Shown here piece by piece: positions 1 through 64,000 of a DNA stretch of 64,000 nucleotides; the first letter of the stretch is position 1; every line of letters starts with the position of its first letter. This DNA comes from Sympetrum striolatum. Lineage: Eukaryota; Arthropoda; Insecta; Odonata; Libellulidae. The translations under genes and the position numbers were made by a program. The DNA lies in the NCBI GenBank assembly GCA_947579665.1, contig OX388350.1, forward strand, positions 43,733,433 to 43,797,432, written 5' to 3'. The notes beneath the pieces were generated by a model. That model was not told where the DNA came from. It saw only the letters and a list, made by a program, of their open reading frames with translations, and did no database searches.

Positions 1-5
1 TTGGT

Positions 6-381
6 CTTGTTTGTTGATGTATTATAATAAATAAATAAAGAACTTCCCTCCTCGTGACGCAAAATTCGTCTTCCATTGATAATACGATGTTACAATAATA
101 TTTTCTTTAAAACTCTCAATTATTCACTTTTAAGCTGTAATTTAACTTTCTCAAATTGTAATTGATCTTTTTAATTTTCAATTAAATATACCTTCATATA
201 TGTAAACCTAAAATGTTGTCATAATTATAATTGTTCCTTTAATTTATCATTATTATTATTATTATTGTTGTTGATCGTCAACTGTAATTGACCTTGTGTT
301 GTTTGTGGATGTATTATAATAAATGAATAAATAAAGGACATCTCTCCTCGTAACGCAAAATTCACCTTCCATTGATAATAC
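6..381 (+). repeat. Direct duplication of a LINE/SINE-tail-like sequence
   Basis: Positions 6-86 and 295-381 are two similar direct copies. Both contain GATGTATTATAATAAAT, a run of AAATAAAT, then CTCCTCG, ACGCAAAATTC and CTTCCATTGATAATAC in the same order, offset by about 290 bp. The A/T-rich run resembles the 3' tails of non-LTR retrotransposons, but no coding part is attached, so the class is inferred. The spacer holds a short ATT microsatellite near 247-270. Confidence 0.6.
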
Positions 382-459
382 ACTAATGAAGTTGAAACCA
401 CGAAAATTTAGCCATTGAAAGACGACTTAATTAGTTTGCAACGAACTTCCTCTTAGAAC

Positions 460-925
460 GACTCTGCGATACGTCGGGGCGAGCAGGAGAGAAAAAAAGC
501 AAGTCCAATCCTCTGGAGACAATGCACCGCCCCACGAGGAAGTGCCAACACCAGCAAATAGATATCGAGGGAGGGCAGAAGCAAATCAAGGTTCGCTTAC
601 AGCACATCCCACTCACTACGAGTGGCCTCTATGCATCCTTATCTTTGCAGAGGAAGGGAAAAAGGAGCAAAGCGCTGGACTTGTCCGTCTGGGCTGATCA
701 ACGGCCGGGGAAGGACAGATGGAGTCCCTTGTCTTCGTTGGGCGTAGCCCGGTTGCATGGTCTACGCTCTAGGGAAAACTTAAACCTTATGAGGAGATAG
801 CGCACTGTTTGTATGAATCCGAGATCGGGTGTCTAGTTGTAAGCTAGTCGGCGCTTAGCGTCATTTCCCGGCTGCTCTCGGGGTGGACGACCGGGTATCG
901 GGAACCGAAAATCGAGATGCAAATT
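460..925. other. CpG-rich non-repetitive island 1
   Basis: This patch is clearly richer in G+C and CpG than the AT-rich DNA on both sides. Overlapping open frames of 61 and 92 codons on opposite strands show no recognised family and are more likely a by-product of the lower stop-codon frequency. It may be regulatory DNA or part of an unrecognised exon. Nothing in the sequence decides between these. Confidence 0.35.
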
Positions 926-1960
926 TTCTAGCGAAAATATTTTTTGCGAAGATGAGCTTGAACATCGATAAGAATATGTCCCGTTTTTTTCCATTCCTTC
1001 TTCCATGCTCGTCTATCTCGGAAAAACTCTTCGTTCGTTAGCCATTGGTTAGAACAGAACGACTCTTTATCGTAATTAGTGCTGTGGTGTTCTAAACCTG
1101 GAATCGTTGTATATATCTTGTAAATTATAGATAGAGAAGAATAGCCCAAAAATTAATTTCAATACTCGGAATTGCACATTTCAATGTAATGGTGTGGACA
1201 ATATTTGTAACTAAGAACGATTTTAACTCGATTACAACTTAATTAACCAAAATTAACGTTTTTTTGTGAAATCAACCCATTGTTTTTTCCTCTATCGTTT
1301 ATATATTAGATACGAAGCAAGTGCAAATACATTCAATTTCCATTTAATAAAAAAAGCTGTTCAATGAAGTAATTATATTAATTTTACAATTTTATGAAGC
1401 GTGTAATAAAGGAAATAGGAATGTATATAAAGGAAATATAAAGCATAAAAAAAATTAATCCGATTTTCCTTTACCACCGAAAAATTCTCTGAGGTTAGGT
1501 AACAGATTTTCTGTGTTTAAGGTCGAAGTCACATTATTTTATCATTCTATATGTTGGAATCACACCACAAAGCTAAATCGCTAATCAGGACATATAACAA
1601 AATAGAATGATACATAATAAATAAACATAAGGATAATGTAATAAAATAGGAAGATATAGAAACTCAGAAAGTACAAGTTGCGACTGAAATAGCTCCCATA
1701 TTTGAAAAATAAAGAAAAAGTAGAAATAAAGCAATATTTATTAGAGATTACTTTCTCAACTGTTTATAAGGGTCAGATTTTCCTTTTGTTTTAAAATTAC
1801 ACCTTCCAAATCCTCTATTCACTAAACGCATAATGAAAATTCAACATCCTGGAGGTAATTTTATCGACGCTGTACTTCTTAGAGCACTCTATTAACCAGC
1901 TAGTTGATAACCAGAGTACTTCCTAACAGTTCGCCAAGGGGATAAAAACCCTGATTAGAT
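926..1960. other. AT-rich spacer, nothing recognised
   Basis: AT-rich single-copy-looking sequence. I see no gene, RNA gene or internal repeat in it. Confidence 0.4.
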
Positions 1961-2545
1961 TATGGCAGAGGTATTGGGTTCCCATCTTCCGATGCAGGCT
2001 CTTGAGAAGAGTTACCGTGGAGTTTCAGGGAAAGCACGGTGCAAAGCGAAAAGCCCTGCGAAGAGGAAGAAGGTTCTTCACCGGCGTCGGAGCAATCCTA
2101 AGCGAGGATTATGGCAAGAGACACCAGTTGCATGAAGTTCTTCGCAAGAGAGTCCCTGAATAAGACGCCGCTACTTTTAGCATTTACGGGAGTAACGAGT
2201 TACGTGACACGTTGTGTAAACCGAGTTAAATTCTCTCCGAATTACACTCGACGAGGGAACGCATTCCGGACTCCCAAAAAGGAAAGAGTGGCACTTGTTT
2301 ACAGTTGCAGTGACAGTAACGAGGTTGGATGACGACTGAGGTGTACTTATGGAATAAACGCCGCAAAAACCGGGAAACGCAAAACGAGGAATATAGTATG
2401 ACTGAATTTTCGCCCGAAATGACATTTTACCCGAAAATTTGTTTCGAGCGAAGAACGCTCCAGCAAAATAGCGATTTAAGAGTTGAAGGGTACAGGAAAA
2501 CTTTTTGTTACCACAAACTTCATTCTCGCAAGACCTACGTTTCAA
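1961..2545. other. CpG-rich island 2
   Basis: This stretch is moderately CpG-rich and lies between AT-rich blocks. Open frames of 73, 74 and 122 codons overlap on opposite strands, and none resembles a known family. The 122-codon frame on the minus strand (2177-2545) has no motif I can name. It is a candidate regulatory or exonic region by composition only. Confidence 0.35.
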
Positions 2546-3346
2546 CGATTTAGCCCAGTATTTTAATGTATAGTTAAAATTGTCATAACTTTTATCTTCA
2601 ATTTAACACCAACAGAATTCCAATCTACAGCTGAACTTTCACTGGTATTTAAAATGATGATCATTAAGTACTCATGTGAACCAGATTGATGCCAATTACT
2701 ATAATATCCGCTCAAATTATCTTATCAAATGATTTGAGGATCACGCATAACTACAACACAGCAAACTGTACTAAATTATGATTAAACATAACTTTAACAC
2801 TTGCTCACTCACTCGGATACTTACATTACATATCACACTAAATATTAGTAAAGGTTTGACTGTGGTTTGTTGTAGTTAAAGGTTAATCTACGGTTAAAAT
2901 GCAGAATCAAACTCATTCCGATTACTTCTACCAGAAAATTTTATGAGCTAGGATTTCTGTTGCATCACCCCTCACAAAACGCAAACAGATGTTTACGTGT
3001 AAATTTATCCACAAATATATATTTTCTTAACCGTATTTTCGCTCGTATATTCAGGGGAGTCTTCCTAGTGATAAAATCGTACGTAAAATGCTTTCCGCGC
3101 ACAGAAAGCATAAGAGTAATGAAGATCTTCCCAAGCGTGTCACGCAGCTCATATTTTCAGCAGGTGTAACCAGTAAATGTGATGGAGGAGAGCTCCTTAA
3201 ACTTGTGCGTATTACATAGAAACGATGCGTTTGAGTTTAACACATTGCATTTATACTTTCCTCATGAATCCGAGATCATTCATTTTTATGCAACTTACAG
3301 CGGAGAATACGTTATTTCGATTTAATCGAAATATCATATCAAAATG
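2546..3346. other. AT-rich spacer, nothing recognised
   Basis: AT-rich intergenic sequence with scattered short inverted repeats and no supported feature. Confidence 0.4.
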
Positions 3347-3569
3347 TACTACTACTACGTGCAAATAGTTCTTGAACTTATTTTTTCCCGCCAAAACGCC
3401 GAACAGGAGAAATTAAAAATTTTGGTGGCAGATAGTGCCACATATTGTGGATACAGCTATCTACCACCCACTCACCTACCTACCTATTTACCAACAAAAT
3501 TTTACATTTCTCCTGCTCGGCGTTTTCGCGGGAAAAAATAAGTTCGGGAACTTTTTGAAAGTAGTAGTA
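3347..3569. mobile_element. Foldback MITE 1 (about 223 bp)
   Basis: The two ends are imperfect inverted copies over roughly 80 bp. The left end reads TACTACTACTA, then GTTCTTGAACTTATTTTTTC, CCGCCAAAACGCCGAACAGG and AGAAAT. The right end carries the reverse complement with few changes (AGTTCGGGAACTT, CGCGGGAAAAAATAAG, TAGTAGTA). The centre, with repeated CCTACC and CACC, forms the loop. There is no coding capacity. The structure is that of a non-autonomous foldback or MITE. Transposase family unknown. Confidence 0.75.
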
Positions 3570-3687
3570 TAAACTAGTTTTGTAGTCAGTTTATTAGCTG
3601 GAAACAGCCGTTGCCATCTTCCATTGTTATGGATTATGTTATGCTATACATCAAATCGTTATTCTAATCTCCGGAACAAGGGACACC

Positions 3688-3871
3688 GAATAGAGACGAC
3701 CTGGGGTTCAATTTTGTAACCGTTACGTATGAAATTCAGTTTTGAGTGGAATTGTCGGTCATCTTGTAGCTTTGAATAAATTAAACGACAGTTTTTACGA
3801 GAATTCCGCTCAAACTGAATTCAATACGTAACGCTAAGCCATGAAATTGGAGCCCTGGCGTGAGGCTATTC
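3688..3871. mobile_element. Foldback MITE 2 (about 184 bp)
   Basis: Imperfect inverted arms of about 60-70 bp. The left arm contains GAATAGAGACGACCTGGGG, TTCAATTTTGT, CGTTACGTATGAAATTCAG and GAGTGGAATT. The right arm contains the reverse complement of each block in mirrored order (AATTCCGCTCAAACTGAATT, ACGTAACG, AAATTGGAGCCC, GGCTATTC). No open frame is present. The arms have diverged by substitutions, so this is an old insertion. Confidence 0.7.
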
Positions 3872-3937
3872 TAGCAGCGCGGAGACGAATAAATAGGATT
3901 TTACTCTCACTCCATTATTACTGATTAGAAAATGTGG

Positions 3938-4168
3938 AACACTATTGTATTCAAAAATCTTGTTAAGGTAAGCGAAATCAGAACTTATTTAATATTCAAC
4001 ATAGATACAAAGATGAAAATGTCACTAAATACATCAAGTTTTATTTGTTATTGCTACAAATGTTCAATGCGATCTCCATTTGAAGCATTTGTTTCATGCA
4101 ACTATGTTGAAAAATAAAAAAGTTCTGATTTTCTCTAATCACAACAAGACTTTTGAGTCACCCTGTAT
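3938..4168. mobile_element. Foldback element 3 with CACCCTGTATA terminus
   Basis: Inverted arms near 3940-3990 and 4115-4168 share TCAAAAATCTTGTT and GAAATCAGAACTT with their mirrored counterparts. The right end finishes in GAGTCACCCTGTATA, a terminus that recurs in many insect transposon-derived repeats (general knowledge). The interior has no intact frame and the left terminus is more decayed than the right. This is the third foldback element within about 820 bp. Confidence 0.55.
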
Positions 4169-4770
4169 AACTCTTTCCAATTGATTAGAAAATCAATCAC
4201 ACCAAAACCTTAAGCTTAAACTAGCTGAAACACTAATTTGTATCTTTATTGAACGCGGAAGGATTACTCCAATAAATTATTTAAAACAAAATTATTACTT
4301 TTGAGCGGATAAAAACAACTGAGTAAACTAATAGATATGTCAACAGCATTTCCTAGAAAACGCTTACCCAGAAAAACAGAACAGGATCGCATGAGAAAAG
4401 GGCTTTCGCTGATTCGACACGAAGTTGCCGAGTACCTAATAGCATTTCTCCAATGCACTCCGTACAAAAGAAGTATCAACAAAGCGAAAAGAACACTCCG
4501 TATGTGCGAACTCAACTCCCCGTCCTCTGTACGTGGAGGAAGAACGACATGTTTCACCTCAATTGCATTGACAGTGACTCGAGCAGCCTTATCCGAGAAA
4601 CCCCCGCTCAACTAAGCAAATTAGCGGCAGTCCTACGGCAGAAGCGGCATTTCGTTTCGATTCATTCATTGAATTAGGAGAAAATCGCTAGTCCTCGAAT
4701 CCGTCGAACGAAATTTCAAACTCAACTAACGTAGAACCCGAAAACAGAGTGAGAATATTTAGGCGTTGCA
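4169..4770. other. Spacer with overlapping short ORFs
   Basis: Frames of 92 and 74 codons (+) and 115 codons (-) overlap one another at 4264-4677. No domain, signal peptide or known family is visible, and three frames being open together argues for chance. No repeat was recognised. Confidence 0.3.
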
Positions 4771-4962
4771 GCTCGCCGAAACGTCGGCCCGAAAAAAGAA
4801 AGAACTGGGTTCGAGTCCCAGAAACGTCGAAATGTTCATTTTCATATGTGTTATGGTTTTAAAGTTGCTTAGTGAGGATCTTGATTCGTCGGTATTGGTT
4901 ACGTAGAGGGTTAAATTACTAGCCTAGCAACCTAGGGTCCCGGGTTCAAACCCTGGTTAGCA
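4771..4962 (+). repeat. Penelope-like motif plus two orphan tRNA T-arms
   Basis: CGCCGAAACGTCGG near 4775-4788 matches a motif common in the terminal regions of Penelope-like retroelements of arthropods (family knowledge). At 4805-4821 there is a perfect T-arm: stem CTGGG/CCCAG around loop TTCGAGT. A second T-arm-like hairpin (CCGGGTTCAAACCCTGG) follows at about 4938-4954, some 133 bp downstream, with no complete tRNA around either one. They look like tRNA-derived SINE debris related in style to the array at 30-38 kb. Confidence 0.5.
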
Positions 4963-6270
4963 TATTGTTGTTTATGTTAGTGGATTAAAACAGGTCAATT
5001 ATAAGAGTGAAATCTGAAGACTAAAATTTGCCTAATAAAGTGTTAATATATTTATTTTTAAATTTAATAAATTAACTGTATTATTACATATTTAAATATA
5101 TAATTATAAATAATGACTTTATTTAAAATAAATTATGGTAACAAAATTTCCGGAATTGATATTATTATATGTATAAATGTTTTGTTCATTAAATTATTTT
5201 CATAATGGAATTCAATCAAGTATCACTGAAGCAGTTCAATTTTATTCACAAAGTTATTGAATACATTATATCATATACTATTAATTTATAAATGGATATA
5301 AACATATTATGAATTTATTTTTCTCATTGTTGAAATCCTAGGACTTTCAATAAATTACAAAGAAAGAAGAGTGTAGATTAACTTCCTCTCCTCCGCAGGG
5401 GTAATGCAGCAATTTCCTTTCTGTTTATTTTTAGAGATAGGAGGGATGAGATACTGCGATAAAAACCTTTGGTACGCAATTACGTAATGTGTTATATTTA
5501 TGTTTGGGGAGAAATCGACATATGCTGACGGTATGGGATCTTCGTCAACGTAAACAAACGACGCTTCTCCCGCTATTTTGCAGGCGCGGCTCTGGCTCAA
5601 GATGCGAAACATTTGCACGGAACTTTATGCACCGATTTTACTATCTTTCCGAGAATAAGACCTCCGCAGACGAAGGTGATTCGTTCTGCTGTCACAGCCA
5701 CTATCCGAAGCATCCGTAAGCCGGAACTATATTTCAAATAACTACCCAAATCTTCAAATACGTCTACATAAAAAAACACTAATTTCTTTTACTATAATAC
5801 GTTCCAATTTTTTTAGGCTGTTTGGTAGCTGTAGATTATAGCTATTTAGATGATTCCGCTGAACCTGAAGAAAACAAACATCCTTGGGTTTATTTTCAAT
5901 TATTGTTTCTTGTAAAACTACCCGTTCCGGCCCTAACTATCTCTTACGTCCAAACCCTCGGACTTACTCTTACCTGAAATCTTTCTTAATTATTGCATCT
6001 AATTTCTGAATGAACCTGCCGTTACAGATTAAAAATCCCACTTCGACACCATCCTTTAAAGAAAATCATTTGATTATCTCTGGTTACCACGGAATGATTC
6101 TAAAATCATAATAATGGATTATTTCTTTCTCCACTTTTGCATTATTATCTTATGTTTATTTTTTATCAATTTTTTCTTTTGTATAATATTTACGTGAGCA
6201 GATAATTTTTGTTTTATTTTCTTATGAGATTTAAAAATCCCAAAGCACAATAAAGTTTTTATTGTTATTA
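4963..6270. other. AT-rich spacer with a short CpG-richer patch
   Basis: Mostly AT-rich. A more CpG-rich stretch at about 5510-5730 holds overlapping frames on both strands (76, 87 and 60 codons) with no recognised product. No repeat was recognised. Confidence 0.35.
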
Positions 6271-6319
6271 GTTTTCAGCTCATAAGTAGGGTTTTACCTA
6301 CGTCATTAATCAAAGCCTA

Positions 6320-6420
6320 GAAGCTATGAAATGGGAATGAGGCTTCCTACATGAGACGAGGAGTGGGGTAGTTTGTCCTAAGTTTCCTAACTCAGTCAGT
6401 ATATTCAAATATTTCAAAGC
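6320..6420 (+). repeat. Dispersed GAGGTAGTTT-type repeat, copy a
   Basis: The core GGAGTGGGGTAGTTTGTCCT at about 6359-6378 is shared, with changes, by copies at about 8278, 21205, 40344 and 50522. A motif of this form (GAGGTAGTTT followed by a TTGCnTTCCTCAC-like block) is widespread in insect genomes as part of SINE-like repeats (general knowledge). The full element boundaries cannot be set here. Confidence 0.4.
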
Positions 6421-7884
6421 CGACTCTCATCAGATGGTAAGCCTAGCAACAACTACTTTTTAAGTATATATTGGTCTCTGTTACTATCCCAGACGAGTTA
6501 AATGATTCCCTTAAGAAGTGCAGGTAAGTTATGGCTGGCAGGCTCTATTTAAATCGCAAAATCAAATTAAGAAGAATCATTGTGGTCAACCTGAGAAAAG
6601 TCGTAATAATTGACCAAATGAATAGATTTCGGCAATAAATTATGAGAGCGTAAGATATTGGGATTTTCACGGAAACTTTTCGCTTACGGTAACTTGTCCG
6701 ATTGAACGAGGTTAAAGTTAGGTTATCTTCTATATAAAAGGATTACTACATGGATTCTACTTTTACTCTCCCCTTTGAGAATCTACGGGCGCCTTAGCTA
6801 GTACTATATATACTAAAAAAAGTAATACATGTATAAATGCCATTACTCAGTGCCATTCATATCATCACGAGAAATATTACGAGCAATATTACTCGTACAT
6901 TCGTACAACCATGAGCAAGACAGAGACGGAGAGAAATAAATAAATGAATAAAATAAATAAACAAACACTTCTCCCTATCCTGTACACAGTACTGAGTATC
7001 AAGTACGAGCGATTGTCATTCGAGTAATAAAGTTGAAAGCGGAATCGATCGATTTAAATAATGTTCTTCTTTTCGTCACGATTATACACAACATGAAACC
7101 GTAACGTTGGAAACCAACAATAAATGCTAGTAAACTAAAGTCAAGACACACGACTAACCTAGAAGGGTCTGGGAGATCTTTCGTGTAGTCGCGTTTACTG
7201 CATTGACTTGGTAATCCCGTATTATATTTAGTCCCCGCTGTGTGTGGAGGAGCAAAATATTCGCATCGCACAGCGCACTCTATCTTGCGTATCTTTCGCG
7301 CGGAAAACCCACGTCCGACTTATCAAAAATCTTCTCTCCTGCAGTCATATCTGAGAATAGCAATCCGCTCTTAAGTATATGCGGAGAAAAAGAAACCGGG
7401 GTTTACGAGAACGTGGATGAAATGGGCGGCAGACGGCGGATACTTGTAAAGAGTACCGGAATCACGATAAATTCGGCTTGGAGTCTTGATCTAAAGTTCC
7501 AGCTACTGTCCCTCCTGGCGAATGGGATATCTTTCATCGGCCTTTTGGCACGACAAAATATGCTGATAAAAGAATAAACTGAAAAAATTGAATTCATAAA
7601 ATTGGTACATAATACACGATTATAGGATAGTTCTCCTTTAAATACACATAAAAATTCTAATTGTACATTTAATAATGTAGAATTAGAATATTAATTTTAA
7701 TTAGTAAATGTATGCTTTAAGTATAAAGTTTTAGCTGAGAATTTTATGCAATATACTATTTACTACTACCACTACTAAATAGTGGAAGTTACAAGTTTTG
7801 TTTACATTTCATCATGTGTTCCTTCCACAAAGTGAGAACATAAACTTTCGATAATATTAAAATATCTATTTTGGAAATGCTGAA
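6421..7884. other. Spacer with A/T-rich tail and a weak CpG patch
   Basis: An AAATAAATAAATGAATAAA-type run at about 6935-6962 resembles a retroposon tail. A moderately CpG-rich patch lies at about 7180-7570, where a 111-codon frame (7242-7577, +) is open but unrecognised. Confidence 0.35.
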
Positions 7885-7990
7885 GTTAGTGTGTCGGTCG
7901 AGTAAGATTAATACCCGGGTTTGATTCCTGCTTTGCGGAATATTTGTAGGGTTTGCTGAATAAAGATTAATAAAAAATATTCTTCCTGAT
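7885..7990 (+). repeat. tRNA-like T-arm fragment (SINE debris)
   Basis: CCCGGGTTTGATTCCTG at about 7914-7930 is a degenerate B box. It is followed by an A/T-rich tail with AATAAAGATTAATAAA. An A-box-like stretch (TCGGTCGAGTAAG) lies about 25 bp upstream. It is probably a decayed tRNA-derived retroposon. Confidence 0.4.
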
Positions 7991-8276
7991 ATCTTACCTA
8001 TCTTGCTACCATACTGATCCTATTACCATATTCTGACTAATGAAATATATAAATTATTTAATTCTGTTAAGGATGGAAAAAATGTAATTTTCTTTTACTT
8101 TTGCTAAAGTTCTGTTCAGAGATATGATAACATGAAAGCTACCAAGGTAAGAGTAATGCTTAAAGAATAGTGGCACTAACTGATGTTTTTCCTTATAGAA
8201 TGCAAAGAAAAACGTATCTCGTAGAGTCATTTTACTACACTAACGTAAAAATGTTCTGCTTTTAGAATTTTAGTTT

Positions 8277-8325
8277 AGTGAGGAAAGCAAGGGTAAACTA
8301 CCTCACTCCTCATTCTGTCTATTAA
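8277..8325 (-). repeat. Dispersed GAGGTAGTTT-type repeat, copy b
   Basis: GAAAGCAAGGGTAAACTACC followed by TCACTCCT is the reverse complement of the core shared with copies at 6359, 40344 and 50522. It is closest to the 50522 copy, with the same orientation and nearly the same wording. Confidence 0.55.
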
Positions 8326-9640
8326 GATAATTAATAAGATAATAAATAAGGCTAATAAACGATTAACTTCAGTACATGAATATATTGTCAAAAATAAAAA
8401 CTGTTTTAATAGCGCTCTGTGTTGCTAATATATTCGAAAGGAACTGGATTCTATCCGACGAGTATGACGATTAAGCAATAAAAAACGTCTTTCCCTTGAG
8501 ATCCCGCATTGACCGGTAATGTATCTCGCCACATCTTTCCCGGAAATTAAAAAAAACCTCAACATCCCGCTGATGCCATATAAGGGGATTTTTTTAACCA
8601 TTATGCAAGACAACAAAAAAATTTGCTTTAATTATCATGGGTCGCTGAGCCAAATTTTGACAAAAAATGCGGTTAATAACCTTCCCTCCAGTGTCTGAAC
8701 TCTATTTACGTATGAATACGCACAGGAGTTGGTACGCAAAAATGCGAAAGAGTATATTTATACTTGATCGTTAACGTATTGCAATGACTAAAAATTAGTC
8801 AGCAAAATAGTTCCCGTTAACGGTAAAACCGAATACATACGTTTTTAACTGTTTAAATATACTTATCATTCCGCAAATATGTATTCAATGAAAAAATACA
8901 CAATGCTTGGATATATTACATTTTATAGAATGAGCTATTAAAAATTGAGCTGCTAACAAATCTATCAATATCGAGGAATTGTAATTCTGGGTCAAATATT
9001 GGTTTAATTATGTTAGAGAAAACACTAAATTAGTAACAGGTTTAGTTTCTACTGGGTTCAAACCTTTTCTTCTGAAATTTGCTATCGAAGCAGTTGCGTC
9101 TTAATCCGCTTATGAACTGTCAATCATTCCTAGTAAATTTTCGAAGCTCTGCTCCATAATTTAACCAAAAGAATAATTATATATTTGTTCACACACCTAA
9201 AAAGTCGTTTAACCTTAAATATAAGGAATAAACCCCCTAGTCCCTAACCCAACTTATTATAATATTAAACTTATCTCTAATCCTTCTAATATTTTGTTTT
9301 TAAAAATCTATTCCTATTTGTATTTCATTTTAAAATATTTTATTCAGTTTATATTTTATTTAAATTTAGCACTCCAGTGTTTTCTTTTAAAATTGATCCA
9401 AATAAAGAAATTATAAATTGTTTGGGCACACCTTTACCCTTGTATATCCAACATATAAGTTTCATTAAAACAAGTAACATAATATAAAAAATCGTAACTA
9501 TCAACACCATGAGTAATCAGATCCGCGTAATGAATACAAAACATTTTCTTTTCGCGGAGAAAGTGATTTCTATTTAAACGACCCTTCTAGAAAAAGAGAC
9601 CACGCCCACATTTCACGAAAAAACTGGACGACAGATTTTT
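8326..9640. other. AT-rich spacer, nothing recognised
   Basis: AT-rich sequence with a 63-codon minus-strand frame at 8425-8616 that shows no family. A lone GGGTTCAAACC T-arm-like core lies near 9054. No other feature seen. Confidence 0.35.
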
Positions 9641-9894
9641 GCTAATTTAATTCTTTCGACGGAACCAACTCTCGCCGTTTTCCGCACTTCCTATTAAAAA
9701 ATACACCGCGTAAAACCGAACGACCAACTCTTTCGCCCCACAACTCCGAGGAAGAGGCTTTTAATTCGGCCGTCCTTTGACACCCATCCGACTGGGCACA
9801 GATCACCATATCCACGAGCACTAAAGAGACAACTCCCATCAATTCGCTCACCGATCCCTCGCTGAAAGTACTCTCAATCATGCATCTGCATCAT
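9641..9894. other. CpG-rich island 3
   Basis: CpG-rich block immediately upstream of the repeat cluster that begins at 9895. The 79-codon minus-strand frame here is unrecognised. Candidate regulatory DNA by composition only. Confidence 0.3.
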
Positions 9895-10129
9895 CCCATT
9901 CGGAAACGATATTGCGGGAGCCACGTGTATCCGGAACCCTTCGACGGTTCGGATAAAAAGGCCGCGAGAAAGCATGGACAAACATCGGAAATCTGTATTA
10001 TAGTACCGCGTATTAGAGAGACTGAACGACATATCAAAGGAACTCTCTTACCGCAGGTATATTTAAGTCATTTCCTCCCCGAGAGCATAGTTTTAAGGCG
10101 AATTTAAATAAATAGTAATAAATATTATT

Positions 10130-10871
10130 ATAGTACCGCGTAGTGGAGAGCCTTCGCGGAAATTTTCGCGCATTCCCTCCTCGGAGGGGTACACCCTCTC
10201 GCGAACTCCTTACCCCGTGTACTCCACGGAAAGACCTTCACTTCCTCGTGGTTGCCAGCTATCGGTAATCGTTCTTTTGTTTACCTTCAAAATATGCCAT
10301 GTGCATGCCTAAGGAATTAGTGAATTGAGAGAATCCGTCAACATTGCTGTGCATGGAAGAGACTCACTGCATGAGAATGTGATGAAGGGATACCAAAGAT
10401 AGAGGTGGGGTAGGATGTCGATGCCCCGCCCACTGGTACCGAAAAAGACTATTCACTAAGCTGCAGTATTATAGGCGATGTGGCATGAAGGTATTTTTCC
10501 TACATGGGAAGAAAGTATGCAAGATTTAATATAAAATCCCAATCGGAAACGACACTGCGAGATCCACGTGCCTCCGGATCCGCATCTACGGATTATAAAT
10601 AGGCCGCGAGAAAGCATCGACAACACCGGAAATCTGTAACGGAGAGAGAGAGGCCACCGAGGGCATGAAGATATTTTTGCTACATGGGAAGAAAGTATGC
10701 GAGATTTAAATAAAACTATAATTAGAGTTAGAAAAACTAGAACAAATTTAAGTAACACTAATGACAGACATTAACTTCTGATGACATTCGCAACCTATTG
10801 AGAAAGTAAAGAAATATTCAATCTGGTATCAGACATTTCATTACACACTACACTTTACTACGCGGTACTAT
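10130..10871. mobile_element. Segment bounded by a perfect 15-bp inverted repeat
   Basis: ATAGTACCGCGTAGT at 10130-10144 recurs as its exact reverse complement at 10857-10871. A further direct copy of the first 13 bases lies at 10000-10012. The bounded 742 bp could be a non-autonomous element with short terminal inverted repeats, or the product of rearrangement inside the repeat cluster. No target-site duplication is obvious. Confidence 0.45.
10690..10856 (+). repeat. Interspersed repeat, copy 1 (relatives at 27.7 and 28.0 kb)
   Basis: TATAATTAGAGTTAGAAAAA, CTAGAAC, AGTAACACTAATGACAGACA, CTTCTGATGACATTCGCAAC and ATCTGGTATCAGACATT appear in the same order, with substitutions, at 27698-27825 and 27966-28090. 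This is a dispersed repeat of at least 160 bp with unknown class. Confidence 0.7.
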
Positions 10872-11004
10872 GATATCCCAATCGGAAACGACATTACGAG
10901 ATCCACGTGCCTCCGGATCCGCATCTACGGATTATAAAAAGGCCGCGAGAAAGCATCGACAAACATCGGAAATCTGTAACGGAGAGAGAGAGGCCACCGA
11001 GGGC

Positions 11005-11460
11005 TGATTGAATGAGGGATTTGAGCTGATTGAATGAGAGATATCGGAATCCTTCCAATGGCACGCCCGCGAATCTGATGCTTGAGGCTGCGTTAATGAA
11101 ATCATCGATACAACTCAAAGACGACTGGGATAAATATGCAGTCCTTTCCCATTGTGGAAGTCACTTCGAAATGCGGGAAACAAGTTCGGGGACCGATCGG
11201 CGATGACTAATGGTGATCAAGGTTGAGGCAAGCTGCCAGTTTTCCGTTACGGTGCGAGACTAAATTTGTACATGATCGAATCAAAACACTACTGAGAGTT
11301 CTATCACTCGATACCTTCCAAAATTTACAACTGATGTGGTCAAGCACGGCCAATTCTCAGATACTTTACTAATAGAAGTATGACTATATGATTCACAAGC
11401 AGTAAAACAATTAAAATAATCATAAAGCACCTCTTTAATAGAAAAGGAATTGACATAGTA
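11005..11460. other. Spacer, nothing recognised
   Basis: Mixed-composition single-copy-looking sequence without a supported feature. Confidence 0.35.
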
Positions 11461-11531
11461 TGGTAGTTTAGCTATTAAAATACCTTCCCCAAAATGGAGT
11501 TATATAGGCTCGAATCCCGGTTGTATTGCCA
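11461..11531 (+). repeat. tRNA-like pseudogene or SINE head
   Basis: An A-box-like TAGTTTAGCTA at 11464-11474 and a B-box-like GGCTCGAATCC at 11507-11517 have tRNA-like spacing. A clean seven-pair acceptor stem cannot be drawn and the anticodon arm is degenerate, so a functional tRNA is unlikely. It is best read as a tRNA-derived fragment. Confidence 0.4.
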
Positions 11532-12230
11532 TTTTTACTTCTATCTTCCAATAAAAATATTTCAACTATAAATGGTATTGAACTCTATGCAGTGATAATC
11601 GAAAGCCACTAGGCAAAGTTTTAAATAAATATTCCTTTAATTTTACCTACCAAAAATCAAGATTAACAACCAAGACCTAGGTATTGGAAATACAAGTATT
11701 AATAACAATACTTCGAAAGTTGTGGTCACTTCGTATATATGATCTTCCACCTGTAATCGGACCCGGGGCGCTTTCCTCAAGGCGAACGAACTATCTATTT
11801 GGCTACTAAGAGGTCCCGAGGTTTCGAGCATGTCTTCATAATCAAGCCTGATTAACTAAATTAAAAAGTAAATACCTCTGCTAATAAGTCTTGGAAAATT
11901 ATTTACTCCAATATCATAGAAGGGTAAAATAAATTTTAAAATTAAACTTAGGATTTTTTTACTGTCAAAATAACTACTCGAAGTTTTCCATTGCATCCTT
12001 AGAATTGCTGTTTGCTTACACAATACTCGCATTTCCTACATTATGCTATTTATCGTCGAAAGCGATAAAAGCTTAAATCAAAGTACGTGATTTTCCGACC
12101 CGATAAAAATTTCCAAGCCACCACTTTTATATTTTAGCCCGTGATGAAATAACTAACACCAGTTGAAAATTCCAAATAATACATGTAAACAGAATCACTC
12201 AAAACGCCGTTATCTATGTGAATGGAAAAT
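11532..12230. other. AT-rich spacer, nothing recognised
   Basis: AT-rich sequence. A 62-codon minus-strand frame (11643-11831) has no recognised family. Confidence 0.35.
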
Positions 12231-13146
12231 TCTTTGTCGCGTATCGCGTATATTTGACGTCAGAAACTGCAGCCTTTGTCATTCTAAAACATAAAAAAGG
12301 TCGAGCGTATAAGTACAGAGATAAGGAGACGAAATATAGTCGCTGAGTAACAAATTCCGCGTCTGTGACTAATTGAGGAAGCGACGCCCACGGACACGAG
12401 GCGAGAGGAAAGAATCCTTTTCAAATTTCTGGGAAGCAATATTCGTCGCTCCACTCCGAACCTTTGGCCACCTCGTCATTAAAGTCCCCTGGCATTCCCG
12501 CGACCGATGCTATCGCCGCATCACGCGAGTACGCGCGAAACACACGGGTCAACAGAAGTAGTTTCCAGAAAGCCCCGCTTTGAAATTAGCGGGATTAAAG
12601 TCTCCTTTATGGGCCGTGCAAAAAACTGGAAAGGACGGAAAATGGCAACAGAAAACCATGCCGGAAGTCGCATCGCCGGGAGGAATATCGGGGCGATGAA
12701 ATAATTCGAGATGGGCTATTTACGCGGATTTTTGATCGAGAGCTGTGAAGGACCATCATCCCAGATTCATCACCCCAACGAGAACCTTTGAATCTCCATC
12801 GAAAGCAAATTGTTTTCGGATTAAAACGTGGATGACGCTCAACAGTTCATGCTCTTCGCGGGGGGCTCTGGATCATGCGGCCGGGGATGGCGATCCCACC
12901 GCGAAAGCATTTTCGGTGGGTATGGAATCACGGGGCAAAAAAAAAACAAACCGGAGAATTAAACTTTAATATTAAAATCGAAATGGACCCGTTCTCGGAC
13001 GCCGGAATCAGATCGTCCCGATTGGGCGATCGTAAACCTGGTTTACGGCGCAAATATTTGCGGGAATATTCCGGTGAAATTCTGAATGTTACACGGCGCC
13101 CCGTAATGGTAACGTTTTCCACCCTCGTATACGCAAATTTAATTAA
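12231..13146. other. CpG-rich island 4, left part
   Basis: Long CpG-rich block beginning with CGCGTATCGCG and a perfect TGACGTCA palindrome at 12255-12262. Open frames of 62-109 codons overlap on both strands without recognisable products. The island stops exactly at the TTAA that flanks the piggyBac-like element and resumes after it, so the two halves (12231-13146 and 13990-14650) were probably one island. Candidate promoter or enhancer region, inferred from composition. Confidence 0.45.
12255..12262. promoter_or_regulatory. CRE-like palindrome TGACGTCA
   Basis: Exact consensus for CREB/ATF-type bZIP factors, located at the edge of a CpG-rich island. Function inferred from motif only. Confidence 0.35.
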
Positions 13147-13989
13147 CCCTTCATAACTGGTCGCGCCCAAAAACTTACAGAAATGGTCGCGTCGGGTCAT
13201 TATGATCCGAAATGCATGAATCGCGATTAAAAAATTGTTTTCACGAAACCATTGCATTGATTTTACTTCTTTGAATTAACGAACTTCTTTCTATTAGATT
13301 AATATAATTTTCATAAAAAATAGCCACTGCTTTATGCAAAAGACACTTATTAACATACGACTGCATTATAGCATTTTTGTATTAGTTTTTGTTACGCTGT
13401 ATTTAAAACTAACACCACCATGAATTTAATGCATTAATATTAAATTAAATTAGTGAGATAAAATTTAATGAAGAAGCCGTTGATTGGCGAAACAGTATGG
13501 AAATTACTAAGCTAAAACTAACTAAACTAAAAAGTTCAACAAAATGTTTTTGCTTCATGCGACCGGTTTCAACTAATAATAATTATTTAATAGTAGTAAT
13601 ATAACTAATAATAGTTATAATAACTAGTTATAGCTAATAAAAGTATTAAATAACTATTGCTAGTTGAGACATGCCCGGTGGTATTAAACAAAAATTTTTG
13701 ACAAACATTTCATAGCTACTTTCACCTAAATTAGTGAGCCTTAATTTATCATGAAAAAAATCTAACAAGCATAGAGTCAAAGGGGAGAAAAAACTATGAC
13801 ACATATAGGATCAAAATGTCTGCTTCAAATAAACAAAGCATGATCATGCAAATCAAACGTTACTCAGAGATAAAAGAACAAGAAATGATAGACTAGAGAA
13901 ACGTACTGAAATGTAGAAATCATTCTATTACGAAAATTATGGAAGCGAAACCGGTCGGGTCAATACGACCCGACGCGACCAATTAAGGG
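13147..13989. mobile_element. piggyBac-like non-autonomous element (843 bp)
   Basis: Both ends are flanked by TTAA (13143-13146 and 13990-13993), the target sequence duplicated by piggyBac transposases. The termini are inverted repeats starting with CCC: left CCCTTCATAACTGGTCGCG, right (reverse complement) CCCTTAATTGGTCGCG. Sub-terminal GGTCGCGTCGGGTC is shared by both ends in inverted orientation. The interior is AT-rich and has no transposase frame, so it would need a transposase in trans. A stem-loop lies near 13568-13665. It sits inside a CpG-rich island. The family call rests on termini and TTAA. Confidence in an element is high, in the superfamily fairly high. Confidence 0.85.
13568..13665. 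repeat. AT-rich stem-loop inside the piggyBac-like MITE
   Basis: CAACTAATAATAATTATTTA near 13568 pairs imperfectly with TATTAAATAACTATTGCTAG near 13645, with TAATA-type short repeats in the loop. Nearby ACCGGTTT at 13562 recalls the sub-terminal repeat of the element. Confidence 0.5.
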
Positions 13990-14650
13990 TTAATATTTCC
14001 CTAGTTCTCGATCAGTGCGAACCGAGCATTTTCCAACCTGCATCCATGCCTCCGAATTTGGGTGACGCGTGTTACTTTACAGGGGAAACGGCCGATTTAG
14101 TCACCGATCAAATTATAACAAATTCCGAAATCTAAGCTCCGCTAGAATAAAGCGCTAATTACGATAGGTGCCCGAGATATTGCATAATGTGGAACAGGGG
14201 AGATAACCGCTCAACTGGGCCGCTCCCTACCACATTAACCTTGCGGTTAGGAAAGAGTACCGCACGTTAATTAACACCGCAAAATTAAATTACGAAGGTG
14301 CTTAAGGTGCATAAATAGCACTGCGTAGATAGTGAATATAAACCGGGATAACGAGCGTTAGCACCCGTGCAGTTGCGGGATGCAAACTTGCGATCGTGCA
14401 GTGATAAGAACGCGCGATAATTCCTACGGCATAGTTGGGAGGCATAATATTCCATTAATGACGACCAAACTCTCATTTGGAACCGCTGCGTTTCCGATGT
14501 AACGCGGAATTTAAGAGGTGGCAGAAACAATCCGGTGAACACAACAGCTAGGCGTGCGACAAGCACCCCTGCGATAAATGGTGATGAGATAAACATTTCC
14601 GAGGTGTTTATGGACACCGTGAAAGGCAATATTACTCACCGGGGGGATTA
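13990..14650. other. CpG-rich island 4, right part
   Basis: Continuation of the CpG-rich composition seen left of the piggyBac-like insertion. A 114-codon minus-strand frame (14285-14629) is open but resembles nothing known. Candidate regulatory DNA. Confidence 0.4.
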
Positions 14651-14689
14651 AGTCCTTAAAACCATAAAAAGAAACAAGATTGATAAGAT

Positions 14690-15480
14690 AGGGAAACACA
14701 AAGGATTATAAAAAATAGTAATCACGAAAACTAAATTCAAAACTATTCCGTTACTAACACCAATAGATTCCCGATGCACCCGATTTAGGTACTTAACCAT
14801 TCCGAGAAAAATCTTCTCTGGAACTTTTCGAATTAATCAATGTAAGATATAACCTCTAATCAACATGGAAATACATTATAAACACCACATATTGTTGTAT
14901 CAAATACTTCTGCGGTTAGGATTCTAACAAATTTCCATTCAAAATTTTCCGATTTTTCATCGCCAGTAGAAATTCAAACTGACGATAATTTCGACCTGAA
15001 AAAGCTTGATGAAATCCAACAGAAACTGTTGTCAGTTTAATATTTCTAAAAACCCAGAAAATCCACGGAACTTTGTAGCACTTAGTCTTTAAAACTATAG
15101 TACAAAGACACAAAATTGATGAGTTAGAGGAAGTGAAGTATTTGAATAAAAATCGTGAAAACTAAATCCGATTTTGTTTCCGTTACAAGTCACAGTAGAG
15201 TCCTGGGGAAAAGCAATAGTTAACGTGCTTCACCAACCCGAGGAAAAACACAAATCTTTTCTCGAATCTTTAGAAGTAACCCAAGTTTAAGAAATAACCT
15301 CGACTGACCATCAGAATATGTCATAAACACCAGATATTGCTTAGAAATATCATTCTCAAAGTTCAACCCGAGAAAAACACAAATATTCTCCCGAACGGTT
15401 AGAACTAGCCAAAGTTAAGATATAACCTCGACCAGCAAAATCTGTCATAAACACAAAAACTTAGAAAAAGTCACTCTCAA
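14690..15480 (+). repeat. Local direct duplication with a 110-bp sub-repeat
   Basis: A block around 14690-14890 (ATCACGAAAACTAAAT, TTCCGTTAC, CCGAGAAAAATC, AAGATATAACCTC, ATAAACACC) is repeated with changes at 15125-15345. Its last part is repeated again at about 15365-15455 (CCCGAGAAAAACACAAAT, AAGTTAAGATATAACCTCGA, TCATAAACAC). This gives one large duplication of about 430 bp offset plus a tandem third copy of the distal part. It is non-coding and diverged. Confidence 0.7.
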
Positions 15481-15589
15481 AATTTCTTCCCCTAAACATG
15501 CGCAACAATGGAAAACAGAAAGGGATAGAATAACATCGTACGAATGATTTAACGCCTTCCTACCGCAAGCAATAAATAACCATAACTAT

Positions 15590-17050
15590 CAGCAGCGCGT
15601 AAGACCGTCCGATTGGGGACGGGTTCCTGTCCTACAAACGACACCACCTAAATAATAGAGCGTTCGGAAGTTACCATCCGTTCCTAAATGAAAATAAACG
15701 CGCCGCGGTCTCGGTGATGTAAGAAGTTGCAGAATCACGTACGCGATACGTCTTCCAAATTACCTTGCGCTCTTCCGGATGATAACACCGTGAGGATCAG
15801 CACCGAGACCGCCAGAGACATAGTCGAGGTCCCCATGGCTGCTGCAGCCCCTTCTTTCACTACCAGTTATCTTTTTACGTACTCTCCCTGGGGAATAACC
15901 GTCCGCACAAACACACTGCGAAGGACTTTAATTCACTCGGAGTGTTCTTCTCAGCCGTGGCATCGGTGACGGAGTTCCTGCCCACTGTCCATTAACCTCG
16001 CAGAAGACACCACACCAGTCCCGGAGGCAATCCTACGTCACCGGACAGTCCAACGCCCGCGGTGGGTAATGAGTCCCTGCGGTCTGAGGCGAAGGAACGG
16101 AGGAAAAAGTCACCAACCGCGGGATGACCGATGACGTAATTTTCCTCCACCGAAACTCCGGTATCTCTCCTGGGGTAATCCGCACAAGAACCCACCGGTT
16201 CCACACCTCGACGACTACACCCACTGAAGACCACCCCGGCACTGGGCCGAAAGAGCACGCGCTATCGAACCGATAACGCCTTTCCTTCAGATAGGTCCTC
16301 AAAGTCCTTATCGAGATTTCGCGAAGAAACTTAGCGGGTGACACCGATTCTCCTCAAATTCGAGATCCTCTTATCGGGCTGATAAAGACTAGATTCGTGG
16401 GCAGTGAATTTCGACGCCTACGCTCACGGAGCTTCCAGACGGAGAGCTTCGCCAACCATGGAGGACCCGCTCTCGAGTACGGATACTTTTACGGGACGCA
16501 CTCGCGGGAGCTGATGGCAGATTCCGTCACAGACGGATCTTATGGGACGAACCCTATCGGCGAAACCTTCCGGAGAGGGGAGAACACCACTGGCGACGAC
16601 CGCGGGATCCTCTAGAGCGCTCGCGCAAATTCAGGCAGTGCCGTGGCCCGCGTTGTTCTAGCCGCGGCACCGATCTGACTCCGGCGACTGCTCTCAAGGG
16701 CGGGTTGTTGGGGAGAGATAGGTAGGGGAGGTAGCGGCAGATGGGGGGGGCAGAATGGGGGGGGCGCGCGCCAGAGAGTGGGGGGGAGTACGCGAAGGAG
16801 AGGAAGTCGTAAGAAACGGAGAAAAGAGGCAGGACGTGGAGAATGGAGCGCTAAAGGAGTCTCCGGGACGGACAGACAAGAGGGGAGAGAGGAACGACTT
16901 CATTCAAGGGATAGGAACTTAAGACTGCGCCCCCTTCGAGGGAAACCGATTGAAAGAATTCGATGATCACATCGGAGGAGTTGGATTGAGACTTTTTAGT
17001 CCCCCACGTAGATAACCTGTTTTTCTTTACGAGACCGGTCATATGTGGTC
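15590..17050. promoter_or_regulatory. Largest CpG-rich island, candidate promoter
   Basis: About 1.4 kb of strikingly CpG-rich sequence in an AT-rich neighbourhood, the longest such block in the window. It includes a G-tract cluster (16698-16786) and an ATG in fair context at about 16458, which opens only a very short frame. Frames of 60-103 codons on both strands overlap one another and show no family. Such a block could be a CpG-island promoter with untranslated first exon, or a conserved regulatory domain. No splice structure can be supported. Confidence 0.4.
16698..16786 (+). other. G-quadruplex-forming G-tract cluster
   Basis: GGGCGGG, GGGG, GGGG and three runs of seven or eight G (16743-16750, 16757-16764, 16780-16786) occur within 90 bp on the + strand, satisfying the four-tract rule several times over. 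It lies in the CpG-rich island. Formation in vivo is inferred. Confidence 0.7.
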
Positions 17051-17167
17051 TCATCGACTAAATCCAGAGCAGAGGGAGGCAAAGAAACTTAAATGCGATC
17101 TCCAACACGATGGCGAGACTTAAAATTCCCATTTAAGGATTTGTTACAGCGGTTACTGAGACCAGAG

Positions 17168-17640
17168 TGTACCACAAATGAACTCCAAGGAAATAAAGGA
17201 ATGTTGCTGAAAAGTCTCAGATTTCGGTCCAGCTTTGACTAAAACAAGAGAATACTACAAATGAACAAGAACAGAAATTCCACGGAATCGACCGTTTTCG
17301 AATAATTCATGGAATCATTCCAAGTCGAAAAAGTCGTATCTAAGTTCAAGAAGGAAGATGATTTTGCCTCCACCAGTGCATTACGCGAAAAACGGATTAT
17401 CATGCCAGTGTACATGAGCGTAAACCCAAATATACTTCAAATGAATTTCAGTGGAATAAATATCTCGGAATCAAACTTGATAGCCGTTTTAGAAGGAATC
17501 ATCTAACCATTCCAAGTGGAAAAAGACGCATCTACGTTCAAGAAGGAAGATAATTCTGTGTCAACCCTTACATTACACGAAAAATGGGTTATCATACCAG
17601 TATTTATAAGCGTATATATATATGCATATATACATCCATT
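17168..17640 (+). repeat. 192-bp tandem duplication with both copies open in the same frame
   Basis: 17316-17445 and 17508-17637 align at a constant offset of 192 bp (64 codons) with no gap. Shared words include CATTCCAAGT, GTTCAAGAAGGAAGAT, CATTAC and GGATTATCAT/GGGTTATCAT. Both copies are open in the same frame and share the peptide pattern FKKED...ST..L.EK..I.PV. They are separated by a single in-frame TAA just before the second copy. Degenerate further copies of the ACAAATGAAC part lie at 17168 and 17255. This could be a minisatellite or a decayed coding repeat. No known family. Confidence 0.65.
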
Positions 17641-20539
17641 TTTCATTTTATTCATGAATGGTGCGAGTTTAAACTTGGAGGAAACTTATAAAGAGAATGA
17701 TTGCTCTATATACGATATGCATTTTTCTTTGATTTTCGTGTGTACTTGACATTTTATCCACTCAGCAGATCTTTTTACGACCTATTTCTCTATGATAATA
17801 ACAGCAATAAAACACGCATAGAAGGACAGTAAACGAAAAATCAATTAGGATGTCATCTATCTTATCGAGAAAGGAGACATCGTATATCACATTAAAATGC
17901 AGCACTCTTAACTAAAATTACCCAGAAGGTATTTTTCCAGCAAATATGATAGAAAGCAATTTGATGGCTTCATTTCCGGAAAAAAAACGTCGATGGCAGA
18001 TGGCAATGAAAATGAATTACGAGAAGCTATACTTGGATAGAACTCCAAAAATGAGAACAAAGAGTACTAGAGAAATAAATAATTGCACCTGTTTCTTAGA
18101 TGCTAAAGGGATGAAGTAAAAGACAGAATTAAAACGAGATGCAAAGGAAAACCCATTGCCGAAGAAGCTGCCAGTAAAATTTAAACCTTCGAAGGACTCT
18201 GCTACACAGAAGACGTTGAGAAGATAAATAATACAAATTGTAAAGCTACTTTTATTTTGGCAAGGTTAAGACTATAATCACTCTCTTCTTGAGTCTAACC
18301 CTCTGACAATTATAATCGGAAAGAAATTCCTTAAAAAGTAAGCAGAAGAAAACTACCTTACTTGTTTAAAAACCGAATTTTTTACTCAGAAAAAATGCAA
18401 GACAATAGGAAAACAACCATATGAAGTGGCGTGCGAAAACCTACGAAACCTATGGGTATTTAGGAATTTGTTTAATTAAATTAAATAAAACAGACAATTT
18501 ACTGATAGTACCGTTCTTTTTTTTACATTTACAGATCGAAGTGCAGGAAAAAAAGCATGTATAGGGTCACTCCAAGTTGGGGAAACACTGCAAAGTAAGA
18601 GTGCATTGCAAGGTACGAAACTCGAGAAAAAAAATCGTGAAAATTCCTAAGATTCCCGCAGATTCCGCGGCTTGGAACAATCCAGCGGCACAGTCAAGTG
18701 TACGCAGACACTCAGTAAAGGATCCCGAATATTTAAGCACTCGAAATCCTTAACCGTCGAGAAAGGTCGGCGGGGATTAGGTGCGCTAGGAAACTTGAAA
18801 AGTTTTCCCTCTTTCCACAACCCTAAAATTCATGAACTGTAACTATTCAAGATATTCATCCGGCTTTTGAACAAGCGGGTATTTTCACCGGTAGCGCTCC
18901 TGCGGACGCATGGGCAGGGGCGAGAGACTTCAAAGAACGAAATCGAATTACTTTCCATTCGGAAACGAAGAAGATAAAATTATAGGACAGACTCCGCTTG
19001 CTCTACACTTTTATGTCCTACGTTCAGACTCGGCGGAAGACGGTAATTAGGATCTGAGGAAGAAAAAACTATGCATTACTGCTAAGTTGGTAGGATATGT
19101 AATCGAATCATACGTTGAAACAAATTATGAGAGGGTGAAGAGACTACAGAAAGCTGGTTGAAAGAAATTGAACGGTAGCTAAGCGGATGGATAAAGTATT
19201 GGTCAGCGAAAATAGTCGCTTTTAACGATTTACTGAAAAATGGAATTAAACGATAAAATAGTAATAATGAAACGACAATGTTTCGGGCGAGATATAGACT
19301 TATAAATCTCCTTATACATTTAACTCACGTTATTAAATATTTAAATAAAACCCTTCAAGGAATTAAAGATAAAGTAAATAAGAGAGAGGTATAATTTGTG
19401 GTTTTAAAACTCGGCATTTAGGAAAAATGTTAAGACCCTGCAGGAAAACATATAAGAAAAGAGGGGTTTGAAATATCAATGAAATCTACTGACAGTTACA
19501 ATTAACATATATTTAAGATTAAATTGTATCAGGTAGTACGAGAAGAGACCAAAAATAGAAAAAAAGCAGTATAACTTCTTCATAACAAACGAAAATCAAT
19601 TCATACAATGAGGAAAACAGCAATACGCCGGCAGGACCGTCCCTGAGATGATAGCGAAGGAACTGAAATGTATGTCCATACATACATAACATACATACAC
19701 TAAGCGATTCTTTGGTCAGTAATCAGGGACTTACCGTTGTTTGCAGAACTGGTGGCAACGCAGGTATATAACGCTGACAAAGACGGCTTTGAGAGAGTTA
19801 AAATCCCTGATCCAAATATTGTGAGTAAACGCAGTAAAGTTACATATTAACCGCTAAACACCGTAGATACCAGCTGAAAAAGATTTTACGAAAAAATTTC
19901 GGAACTAAATTCATCATGAAAATGAGGACGACGAAGAATAGGAAAATATTGGCAAAGTGACAGAGGAACAACTGAATACACAAATGAATGACAAAACACG
20001 AAAACATTCTACCTCATCCAGCCAATTGAGAATTGAAAGTTCCGCCTCCAACTAGGCATTTGCATTTCAAAACGGACGAATCGATAGAATTTGGGATTGC
20101 GGAATTAAGAAAATAATCTCGCCAAGTTAGTGACCAAGAAAAAGTTTACCGTAGCCGCAAAACTTGAAAGAGGAATGAGCAAAACGCTAGCAAACCCAAA
20201 TGTCCCAACATCTAAATCGACTTAATTGCGAAAAGATTTTCCGTCGACAAAACAAGCTAAATATGGAAAGATCTCGTATTTTTCCGACGAATATGATAAA
20301 GGGAGGAATAAAGTTTTAGGGTTTATTGCCGAGTTACTGCTGTGATGTAAAAGAGAGAAAATTTGGATCAAGGCTGTTAAAGAATTTGAGGTTTAAAATC
20401 TCCAGTAACCGTCTTTGTAGGGGTTACTCGTCTCATTCTGAGACCGGCATCCCGAGTAAAAAGGAGAAAGTTCACCGAACTTTTTAAGAAGACCCAATAC
20501 TTACTTCGAAAGCGATGCGTTCATCTTTAGGAGTGATTT
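17641..20539. other. Spacer with a GC-richer patch at 18.6-19.0 kb
   Basis: Mostly AT-rich. The stretch at about 18590-18990 is richer in CpG than its surroundings. A CATA-type microsatellite (ATACATACATAACATACATA) lies at about 19679-19698. No gene or repeat family recognised. Confidence 0.35.
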
Positions 20540-20632
20540 TCAGTCGACGTTTCGGCACCTTCCCTAGATGCCATCTTCACTTCACTTCGTCCTGAAGATG
20601 GCACCTAGTGACACCGCCGAAACGTCTACTGA
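20540..20632. repeat. Penelope-like terminal palindrome
   Basis: 20540-20579 and 20593-20632 are inverted copies, with GACGTTTCGGC, GATGCCATCTTCA and their mirrored forms TGAAGATGGCACCTAG and GCCGAAACGTC, around a loop of about 13 bp. The CTGAAGATGGC...GCCGAAACGTC arrangement followed by CAACCCAGCA is frequent in arthropod Penelope-like retroelement ends, which often carry hammerhead-type ribozyme remnants (family knowledge). A complete hammerhead core is not visible here. Confidence 0.55.
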
Positions 20633-20739
20633 CAACACAGCAACCCAGCAGTAAACCCGAGAGAACTTCCTTCGAACTGAAATATACATCCTCTACCACT
20701 CGGAGAAAACTAACTCTAGCGAATTTAAACCACAAAAAC

Positions 20740-21195
20740 GCCTAGAGGGGTTTAGTGGTTTAAGTTACGGGTGAATTTCAAATCGGATATCGCACAATGG
20801 TTCATCAACGTGACAAATTGGAATGGAAATTTTTCGACGATCCGTCGGAACAATGTATTAGGAAAAGAGAAAGGAACGGTGTTTGGGTGTGTGCGTGGAT
20901 GGGATAGGCCTTTGATAAGGGAAGGGCAGCCGATCTGAGCAGGAAGGCGTTACCTGCGAAATTAAAGGGAGCGAAGAACCCTTTCTCGAAATTCCTCGAC
21001 TTGTTTACGGGGGCTGGAAGCTATCCGATGCCGTCGGATGAGCACTTTTGTCGCATCCTTCGAGAGAGCTGCATGAATAGTATTCGAGGAGCATTTGAAA
21101 GGTACTTGCGACGGAGCCTCTAAAGAAATCTCGAATCGGACTGACTTCCGCAATGTATAAGTCGCTCGTTCCTTTATGGCCGCGCTGTACTCGGT
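20740..21195. other. CpG-rich island 5
   Basis: CpG-rich block ending with TTTATGGCCG at 21173-21182, a Caudal/Abd-B-like homeodomain core (TTTATGGC). Short minus-strand frames (63, 71 codons) are unrecognised. Candidate regulatory DNA. Confidence 0.35.
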
Positions 21196-21262
21196 TATCC
21201 TGGCTCAGTGAGTAAAGCAAAGGCAGAATACTTTACTCCTCATCCGCCTCACTAGGCCTTAT
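21196..21262 (-). repeat. Dispersed GAGGTAGTTT-type repeat, copy c
   Basis: GGCTCAGTGAGTAAAGCAAA followed by a diverged core and ACTCCTCATCCGCCTCAC matches copies at 8277 and 50520. The CTGGCTCAGTGAG lead-in is typical of this insect repeat type. Confidence 0.45.
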
Positions 21263-22510
21263 CCCCTCTCCAAACCTATTGGTACCGTGTAGAGAGGTTC
21301 GAACAATCCTTTGGGCAGAATATTTTACTCCCAAGGCAGGAAGAACGGTCAAGAACGACTTTCAGAGATATATTGTAAGGGGAAAATGCCTAAATATTCA
21401 GCCATTTACAAAAAGAGTTATTCTTAGGAATACAGACAATCCAGTTTACTAATAAGCGGTTTTGTATTTTTCCTTTCAATGGGAATCGAACCCTACTTGT
21501 TTTTGACAAAGGAGAAGAATTAGCTGCATTTCTATGCCTATACGAATAAAATAATTAAACTTTACACTATAGAGCACTCAAGGTGTTCTCCATTTCCTGA
21601 ATTAGGATTTGAATATTACTTGCTGCAGGCTAAACGTTTAACATGTTTATCTTTCTAGGATTCAGAGTATTTATTAAAATATAGTGCTTCAATTAATGTA
21701 TTCAATAAATGTCTACGAACAATATAAACTCTCTCGATGATCTTTTTCAATTCTTTTCCGTATATCACGTAATTATTCAAATTTAAATGAATTTTTTAAA
21801 ATCCTTTTGCACTTGGAAAATACGAATGCCAACGAGCCGGACTTGAAGCACGAGAAACTGAAATATAATTTATATAACACTTTAAATTGAACTTAGAATT
21901 TCCGTTTCATAAAATAACATTGCAAAAAGTATAAGCAAACTAGAGTAACTCGATTCAGAAACTCATTTTTCCTGGAACAGCGGTCAGCAGTTGGTCAACG
22001 AGTTAGGGAAAAGTTGGGAGAAACCCCTGCCATACACTGCAAGTGGCCACAGGGACCTAAATGAGATGTAAAGGTACATTTAGAATGAGGACGTAGATTC
22101 ACAAAGGCTATGGGATCGAAGTTCGAAAATGGAGGTTGACAAACTTCATTCAATACTCAACTGCTCAATCTCATGAAGCCATACTTGTGATATACCTTCT
22201 TGGAAAAATATTCTTAGAAATCTAGAAAGACATGGACGATATCAACAAGGGAATTCCATATCTTTGTGCCATGGAGAATACCTTTTGTAATCTACAATAC
22301 ATTTTTCCTATGCATACTCTCTTGTAAGCTTCATAATACGTCGAATCATACTAAAAATTAAAAAAAACTAATATTAAATATCCTTACTTTTTTACTCACG
22401 AGAATCACGAAAAATCCCAAATATAACATCATTCCATCAAAGTACTGCATATTTCAAATTCCTTGCTTAGAGGATTGGAAGATATCTAACATTCAATCGA
22501 AAAAATCGAA
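21263..22510. other. AT-rich spacer, nothing recognised
   Basis: AT-rich sequence. GGGAATCGAACCC near 21481 is an isolated minus-strand T-arm-like core. No other feature is supported. Confidence 0.35.
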
Positions 22511-22720
22511 ATTTGGGAGAATACGGAAACTTGCGCGGAATGTCATCCTCGTCGAAACCTGTGTGCTCCGATGATGAAATGAAATTCGGACCTTCGTCGA
22601 AATATGAGAGCTATTCAAACCCTTTCTCGCAACGGCGGTCCAGATTCCAGGACTTAAAACGTATAATTACGAAATATAAATATTAAAATCGCATTCCCGG
22701 TGGTGGGCATTTTTTCGAAA
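22511..22720. other. Short CpG-rich island 6
   Basis: A 0.2 kb CpG-rich patch with CCGATGATGAAATGAAATTC and repeated CGTCGAAA. No open frame of note. Candidate regulatory DNA by composition. Confidence 0.3.
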
Positions 22721-24250
22721 TCAAATTTCTTTTAACCCTTTTTGCGGAGGTTCGTGGGCAAAGGAAGATGATACGTGATAATGGGCCTACTCTGAATAAT
22801 GAAATATTCACTGAATACAAGTGCGGCTAATTGAGGTTTTAAAGAGCTTCATAAAGCACCTCTATTTACCTTCCTACGTACTACAATTGTAATTCATTAC
22901 TAATAAATGTAGTCTTTATCCTTCCAAAGGTCCTCGGAAGGTCAACTTCCAAGTATATTAAAACAGCACGCAGTTTTGTTTGAGTTTTGCCTATTATTTT
23001 ATGCATATGAAGCGATTAGGTATTCACGCAATGAGTATTTTTTTAAATACGTACTTCTACTGAGTTTTTTTTTAAGGTAGAATTGAATTTTATTCAGCAC
23101 ATTATTTTATATTATACTTGTTGTGATGATATAAAATTCTACGGATCGATTTGGATAATAAGATTCAAATTTGACCATTTTTTTCAATTGTAGTGACAGT
23201 TAATACCTGCTCGCTGCTGTATATTTTGTTTTATGCTCTCCTTATAATATGTTTTGGTATTTATTTTTTAATTTTTTTATCCGTTTACTTTTTAGTTACA
23301 ATATTTCTTTATTCAGTCTATCTTAAAGACTTCCATCTGTTAACATATTTTTATAAATAAAAAAATGAAAATTAAGTTTTGAAATTTTGGCTCAAAACTT
23401 CGATATTTACATCCCCTTATAACCCCTTGAGTAAGATAGGTCTCAAGGAGAGTCTAATAGTTATTCAGAACCTATAATTTGTTTTGCAATAAAATATTCT
23501 TGTGTAAGAAGATATTGAATTGTAGTAAATACTTTATGCTACTCAGAGTACTTACTTCAAGTAAATTGATTTTCCCGTTTATTTTTTGAGGCTTTGTTTG
23601 AAATGATTCTAAGTTTACATACAATCATTTTGTTAAAGAGTACGTAAATACTATGCATACGTACTTCAAATTCCGATATCTTCGTATATCCAATGAAATA
23701 AAAACTTGTTTGAGATACGTGAAAATAAGAAATATAACCCAAAGCTCAATATATTTTACAATCCCTTCTATGTAAAAATTTAAAAAAACCTCAAAGTTTA
23801 CATTCGCTAGCTAGCCAGACAGCTATAAGAATGGACAGCGTCTGATTGTTCGTAGAGGCTAGACTCGTAGAAGAGGAAAATAATCCAGGTTCGAGATCGT
23901 CTCTCTGAGCAAGGGGTCGGCACAGAGCGTGAATCCCACCGAGAGGCACTCTTACAGCAGGGGAATGAACGGTCAAGAACAGAAGCAGATGAGGGTGTTT
24001 TTTGACATACTTCAGAAGAAAGGAAGAGAGAAAGTACAATTACTCGAGCAAGAGAGAAGAAAGAGACTTTAGACTGGATTCGGAATGCCTTGCCAGATTC
24101 ATAACAAGACATACAATTACAAAATTATATACAATACAAAAAGCACAATGAAAAACTATCTTCGGTTTATATTTTTTCAATTTATTACTAACTTAGTATT
24201 GATATAATTACGATATTTCACACTCCCCTAACAATCAATATTAGACTATT
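22721..24250. other. AT-rich spacer with a GC-richer patch
   Basis: Strongly AT-rich to about 23800. A purine-rich, CpG-bearing patch at 23800-24110 has overlapping minus-strand frames (82 and 101 codons) without a recognised family. Confidence 0.35.
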
Positions 24251-24269
24251 CCAGGAAGAGAAGTCGAGA

Positions 24270-24715
24270 TAGGACGGACGAGAAAACTCATGCCCCAACA
24301 AGGAGAAAACCATGTATCCCGGGGTTCGAACCCGGCAACTTTGCGTGGTAAAACAAGCAAGAAAATAATATTTAAAAATGCATTATCGAGAAATTAGGAA
24401 TTTTTATCCATACTAACATTAAACCCTAAAAAATATTAATACCTTAAAATTCGATAAGGGGAATAGCAATGCACGAACAGGAAAACCCATGCCCTTACCA
24501 GGGAAAACCGTAAAACCCGGGACTCGAACCCGGCACTTAAGCGTTAGTATAAAAGCAAGATAGGGATCCTACAATCGGATTGGCAAACAATATTATTTAA
24601 TAGTCATTAATTAACTAGAAATTTAGGATTTTTCTAGGGATGTTAAACATTGCAAACATAGAAATATATACAAATATATTTTAATACTTTAAGATTCTTG
24701 AGGAATGCACCATCT
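24270..24715 (-). repeat. Two-unit tandem repeat with orphan tRNA T-arms (about 199-bp period)
   Basis: 24283-24478 and 24482-24715 are diverged direct copies (AAAACTCATGCC/AAAACCCATGCC, GAGAAATTAGGAATTTT/TAGAAATTTAGGATTTTT, GAATGCAC-type ends). Each carries a strong minus-strand T-arm: CCCGGGGTTCGAACCCGG at about 24318-24335 and CCCGGGACTCGAACCCGG at about 24516-24533. No full tRNA fold surrounds them. This is a small tandem array of tRNA-derived monomers, independent of the larger one at 30-38 kb. Confidence 0.7.
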
Positions 24716-25090
24716 CAAAGTAAATCGATATCACAGGGTACATTTGAAACATTAATTTCTTTAATAATTAAAGTGGAGCGAGAGTCACCTTACGTCTGCT
24801 TCACACAGCGCGAGAGGAAAAAAACAACTGGGGCTCTACAGTGGAAGGACTTCGGGGTTATGGGAACCTTGTTACCGTTCATCAAAGATTATACGAGAAA
24901 ATTAAAGTCTTTAATAAGATTCTTTATAATAAATTATCTTGAGAATTAACCTCAATAGCGGTTAAAATGATTATGAACGCAAATTTATGATGAAAGTTTA
25001 CAATTAATCCAAGACTTAAACGATAAGGAAAAATCTGATGTGGCAAACACATGAATTTCTCCATATTTATTGAATACAGAAGCCTATGCC
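24716..25090. other. AT-rich spacer
   Basis: AT-rich. An 83-codon + frame (24698-24949) is open without a recognised family. It may be part of the element that continues to the right. Confidence 0.3.
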
Positions 25091-25480
25091 GGTAATATAT
25101 AAATAACTCAAAAACAATGAATGTTACATAAAAATGTTTCAAGCAAAAGTTGTAGCAAAATACATTATCTATAACTTTTGTAAAAATTCTAAATAAATAC
25201 ATCACATTCTGTCAGAGATATGTATAAAAAACTTACATTTCTGGTTAGACATTAACTTCCGGTTAACCATTATTCAAGAATAACTCCTAAACAACCAGTG
25301 TTACGAAAAAATGTTTCAAGCAAAAGTTGTAGTAAAGTACATTATCTATAACTTTTGCACATAATTGTATATACCTAGATTGCATCCTGACAGAGATATT
25401 TAAGAAACAACCTTTTGTTCCGGATAAACCGCAACTTCCGGTTAAGCGGTATTCATCAAAAAGTAATCAACTCTTGGTAT
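25091..25480 (+). repeat. 177-bp tandem repeat
   Basis: AATAACTC at 25102 and 25279, and ATGTTTCAAGCAAAAGTTGT at 25134 and 25311, are offset by exactly 177 bp. Each unit also contains ACATTATCTATAACTTTTG, a GACAGAGATAT block and ACTTCCGGTTAA-type sequence. A partial third unit starts near 25445. It is probably the internal repeat part of the element ending near 25712. Confidence 0.8.
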
Positions 25481-25549
25481 TGTTAGGAAAATACTTAATA
25501 TGAATTTGGAAATGATCGGATAATTACTTTTTAAGATAGAGCGCCCACA

Positions 25550-25712
25550 ACATTTTTACCACAGACAGACACACACACAGACATGTTCGGGAAAATAGCG
25601 AAAACTAACTCTATGTTCCCCAAAAAACATCTATTTCCGTTGAAATCTGGAGGTCGAATTTTTTTGCGAATACAAGACTTTCTTTATACTACGTATAGGG
25701 AGAAAGTAAAAA
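25550..25712 (+). mobile_element. Repeat terminus with CAGACAGACACACA and a terminal hairpin
   Basis: A CA/GA-rich run (CAGACAGACACACACACAGA) is followed by AATTTTTTTGCGAATACAAG and a terminal hairpin in which ACTTTCTTTATA pairs with TATAGGGAGAAAGT around CTACG. This arrangement is common at one end of widespread insect repeats (general knowledge), and the hairpin near the end is reminiscent of Helitron-type 3' ends, although the expected CTRR terminus is not seen. With the 177-bp repeats upstream it may form one element. Confidence 0.5.
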
Positions 25713-27336
25713 TATTAACGTGATTGAGACCTGAAATCTAGTTTTCAAATTTCCGGGTATATATGCCGAGAAAAATCAATTTAGTAAAATATAATGCAGG
25801 TCTGACTTTAAGAGTATCAACAGAGATACCCAATAGATGTGTCGACAAATTTTCTTCGATTAAACGGCTATATCCTATACACTTTTTTACCCAGATGAAT
25901 TCGATGTTGGACAACAATTATATTAGAAGGAAGGTACTCACAAAGTTCAACATGCCAACAGCAAGGAAATCGAGATCAGCAAACTTACCTAGAAAGATAA
26001 AAAAATCAGATTAAGTAAACAAACATTATTATAGATTTTCCATATGATTATGCAATGAATAGTGAAATTAATACCATTAGCGCAAAGTGTTCTTTGAATT
26101 ATTTCAATTTATTCAATAATAAGCTTAATTAATTTCAGAGTTATATAGGGTCTGATATATTTTGGTTTAACTGAAAAAAAAACATATTCCGACTAAAAAT
26201 AAGCAGGATCTCTATTTATAGCAATACCTTTATCCCCCTATTTCCGCCGTTATGATAATTCATTTCCTTTTGATGTTCGATTAGACCCAGAACTATTCCG
26301 TGATTAACACAGACACGTATTCGTAAATTGTTTTCATTATTCGTAATTAATAGATTCCGTTTCCATCGAACTTTTAAATGAAATATTCTTTCCTGGAACG
26401 CAAAAGATAGCGAACAAAATTAAACAAGTAATGCCAAGAAAATACCTGTAAACATCATTGCTGCTCTGAGGTTTTGGTTATTTTACCGATTGATTACATA
26501 TAAATTAGAACTCCAAGATTTTCGTGGAAATCGACACAAATCAATAATGTCGTACGAGCGATTCACGGAGAAATGATTTGTTTTAACTGAATATTCGTGA
26601 ATTAGAGACGGGAAGAGCAGGTATTGAAAGCGTTTTTCAATCAACTGTGTAACGTATAAAATTGAAATGAATAAAACTGTTGGAAATCACCGATTCTCGT
26701 TTATGTGCAGGTGAAATAGTTTTTGGATGGGAAGAGAAAATTGCACATTTAAAGTTTCACAAAAATACACTCTAAATGCAGTTCCAAGGCCACTTTGGGG
26801 CATCGGAAAACTATTGAAGGACAGCAAAGAATTAATTGATACACTCTCAACGCTTTCGGGCATTCATTAAGTTAGTTTAATTTATTAATGCTGTGCTATA
26901 GAATTTATATCATTGATTCATTATAAAGTTTTAGGGTAGTGTTTCACGTTTATTTTGAATGTAGCTATGACGCTATAACTTGAAGTTAGTTAAAACAGTA
27001 GCGGTATAAAAAAAATTTCGATTTGAATTCAAGATAGATTCAATATATATATATTTTATTCGTAACTTTAAGAAACAAATTCATAAAAAGTTCCCGTCAA
27101 TATTTTAAATACAATTTTGGTTGCTATAACAATATATCCGACGTTTAAACCTTTGCAGTTTATTTCCATCGCTCCCTAAATCGACAAAAATGACTAAACA
27201 TTCTTGAGAATATGATATGAAATCAGAAATAAACGACAAATTTGCAAGAATGAAATATATAAGAATTTTTAGTCATCGAGTAAACCAAATTGTACGGAAA
27301 TCCGTACATACCAATTGAAGTATTTGAAAGATTAAA
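25713..27336. other. AT-rich spacer, nothing recognised
   Basis: AT-rich with an 83-codon + frame at 25763-26014 of no recognised family and a short TA run near 27046-27056. Confidence 0.35.
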
Positions 27337-27430
27337 CCTTACACCTAGGAAAATGGAAAATCGCGAGGAATCTCACGGAAATGTATCATTGACACCTGGA
27401 TTCGAACCCTTGTCTTCCTAAATATGCCTC
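27337..27430 (-). repeat. tRNA-derived SINE fragment (relative at 62.5 kb)
   Basis: On the minus strand GGAAGACAAGGGTTCGAATC followed by CAGGTGTCAATG is nearly repeated at 62.51-62.55 kb (GGAAGACTAAGGTTCGAGTC, TTGGTGTCGA). The GGTTCGAATCC B box is intact. Both copies probably come from one SINE family whose full extent is not visible. Confidence 0.5.
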
Positions 27431-27629
27431 AGTTTAGTGAAGATTTCAACAGAGTACAAATGTACGATAGCATTATTAAATGCAAACAAAATGTTGTAAA
27501 CTTTGACAGAACGGATATCTAAAACGCGTTACAGTTTTCTAGTCAGCACAGTAGGTTTAATTCATATTTGAAATATTGGACTGTAAAACATAAAACGTAA
27601 ATTTATTCCCATGATAGTGGTCAATATAA

Positions 27630-28135
27630 ATAGGCGACATGGCATGTAGGTATCTTCGTTGCACGGGGAAGAAAATATATGAGATTTAAATTTTCCTTTA
27701 GCTATAATTAGAGCTAGAAAAACTAATACGAATTACAGTAACATTAAAGACAGAAATAAACTTCTGATGACTTTCGAAACTTATTAAAGAAGTACAGAAA
27801 TGTTCAATCAGGTATCAGACATTACTTAATTGTAGAAGCCGTTACTTGTTTGTGAAACTTTTCCTTAGTTATTTCCACCATCAGACATTACATTACTCTA
27901 ACGGGAGAATTCCTAAAATATTCCCATAAAAGAACTTTAAACCATCTATAATTATATTACATTAGCTACAATTACAGTTAGGGTAACTAGAACGAGTAAC
28001 ATTAAAAACAGAAACAAACGTCTGATGACTTTCGCAACTTATAAAGGTAGCACAGAAACGTCCAATCTGGTAACAGACATTGCATTACGCTCCCAAGGGA
28101 ATTCTAAAGTATTCCGAGAAAGGAGCTTTACACCA
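27630..28135 (+). repeat. Interspersed repeat, copies 2 and 3 (relatives of 10.5-10.9 kb)
   Basis: 27636-27690 matches the module at 10473-10535 (GGCGACATGGCATG, GGGGAAGAAA, GAGATTTAAA). 27698-27825 and 27966-28090 match 10690-10856 (TTCTGATGAC, GGTATCAGACATT and others). ATTCCTAAAATATTCC near 27910 and ATTCTAAAGTATTCCGAGAA near 28100 show that the downstream part is also duplicated, so two repeat copies sit in tandem here. Confidence 0.65.
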
Positions 28136-28440
28136 TCTCAGACGAAAAGGAAGGAATCGACCGGAGCAAGAGAGCTCCGGCACGCTATCCCCGACTTTCA
28201 CACTGACCGGGATCGAACTGCTGTCCCCGAGGGACAGGTGATCTTCCTACGCGCGGCACATACGTAACTGGACTATTAATTCCGAGAAACAATGCAGGTC
28301 CGATCGGAAACTCTCTAAATCCAGACGGGGAAATCCTTTGCGAAGTAAAACGTGGAAAGACGCTAGCGGAATAGCCACAGGAGAGAGACGATGGGATCTG
28401 GGAGTTGTAGAGCACGGTGAAAGGGACACTGTTGGAAGAT
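28136..28440. other. CpG-rich island 7 with a T-arm-like core
   Basis: CpG-rich block containing GACCGGGATCGAAC near 28205 (minus-strand B-box-like) and short overlapping frames. It is possibly the GC-rich head of a tRNA-derived repeat rather than regulatory DNA. Confidence 0.3.
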
Positions 28441-29339
28441 TGCATTGGAGGAGAAAAAGGTGAGGAAAATGTTCTTTCTCGTACTATTAATTAAGAGAAA
28501 CAATATCTATTAATCGTGTTTCAAATAAATGTGTGGAAAGAAGTATTTGTAAAAATCTTTATTCTTAACATCCTCTGTTATGGATTTCCACCCAGTAAAG
28601 CCTGCCACAATCGATTTTTTTTATATGATAAGATATAATTGTAGAGTTTTATCTTAACTTTCACATTCCATGAGAGAAAGACTCGCATATGTTAAGCCAC
28701 TGAAAAATAACATCTTCCATACTTAACACTTATTTACCGAGCGGAAACTATTCTCAGCGTATCAATTACAGTATTAAATAATTAATGGCGAAAAAATATT
28801 CATATCTATTTCCTTGCACCCTCAGGAAAGGCTAATGATTAGCTATTTACATCCATGCATTTTATAGTATAATAAAGTTAGACTTTACAAAGAGGATAAT
28901 GTAATATTATCAGATTAAACAAATCAGTAGAGAATTCCTACATAAATTGAGGATAAGAAACTGCCTTCCATCTATAATCGATTTCTCTTAAAACGTTCCA
29001 TATCAAGCGCAATATACTTTTCTTGTAAATTTTTCATATATTAACAAACTTTAGGAACCACTAGGTTTGAATTGATAATTGAAGAATTGGAGAATTGTAT
29101 CAAATGTTTAAAATTTTATTTATATAACTATCCACGTGATCTTCCATCATTTTCAACATATTTAATCGTACCTAAAGAAAACAGGAATACAATCGAACCC
29201 TTAAGGGACTCCTCCATTTAAATCTCCACAAAATAAATCCAACACTAACTAACTCTCTCATCCATTTCGAAACGAAAGAACAATAATGAACTCCAGCACA
29301 CAACAAATCACAACAGTAATAAAATCGAGAGCGGAGACG
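28441..29339. other. AT-rich spacer, nothing recognised
   Basis: AT-rich sequence. A 64-codon minus-strand frame at 29172-29366 has no recognised family. Confidence 0.35.
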
Positions 29340-29960
29340 CTCTTTCTTTAGCGTACACCTGGGCACTCCATTTTAACATCCGCGGGAACCTCTTCCGGTT
29401 CACGGACCATAATTCGAGAAAGGCTGCCTTGAGAGTGTAGCAAACACTGGAGGAGAATAACAAAAATGGCGCCGGGGGCATGTGAGGTTTTAGCTCGCAG
29501 GAGTCCCGGAGGGCGGTCGGGGAGATGGCGAGATAGGGCAATGAAGGGAGCCGCCATAAGCCTGTCGGAGATAAGTACGGAAATAAAGGTGGCAGATAAA
29601 AAAAGAGAGCTGCCGCGGCGCGAAGATTCGAGGGGAAAACAAGTGAGCCGCGCGCCGCGTATTAATCGTCGATAAATCCGTCGAATTTTCGGCTGCGGAA
29701 GATATGAATGGAAAGGGCCGCTTAGAGAGGCAATTAACTAAGAGGTAGCAAAGAAGATAAGAAAATAACGAGGGGCCATTGTTTACACAACGAGCGAACG
29801 TGTTCTTACCGTAATACTTCATGTGAACACGTGATGATGATACAAGTATCGGACGAGCGTGTCAAATGCTCGCGCATGAATAAGTTTACGATAATCATGA
29901 CGAAACTAAATCGCTTTATGAAGACGCAGTTGTTTCCGTATTTCATCACTTCCTGGCACC
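29340..29960. promoter_or_regulatory. CpG-rich island 8, candidate promoter
   Basis: CpG-dense stretch with AAAAATGGCGCCGGGGGC at 29463-29480 (YY1-like, and also an ATG in good context), GAGCCGCCATAAGCC near 29548 (Caudal/Hox-like on the minus strand), GCGCGCCGCG near 29649 and homeodomain-type ATTA cores downstream. The frame from 29466 runs 69 codons, is Arg-rich and has no recognised domain. It could be an untranslated first exon, enhancer or promoter. Inference from composition and motifs only. Confidence 0.4.
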
Positions 29961-30231
29961 GTTTAAACCTGAATTATTTCGAATATTTACTGATGATGCG
30001 TTATAATAGATATAAATCAGATGGTTGGATATCTTTACTATCCTGCGATTCAGTAGAGAAATGTTATAAGTCTTATTCAAGATTATGATCTGAAAGATAC
30101 TCAAGAACAAACCGCTCTATCATGTATCGTCTACCTCTCATGAGTAGCAATTATCTTCTATCTGTTGATATACTTCGGCAAGTTCACCTTCTGTTGATAC
30201 TTCAATATTAATGATTAAGTTATTTATAATG

Positions 30232-30262
<31 letters not shown>

Positions 30263-30264
<2 letters not shown>

Positions 30265-31400
30265 AGTAAAATGTTGCTTGCATACTGCAAGCAGATCGGC
30301 AACACTATTTTCATGTCGGCATCATATCCGGACGGCCATCAAAAGAAAAAAAAAAAATTGAAATTTTTCTTAAAATTTGCCTAAATTCCATCGTCTGGCA
30401 TCGAACCCGGGTCTTTACTGTGAACTTACTATGCAGCACAATAGAACATCACCATCTCTAACGATGTGTGAAAATTCAAGCAGAAATATGGGCTACAACT
30501 GCCTCAAAAGACGTTCTAATTTTCATGAATTTAAATGGCTCTCTGGATTCGAACCAAGGACGATCTTGGAAATCTAAAAAATGTTTCTGAAAGTTATTTA
30601 TGATCTCTATCTATATGCCGAATTTCAAGTTTCTATATAATTGGGAAATGGTTCCAAAAAATTCTTAAAAATCGGATCATTTACTGATTGTAGAGACGCC
30701 TGGTGGTAAAAGCAGGAAACATTGGTAGCTGTGAATTCACAGTTTGATTAGTAATGACTTGATCTTATCTTATGCAAAGTTTCAAGTAGATATAATATCG
30801 GGAAGCACCTAAAATGCGTTTCCGTAATCTCCATAAGAAATGCATTGAGGAATGTAAATGGCCCTCTGGGATCGAACCAAGGACCATAAGGGAATATGTA
30901 AAATTTGATTATGAAATATGATTATGATATCTAACGCCATGCCGAATTTCAAGTTTCTATGCCATCGGAAAAGGGTTCAAAAAAAAACTTAAAAATCGCC
31001 GCAATGCATTTTAAACGGCCGACTTTTGCCCCGTCCTAGCATCGAACCTAGGATAATATTCGTGGATATCTTTATGGTTTTCTTTTGATATGGGGGGCAT
31101 CTAGCGATCCCTCGAGTTTCAACTCTCTCCTTTTCCGGGAAGTGCCTCAAATAAATTTTCGAAAATCCCCGCCATGTAATCTTATGGGGAAAATCGCGAC
31201 TTTGGGGCCTTCTGGAATCGAACCCATGATACCGAGGATCAAAGTCGCTTTTTTCCTGGGGGTTTCACGTTATGGCCAATACGTGGTAAAAATTTCGAGT
31301 CAATGACGCCAGTAGTTTAGCCTGTGAATTAGTATCCTATCTGGGTATCTGGGTATCTGGGTATATCATGAGTGAATCCGGAGAAGCATCTATATATAAT
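30263..31400 (-). repeat. HOR unit m1 (minus strand, F to A)
   Basis: T-arm cores at 30398-30408 (F), 30545-30555 (E), a lost D site near 30705, 30868-30878 (C), 31038-31048 (B) and 31213-31223 (A). The terminal hairpin is at 30276-30292. The D monomer has replaced its TCGAAC core by a diverged sequence, the only core completely lost in the array. The far end holds TATCTGGG repeated three times (about 31338-31363) and half of the palindrome sequence. Confidence 0.9.
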
Positions 31401-31420
31401 AGATATATATATATATATAC

Positions 31421-32417
31421 GAGTAAAATGTAGCTTGCATACTGCAAGCAGATGGACAACACTCATTTCATGTCGGCATCATATCGGGACGGCCCTCAAA
31501 AGAAAAAAAAGGGATTGAAAATATTCTTAAAATTTGCTGCAATTTAATCGTCTGGCATTGAACCCGGGTCTTACTGGTGAACTTACTAAGCAGCACATTA
31601 GAAAATCACCATCTCTATGTGTGAAAATTCAAGCAGAAATATAGGCTACAACTGCCTCAAAAGACGTTCTAATTTTCATGAATGTAAATGGCTCTCTGGT
31701 TTCGAACCAAGGACGATCTAGGAAATCTAAAACATGTTTTTAAAAGGTATTTATTTATGTTTTCTATCTATATGCCTAATTTCATGTTTTAATATTATTG
31801 GGAAGGGGTTTAAATTCATTCTTAAAAATCGGTTAAATTACTGATTGCAGAGACACCTGGTGTCGAACCCAGGAAATATTGGTAGCTGTGAATAGACAGT
31901 ATGACTTATTAGGACTTCATCTTATTTCATACAAAGTTTGAAGTCGATATCATACCGGGAAGTACCTAAAACGTTTTTCGTTTATCTCCATAAGAAATGT
32001 ATGGAGGAATGTAAATGGCTCTCTGGGATCGAACCAAGGACCATCAGCGAATGTGTAAAATTTGATTATTAAATATATTTATGATATCTAAACCCATGCC
32101 GAATTTTGAGTTTCCATGAATTCGGGAAAGGGTCCAAAAAAAATATTAAAAATCGCCACAATGCATTTTAAACGGCCGATTTTTGCACTGACCTAGCATC
32201 GAACCCAGGTTATTTTTCATAAAACTAATTTATGTTTTCGATAGATCATGACCATATATAAAGGCTCCTGGAGTTTTAAGTTCCTACCTATCCGGCAAGT
32301 ATTTTTTTTTAATTCCCGAAAATCAAAGTAATGCATTTAAACGGGAAAAATCGGGACTTTGGAGCCCCCTGGAATCGAACCCATGACACTGAGGATCGAA
32401 ATCGCAATTTTTCTGGA
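31421..32417 (-). repeat. HOR unit m2 (minus strand), truncated at inversion
   Basis: Hairpin at 31433-31449; cores at 31554-31564 (F, mutated to GGTTCAA), 31698-31708 (E), 31859-31869 (D), 32025-32035 (C), 32195-32205 (B) and 32371-32381 (A). The A monomer breaks off at about 32416-32420, where the sequence switches to the + orientation in the distal part of monomer C. Confidence 0.9.
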
Positions 32418-32920
32418 GAGATTAAGTGTATACAAATCAAACTGTGCATTCCCAGCTGTCAATGTGTCCTTGGTTCGACACCAGGCGTTTCTACAATCAG
32501 TAACTGATCCGATTTTCAATAATTATTTTGAACCCTTTCCCAGCAATATAGAAACTTGAAATTCGGCATGTAGATAGAGATTATAAATAACTTTCAGAAA
32601 CATATTTTAGGTTTCCATGATCGTCCTTGGTTCGAATCCAGAGAGCCATTTAAATTCGTGAAAATTAGAACGTCTTTTGAGGCAGTTGTAGCCCATATTT
32701 CTTCTTGAATTTTCACACATAGTTAGAGATGGCGATGTTCTATTGTGCTGCATAGTAAGTTCAACAGTAAAGACCCGGGTTCGTTGCCAGACGATGGAAT
32801 TTCAGCGAATTTTAAGAAAAATTTCAATCCATTTTTTCTTTTGATGGCCGTCCCGAAATGATGCCGACATGAAAATAGTGTTGTCGATCTGCTTGCAGTA
32901 TGCAAGCAACATTTTACTCG
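32418..32920 (+). repeat. HOR unit p1 (partial, C-tail to F)
   Basis: Starts inside monomer C at the inversion junction. Cores at 32472-32482 (D), 32629-32639 (E) and about 32778 (F, core changed to GGTTCGT). Terminal hairpin 32891-32907, followed by TATATTCATATATTCATA and a TA run. Confidence 0.9.
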
Positions 32921-32952
32921 TATATTCATATATTCATATATATATATATATA

Positions 32953-34031
32953 GAGAGGATACAAAGTCACAGGCTAAACCACTAGCGTCAATGGCTTGAA
33001 ATTTTTACGACATATTGGCCATAACGTATAACCTCCAGAAAAATTGCGATTTTGAACCTCAGTGTCATGGGTTCGATTCCAGAGGGCCCCAAAGTCCCGA
33101 TTTTTCCCGTTTAAATGCATTGCTTTGATTTTCGGGAATTTTAAAAAAATACTTTCCGGATAGGTAGAGAATCGAAACTCAAGGAGCCTATATATATGGT
33201 CATCATCTATCGAAAACATAAATGAGTTTTACGGAAAATATCCTGGGTTCGATGCTAGGTCGGGGCAAAAATCGGCCGTTTAAATTGCATTGTGGCGATT
33301 TTTAAGATTTTTTTTGGACCCCTTCCCGATGGCATGGAAACTTGAAATTTCGCATGGGGTTAGAAATCATAAATATATTTCATAATAAAATTTTTTGTAT
33401 TCGCTTATGGTCCTTGGTTCGATCCCAGAGGGCCATTTGCACTCCACAATGCATTTCTTATGGGTATAACGGAAACAAATTTTAGGTACTTCCCGGCGTG
33501 CTATCGACTTAAAACTTAGCATGATAGGAGAACCAGTCTTAACAAATCACAAAATGCATTCATAGCTATCAATGTTTCCTGGGTTCGACACCAGGTGTCT
33601 CTGCAATCAGAAGTTGATCCGATTTTTTGGAATTATTTTGAAACCTTTCCTAATAATATAGAAACTTGAAATTTGGCATATAGATTGAGATCAATAATAA
33701 CTTTCAGAAACATTTTTTAAATTTACAAAATCGTCCTTGGTTCGAGTCCCGAGAGCCATTTACATTCGTGAACATTAGAGCGTCTTTTGAGGCAGTTGTA
33801 GCCAATATTTCTGCTTGAATTTTCACACATAGTTAGAGATGGTGATCTTCTATTGTGTTTCATAGTAGGTTTTCCAGTAAGACCCGGGTTCGATTCCAGA
33901 CGATGAAATTTCAGCGAATTTTAAGAAAAAATTAAATCCATTTTTTTTCTTATGAGGACCGTCCCGATATGATGCCGATATGAAATTAGTATTGCCGATC
34001 TGCTTGCAGTATGCAAGCTACATTTTACTCG
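32953..34031 (+). repeat. HOR unit p2 (complete)
   Basis: Cores at 33070 (A), 33246 (B), 33416 (C), 33582 (D), 33739 (E) and 33887 (F), giving spacings 176, 170, 166, 157, 148. Hairpin 34002-34018. Confidence 0.95.
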
Positions 34032-34055
34032 TATATATATATATATATATGGATA

Positions 34056-34095
34056 CATGAATGAATCCGGAGAAGCATCTATATATAATAGATAC

Positions 34096-34183
<88 letters not shown>

Positions 34184-34217
34184 ATTATATATAGATGCTT
34201 CTCCGGATTCATTCATG
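34056..34217. repeat. 162-bp palindrome with TA core
   Basis: Perfect 39-bp inverted arms (34056-34094 and 34179-34217), each holding GAATCCGGAGAAGCATC in one orientation or the other, around an alternating TA tract of about 84 bp. It would extrude a cruciform or stall polymerases. Single half-palindromes occur at the ends of other units (31365-31405, 35323-35360, 36487-36546). Confidence 0.95.
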
Positions 34218-35322
34218 TATATACCTATATAGATAGATAGATAGATAGGATACTAATTCACAGCCTAAACCACAAGCGTGATTGACTTGAAATTTTTACG
34301 GCGTATTGGCCATAACGTACAACCACCAGAAAAAATGCGATTTTGAACCTCAGTGTCATGGGTTCGATTCCAGAAGGCCCCAAAGTCGCGATTTTCCCCA
34401 TAAGTATACATGGCGGGGATTTTAGAAATTTTTTTTGAGGCACTTCCCGGTAAAGGAGAGAGTTGAAATTCCAGAGATCGCTAGAAGCCGTGCATATCCA
34501 ACGAAATTCATAAAGTTATTTTCAAATATTGTCCATGGTTCGATGCTAGGTCGGGGCAAAAATCAGCCGTTTAAAATGCATTGTGGAGATTTTTAAGATT
34601 TTTTTTGGACCCTTTCCCGATGACATGGAAACTTGAAACTCGGGACGTGGATAGGAATTATGAATAAATGTCATAATCTAATTTTATCTTTTCACTGATG
34701 GTCCTTGGTTCGATCCCAGAGGGCCATTTACATTCCTCAATGCATTTCTTATGGAGATAACGGTAACAAATTTTAGGTACTTCCCTGCATGCTATCGACT
34801 TCAAACTTTGCAAGATACAAGAACAAGTTATTAAAAATCAAACTTTGTATTCACAGCTTACAATACGTCCTAGGTTCGACACCAGGTATCTCTGCAATCA
34901 GAAGTTGATCTGATTTTTAGAGATTATTTTGAAACCTTTGCCAATAATATAGAAATTTGAAATTCGGCATATAGATAGAGATCATTAATAAATTTCAGAA
35001 ACATATTTTAGATTTCCAAGATCGTCCTTGGTTCGAATCCAGAGAGCCATTTACATTCGTGAAAATTAGAACGTCTTTTGAGGCAGTTGTAGCCAATATT
35101 TCTGCTTTAATTTTTACACATAGTTAGAGATGGTGATCTTCTAATGTGCTGCATATTAAGTTCACCAGTAAGACCCGGGTTCGATACCAGACCATGATAT
35201 TTCAGCGATTTTTAAGAAAAAATTCAATCCTTTTTTTTTCTTTTGAGGACCGTCCCGATATGATGCCGATATGAAATTAGTATTGCCGATCTGCTTGCAG
35301 TATGCAAGCTATATTTTACTCG
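34218..35322 (+). repeat. HOR unit p3 (complete)
   Basis: Begins with a GATA microsatellite (AGATAGATAGATAGATAGG). Cores at 34361, 34537, 34707, 34873, 35030 and 35178 with the same 176-170-166-157-148 spacing. Hairpin 35293-35309. Confidence 0.95.
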
Positions 35323-36465
35323 TCTATTATATATAGATGCTTCTCCGGATTCATTCATGTATATACCTATATAGATAAATAGATAGATAGGATACTAATT
35401 CACAGCCTAAACCACCAGCGTGATTGACTTGAAATTTTTACGACGTATTGGCCATAACGTGTAACCGCCAGAAAAATTGCGATTTTGATCCTCAGGGTCA
35501 TGGGTTCGATTCCAGAGGGCCCCAAAGTCGCGATTTTCTCCATAAGAATACATGGCGGGGATTTTCGAAAATTTTTTTGAGGTACTTCCCGGGGAGAGAA
35601 AGAGTTGAAACTCGAGGGATCGCTAGAAGCCGTGCGTATCCAACGAAAATCAGAAAAACATCTTAGAATATAGTCCATGGTTCGATGCTTGGTCGGGGCA
35701 AAAATCGGCCGTTTAAAATGCATTACGGCGATTTTGAAGATTTTTTTTGGATCCTTTCCCGATAACATGGATATTCGAAACTCGGCACGTGGAAAGATAT
35801 CATGAATATACTTCATAATCAAATTTTACATGTTCGCTGATGGTCCTTGGTTCGATCCCAGAGGGCCATTTGCACTTCTCAATGCATTTCTTACGGAGAC
35901 AACGGAAACAAAATTTAGGTACTTTCCGACATGCTATCAACTTCAAACTTTGCTTGATACAAGAGTAAGTCTTTACACATCAAACTCTGCATTCACAGCT
36001 TGCAATACGTCCTGGGTTCGACACCAGGTGTCTCTGAAATCAGAATTTGATCCGATTTTTAGGAATTATTTTGAAACCTTTCCCACTAAAATAGAAACTT
36101 GAAATTCGGCATATAGATAGAGATCATAAATATCTATCAGAAACATATTTTAGAATTCCACGATCGTCCTTGGTTCGAGTCCCGAGAGGCATTAACATTC
36201 GTGAAAATTAGAACGTTTTTTGAGGCAGTTATAGCCAATATTTCTGCTTGAATTTTCACACATAGTTAGAGATGGTGATCTTCTATTGGGTTTCATAGTA
36301 GGTTTACCAGTAAGACCCGGGTTCGATGCCAGACGATGAAATTTCAGCGAATTTTAAGAAAAAATTAAATCCTTTTTTTTTTCTTTTAAAGACCGTCCCG
36401 ATATGATGCCGATATGAAATTAGTATTGCCGATCTGCTTGCAGTATGCAAGCTACATTTTACTCG
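35323..36465 (+). repeat. HOR unit p4 (complete)
   Basis: Cores at 35503, 35679, 35849, 36015, 36172 and 36320, identical spacing. Hairpin 36436-36452. The unit starts with the half-palindrome directly joined to p3, without a long TA tract, so the linker is dispensable to the array. Confidence 0.95.
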
Positions 36466-36572
36466 TATATATATATATATATATATATCTATTATATATA
36501 GACGCTTCTCCGGATATCTTCTATTATATATAGACGTTTCTCCGGATATACCTATATATATATATATATATA

Positions 36573-37649
36573 GGGGATCAAAATTCTAACCATGTTCCAC
36601 AAGTGCCACCGACTTGAAATTTTTACGACGTTATGGCCATAACGTGTAACCTCCAGGAAAAAGCCGACTTTGAACCTCAGTGTCATGGGTTCGATTCCAG
36701 AAGGCCCCAAAGTCGCGATTTTCCCCATAAGAATACATGGCGGGGATTTTCGAAAATTTTTTTGAGGCACTTCCCGGAAAAGTAGAGAGTTGAAATTCGA
36801 GGGATCGCTAGATGCCGTGGATATGTAACGAAAATAAAAAAGTCATCTTCGAATATTGTCCATGGTTCGATGCTAGGTTGGGGCAAATATCGGCCGTTTA
36901 AAATGCATTGCGGCGATTTTTAAGATTTTATTCATACCATTTGCCGATGGCATGGAAACTTGAAATTCGGCATGAGGTTAGATATCATGAATATATTTCA
37001 TAATAAAATTTTACATGTTCGCTGATGGTCCTTGGTTCGATCCCAGAGGGCCCTTTGCACTTCTCTATGCATTTCTTACGGAGATAAGGGAAACAAAATT
37101 TAGGTACTTCCCGGCATGCTATCGACTTCAATCTTTGCATGATAGAAGAGCAAGACTTAATAAATCAAACTATGCATTCACAGCTATCAATGTGTCCTGG
37201 GTTCGACACCAGGTGTCTCTGCAATCAGAAGTTGTTCCGATTTTTAGGAATTATTTTGAAACCTTTCCCAATAATATAGAAACTTGAAATTTGACATATA
37301 GATTGAGATGACTAATACCTTTCAGAACAATATTTTTAATTTCCAAGATCGTCCTTGGTTCGAGTCCCGAGAGCCATTTACATTCGTGAACATTAGAGCG
37401 TCTTTTGAGGCAGTTGTAGCCCATATTTCTGCTTGAATTTTCACACATAGTTAGATATGGTGATGTTCTACTTTGGTGCATAGTAAGTTCACAGTAAAGA
37501 CCCGGGTTCGATGCCAGACGATAGAATTTCAGCGAATTTTCAGAAAAATTTCAATCCATTTTTTTCTTTTGATGGCCGTCCCGATATGATGCCGACATGA
37601 AAATAGTGTTGCCGATCTGCTTGCAGTATGCAAGCAACATTTTACTTGT
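36573..37649 (+). repeat. HOR unit p5 (complete)
   Basis: Cores at 36688, 36864, 37034, 37200, 37357 and 37505, identical spacing. Hairpin 37619-37635. The linker before it (36487-36572) has the half-palindrome duplicated and a TA run. Its A-monomer start (CATGTTCCACAAGTGCC) differs from p2-p4 and matches p6, defining a sub-family. Confidence 0.95.
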
Positions 37650-37687
37650 ACCTATATATAAGTTATACCTATATATATATATATATA

Positions 37688-38459
37688 GTGGATCAAAAGT
37701 TTTACCATGTTCCACAAGTGCCAAAGACTTGAAATTTTTACGACGTATTGGCCATAACGTGTAACCTCCAGGAAAAAGCCGACATTGAACCTCGGTGTCA
37801 TGGGTTCGATTCCAGAAGGCCCCAAAGTCCCGATTTTCTCCATAAGGATACATGGTGGCGATTTTCAAAATTTTTTTAATAATACTTCCCGGACAGGTAG
37901 AGAATCGAAATTCAAGGAGCTTAGAGATATGGTCAAGAACTATTATAAACATTAATGATTACTAATGAGAACGTCCTGGGTTCGACGCTAGGACGATGCA
38001 AAAATCCCGCATTTAAAATGCATGGGGATAGTTTTTCATTAATTTTTTTGATGCACTTACCGGAATGTAAGGAACTTTTCGCTCAGCTACAAGATATATA
38101 TTAAGAATTGGTTTAAGAAAAAAATTTCTTAAGCCCGTACTATTCCTGGGTTCGATGCCAGAGCACATTAACATTTCTCTCATAAGGAATATAAGCGAAA
38201 AGTAGGACGTCGTTTGAGGCAGTTGCAGCCAATATTTCTGCTCGAATTTTCACACATAGTTAGAGATGGTTATCTTCTATGGTTCTGCATAGTAAGTTTG
38301 ACCGGGAAGACCTGGGTTCGATGCCAGACGAATAAATTGCAGCGGAAATTAAGAATATTTTCCGTCCATTTTTTTTTCTTTTGAGGACTCACTCTATGTG
38401 ATGCCGACAAAAAACTTTTGTTATCGATGTGCTTGCAGTATGCAAGCAACATTTTACTC

Positions 38460-38462
<3 letters not shown>
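37688..38462 (+). repeat. HOR unit p6 (four-monomer, diverged terminal unit)
   Basis: Cores at 37803 (A), 37979 (B-type), 38149 (chimeric) and 38315 (F), with spacings 176, 170 and 166 bp. The third monomer starts differently from C but its distal part (GAGGCAGTTGCAGCCAATAT) is monomer E, so D and part of E were lost by an exchange that kept the phase. Hairpin 38431-38447. It is the most diverged unit and lies at the array edge, as expected for satellite ends. Confidence 0.9.

Positions 38463-38548
<86 letters not shown>
38463..38548. repeat. TA microsatellite
   Basis: About 85 bp of nearly pure alternating TA at the right end of the array, matching the shorter TA run that opens the array at 30234-30262. 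Confidence 0.95.
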
Positions 38549-38599
38549 AATCCATTACGTGGGCCATAAAAGTTTTCAGAGCTCTTTCAATAAATAAAT

Positions 38600-39275
38600 A
38601 AAAACACAAAATATTACACGGTTGATCATACAAAGTTTCCTGTATGAAGAATAACTTTTCTACAAGGTATGCGATGTTTAGGATTATCAGTGGACGTAAA
38701 CGCAGCGCGGAATTAGTAAATTACTTGAATAACTAGCAATAAAAGAATTCGACTCAATATAATAGCATCAAATACAATAGCATGAATACAATTAAAAATA
38801 TTACACGATTAAGAATAACTAAGAGGAATAACTTTTCTATAAGGACTACATCTTTTGGACTATTAGCAACACAGCTCGCATTATTGAGTTCAAAGTTAAA
38901 TAAATACACAACGAGAAAATCATACAACACTAAGATATTAAACGGTAGAGCATAGGTCGACTTTACAGAAAAAGAACAGCTATTCTTTAATAAGGATTGT
39001 CGTAAGATAATTAGCAAATGAAACCGCAACTCACATTAGTAAATTCTTGAGAAAATACATAACTAGCAACAAAGGAATATAAAAATAAATCAATAGCATT
39101 AAATACGACATAAAAAATAAAAACATAACACGATTAAAAGGAAAATAGAACAACTAATTCTCATAAAAAATAAATGTTATATCATGAGGATTCCCATATT
39201 TTGGATTATTAGCAAATGAAACCACAGTTTACAATAGTGAATTCTTGGGAAAATACATAACTAGCAGCAGATGCA
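38600..39275 (+). repeat. Second degenerate tandem array
   Basis: Blocks recur in order: ATTACACG(G/A)TT near 38615, 38801 and (as ATAACACGATTA) 39125; ATAACTTTTCTA near 38649 and 38828; ATTAGCAAATGAAACC near 39010 and 39218 with a diverged relative near 38676; AATTCTTG(A/G)GAAAATACAT and AACTAGCA near 39050 and 39250. Units are uneven (about 190-330 bp). It directly abuts the TA tract, so it may belong to the same repeat domain. Confidence 0.6.
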
Positions 39276-39289
39276 CACTCTTGATTCAC

Positions 39290-40269
39290 AGTTCGTGTTA
39301 GATTTCTCACGGTGACTACCGAACTCTTGAACGCTTATTTGCTAGTCAGCAATGAATGCGAGAGCGATAAAGAATCTCTGTGCTGAGGCGCTTCCACGCA
39401 AGAAGCACTTATACGTGCACAAAATCGTCGAAAAGTAGATTTTAAAGGAAGAAACTTCCACGAGTTTCAATTTTCGCTCTTAAAGTCAGCAGCTGAGGAG
39501 AGTAACTGAATCATCGCAAGCACGTTAAAAATTACTTTCGTTTCGTGATCGTGGATGAGTCCCGAGCCACGTGTAATAATACGAAAGGGAGCTAGAACAC
39601 CTTTCGAGGCAGGCGTACCTTTACGTGATTAATAATGTTCTTATCAGTACCGTAAGAACAATCGGTTTTTCGAACAAATTGACATCCTTTTTTATCAACA
39701 ATGATTTGGCCATTTTATCTCTCCCTTGAGATTATAAAGAGATTACTTCATAAAATGGTACAGAAATTATCAAGATTCAAACTGCAGTGGGATGTGTTAG
39801 CCTTGAAAAAAGATTATTTGGGGCAAGATGTTCCAATTTATCCAAAGAAAGACAGTATTGCATATCACTTCTGTTTCCTTAATATGTTTGTAATGGAATG
39901 GTTATGTGTTCATTTCAATGAAAGGGCTAAAGTTTCATTTGCAATTATGTTTTAAATTGAGTGCTATTTTCATTGTGGCCAACTTTCAACGAAGAAAGCT
40001 AGTTTCTCAATACAGATTTCAAATTGGAAAAACAGAAAAAGTCATTAAGTGAAAAATTGAATTCACAAGCTATGCAATGCTTTAGAGAGGGAATACAGCG
40101 TACAAGACTACCCTGAAACTGTCACAAAATTTTACACTAATCTGTTATAACTATCGGTACCTCTAATAATATTTCCCAAATTATAATCATTTGAGTCCAT
40201 AACGTAGTAGGATTCAGTAGAGTAGAATTCATAGACATAGTTATGTCTCTGAATTCAACAGTCTTTGAA
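39290..40269. other. Mixed spacer, nothing recognised
   Basis: A moderately GC-rich part (39290-39620) with a CACGTG E-box at 39568-39573 gives way to AT-rich sequence. An 84-codon + frame at 39701-39955 has no recognised family. Confidence 0.3.
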
Positions 40270-40420
40270 GGCCGGATTGATCCTAGACCCTTCAGTATTA
40301 GCTATGAATATCTTCAGACAGTAAATATGACCTGATAGCCAAGATAAGGAGTGAGGTAGTTTACGCAGCACTCCTCACTCCATTTCTATTTCTCTCCTTA
40401 ACGAATACGGCAATCAGTTG
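40270..40420 (+). repeat. Dispersed GAGGTAGTTT-type repeat, copy d
   Basis: GATAAGGAGTGAGGTAGTTT at about 40341-40360, followed by ACTCCTCACTCC, is the sense-orientation core of copies b and e. Boundaries uncertain. Confidence 0.5.
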
Positions 40421-40984
40421 GGAATGATCAAAGTGAATCCAATATTCAGAATCATTCATACCACAGTAACTTTCGTATTATCACAGACATGAAAAAAGCT
40501 GAATGGAACATAAGCTGTATACATCTCCATGTTCGTGTTTCATAAATTAAAGATATCCCGCTCGCCAGCAAACGGCAGCAGAGCGTTATTACAAATTCCC
40601 GCATTTTTAAAAGAGTACCGACAAAATAAGAACTTGAAGGCATTCGCATTTGAACCATCGCCTATCCCCCCGAGAGCCTTCCATGAAAGACTCAATAGTT
40701 CGCAGGAATGCAAACCTGTGAAAGGAGATCCATCCGAAGATGATTTGGACTCGGATTACGAAGGATTATGAAGAGCGGATTCCTTTGTAACACCCGAATC
40801 CGTCCGTTGTGGAGGCGATGGAGAGTGAAAGGTGGGCGTTTGGAAAAAAGGATTAGGAGAGGAATGAGATGGAGTAAAATCATTTAGAACGATTACAGAG
40901 AGGATACGGGGGGAACGCGTGGGGGATAAATCAACAGGGAATAAAAAGGAGGGCGAGAAAAGGGATCCTGGAGAGGGGAACATG
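40421..40984. other. Spacer with unrecognised frames
   Basis: An 80-codon + frame (40529-40771) and a 102-codon minus frame (40756-41064) are open. The latter is low-complexity and partly made of the 18-bp repeat at its N-terminal end. The stretch from 40770 on is purine-rich on the + strand. Confidence 0.3.
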
Positions 40985-41100
40985 CAAATTCTTCGAAAAC
41001 GAGTTCTTTGAAAGCAAATTCTTCTAAAACGAATTATATGAACGATCAATTCCTCGATTGACAAATTCTTCGAATGACAAATTCTTCGAAAACAAGCTGT
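40985..41100 (+). repeat. 18-bp-period repeat around AAATTCTTCGAAAAC
   Basis: AAATTCTTCGAAAACGAG, AAATTCTTCTAAAACGAA, AAATTCTTCGAATGAC and AAATTCTTCGAAAACAAG recur about every 18-36 bp. Related words in the opposite orientation (GAAGAATTC, GAGAATTCGCTTTCGAAA) occur at 41287-41340 and 41868-41910, so the minisatellite flanks the AT-rich interval between them in inverted fashion. Confidence 0.65.
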
Positions 41101-42130
41101 TGATTAATTAAAGGTTTAAAAACTGTAATAGCCGTCGACGTTCCTCACGTCCTTCACCGGTATCATTTTCGGAGGCAAACAAATTAAAACTATGAACCCC
41201 CTTGGAAGGTGGGTAGGGCATAGGCATTGCATGGTGTCAAAGAATTGATCATTATTCATTTTAATATCAATATTTCATTATTAAATTTTCGAAGAATTCA
41301 GCGTTTGAAGAACTCGCTTCCGAAAAAGTTGATTCCGAAGAATGCTTACTTATATTACTTAAGTTATTTCACTGCTATCACAAATTCGGCAAGAATTTTG
41401 TTATTATTGATATAGTCATGCATCCAGTAATTTGGTAAATTTAAAGGTATTAATTTTTTCTAAATATTCTGTAAGGAACACATCCCACCTAATAATCAAT
41501 ATGAGTTGATGGTAACACCAAAACAGATTAACATTATTCTATCCTTATAATTATATCTATTTTAGTCTGAATTTAAATTCATTTTATGAACAGAACTAAT
41601 CCATATTATCAGCTAGTATAAATATCTTTGGCTATTCTACTTTAAGGTCCACTTTTATTTACATCTTACCTTTTATAGCTATTTTTGTAGTCAAATTATT
41701 TTTTTTTTTTTTCAATGAGAAAATTCATATTGATTTATCTTTGCAAATATGCCCTTGTTTTGTTTCCGCTTCATATTTATCTCAACCTTTATTAATGTTC
41801 ATAATAACTGTATTCTACTCATTCAAGATGGAATAAATAAATTTACTTCGACTAAAAAAATAGTTTTCAAAGAATTTGTTTTTAGAGAATTCGCTTTCGA
41901 AAAATTTGACTGTAACCCCAGGGATATGTATCGGAGAATATGCGAATGATTGGGATCAGAAACGGACGCCATGCAAAGCCCCGACAGAGGAGAGGCTAAC
42001 GCTATATATATTTAGGAAGGGGTGCGTAGTCGATTCCTGAGGAAAGAAGGGTTCTCCGGAACAGAAAGGGGGCGAAATTGAGTAAAAGATAGAGTGGGGA
42101 GTGCATTCAAACAGTGGAGGGAAAGAAGCA
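41101..42130. other. AT-rich interval flanked by related short repeats
   Basis: AT-rich, with GAAGAATTC-type words at both edges (see the minisatellite at 40985). It is followed from about 41950 by a G/A-rich stretch. A 124-codon minus frame (41956-42330) is open but unrecognised. Confidence 0.3.
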
Positions 42131-42540
42131 TGCAGGGAGACGGGGAAATAGAGTAGAACTTTCGGCCTTATTTGAATCAAGCACCTCTTCACGTCCATAG
42201 ACTTTCCATGCGACGGATTCTCGGGCAAGAGGCGCATCCTGAATATTAATTCGGAATCCGTAAACAAATAAAATGTAGAATAACACGAGTGACGGGATAA
42301 ATAAAGAATTATTTTTTCTTCCATTCGCACTTAACCTCCATTTTATTAAAAATCGTCTTGTTTTAAAAAATGGCCGGAATGATGGAAAACCTCGTGGATA
42401 TTCCCAGATGATGGTGAGCTATATTCCGCGAGCTTCGTTGGGTGAAACGTGTATAACATTCCCGGGAAATGAGTTTCGTCGAATTAGTTGGCGTGAATGC
42501 CAAAGGTCTCGTCGGCAATGCAATTATCGCGGAGGGCTAA
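42131..42540. other. CpG-bearing patch 9
   Basis: Moderately CpG-rich stretch between AT-rich blocks. No repeat or frame with a recognisable product. Confidence 0.25.
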
Positions 42541-44514
42541 CGTGATTTAAAACTGTTGATATATATATAACGTTTAGTTTGTTAACAGTTATACGTACGA
42601 GGTGATAATTTGAAACAAAATAGAGGCGTCGGTTTCCGTGGATACCTTTGGGTTCGTATCTTTTCGTTGTGTGAAACTGGGAATTAGTTGGGGTATGGAA
42701 AGCATTAAATCTTCCATTTCCACAGCATAAAAGTATCCAAAATAAGAACAAAACATATAAAACCTGTAGAATACGGTTTTGACGCGAGTACTATTATAAA
42801 GCTTAACACAAGGGGATTTAATGCCCGAAGCTGAGGCCATCTTACATTTGACTTACATCACATAGTAAAACCAATCACATATTACAACACCCACTGTCGT
42901 GCATTAATTCATCTATTATAAAATGAAATATGCGACTATGATTTCCCTTTAATGAAGTAAAAACATACGAACTAGTAAAAAGAGTAAAATTGGTTACAAA
43001 AGAGTAAAATTCCTGGATGAATTATGAGCATAGAATAATGATTCCAGAGCAGAAAAACACTAGCAATGAGAATAGAGGGTAAAAACTAATAATATACTAA
43101 GTATCACCATGGGTAATAAAGGGTCTTAATTATACGGTAATCCATAATGAAAACGAAATTATTACAAATGCATACTTAAGAGCACAGTCGAAAGAAAAAA
43201 TGAGATGAATCTATTTAAAAACAAATTATATTTTAGTAATAAAACTATCTTGCTCCGAATTTGATGCATTTAATTTATCCTACTATTCCATAAACGCGTA
43301 AATTAACACAGACAGAAACTCAAATAGGAATAAAATTCTAAAACAAATGCAAACAAGAGAACCATCATAAAAAAGCTGTAAATCATTACTCGAGACGTGG
43401 ACGGTATGAAGAATTCATAGCTATACTATTCTCCTCAAAACAGCTGATGTTTTGTCAGTTCGCAAAGAACAGCCTGAATTCGGCTTCATTAACTCATACA
43501 CCTCGAATTGACTAACTGGAAAACTCTTATTCTTCGTGGCACCCACGTGAACAAACCTACAAGAATAAGGCATACTAAAGAGACTTCAGAGGGAGAAAAA
43601 CCGCTGAAAATAGCAGAAACGATATTCTTGGGATAATAATCTGCAGATCTGAGAAAAAGGAAATCCATACTGTGAAGAAATAGGGGAAAGGTAGTGCTAG
43701 AGATAACCATTACGAGGCCGTCAGAGGAAGGGGAAATAATAACAAGCTCACACTTCCTCGAGCGGGATACATTACTAGAAATGATTCTGGCTAGAATAGC
43801 ATTACACCCAGAGAGAGATATGCTAATTACTGCGATAAAATGATTACGGAGAAGTGTGGAACTCGGAAAATTGAGGTCTTGGAAGTACTCTCCAAGGGGT
43901 GTGAATTACTTGAAAGAAGCAGACGTACTTTCTTTGAGACATTAGACAATATTGAGATGAGGAAACATTGGGGAGTAGGTTTATGTTAGGGTTACGAGCG
44001 GAAAATATTACATCAGCGAGTATTTAATAATGAATTAAAACATAGAATGCATTCATTCCAGCAAAAATATAATATATCCATTATGATAATGTAAAAGATG
44101 AATGATACCGCAATATGGTCTTATGGAAATTAGGTTGATTAAATACCAAAAATGTTTGAACTAAGAATATCATACCAGTGTAATCCTCCTAACAAGTGTA
44201 CAAGATAAGGGCATCAATGGCTTTCTTTACAGTACATAAATACCATATATTCTTTAGCGGAAATTCAGCTAATTTTATGAATCTAGGACACCAGAGTTAA
44301 GTTCTTGTGAAAGAAGGAAGCTTATTCCTAGAGAACTACTTAGAAATTCCGAGAAAGCTTAAATATGTTCAGCAAATGTGAGATTGATTAGTTGAATCAT
44401 TCATAGAAATTGAATTGAATGTTGAAGACTGCGACGTTATGGGATGCAATAATGAATAAAAGCTACGATAGCAATCACATTAGATAGAGAGGAAAGAGAA
44501 AATTTTCACTTATT
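42541..44514. other. AT-rich spacer, nothing recognised
   Basis: AT-rich. A short direct repeat AAAAGAGTAAAATT occurs twice near 42978-43011. A 73-codon minus frame (43489-43710) has no recognised family. Confidence 0.35.
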
Positions 44515-44870
44515 CCTTACACATGAAGCATTCTTACTTGATACGTGAAGAGCACTAAGGAGGTTGAAGACGGTTAACAATAACCAGAAAAGCTTTCAAG
44601 AAGCGAAAGGAACTGTTTGTAATCAAAATTTATTAAGGAAATTAGGAGAAGAATAAAAAATACGGAGTTAGTAGTCAACGATTTCCCTGTTTCACACCTT
44701 CTGGATGTGAAACATAGACCAAGGGAATACTGGAGCATAATTTATTAATTAACTGAAAGATTTGAAGGCTTTTGAAATGTGAGTTTGATTTAGGGTAGAT
44801 AAACAGCTGGGTCGATAGATAAACTAACGATAACTAAGCTAGGGTGTAAGGTAGGAGGAGATAGGTATTT
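44515..44870 (+). repeat. Dispersed repeat, uninterrupted copy
   Basis: Shares ordered blocks with 56690-57260: TTACTTGATACGTGAAGAGC, AGGAAATTAGGA, CGATTTCCCTGTTTCACACC, GGATGTGAAACATA, TTATTAATTAA and GGCTTTTGAAATGTGAGTTT. At the place where the relative carries the 77-bp micro-MITE this copy is uninterrupted. Class unknown. Confidence 0.65.
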
Positions 44871-45254
44871 CATTCACAGAATAAATGGATTGATGAAATA
44901 TGATAGGGGATGGATAGCTAAGGAAAGCAAAGTTGGGATGCAATGGAAAGATAGAGGGAATACACAAAAAATGTTGCTGGGTGATAAAAAAGACGGGTCA
45001 ATAATCAGGTGATTAGATACAGGCATTAAATTAGCATATTGAAGGGAACTTGAACCAAAAAAGAAGTAGTAAACTTGTTATCTACAAACTTAGGTTCCTT
45101 AGCAATCTTAGTAAGCAACGACAGCATTGAAATCCCGCGAAAATCAAACCCAACAAAATTAGCTTCCTTTCCGGCAAAAGCCTAAAGAAGCATTCATCCA
45201 AAACAGGCCTTTGGAAATTTTTGAAATTCAACGAAGATTCGGGTATAGAAGGAG
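44871..45254. other. AT-rich spacer, nothing recognised
   Basis: No supported feature. Confidence 0.35.
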
Positions 45255-45640
45255 ATTTAACGTGAGTGAATGTAAATGTAGGGAAAGTTAGTAGTAGAAG
45301 TGGAGAGGAGGGAAAGGAAGGTACTCAGGGAGGAGAAAGAGAGCGAACTAATGGATGAGAGAAAGAGACACGGAGGAAATGGATCCAGAGGTATTAAAAT
45401 GGGCGATGTGAAAAGAAGAATTGAAGAGGTTACGGAAGAGAGGAGGGATGGTATATATCCCCATACGTACTCAGAGACAGACACACCCACTCTCCCTCTC
45501 GTTCAACTCGACGGTGTCGAGGAAGGAGACGCGCGTTTCCCGTACTCTTCTCCACTCCCCGCACCTTCTCCTTTCTCTCGCATATCCCACCTGCCCAACT
45601 CTTTAAGAATTCCACGCGAAATATTTTTCTGCGCCCAATT
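45255..45640. other. Strand-asymmetric purine tract followed by pyrimidine tract
   Basis: 45285-45450 is strongly purine-rich on the + strand, and 45478-45600 is pyrimidine-rich with several CpG. The 122-codon + frame (45300-45668) spans the switch and its composition follows the tract (Glu/Arg-rich, then Ser/Pro-rich), so it is probably not a gene. Candidate triplex-forming or regulatory sequence. Confidence 0.4.
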
Positions 45641-46535
45641 ATACGCGGCGAAAGAGTTGAGCAACTAGAAACTGGAACAAAATTGGACCTCGCTGGTCGA
45701 GTAATTACAAGGCTTGAGTAAACCTTCTTAAGAATTGTTGGGCTAAGGAAGATTTTGTTGCTAACTTTAAAAGGGGTTGTATGTATTTAGTTGGAATTAG
45801 GAATTGGGGTGTATATATTTAGAGTAGCGGTAAAAGGAGGAAAATTTTATTTGCCCTGGAGTATAGGCCACCGCTCATTGAATTTTTGAAATTGAAGAAT
45901 CCAGCTTACGTATGGGAACATTTTTAGCCTGTAAAAAGGGGTCTAGATTAAAATTGGGGAGCCTGGGGCCTTCAGACCACTTGGAACCTTTGTTATATTT
46001 TGGTAAAAACTCCATTCTTAGAATTATTTGTTTCTCGTTGTCTGTATTCGTGACTGAATCTGACAGACTGAGTGAAAAATAAAATGGAACTTTTCCCTTT
46101 AAGTTTATTTTTCAATTTAGGAGTTTTCCTACACGCACTTGTAATGGCGGAAAATTTGAAAATGAAATATGTTATTATGTTACGGGCTGCAGGATTTAAG
46201 TGCGGAAAACTGGTATTATATACAGCTTAATGATGGAAGCGGAAATCCAATGAAAAAAGGTTCTGATCCATACCCTAAAGACGATGACATGAATTTAAAA
46301 TAGCCCTTTAACCTTGAATTCAAAGCTTATTTATAGAAACAATATCATCAAGTTTATGGTGCACGGCAATTATTTGATTAGTAAATTTTGGAGGAGAAAG
46401 AAAAGTTTTCTAGTCGTAATCCTCAAAAAATAATTCATCTCAAATTACTAAGCTTGACTGCAGTAAACAGCCTTTATAGCAAAAACAGAGCAAACCTTTC
46501 ACTATTCAATGAGAAGGAATTAGATGCCAGGACGT
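45641..46535. other. Spacer, nothing recognised
   Basis: AT-rich single-copy-looking sequence. Confidence 0.35.
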
Positions 46536-46865
46536 TACTTTCCCCTCCATTCAGTTTCTCCATCAGTCTTCCTCGTTTCTTAGTAACCTCCTCATTTTTT
46601 CCAAGCATATATTTCTCGCTATCTAGCTTCAATCTTGCTCTCCCAATCTCGAAAATCTCCCTTTTACTTTCTTTATCGTCCTCCACTCTTTAACATCTCC
46701 CTTCTTTTATTTTCATCCTCACCCTCGGGCCTTTCATGCCATTCCTCACCTTCTTATATTCATTTCTTCCCTTTCTTTCCCCCTTTAAATTTTCTTTCAT
46801 ATTACTTCCGATCTTCCTCAATCTCCAACCTCTGATATCACTATTCTTTTCTTTCTCTCTTAGAT
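46536..46865. other. Polypyrimidine-rich tract
   Basis: About 330 bp dominated by C and T on the + strand (many TCTTCC, CTCCCTT and TTTCTTTCTC words). The open frames here are produced by this composition. Confidence 0.6.
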
Positions 46866-47572
46866 AACCTTCAACTCACTTCTGCTATTATTCTATCATA
46901 TATCGAGCATTAGAAAACTGGATAGTGTTTGAACGGACTATATAATGGGTTCGCATGATAAAAATAATAATGATAAAACGTCATTTATTCCGGCGAGATC
47001 GAGTCCATCAAGTTTTTTCTTATATCTAACCCTTTTTCATATAAAATTTAAAAGACAGAAACAGGTTGAAAAAAATACACCGATAGAAACTACCATACGG
47101 GTTTGAAAATCAAAGGTTTCACTAAGGAAAAAGATGCGCTACAAAAGGAAAACACCCGAAAGAAGGGGAGAGTGAAAAACCAGGGAAACAAACGGGTTTT
47201 GAAGGAATTTTTGAACGAGAAAGCAGGTTAAGATAGATTTGAGAGGTAAGGAAATCAACACATATGCGCACTACATTTACATAGAGAGGCCAATATAAAT
47301 GTTTGCATAGAAGTAAATAATACAAGAAAAGAATACAATGAAAAGCGAATAATTTGGTCCAAAAATAGATATAAAAACTGAGATGAAAATAAAATAATGG
47401 ACATTAAAGCGGGAATCAGTAATGACCAGATTTTCCAGGGGTAACAACTGATAAAATTACTTAAATTTCTTGATTAAACAAACTTCAATTAGTTTCACTA
47501 AGTATAAGATAAAATAAAAAAATAATAGATACAAAACATTTCACACGTCCGTTAATTGCTGTAGTTTATGAA
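46866..47572. other. AT-rich spacer, nothing recognised
   Basis: No supported feature. The 67-codon minus frame (47122-47325) is unrecognised. Confidence 0.35.
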
Positions 47573-47649
47573 CACACCTGGCCAAAATTAACACACCACC
47601 GGTCGTTAGGATCGCTAGGGAGGTAGTACGTTACTTTTGGCCAGGACTG
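47573..47649 (-). mobile_element. 77-bp Tc1-like micro-MITE, diverged copy
   Basis: Inverted ends CACACCTGGCCAAAATTAAC and (reverse complement of the right end) CAGTCCTGGCCAAAAGTAAC. The right side is flanked by TA; the left equivalent has decayed to AA. The reverse complement aligns end to end with 57017-57093, including the central CTCCCTAGCGATCCT, and both are exactly 77 bp. The CCTGGCCAAAATTA terminus and TA target are typical of Tc1/mariner relatives. Confidence 0.8.
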
Positions 47650-47689
47650 TACGTCTCTCGTCTATAAGCGCCGGGATCAATTTACTTAC

Positions 47690-48010
47690 CACCCTTTACC
47701 GTACGACATACATTGAATTAACTCTTCCAGTCTCTCATTCCTGCCACCAGAACTTTTAAGAATATTTTCTTCCGTTTAAGATTCATGATCATACATTTTA
47801 CCACCCGATAGTCTTTAAAGCCTTGAAAAAATATTCCACGGAAGATTGGTCTTATTCGACGGAAAGAAGACTTTATCTGAAGTGACGCGTCTTTCCATCA
47901 ACCCGTCCCGCATTTATTTCGCGATTCAGCATCCGAGGCGAAAAAATAATTCGGGCGAAGATAAGGTACCGAGTTTAAGATCCTTTTCCAATACTTGCAC
48001 GATACAGCTC
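47690..48010. other. CpG-bearing patch 10
   Basis: More CpG-rich than its surroundings, centred on 47840-47960. A 61-codon + frame is unrecognised. Candidate regulatory DNA by composition. Confidence 0.3.
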
Positions 48011-49255
48011 TTGCTGATCAACACGCGTTGAGTGAAGACTTTTTGCTTAATTCTTTTCTGCACAAATCCCTATGTTTTTTCTCTCCGGTAATCCTGAAGA
48101 AGCTCTTCTTTCCCTGATCTATTTTTTAAGAATAGAGAGCAACCAAAACAAACAAAAAGTAAGCATCTGTAACGGTTAGCTCTCGATGTTGCGTTTCTTG
48201 AGGGACAGAAAGATATTAACTTGCGATCTGCGAGAATTTAAGACGTAGAAATGAGGATATAAATATGGCTGCAGTCTATAAATTTGAAGCAAGATGTGGA
48301 AAAAACAGTAAAGTGGGAATTCAGAGTCTATTACAGTTTTCGGTGTTTGTCTTTCGATTTTCCATGATAAGGAATAAAATGTTGTAAGACCTCATACCTC
48401 TAGATAAAGAGGATTAGAAAACCCAAATACAAATAAAGCATATAGGGAAAAGAAGATGCAAATAATAATTTAATGAATTTATCCAGTTTTACTGCCGGTG
48501 GTAGAAAATGAAAAACTTAACTATCCCCCAAATATTTGGCAACACACAGAACACAGTCCCCATAAATGTATCTATGCAACCTGCAATTTTCCTAAGTGTA
48601 CCCATACATATAAATATTTTAGGTATTGACCAGCAAGCCATCAGTGGAATGTCGTATAGACTGTATAAATACCGATGTACTAATCTTATCCTAATAGAAT
48701 TGAGAATTGGAGCATCTTACGCAAGGGGAATTCTTTAATATTTCGTTCGCAATTTCGCATAGTTATTTTATACCGCTTGTGTACGTCAACAAGATTGTGA
48801 ACTAATGTTTCACTATATCGTTGTCACAGATGTGAGTTGTTGAAGGGAAACTTATTGTAACGGGCAGTTGTACACGGTATTCGATGACTCACATCTATTT
48901 ATCCTAATTAAGATTTCTAAGGTCGAGATTTGTTCGCAATTCGTGGGAATGATTAGTCAATTCAAGAAAAGAAAATTTCAAAGGGCTATTATAAGGTTTC
49001 AGATACTCGTTGAACTCCACCTCTTACACCACTTTCAACAAATTCAATCTCTGAGAGCAAGATTTATTCACAATTTTTGGGAATGATTATTATCGATTTT
49101 ACATGTATATACTCACAAAGCAATGCTATGTATACATGTATCCATGTATACATGCACAAAACATGCATTTTTGACGATATAAATGCATAATACCCCGTAT
49201 TACTTTCAACCAGTAGATAGCCTTGCTTTATTTTACACTTCTTCATCACCATAGT
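48011..49255. other. AT-rich spacer with a small palindrome
   Basis: AT-rich. Near 49129-49155 ATGTATACATGTATCCATGT followed by ATACAT is internally palindromic. No gene recognised. Confidence 0.35.
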
Positions 49256-49870
49256 AATCCACCTTTGCGTGTTTGTCCCTCTTTCTCTACCAGCATTCTT
49301 CCAACACCGCCACCCACCTTTGACGCCCTACCTTCCCGGGGGACAGAATGCAGATTTCCCCATTATGAAAACCTTCCCTTCCGTACGCGACCGTCAGTCT
49401 GTCCACCTTTCCGGCGGAATCCTCTCCGGAAAAAGTCCCATCCACTCCCCCATCTTGAGTCCCAGTTGGGAGATTATCCCTCCCGAACTAACGACTTTCC
49501 TCTATGTACCAACCCTTTCTCTATCCCGGTGCGCACACAATGTGCCGTTCAATGGCTGCTCAGACTACGCATGGAGAATTTTATCTCCCGTACGCATCCT
49601 CTCTCCTCCATGACCTTGACGACTTCTCCCGAACCACCAACCCCAAACCCCGCTTGCATAATTCAACAACCAGTTTCTCGAATGCGTAAGGTTTTCCAGA
49701 AAGGTATTACTCTCGTTGAACTCTCCTCCTTTCCTCTTTTTTCAGTCTCCGAGTCGTCTGTGTACTTTCCATCCCGTTTCCTGCACGAAGGTACGAAGTC
49801 CGGAATACTCGAGTTCTCAACCACCCGGATGAACGAGTGATAAATCATGAGATAACCGGGTATTCCAGTT
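49256..49870. other. Pyrimidine- and CpG-rich island with the longest open frame
   Basis: A C/T-rich block on the + strand in which a 205-codon frame (49223-49840) and a second frame of 114 codons (49269-49613) are open at once. The proteins are Pro/Ser/Arg-rich with no domain, signal peptide or family resemblance. Two overlapping open frames in the same strand point to composition, not coding. It may still be a transcribed non-coding or first-exon region. Confidence 0.35.
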
Positions 49871-50514
49871 CTCACGGAATTCTATTGGAATTCGGGAACT
49901 TCTTTTGAAATTTTCAAGTATAATTCTCACGATTTTTTTTGAAATTCACGAAATTCTCATAAATTTCGCCCAATGAAGAACTATATATTGTAATCTATAA
50001 ATTATTTATGCTTACGAGTATGTAATCATAAGAAAGTTCTTCCAACCATAAATTGATTGACATGGAAAATGTTCGTACTTAGTATTGATATTAATAAAGG
50101 AAAAATAAATTTAACGAAAGATTTCAGCTATGATTAAGTTTGCTATTAAGTGCGTTTTTTCATCAATGAATAATACATAAAACGTAGTATATTTACCTGT
50201 ATTAAAATTTTCTAGCAACTCAAAGTAATATTTATCTAACAGGAAATTCTTAAAACCACTTATAGCTACGGTTGTACATACCATTCCACGGGGAAATAGT
50301 TCTTGCTAAGATATCTTGATGAATAGAATATTGTTCATTTATTTTGGTATAGTGTAGACAAAAATTTATCTTTCATCTACTTATGTCACGGTTTCGTTCG
50401 TGACTATAATGGCATGAGATATGAAAGTTGCTGATTCAATTCTCTACTTTTGGAATGCTAATAAAACTGTCATTGTGCTTCACTTATGTGGACATTTTCC
50501 GCTTAAAGCAATCC
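49871..50514. other. AT-rich spacer, nothing recognised
   Basis: Starts with a short series of AATTCTCACGA/GAAATTC-type imperfect repeats (about 49868-49965). Otherwise featureless. Confidence 0.35.
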
Positions 50515-50590
50515 GTCTCGGTTAGGAAAGCAAGGGCAAACTACCTCACTCCTTATCTTACGTAGTAAGCCTCACTCTTTCCCTACTACC
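50515..50590 (-). repeat. Dispersed GAGGTAGTTT-type repeat, copy e
   Basis: GGAAAGCAAGGGCAAACTACC followed by TCACTCCTTATC is almost the same as copy b at 8283 and the reverse complement of copy d at 40341. Confidence 0.55.
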
Positions 50591-50944
50591 AATTGGCAGC
50601 TAATGATACTGAGAGAGATGGGTGAAAGGTTATAACTAGCCTCCATTTGATTTTTACCAAAGTAATTAAGTTAAAATACTGTCAACGCTTACTAATTAAA
50701 TATGCAATTCAAATCACGAAAAACAATCCATGGGTAATCTATTCATAGAATGAATCTTCAGTGAAACATTGAGCTTTAGGATTCTAACGCTATCTTCTTT
50801 ACTTCGCCATTGACTAAGAACAAATTTCATATTCATCCAAGAAGAATCAATGTCAAAAAAGCATGTCAAGCGATTTTGCAAGTAAAGGTTTGCATCGAGG
50901 AAAATTCCCGAGGAGGAACGAACATGAAAATATTCTAGCGACAC

Positions 50945-51010
50945 CTATCCCAACCCGGGTCTCCCATTTGCCAGTTGGTTGATCTGGGTACAATTCCCGG
51001 TCCCGTCCGA
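50945..51010. repeat. T-arm-like fragment
   Basis: CTGGGTACAATTCCCGG near 50984-51000 and ACCCGGGTCTCCC near 50955 are tRNA-like GC stems in AT-rich DNA. Together they may be a decayed tRNA-derived head. Confidence 0.3.
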
Positions 51011-51059
51011 CTTTTTTCATTTACTTTCCTCCTAGGGATAGGACTAATGTTAATACAAT

Positions 51060-51470
51060 CATATTTCTTTTCATTTAAGCGTGAGATCTCTGAAAGACTC
51101 TATCAGTCAGATCATCAAATACCTCCTTAGCTCTTTCCATCATTCCTTCCAATCGTCGTTGCACATAAGCAATACTCTTCCTTTCTGTTTTATTTTTAAT
51201 CTGAATAGCTATGTATACATCTCATCTACCCTTTCATTCACTCTTCATTTTCAGGTTCATCTCACCCGTTCTCTGCGGGTGTTTTCCCACAACATGGGTT
51301 TTTTCTTTGCCAACCTTAAGTTGCAACTATTTTTCCCCACACTCTACTCTGACTTTTTGTTTTAATTTAATTTATATTTGTCCATATTTTGACGACATAC
51401 GAGGTTAGGTGGAAGAGGGACCCACTTGAACCTCGCCAATAAAAGATCAAACTAACTAACTAACAATGTA
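51060..51470 (+). mobile_element. LINE-like 3' end (decayed)
   Basis: A pyrimidine-rich stretch ends in CGAGGTTAGGTGGAAGAGGG, an ACCTCGCC block, AATAAAAGATC and a microsatellite tail (AACTAACTAACTAAC, about 51449-51464). The GGTGGAAGAGGG...CCTCGCC stem followed by AATAAA and a short tandem tail resembles 3' UTRs of insect non-LTR retrotransposons of the CR1/Jockey type (family knowledge). No reverse-transcriptase frame is left. Confidence 0.5.
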
Positions 51471-52048
51471 GTAAAATGTTGAATAGTCACCAAATCAAGA
51501 AACGAATCTCCTGAGGAGATGAGGACGAAAGAGAAAGAGATAAGTCTACAGAGAAATATGCTTATCGCTGATCAATCCCAACCAGGGTGTGAAAAATTTT
51601 CCACTAGAAAATATTCAATTCGACTTTCCATCACTCGGAAAATGACGCTCTCTGTCTAGTAAAAGTACCCGAACTTGGATTCCCTTCACGAAGCAAGAGA
51701 GAGAACGAAGTCTTCTCCCCTTCTGGAGGCACTCCCGCAACTCCGCAAAAGGTTGTGAATTCGCGTGTCTTTCCCGCGCTCGACTCACTCGAGATGCGAG
51801 GGTCACGTTCGAGCTCGGAACGCGCTCTTTTTATTGAGTGGGGACGAAGCGTTATTCGCGAAACAATCGCTCGGACCCTGTTTATCTGTGGATGACGAGC
51901 GCACGTTTTTATATCGAGACAGGACAAAGTGCGATGCGGCCGCCCGAGAGAAATGCGGCGTTTCGTAATTCGAGGTGAATGGGCGGGAGCGCGGATTTGA
52001 TAAAAAAAGTTCCTTTTTCGGCACAAATAGGTGGGGAGAGCAATGTCG

Positions 52049-52056
52049 TGACGTCA
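52049..52056. promoter_or_regulatory. CRE-like palindrome TGACGTCA
   Basis: Exact CREB/ATF consensus in the context GTGACGTCACCGG inside the CpG island. The extended GTGACGTCAC is a 10-bp perfect palindrome. Confidence 0.45.
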
Positions 52057-52107
52057 CCGGTGGGTACCCGTGCGTACGTGAGCGTGTTTGCGGTCCAAAA
52101 GACTGGA

Positions 52108-52119
52108 ATATCGCGATAT
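52108..52119. promoter_or_regulatory. ATATCGCGATAT palindrome
   Basis: A 12-bp perfect palindrome with two inverted CGATA words, the motif bound by BEAF-type insulator proteins in Drosophila. Relevance outside Drosophila is uncertain. Confidence 0.25.
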
Positions 52120-52195
52120 CGCTTAGATGCCCGCGCATTCTACGGCGCTCCTGAAATTGGAAGGGACGCGCGAAATTAGTTCTCGGACTGCCGAG

Positions 52196-53740
52196 TAGTA
52201 AAACATACTGGTTACGGTTTTGAGAAAACACACGAGGGGCTTCAAATTCCACAGGGAGATAGCAGGATCATATGGCTTTGTTGTGTAATTTTCGTAAAAA
52301 ATGTCTTCCGTAAATCGGTAAGCAATATAAACATGAGTATGTTACGTTAATATAAATACAAAATCAATTCTAAAATTTGTAAATTTTCTACAAAGCATGC
52401 TAAACAAGAGATTGAATATATAATAGATCAAAGTATATAATATAGGATATATAAATAAGAAACATCTCTAATTGTGTTTAGTGGAAACCAAAAATATATC
52501 ATTTAAATTAATATTTAAACATGAAATTCCATCAAATATTTAAATCAACCATTGATTTGACCACTCATTATAACATAATAATTGCTAATATACATATAAT
52601 AATAATAATTAATTGAATCGCTAGAAGATTAAAACAAATTAAATACGTTACAAAAGAATAGAGAACTCAGGTAAATTGCAGATATTGTGCATAAACTCTG
52701 ATAAATGATATTTCGGACGCAGTTCATGGAAATAATCACAAGAAAATTTGGACCTATATATCCATGGAAGGAACTAATGATCTTAGAAATTATTTCTTTC
52801 ATTAACTGGCATGGAAAATTAGTTCTAAATAGCGACAGAGATATTTACTTGCAAGGCAAACCAAGAAGAGGTGCGATTTTCGTTACTTTTTCATTCTTTT
52901 ATTGTTTTTCTACCAATGTGCATCAATCCATGAAGGCTAGTACTTTAATGGAATTTTATAAAAAATCTGTAATAATTAGAAAAATACTTGAAGGTAAAAT
53001 ATTCTTGAGAGCGAGCAGAATATACTTCAACATCTTAAAAATGCCAAATTGTAGTATATAGGGGAAAATGGGTGTTTGATTTGGGGTACTGTTTTAACTT
53101 CAGAGAGGTTATCGTAGAATTTAGTAATATTCGTAGAATATCATTTAATGAAACAATGACGACTCGTTATTCTTCAACAAAATTCATCATAATGACTAAA
53201 TGCTAAAATATTAAAATATAAGAAAATCGAACACGTCCCTCAATCATGTATGCTGAAAAACATTTTGTATTCGCAAGCAACCTCAAACCATACTCTTCAG
53301 CGTTCGAATAGCGATTAGAAAGTTTAATTGCATGCGACGTGAGTAAAAAACCATAATCAATAACACTATAACGGGAGTGCCTGTGTATCAAACATGACAT
53401 TGAAACACAATTAATTTTATTGAGTCGTTTGATCACTATTGCATGATGATGTGAAAACATTGATAGCATACGTTTCATTCAACATATACAAGTACGTATC
53501 AAAAAATGAATTAATACTGCCATACATACCAAGCATAGAGTCAATATTCGTACGACCTTAGGTTAAAATAACTTTAAGAAGACATAAAAAGTGTACCTAT
53601 GCAATTATAATTGAACCTACCCAATCTTGATCACCCAATAAGTTACAAAAGTAAGCTTTTAACTGACAGTCTTTCATGAAAGAAATCGGGTACATCCTAG
53701 AAACAGTATGCCCAGACTGAATCGTCCCTTTGATTTGAAT
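52196..53740. other. AT-rich spacer with an unrecognised 118-codon frame
   Basis: Strongly AT-rich. The frame at 52705-53061 (+) begins at an ATG and is rich in Ile/Phe/Lys. It has no recognisable domain or signal peptide and no neighbouring conserved frame, so coding is doubtful. No repeat seen. Confidence 0.3.
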
Positions 53741-54360
53741 ATTGATTGCCGCATTACGTTTTCACGCAAAAATAACTCCGACAAATTCTACTACGGCATT
53801 ATCGATCGGGTGGGAGCTCAATAGGCATCAAAACGAGCCCGCCGAGACGCCCGTATATAATAATCGCGGTTGTCACACGATGTGCCTCTATTTAAAAATA
53901 CTCGATACGCAACCTAATCGACGCCAGGGGACCGTCTTTAATGGGCGACCGTCACGCCACCTTGGACGCGCGGCCGACGGTGACATTTCTACGGTTATAT
54001 TTTGCCGAATTTCTGGGATTATAGCAAGAGATGTACGCTTGCGGACGTTCAGCGAGCAACTTCATCGACCGTGAACCTGCCCTATTCGGAGGCTAAATTA
54101 AGGAATAGCAATTTGCCTAAGTGTTCGCCACGGTTAGTCAAATAAGCTTCCCGCCATTTTAATTCGTCGGCCTGGCAACAACTGTCATGGCGGATACGTA
54201 CTCATTTCCACTTGAGCACTTGACGTTCCAATAAAGACGGTCAAAATGGAGACACCGCTATCTTATCGTATTTTTCTCCAAGGACGAGAGATGTGCTGTA
54301 TCTTGAGGGCGGCCATGTTGGCGAATTTAACGTCTCAATAACATATTAGAAGTTCCGGAA
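53741..54360. promoter_or_regulatory. CpG-rich island 11, candidate regulatory region
   Basis: CpG-dense patch between AT-rich blocks. It holds GCATTATCGATCGG, TATATAATAATCGCGG and CTTTAATGGGCG (homeodomain-like). The 110-codon + frame (53742-54074) is unrecognised. Candidate enhancer or promoter by composition. Confidence 0.35.
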
Positions 54361-55780
54361 CTTCCTTAAGATTTTCGGAGGGATAATTTTAGAAGGTACA
54401 AGAACAAATGTTAGGAAATACTTAACAACGATGCTAAATTTCTACCTAGCAACAAAGATGACCTGTTTCAGTTGATAAACCATATAATCATTTCATGGAT
54501 GATTTCAAGAAAGTCATTTTCAGTTGTTACAGAAAGAAAATAAAAAGTACAGTGATTTTAGGTAACATTTGTCAAAACTCCAATTCTTGCTCCTCTTGAC
54601 ACAAGAGCCAAAAGCAAAACAGGTACTTATAAACTCATTAACATTAACCGTTTGATTAATTATCGGATTACTACTCAGGAAAGACGTCTTTCAATCTCCA
54701 GATTCATTATTCACAAAGTCAACCTTGGTTTATATAGAAAACAATACCTCATTTTCTAAGGGTTTCTCCAAAACATAAGGAAAATCATAAAATCAAATTG
54801 ATTAAATTGCTTCATATTGCAGAGGGAATGATGAACTCTGCATTGATGTATGTGTTAACTTATAATTATAATGTAGTATATAATGTATTTAAACCACTGA
54901 GGTTCAAAGTATAGTATACTAAAATGCCCAATCCTTTTAATTCGTATTGGATTACGAGTAAATAAAGGCCTCTATTATCCATCACAAATCATTGAAATTT
55001 CAGGAGCAAAACACTTTTATATCATTGTCTCTTTCTACCATGCTTTTTAATTCAGTAACTGCAATATTTACATGAAAAAACTACAGCTGTTCAAGACATG
55101 GTAAGTATGACATGGAATAATAATATTTACCAGGTCTTGAATTCAAACATTATTAAATATTTACCATGCCTAATATTTGGTACTGCAACATAAATGGAAT
55201 TGTTCGAAGAAAACAATTCCATATCCTTGAAGTAAATTTCCCTATCTCTAATACATTTTTAAGTATATCCCTATAGAATCATCATCATTTTCTATAATTT
55301 TTATCAATTTTTATCCCAAACCCTCCTGAATGTGCCCATATTTGTGTGATTGTTTTGCGTATTTCCTGAATCTGCGAACTATATTACTTTTTTATATCAA
55401 GGGAATTATTTTATAAATGTAGATACTAGAATCTTAAGTAAACAGACTGCTAGCACTACTACTACAACGGCTAAAATATTGGAGAGTATCCAAAGATGAA
55501 TATCAAAATGTAGAAATAAGAAGAATTCCATTTAATAAATGGAATTCATCTTATTTTAATGGAAAATATTTATTACTCAAAAACAAACATTCTTGGAATA
55601 CTTAATTTAAATTAAGACCTGGAAGCAACTCCCGCAAAACCTGTATTTCTCAAAAGATGTCCGAATGATAAAAGAGAAAAAAGCCTTTAATCGATTACCA
55701 ACAGAAAAAAGGAAATTAAAAATAAACTGTTTCAAATTGGAGGATCCCAAATAAAATACCGTAATTAATGCCGGTGATAG
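54361..55780. other. AT-rich spacer with two strong small hairpins
   Basis: AT-rich. ATGGAATTGTT/AACAATTCCAT (55194-55222) is a perfect 11-bp stem with a 7-base loop. A second hairpin (55514-55555) has GAATTCCATTT pairing with AAATGGAATTC plus flanking AAATAAG/CTTATTT. The two share the GGAATT word. No gene recognised. Confidence 0.5.
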
Positions 55781-56340
55781 CTCGATTGGATACCAAACAA
55801 AGGGATATCGACGAAAGAGATAATTCCCTCGTTTGAGAATCGCGAACGGCGATTCGAAAACAAAAACCACCATTTCAAAACACGTCCTTTGCGAGAATCA
55901 AACGAAACGTACACGCCAAGAGCTGATCCTATCGGACGAACGTAAAACTTCAGTGGGTCAAAGTCGACTAAAAGCTTTTCAGAAAAGTCGAGATGGATTT
56001 TCTTCGACAAAAACCCCCATCGACCTGGGCATAATAAATGCGATGCATTCCGTTGATCGGATCACGCCACGACGCTGAATCAATAGCCTCTTTGGCGGAT
56101 GGTGCGTAGTCAGCAATATTTCGAGCCATACATTATGCAACCGTCACTCGGAATTTTCTTCTAATTTTCCGAAGGAGCGACGCCGTTTACGTCGGCCTTC
56201 GGGGGAGATGACGATAAAACAAATGAAAAATCGCGCAAATCGCTTTTCCTCGTTACGGGCCCTCCATTAACATTCGAGTCCACTTCTTTCCTTTATGCTC
56301 CTGGCTAATATCTGAAACAAATCAACTTCCGTGGCATGCT
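55781..56340. promoter_or_regulatory. CpG-rich island 12, candidate regulatory region
   Basis: CpG-rich patch with GGCATAATAAATGCGATGC (near 56027), AGTCAGCAATATTT (near 56109) and a CGACGCCGTTTACGTCGG imperfect palindrome (near 56167). Overlapping frames of 81-88 codons are unrecognised. Candidate regulatory DNA. Confidence 0.35.
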
Positions 56341-56689
56341 ACGAGAAAACATTACTTCCAAAGAATTCGGATTAGAAAAAAGGTCGGCTGCAAAGTACTT
56401 CCTCCTCGTACATGAAGAGCGATAAGAGAAAACGACAGCGCGACCTTTCCTATTATATATGTAATGGAATTTGCTTTACGATCAATTTTTTTCTACGCCA
56501 TTCTCGAGCCCCACGTGACGGACAAAAGAAACAGGTTCGTTAAATCGCGCTCTACTTGGCATAAGGATGAATGCAGTTCAACTTAGAGAACAACGCGTGA
56601 TAATGTTTTTGTACACGTTAAATTAACAATAAAAATACTCGTTTAATTAATTACAAAGAAAAAGATAGAGAAAACAGAGTAGTTTTGAC

Positions 56690-57260
56690 CTATCCCCATG
56701 CAGTATTTTTACTTGATATGTAAAGAGCACAAAGTAGATTGGACGAGTGTTAGAAGTAACCATAATAGATGTCACGAAGCCAAAGGAATGGTGATAAATG
56801 TAATTGATCAAGGAAATTATTATAATTGTATTCTTTGGACGAGATTGGGAAAAATGATTTCTCTTAAATTTAAAGTTTACAGTTATTCTTAGAAAATATA
56901 CACAATCAAACAAAATCATAAAAGCAATTAAAGCAAATTTTAGGAAATTAGGAAAAAACCTGGAGTTACTTGTCCTCGATTACCCTGTTTCACACCCTAT
57001 GGATGGGAAACATGTACACTCCTGGCCAAAATTAAGGCAGCACCTCCCTAGCGATCCTTACGGCCGGTGCTGCGTTAATTTTGGCCAGGAGTGTACATAT
57101 GAGAGAAAAAATGGAATATTAAATTAATCTATAATTTCTGGATATTCAAGTTATTAATTAAACATCGGAGGCCTTTGACATGTGAGTTTGACTAAGAATA
57201 AAGTAGTTGCTTGAGTTGATAGAATAACTAAAAAGCGATGGATTCGAACTTGTTAATTTA
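56690..57260 (+). repeat. Dispersed repeat, copy interrupted by a micro-MITE
   Basis: Relative of 44515-44870, with TTACTTGATATGTAAAGAGC, AGGAAATTAGGA, CGATTACCCTGTTTCACACC, GGATGGGAAACAT, AGTTATTAATTAA and GGCCTTTGACATGTGAGTTT in the same order. It has extra sequence near 56790-56930 and the micro-MITE at 57017-57093. Confidence 0.65.
57017..57093 (+). mobile_element. 77-bp Tc1-like micro-MITE flanked by TA
   Basis: Inverted ends CACTCCTGGCCAAAATTAA and its mirror TTAATTTTGGCCAGGAGTG are perfect for 19 bp, extend with GGCAGCACC/GGTGCTGC, and leave a loop around CTAGCGATCCTTACG. TA dinucleotides sit directly outside both ends (57015-57016, 57094-57095). The same family is at 47573-47649 in inverse orientation. 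There is no coding capacity; mobilisation would need a Tc1/mariner-type transposase in trans. The near-perfect hairpin could also yield small RNAs if transcribed. Confidence 0.9.
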
Positions 57261-57540
57261 TGAATTAAATGAGTTAGTCAAATAGAAGAGAGAACAGACA
57301 GCTAATAAAGAGGAAAAAAGGTGAAGAACCGAAATTATCGGACGTACAATTTCAGTAGAACATAGTCTACTGAAGGCTTGAAAAAAAAATCTGGATGGAT
57401 ATTTTTATTTTGCCCTTCTTAAGCCCATGGTAGGGGACAAAAGAAACCGGCCTTTATTCGTTAAATCGTGCGCTAGTAGGCATAGTGATGGATTCAATTT
57501 AGCCCAGAGAACAACGCATGTGCTTCATACACGTTGCCCC

Positions 57541-58159
57541 CTTGGCTATCCTACATAGTACGCGAAGTGATTAACCCGTGGTCGCGATTAGCCCCAACAA
57601 ACAAAGAAGGTGACATTTCACCCTTGTAATTTACTCTTCCTCGCTACCACTGCCTTGGCCTCATTCATTCACGGATTACAGAGGTATTTTCTCTCGCTCA
57701 CTGCACAGACGACTCCCACAAATTAGCGTTTCAAATCGTTACTTTGCATAAAATTGCGTTAAGTTGATTTACTCGCGTCATTGCTCAATCTGACCGCTTT
57801 CCTGCGGCTTACGGAATTTTCCCTTCGTAATCGTGCATAATCTTAACTCATTTGTCAATACAGAAAGGTCCAATGATTGTGACTTCACTAACTATTATGT
57901 GAATCTCATCGGTTGAAAAGTTATATCTCCCACTAGTTTTATCTTAAATCTGTTTAAATACATTGGACAAAATAATTCTAATATTCGACATATAGGAAGG
58001 ATTTGATTCCCATTTAGTTTAGAAAAACAGAAAAGGTGTACATATTGCTTAGACCATAGCAAGTGATTGGACATCGTGATGGTTTTGGATTAATTCAAAG
58101 TAAAGATTGTCTCCGTAACCTGTTATTACAACTGGCCCAAGTCCCAGGAGTATATAAAT
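57541..58159. other. Mixed spacer, nothing recognised
   Basis: Slightly CpG-richer to about 57840, AT-rich after. No supported feature. Confidence 0.3.
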
Positions 58160-58240
58160 CTGTTGACCTGGAATCGAATACGAGACCTCATTATAGCTAA
58201 ACTAACACTCTGACCACACATTGAAACGCATTCAAACTCG
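58160..58240 (-). repeat. tRNA-derived fragment
   Basis: On the minus strand an A-box-like GGTCAGAGTGTTAGTTTAGC is followed about 20 bp later by a B-box-like GTATTCGATTCCAGG. The acceptor stem does not close, so it is a tRNA pseudogene or SINE head rather than a working tRNA. Confidence 0.4.
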
Positions 58241-59020
58241 TGACACTCTTATGCTGATTTAACTAAGTGAGAACAATATTCAACAGAATTCCCACAAAAT
58301 TAAGAGATTTGAACAAGTGTGATAGATTAAAAAAGAAGAATCTTGCATCTGATATGAATGCCAATTTAGCCGTCATGTAATGCTTTATGAATACACCATA
58401 ACGTGACAACTGATAATTTTCACGGAGAGAAATTATAAAAACTGTACTTCACCAAAACTATTTTTTTTTATTTTAACAAAACTTAAAAGAAACACTTATT
58501 TAACAAAAACCTTTTGCGGAAAAAGTGAAACTTGTCTAGTTTCTTCCGATTATGGATATCCACAATATTTCGTCTTATGATGTTAAGTTTAATAAGTTTC
58601 AATTTTACTCTATCGTGTCATGGTGTTAATTCCATCCCTTGCGCAACTGATGTTTTAAAAAATGGTACATACATAATGAATTCTAAACATAAGCATCTCT
58701 ATAAAGCAAATGATTGACTCCAGAAGACCCAGTTGTTTATAAATAGTCTCATTCCTGTGTTTTACTAATTATGCGCTCCATGCATACATCTTATTTTATG
58801 GAAACATAATTCATCTAATTGTAATTGATGAATTTGTAGTTTAGAGTATTACGGTATTTTATGTCACCTGAGCAATGATTTAACTAATTGAAAAATAAAG
58901 TAATTAAATTTCATGTAATAAAAAAATTAGAAAAAATATGCGATCAAATACTGTTAGTTATTTTCCAATAAAAGCACGAGTTAAAATTCACTCTTAGCAT
59001 TCATCAGTACAACCGATTCT
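58241..59020. other. AT-rich spacer, nothing recognised
   Basis: AT-rich. The 61-codon + frame at 58532-58717 (hydrophobic, no family) is not convincing. Confidence 0.35.
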
Positions 59021-59430
59021 ATTAAAGGAAGTTGTAGTAAAAGGGAGTGAGACAGAGATGAGGCGATCCGGAGAAAATCGAGGAGAAAGCTGCTTGAATA
59101 CTGTGACGTAGGGGGGGAGAATCCCAAGCCGGAGAGATGGGATTGCCGGGAAATTTATTAGGACCTTAAAAAAAAGCTACACTTTTCGGGAAGATCCTTC
59201 AAAGCTGGCTGTTCCTCTGACCTTTCCCCCCTTTGATTCACTTTCTCTCTCTCCTTTATCCCCTGCCAAATCCGTCGAACGAATTCATTTGCCCCCGCGT
59301 TGCTCCACTCTGTAAGGTCATCCTCGTGGCTTAAACCGTAAATTATTCACGAAATACTGATGCTTTCCGTAAGAACAAGACAAGACCCGAGAAATGCCCG
59401 CGAAACTCACACGAATCATGAGAAGAAAAA
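59021..59430. other. GC-richer island 13
   Basis: G/A-rich then C/T-rich block with several CpG. No long frame. Candidate regulatory DNA. Confidence 0.3.
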
Positions 59431-60980
59431 GTCTAAGACTCGGGACTAGGGTTAAATTTTGATATCCTGCGGCCTTAGCTTGCCATACCGGAAGAAAAAG
59501 TAAATCATTTTCTTCCCGCTATCCATTATGTATTTAATATACATACAACTTACTTATGATATCAGTTGGATTAGCGACTCAGCAAATATTCGCTGCTGAT
59601 TAAAGGTTAAGATAGGGTAGGTAGTTTTAATTCGTAATTAACTTGCAGTAGAAGATGATGATTATAAATTAAGATACCGCAAGAAATTTGAATTAGTAAT
59701 TGACTAAAAGTAAAAAATTCTGAAAAATATAAAATTCGATTAAATTTGAACGTTAATTTACGAAACCATGACTATTTATTTTGTTTTTTTGCATAGACAG
59801 ATAGAGGAGTTTCTTAAAATGAGATAAGGTGCAGACAAAAATAGCAAAGATTGAGATTACTCTAGAATGCTACTTGGCGTCGATAGCTAAATTGGTATAA
59901 TAATCTAAAAGAATCCCAAAAATCTAAAAGAAGAGATAGAATGATAAGATGTTCGTAGCGTGTGATCACTTGGGAGTTTTTCTTTATTCATTCTGAATAG
60001 CAGATAAATTTGTGAAATGACCAACGTGAGAAAAACATAAGCTGATTTAAAAACTTGTACTGTTTATATAACGCATATATATTGAGAAACCAAAGAAAAT
60101 TAAATTTCCTTGAGTAAATCTGAACACGTTCATGTAATCTCAATTGAACAATTGTGTTACGAGTTGGTCTGAAGGAACTTTAGAGGGAAAATTTTGTTAA
60201 TTTCTTGGAATACAGTTATGTAATCAAAACTTAAGAGTTAACAATTACTCCCGATGTTTATACGATGAAACCTTGATTTTTTTACACTTTCAAACCTATT
60301 GATATTTTTGCACTATCTGATTACGTCCAATTAATACTTACTAATTTTTGGGAGGATAACAGCATGAGGGAAGTTCTCAACTTACCTGCAAAGAAAGAAA
60401 AAATGTATTAATTCGGTGATAACCAGTTACTACAGATTTTCATATTCTAGTTTATGTTACAGTATGCTGATATATATAGTAAATGTACACATTTATGCAT
60501 ACTTAATACCCCATTATGTTCTTATTTATTTAATGGTAATGTTTTTCGATATGTAAATACATATTTACTGTTAGTATGGATATTAAAGTGATTTAACATA
60601 CGGGTTGTTTTGAATGAGACAATTTACAATAATAATTATGATATTATTAAACAGCTCCCAAATTACAAGTTTTCAAGATGTAGAAAAAGGTAAGTTTGTA
60701 TTGAGCCCATGAATCTAGAGCTCTAAATACGCCTATGTTCATTGAATATACTTCTTATATTATACAGACACGCATCCAAAACTATTAAGCCTTCAAATTA
60801 AACGTATATATTATATTAGAATTATATGCAGATGAGACATGCAAGCCTCAATCTTTATCTTAAACAAAGTTGATTGTAAATAAATTCTATCATATTCGGC
60901 CGAATTTCGTAGTTCGACATTTTACGAATTTTACGGTGTTCTTATTATCTATAACTTCAAAATTGATTATTATTATTATA
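59431..60980. other. AT-rich spacer, nothing recognised
   Basis: AT-rich sequence with a TTATTATTATTATA run just before the SINE at 60983. Confidence 0.35.
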
Positions 60981-60982
60981 TT

Positions 60983-61130
60983 GGCTCCCGGATAGCCATG
61001 TAGGCAGCTTCGGCTTTGGTGAAAGTGGCCCCGGGTTCGATTCCCGGTGGGAGCCCACGCGCGAAATGACCAAAGCTGTCGAAACACTTTTAACAACACT
61101 ACCACTACTACTATATTTTCCTTCCTTCTT
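60983..61130 (+). mobile_element. tRNA-derived SINE with intact A and B boxes
   Basis: 60983-61055 is tRNA-like: GGCTCCC pairs with GGGAGCC (61049-61055), and the T-arm is CCGGG-TTCGATT-CCCGG (61031-61047). An A box TAGCCATGTAGG lies at 60993-61004 and a B box GGTTCGATTCC at 61034-61044. There is one extra base between T-arm and acceptor, and no convincing anticodon stem, so it is a SINE head rather than a tRNA gene. The body (ACCAAAGCTGTCGAAACAC and a CTACCACTACTACTA stretch) follows. It is the best-preserved pol III promoter in the window. Confidence 0.75.
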
Positions 61131-61699
61131 CTTACATTTTTTATATAATTTTTGTCATTATTGAAGATATCTAATTTTTTAGAAGTTTTTTATGTCTTTT
61201 TCTAAGGTATATTTTTTTCTCCTCTAAAGATAAAATTTACTGGGCTAATTTTGATTATAGAAAAATTAGTTCGGATTTAATTATTGCATTGTTAATTTTC
61301 TTATATTTTCATATTCTTTGTATTTCTTGTCAGTTCAGCACTACTCGTTTGTTGCTTATTTTTATACGGCGAGCTCTGGGCTATAATATTTTGTGATATA
61401 ATTCTTTTTTGCTATTGACTTTCTGTCAACTGACCTTAGTCTGATGGAACGCACCTTTGTTGGATTAAACAATTAAAAAAATTGTTACTATATTATCGAC
61501 ACATTTATTGGGATAACCATAATAAAGTTGATACGCCTCGTACTGAAATGGCATTAAAAGTTTTAACTAGAAGGCAACGGATCGAAACTCTTGCTTAGAG
61601 GAGAGGAAATAGTCCATTAAGTAATTTTCCACTCAAGGACGAAATGAAAGATTTTAACGATTTGGAAGCTATTAATTTTTTTGACAAATAATTCCCGTC
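61131..61699. other. AT-rich spacer, nothing recognised
   Basis: No supported feature. Confidence 0.35.
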
Positions 61700-62010
61700 T
61701 TTATTGTGACAGAGCCATATGTTCGGCTCGGGATTTTATCGCTCGCAACTGTAGTCCGAATGTCTTCGGTTAATGGAATCCGTCGCAGGTTAACGCAGGA
61801 CGGTTGACAAGCGTTTTCGATCCGGTTCTGAGCGCAATTCTTCTAACACGCAAACACACGCTCCTTTCGATAATAGCGAGGCGGCATTTCGTGCTCCGGG
61901 GCATTTGCATTAAAGAAAACAAAATGAACATCCTTTCTCCCCCCTCGTTGCTATGGATCGCAGCGGAATCTAAGTCCATTAATCAAATCGATGACAATTT
62001 TTAACGGAAG
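61700..62010. promoter_or_regulatory. CpG-rich island 14 with POU and Hox/Exd sites
   Basis: CpG-dense 0.3 kb patch in AT-rich DNA. It contains an exact octamer ATTTGCAT (61903-61910) and TGATTAATGG on the minus strand (61976-61985), the form of composite Hox/Extradenticle sites, followed by ATCGAT. Opposing frames of 66 and 69 codons are unrecognised. Site grouping makes a developmental enhancer plausible. Inference. Confidence 0.4.
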
Positions 62011-62489
62011 AAAAGAGAATGGGAAGCGGAACAGCGAAGTATATTTTTTTGGGCATTGATGAAATAATCTTTACTAACCCTTTTGGTCTGGAAACCTAGT
62101 TAATACCAGTCGGAGATTTTCCACAATGGAGATATTTAAAGATAACTATTAAAGGTTGTCCTTTGTCAGTCAATTAAACGATATTATGATTCTCGACTAG
62201 ATAGAATTCAATTTAATGCCATAACGTACTACATGCACTGTAAATTTCCACGCCTTCAACTTGACCTTCCAATCCTTAAACTTGATAACAGGCCTAACTG
62301 ACCTGACTGACGCAAGTAACGACGAAGGGCTTCAGTATAAATTTGAACAACTTAATTCGTCAATAACAGTCTCAATTTCTTTCCTTGGCGTTACTAGTCA
62401 TGTTAACGAAGGCTCTACCTCTACAAGTCCACTATGAAATGAAAAATTAAAACTATCGTATATCGCGAAAAAATTAGTATAAATCTCAA
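62011..62489. other. AT-rich spacer, nothing recognised
   Basis: No supported feature. Confidence 0.35.
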
Positions 62490-62590
62490 AGGAAAACGAA
62501 AAAGCCTGTCGACACCAAGACTCGAACCTTAGTCTTCCATTTCCCAGGAGGATTGTCCAAACAGATTGATATCCAAGTTTCCCAAACAAT
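62490..62590 (-). repeat. tRNA-derived SINE fragment (relative at 27.4 kb)
   Basis: Minus-strand GGAAGACTAAGGTTCGAGTC followed by TTGGTGTCGACAGG matches the fragment at 27.4 kb. The B box reads GGTTCGAGTCT. Confidence 0.5.
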
Positions 62591-63430
62591 ACGATTGAAT
62601 TATCTCAGAGATCTAGTGAATTACCTGGGTTCGGTTTCATTCGATATTTTTCAGGCCCTTTTTCCTTAGTAATTTCTCCTTACACCAACACTACCTTGCG
62701 TAGTCACCTAATACCCTTTTACTCAGTACCAGTAATATACATTAAGGGGAATTCATCACTACCGCTTTCCGAGGGTCTCATTCGTTCGTGGGCCAGAAAC
62801 AGACTGTGTTTATGTGAACTCTTATTGACACACTTCTCCAAAATTTACTAGTATAAGTGCGGGGGTTCAATCGTTGGCCATTCAATATATGCTTAAGAGC
62901 TTTTATTCAAAGAAAGGTCTTTAATTATGTAGAGTATTTCTATACAACCTCTTTACATAATATATAAGTTGGTCTCCTTTCAATGTAAAATATATAAATT
63001 ATTCATTTTAATTGATAGAAATATCACTCATAATATAATATTTTTTTCAATATCTTCCTACTTTGACTTTACTGAGTTGTATAAAATCGATTGAGTAAGG
63101 CTTTATTGAGTAGAAATCCATGACAAGGTAAAGTAAATATAAAATAAGGAAAAGGGTTGAGGTAAATTTACACGTAAGGGCGTGCATTCAGGGAAACAGA
63201 ATACAGCAGAAATTATATATAATACATACTGCACAAAATGGACATATTTAACCCCGGTGATTTCTAATGAGGGGGCTAAACTGATCATATCTCTTTGGGC
63301 CTATGGCAGCCTAAACCCGCCCGTGAATCCACCCATAAAGTCCGTAGCTTAATTAATTTATTACTGAAACAATCAACTTCACCACATCTCGAGAAACATA
63401 AGCAATTCCTGGAGTATATATAAAATTAAT
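62591..63430. other. AT-rich spacer, nothing recognised
   Basis: Two isolated T-arm-like cores (CCTGGGTTCGG near 62625, GGGGGTTCAATC near 62862). No gene recognised. Confidence 0.3.
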
Positions 63431-63960
63431 TCAACTGACTTCATCGCAGGATAGTGCGGCATAATGATATTCTCGCACCTCCAGCATTTGCAAGGAGCAA
63501 ACGGAGCGCCCATTTATTTCTTTGCGGCGAATTACGAGCAAAATATCTTGGCAAAAAGTAATCTCAAACACGGATTTGGTCCTCGTAAGATGAGACCTTT
63601 CCGGGATGAAAATAAGCCGCTCGAGAGGAAAAAAAAGAGAATCGAAAACTTTGGCGGCGTTAAAACTTAGTTCCAATTTTCAGCTTCCCATTTTTTGCCA
63701 CATTTGACCCTTCATTTGTAACCACCGCGGCGCAAAAAATTTTCACGTCTCTGTTCCGAGACAACGGATTAAATAGCTCACTCTAATCTCTACTCCTTGG
63801 TCATACGGCCACAATCTCATCTGTGGAACTGTACGACCACTAAAGTGAAGTTTAAGGTCGTCATCAGCCCGCGAAGGGGGGCCCGAAGACGGTTGGGCAG
63901 TCGTATTATTTACGGCGTATGTCACAGTTTTCCTGTATTATAACTCGCGAATTACATGGC
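63431..63960. other. CpG-rich island 15
   Basis: CpG-richer block with overlapping frames of 68 (+) and 81 (-) codons and no recognised product. It ends near GAAGGGGGGCCCGAAG. Candidate regulatory DNA or exon. Confidence 0.35.
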
Positions 63961-64000
63961 CCTTCTAACCGAATCGTAAAACCTAACCTAACGTTTCCCC

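Follow-up and report, generated by a model that had tools for sequence, protein, structure and literature searches.

An array of B boxes stands in this DNA of Sympetrum striolatum, and ARAGORN finds no tRNA genes in the window, meaning here the whole stretch of 64,000 nucleotides that was analysed. The array raises three questions, namely (i) whether it is a satellite grown on the spot or a gathering of mobile elements, (ii) from which element its units derive, and (iii) what has kept the boxes in place. An earlier, sequence-only reading had proposed a satellite of amplified tRNA-derived monomers, each with a tRNA T-arm or B-box motif, that might serve as a TFIIIC-binding domain, insulator or pol III transcription array.

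The counts given in that reading hold on recounting. Between 30,234 and 38,550 there are 43 B-box-like sites, 40 of them exact GGTTCGA cores where base composition predicts ~0.6; across the window the core has 52 matches against 6.6 expected from shuffles, and 0/100 shuffles reach 52. The other three sites comprise two with one mismatch (31564, minus; 32778, plus) and a decayed one at a D position (30712, minus). The first 12 sites (30407-32381) lie on the minus strand and the remaining 31 on the plus strand, with a head-to-head junction between the two halves near 32419. The ordered classes A to F also reappear with the same spacings between cores: A-B 176, B-C 170, C-D 166, D-E 157 and E-F 148 bp. 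The span from core A to core F is 824 bp in 6/6 full units, and in u-2 the E core is displaced by 4 bp (spacings 161 and 144). The exception to the order is u5, which runs A, B, x, F, with x a monomer type of its own. Eight units, ~1.1 kb long when full, lie in the window. A unit begins with a 5' terminus (TCTATTATATATAGATGCTTC...) and a short microsatellite, continues with about six monomers of ~150-176 bp holding one B box each, and closes with a 3' terminus made of a 17-nt palindrome (identical in 8/8 window units), 13 nt and CTCG. The features are as follows.

30263..31403, minus strand: u-1, complete copy of the non-autonomous Helitron, running from a 5' end at 31403 to a 3' CTCG end at 30263; B boxes at six positions (minus strand), the D one (30712) decayed.
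31420..32418, minus strand: u-2, 3' end at 31420, 5' side cut by the head-to-head junction at ~32418/32419.
32419..32920, plus strand: u0, 5'-truncated, starting before the D core, with D, E and F; one mismatch in the F core.
32921..34031, plus strand: u1, monomers A-F; its 5' limit, within a TA tract, is inexact.
34057..34093, minus strand: inverted ~38-bp 5' terminal module between u1 and u2, recognised by sequence.
34181..35322, plus strand: u2, full copy (TC...CTCG), 0.999 identity to a copy in L009.
35323..36465, plus strand: u3, full copy (TC...CTCG).
36488..37648, plus strand: u4, full copy, 5' module duplicated, 3' end CTTG.
37649..38460, plus strand: u5, diverged copy, monomers A, B, x, F.
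35503..35513, plus strand: example B box, class A of u3, GGTTCGATTCC.
35679, 35849, 36015, 36172 and 36320, plus strand: starts of the B to F boxes of u3.
36436..36452, plus strand: 3' subterminal palindrome of u3, GCTTGCAGTATGCAAGC, 13 nt before the 3' end.
36453..36465, plus strand: 3' terminus of u3, TACATTTTACTCG, then (TA)n.
30292 and 31449 (minus strand), 32891, 34002, 35293, 36436, 37619 and 38431 (plus strand): starts of the palindrome GCTTGCAGTATGCAAGC.

The ~38-bp module is also found between units at other loci, in either orientation. The order A, B, x, F of u5 is also that with which the leaders of full-length Helitrons open.

The units are spread far beyond this locus. The exact 30-base 3' terminus occurs 30,040 times (14,925 + 15,115) in the 1.35-Gb host genome, and a reversed control 0 times. 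Six of the eight window units have their closest relative among 75 fetched copies and not among their window neighbours; u-1 has its nearest relative in u0, ahead of every fetched copy, and u5 gives a tie (0.806) in a comparison that leaves out its own subfamily and sets 75 outside candidates against 7 in the window. Pieces 87-92% identical to u5 are present in L026. For u3 there are about 40 other copies at 99-100% identity (40 candidates scored), and 19 of 20 fetched u3 loci also hold other units, the copy at L027 standing solo. A 2,282-bp block of u2 and u3 recurs at 99.6% identity on another contig, and L011 has three 98-100% identical units in tandem. A 40-kb sample taken at eight round coordinates held no unit, with ~0.9 expected if the copies, which cluster, were evenly spread; an exact pattern search of viral_contigs and genome_contigs gave no match, nor did a distant-mode search of plasmids. 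The array is a cluster of dispersed mobile elements with defined ends, not a higher-order satellite made by local duplication.

The partner element is found in the same genome, where the Pfam family PF14214 has 93 matches. In L050, a 1,755-aa frame contains Helitron_like_N (2.4e-45) and PIF1 helicase (3.2e-58) domains; a C-terminal endonuclease is absent from the Pfam domains of this one partner copy at E 1e-3. The palindrome and CTCG of the units also end 6/9 copies of the PF14214 group, whose domains are Rep and PIF1 helicase; as for the remaining copies, L051 stops before its end, L056 has no match and L057 has partial matches only. Ten long frames of the window show no Pfam domain. In Helitrons, the hairpin sits about 10-12 nt before the 3' end. 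The units end CTCG followed by T in 75/75 fetched copies (CTTG in u4), so they are filed as a Helitron variant, through ends common with a Rep-helicase element, and not as a canonical member, whose 3' end would be CTRR. The 5' terminus is TC, read as TA/TCTATT (the slash marks the edge) at 4/5 edges against other DNA (L011, L021, L025, L027), the fifth edge (L012) being without the 5' module. Insertion edges have A before, T after and TA on both sides, which fits A^T insertion with no target duplication as well as a TA duplication; the search for an empty insertion site found none. Subterminal inverted repeats of 11-15 bp, as in Helentron and HINE elements, were rejected (best 6/7 in u3, no better than shuffles).

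The full-length element has B boxes too. In all four group copies whose upstream side was read, B-box monomers precede the Rep-helicase gene, with 10 boxes in L059+L050, 10 in L060, 5 in L061 (where a short unit directly in front holds another 6) and 7 in L062; 30 of these are exact and 2 have one mismatch. The leader runs A, B, then x-F pairs, and the copies align at about 79-83% over the x-F part and the DNA after it. Short units that run A,B,x,F,x,F and then the 3' end, the same order as in the leader, are found in L010 and L011. The sole unbroken read from 5' terminus through boxes to gene is that of L059+L050, in which an A-F set is fused to x-F pairs. In L062 the 5' terminus runs directly into A, x, F, the read ending ~0.8 kb short of where the gene should begin; in L061 the leader comes after a nearly complete short unit, with the 5' end behind that unit; no 5' terminus was seen upstream of the leader in L060. 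Some of what reads as leader may therefore be short units that inserted next to a truncated Helitron. In other Helitron groups (L047-L049), the 0.8-1.8 kb read upstream of the frames is too short for leader comparison. The 3' hairpin terminus and the upstream B-box monomers, both common with Rep-helicase Helitrons, mark the units as non-autonomous Helitrons with internal deletions, which descend from full-length Helitrons of this genome. One short subfamily found at dispersed sites, A,B,x,F,x,F (u5, as A,B,x,F, in the window), is the leader joined to the 3' end, and the A-F units are its sister subfamily.

What has kept the boxes is the harder question. The motif agrees with the pol III B box of 11 bp (GGTTCGANNCC), positions 7-8 being free, and as in extra-TFIIIC (ETC) sites it occurs here with no tRNA gene; a complete T stem is present in 1/43 sites. 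By core position, the core is the best conserved 7-column run of the window units (7/294 mismatches), and 7/20,000 random placements score as low. Taken by class, B stands out (1/170 windows of the alignment as low) and A (15/169), C (22/168) and E (20/172) are less marked; the core is not outstanding in D (84/170), where one copy has 5 core mismatches, or in F (64/176), where two copies have 1 each. Among other 7-mers, 59/857 are kept in at least 87.5% of window units. In 49 dereplicated copies with a mean identity of 85%, 264/294 cores are intact, with 34 mismatches against 203±56 and 0/20,000 draws as low, the fetched copies having been sampled through similarity to u3. CpGs are retained at 280/294 in the cores and at 1429/1762 elsewhere in these copies. 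Hypermutation was rejected as a source of the divergence, since 111 of 261 singletons are transitions and 150 are transversions, and they bear no deaminase pattern. Two points bear on the sequence-only reading: against it, the repeat proves to belong to a known transposon at superfamily level (Helitron); for it, the core is indeed better conserved than its flanks. Its satellite half falls and its B-box half holds.

Spacing is kept as well. Core distances equal the mode in 73, 70, 73, 72 and 61 of 75 copies, and two A-B linkers that are 58% identical have yet the same length, 151 bp. The A-F interval of the six full units holds 2 indels and at least 353 substitutions, whereas 18 further pairs of repeats in the window have 27 gap openings and 288 mismatches; the comparison suggests a spacing constraint, and only suggests it, because the control is small and its pairs are short and not independent. 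The 49 copies give 72 indel calls in the interval, a good many of which are neighbouring one-base pairs that offset each other.

The best explanation of the whole, and a probable one, is a cluster of short non-coding Helitrons that piled up at TA sites, with boxes perhaps kept for TFIIIC docking. The Rep protein of the full-length element would move copies into TA-rich sites, and the TA tracts at the copies' own ends would serve as insertion sites too, so that copies would pile up, mostly head to tail and sometimes inverted. Mixed orientations, TA junctions and the two-unit block on another contig point to this insertion history. That the B boxes form an element-selected TFIIIC-docking array in the Helitron leader is, on its own, a tentative proposal, rated somewhat short of even. 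TFIIIC would dock on bare B-box sites without pol III, as at extra-TFIIIC sites, and could keep the leader open or shielded from silencing; selection would act on the element lineage, which would be why boxes and spacing persist in subfamilies ~15% apart. More doubtful is the fuller version, in which a Helitron lineage has equipped its transposase leader with a TFIIIC-docking ladder and dispersed this through deletion derivatives.

It is unlikely, if worth serious weight, that the motif is the site of another protein, either the element's Rep or a host zinc-finger or CENP-B-like factor, and resembles a B box only in appearance. On that view the motif would act in transposition, with the array as a subterminal docking ladder. 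Conserved positions also lie outside the B box, at -6..-3 and +11..+13 (all 43 sites have C at -4 and G at +12), the full-length copies have boxes too, and across the 49 copies the boxes show about the same conservation as the 3' palindrome and the blocks TGAAATTTTTA, CCGTTTAAA, ATGCATTTCTTA and AATTTTCACAC. However, every fixed position of the motif is that of the tRNA B box, with the same two free positions. Helitrons require terminal sequences and a 3' hairpin and are not known to need internal ladders. The CENP-B box has the consensus NTTCGNNNNANNCGGGN, and as a candidate it was rejected, with 3-7 of 9 essential bases matching across the 43 sites.

It is improbable that TFIIIC docking should be replaced by a pol III promoter array, in which each monomer would direct synthesis of a short RNA that stops at a T run 30-70 bp downstream. 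T4 runs do lie within 120 bp after the B box in 72-75/75 copies for classes A, B, D, E and F, but in only 31/75 for class C, and T runs are common in AT-rich DNA. The best A-box scores are no better than those of shuffles, and ordinary tRNA-type pol III transcription is disfavoured by the lack of an A box. Alifold z-scores of 0.6 to -2.8 over 12 class/strand sets give no RNA fold signal, and the lowest sets (C and D, minus strand) follow no T-arm logic. Rfam has no match at gathering score in the window; the matches at relaxed E-values, many to AT-rich miRNA models, fall far below gathering scores and were set aside. A tRNA-derived SINE was likewise rejected, the pairing of A box with B box being absent and the T-arm stem complete in just 1/43 sites.

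Quite improbable, too, is that the boxes simply travel along, as an old tandem repeat of tRNA origin that a Helitron took up, and look conserved because of recent spread or a low mutation rate. Non-autonomous Helentron elements usually do have tandem repeats at their centre (PMC7492417, PMC4067079), but the intact cores at 85% mean identity, with 0/20,000 random placements as conserved, and the better retention of core CpGs argue against mere carriage. A higher-order satellite that arose from local tandem duplication and is maintained by the host can be all but dismissed: the regular A-F order, the head-to-tail runs, the tandem at L011 and the closeness of u-1 to u0 would suit it, but not the distant relatives of 6/8 window units, the solo copy, the mixed orientation or the 3' end common with Rep-helicase Helitrons.

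If the TFIIIC-docking reading is true, sites for a host pol III factor are kept under selection as an array in a transposon. The units supply a great number of natural replicates, some with intact and others with broken boxes, for work on chromatin, leader transcription and transposition. At ~six boxes to each full unit, the 30,040 exact 3' ends extrapolate to an order of 10^5 orphan B boxes that may exist in the genome, and with so many one transposon might titrate TFIIIC and redraw chromatin boundaries genome-wide. In one full-text literature collection, no publication linking TFIIIC, Helitron and B box was found, and searches with short unit sequences gave no match.

Among known systems, Helitrons have the same Rep and PIF1 helicase domains as the units' partner. 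Canonical Helitrons, represented by the non-autonomous Hel-2 of Lepidoptera, have in common with the units a 5'-TC start, a 3' hairpin, A/T flanks and a microsatellite near the 5' end; the units differ in ending CTCG rather than CTRR, in having ~six B-box monomers at near-fixed spacing and in adjoining one another (PMC4344730). HINE, DINE-1 and Helentron elements are similarly non-coding, with a 5' microsatellite, a palindrome near the 3' end and central tandem monomers of ~140-180 bp, whereas the units are without subterminal inverted repeats and occupy TA-rich rather than T-rich sites (PMC4067079, PMC7492417); the endonuclease is missing among the Pfam matches of the one partner copy. Dense B boxes, partly on a repeat family (CeRep3), also characterise the ETC clusters of C. 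elegans, but those sites have A and B boxes and resemble tRNA pseudogenes, whereas the units have the B box only, are Helitron-borne and are known here from sequence (PMC6950938). The IR boundary elements of S. pombe likewise place several B boxes, five, in a small interval; they are host mating-type boundaries of tested function, and the array is a mobile element (PMC4502379). In nematode satellites with CENP-B-box-like motifs, as here, a short motif is better kept than its monomer (PMC3694981), and SINE-derived satellites are tandem repeats born from mobile elements (PMC10702118). In contrast with both, the tandem monomers of the present array are themselves part of transposons (PMC3694981, PMC10702118).

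The array at 30234-38550 is built of eight units (u-2, u-1 and u0-u5; ~1.1 kb when full) and contains 43 monomers: 40 with an exact GGTTCGA core, where 0.6 matches are expected, two with one mismatch and one decayed site. The whole window has 52 matches against 6.6 expected. The six monomer classes (A-F, one core each) and the spacings described in the sequence-only reading agree with the reanalysis, but the first 12 sites are on minus and the last 31 on plus, with a head-to-head junction between the two halves at ~32419. Within 30234-38550 the spacing declines steadily from 176 (A-B) to 148 (E-F), perhaps by chance. ARAGORN calls no tRNA in the array, no Rfam family matches it, its monomers give no RNA-fold signal and no A box scores above shuffles; a complete T-arm stem is present in one of the 43 window monomers.

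The array unit is a mobile element. Its 3' end consists of a 17-nt palindrome, identical in all eight window units, and 13 nt closing with CTCG, directly followed by T in 75/75 fetched copies. The exact 30-base 3' end occurs 30,040 times in the genome, and its reversed control not once. The 5' end reads TA and then TCTATTATATATAGATGCTTC at four of the five edges bordering other DNA; the fifth, at locus L012, is without this ~38-bp 5' module, which also lies between units in both orientations. At 99-100% identity, u3 recurs in ~40 other places among the candidates scored (40 of the 4,811 first-look candidates, giving 66 matches). Twenty fetched loci hold 75 full-length units (40 minus, 35 plus) in clusters mixing subfamilies and orientations, and one locus, L027, holds a solitary copy. 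With 75 candidates elsewhere and 7 in the window, six of the eight window units have their closer relative elsewhere (best identity 0.962 versus 0.863 for u1, 0.999 versus 0.890 for u2); u5 ties between window and distant relatives, and u-1 is nearer u0. Together u2 and u3 form a 2,282-bp block with a 99.6% identical copy on another contig. Clustering would follow from a preference for TA-rich targets, because the elements themselves end in TA tracts. Three head-to-tail units at L011:2541-5896, 98-100% identical, have the appearance of tandem copies, unlike the mixed clusters elsewhere.

The unit's partner is a Helitron. The 93 genome matches to PF14214 (Helitron_like_N) were split by score into four groups, and one 10-kb locus was examined per group. 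At L050, a 1,755-aa frame with Helitron_like_N and PIF1 helicase is followed 1.36 kb downstream by the unit 3' terminus, which is absent within 3.7-4.0 kb downstream in the other three group loci. The terminus is also found in five of eight additional L050-group members (L052-L055, L058); L056 has no match, L057 partial matches only, and the L051 sequence stops before the element end. Short units adjoin the Helitron 3' termini in L050, L052-L055 and, as judged by its 5' module, L058. The common 3' part is longer in L054 and L055 (~250 bp, F monomer included) and could be a copy that is nested or fused. In other Helitron groups, L048 (G000:C8:65.58 Mb) and L049 (C26:81.87 Mb) have frames of >1,700 aa and 99% identical copies, several young Helitron lineages thus lying side by side in the genome.

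B-box monomers precede the gene in all four copies examined, at spacings of 148-176 bp, the leaders of L060-L062 being covered to ~0.8 kb before the expected gene start. With x denoting a separate monomer type, the L059+L050 leader begins at the 5' terminus with A-F and continues as x, F, x, F up to the frame, which lies ~1.4 kb beyond the last box. In L062 the 5' terminus is followed by A, x, F, x, F, x, F, B being decayed, and L060, without a 5' terminus, has A, B, x, F, x, F and a further A, B, x, x. At L061, a short A-F unit with the palindrome and no CTCG end stands ahead of a leader A, x, F, x, F. Excluding this short unit, the leader cores number 30 exact and two with one mismatch. Part of the leader monomers may instead derive from short units inserted next to a shortened Helitron. 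Short units with the order A, B, x, F, x, F and the 3' end are dispersed (L010, L011), and u5 in the window has the order A, B, x, F. These short units resemble the leader fused to the 3' end, and units of the A-F type form a sister subfamily.

In the window, the cores of 42 aligned monomers have 7 mismatches in 294 cells, against a mean of 31 for random placements (7/20,000 as low), and the 19-bp arm has 30 against 84 (1/20,000 as low); all 43 monomers have C at -4 and G at +12. By class, the cores of B show clear conservation in the window, those of A, C and E a weaker signal and those of D and F none. The fetched copies were picked via u3 and are therefore a non-random sample; dereplication at 95% left 49, of mean identity 85%. 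In these, 264 of 294 cores are intact, with 34 mismatches against 203±56 for placements (0/20,000 as low), and CpGs are kept in 280/294 cases in cores versus 1429/1762 elsewhere. The stretches of at least 9 bp in which no column exceeds 6% mismatch fall on four of the six B boxes, on the 3' palindrome and 3' end, and on four further blocks. The modal core-to-core distance is kept in 61-73 of 75 copies, and two A-B linkers are only 58% identical, yet both are 151 bp long. As judged from these alignments of copies sampled through u3, the B boxes of the units are under selection.

B boxes also occur outside the array. The motif GGTTCGANNCC has seven sites in the rest of the window (0.28 expected) and two in eight 5-kb stretches at round coordinates (0.1 expected), one of them within a tRNA-like SINE also found in the window; the 18.9 kb flanking fetched copies add two, both at L011. 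Isolated B boxes lie in non-array window DNA at 4808 (+), 21492 (-) and 27408 (-). Other features of the window, their hairpin, acceptor-stem and exon calls made by eye, are as follows.

Other repeats and features in the window
60983-61107, plus strand: tRNA-like SINE head in which an A-box-like stretch and a B box accompany a closed 7-bp acceptor stem
24230-24560, minus strand: degenerate tandem pair whose two B boxes, 198 bp apart, each have a complete T-arm stem
25102-25455, minus strand: 177-bp tandem dimer with a ACCGGAAGT-like motif and a CAAAAGTT...AACTTTTG hairpin
~15770-15840, minus strand: short reading frame resembling an exon for a signal peptide with a splice donor behind it

The SINE head has an 83% copy at L031:1864-1991, and ARAGORN calls no tRNA in it. 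The tandem pair has no BLAST similarity to the array and is a candidate for another B-box repeat family. The ACCGGAAGT-like motif is presumably an ETS-type site.

The Helitron group and its derivatives thus carry bare B boxes, kept in the derivatives. TFIIIC would dock at these boxes without pol III and would keep the Helitron leader open. The main rival, because conserved positions reach past the B box, is that another DNA-binding protein, perhaps encoded by the element, recognises the motif. Docking by TFIIIC has parallels: boundary elements of S. pombe are described with five B boxes (PMC4502379), and many C. elegans extra-TFIIIC clusters are reported to sit on CeRep3 repeats, although those sites, unlike the array, also have A boxes (PMC6950938). 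Satellite-like monomers, a microsatellite and a 3' palindrome have been described in non-autonomous Helitron-like elements (PMC7492417, PMC4067079, PMC4344730); the array unit differs from these elements in that subTIRs were not found and CTCG stands in place of CTRR. A limited literature search, partly of titles and abstract openings, found no published Helitron with a conserved B-box ladder.
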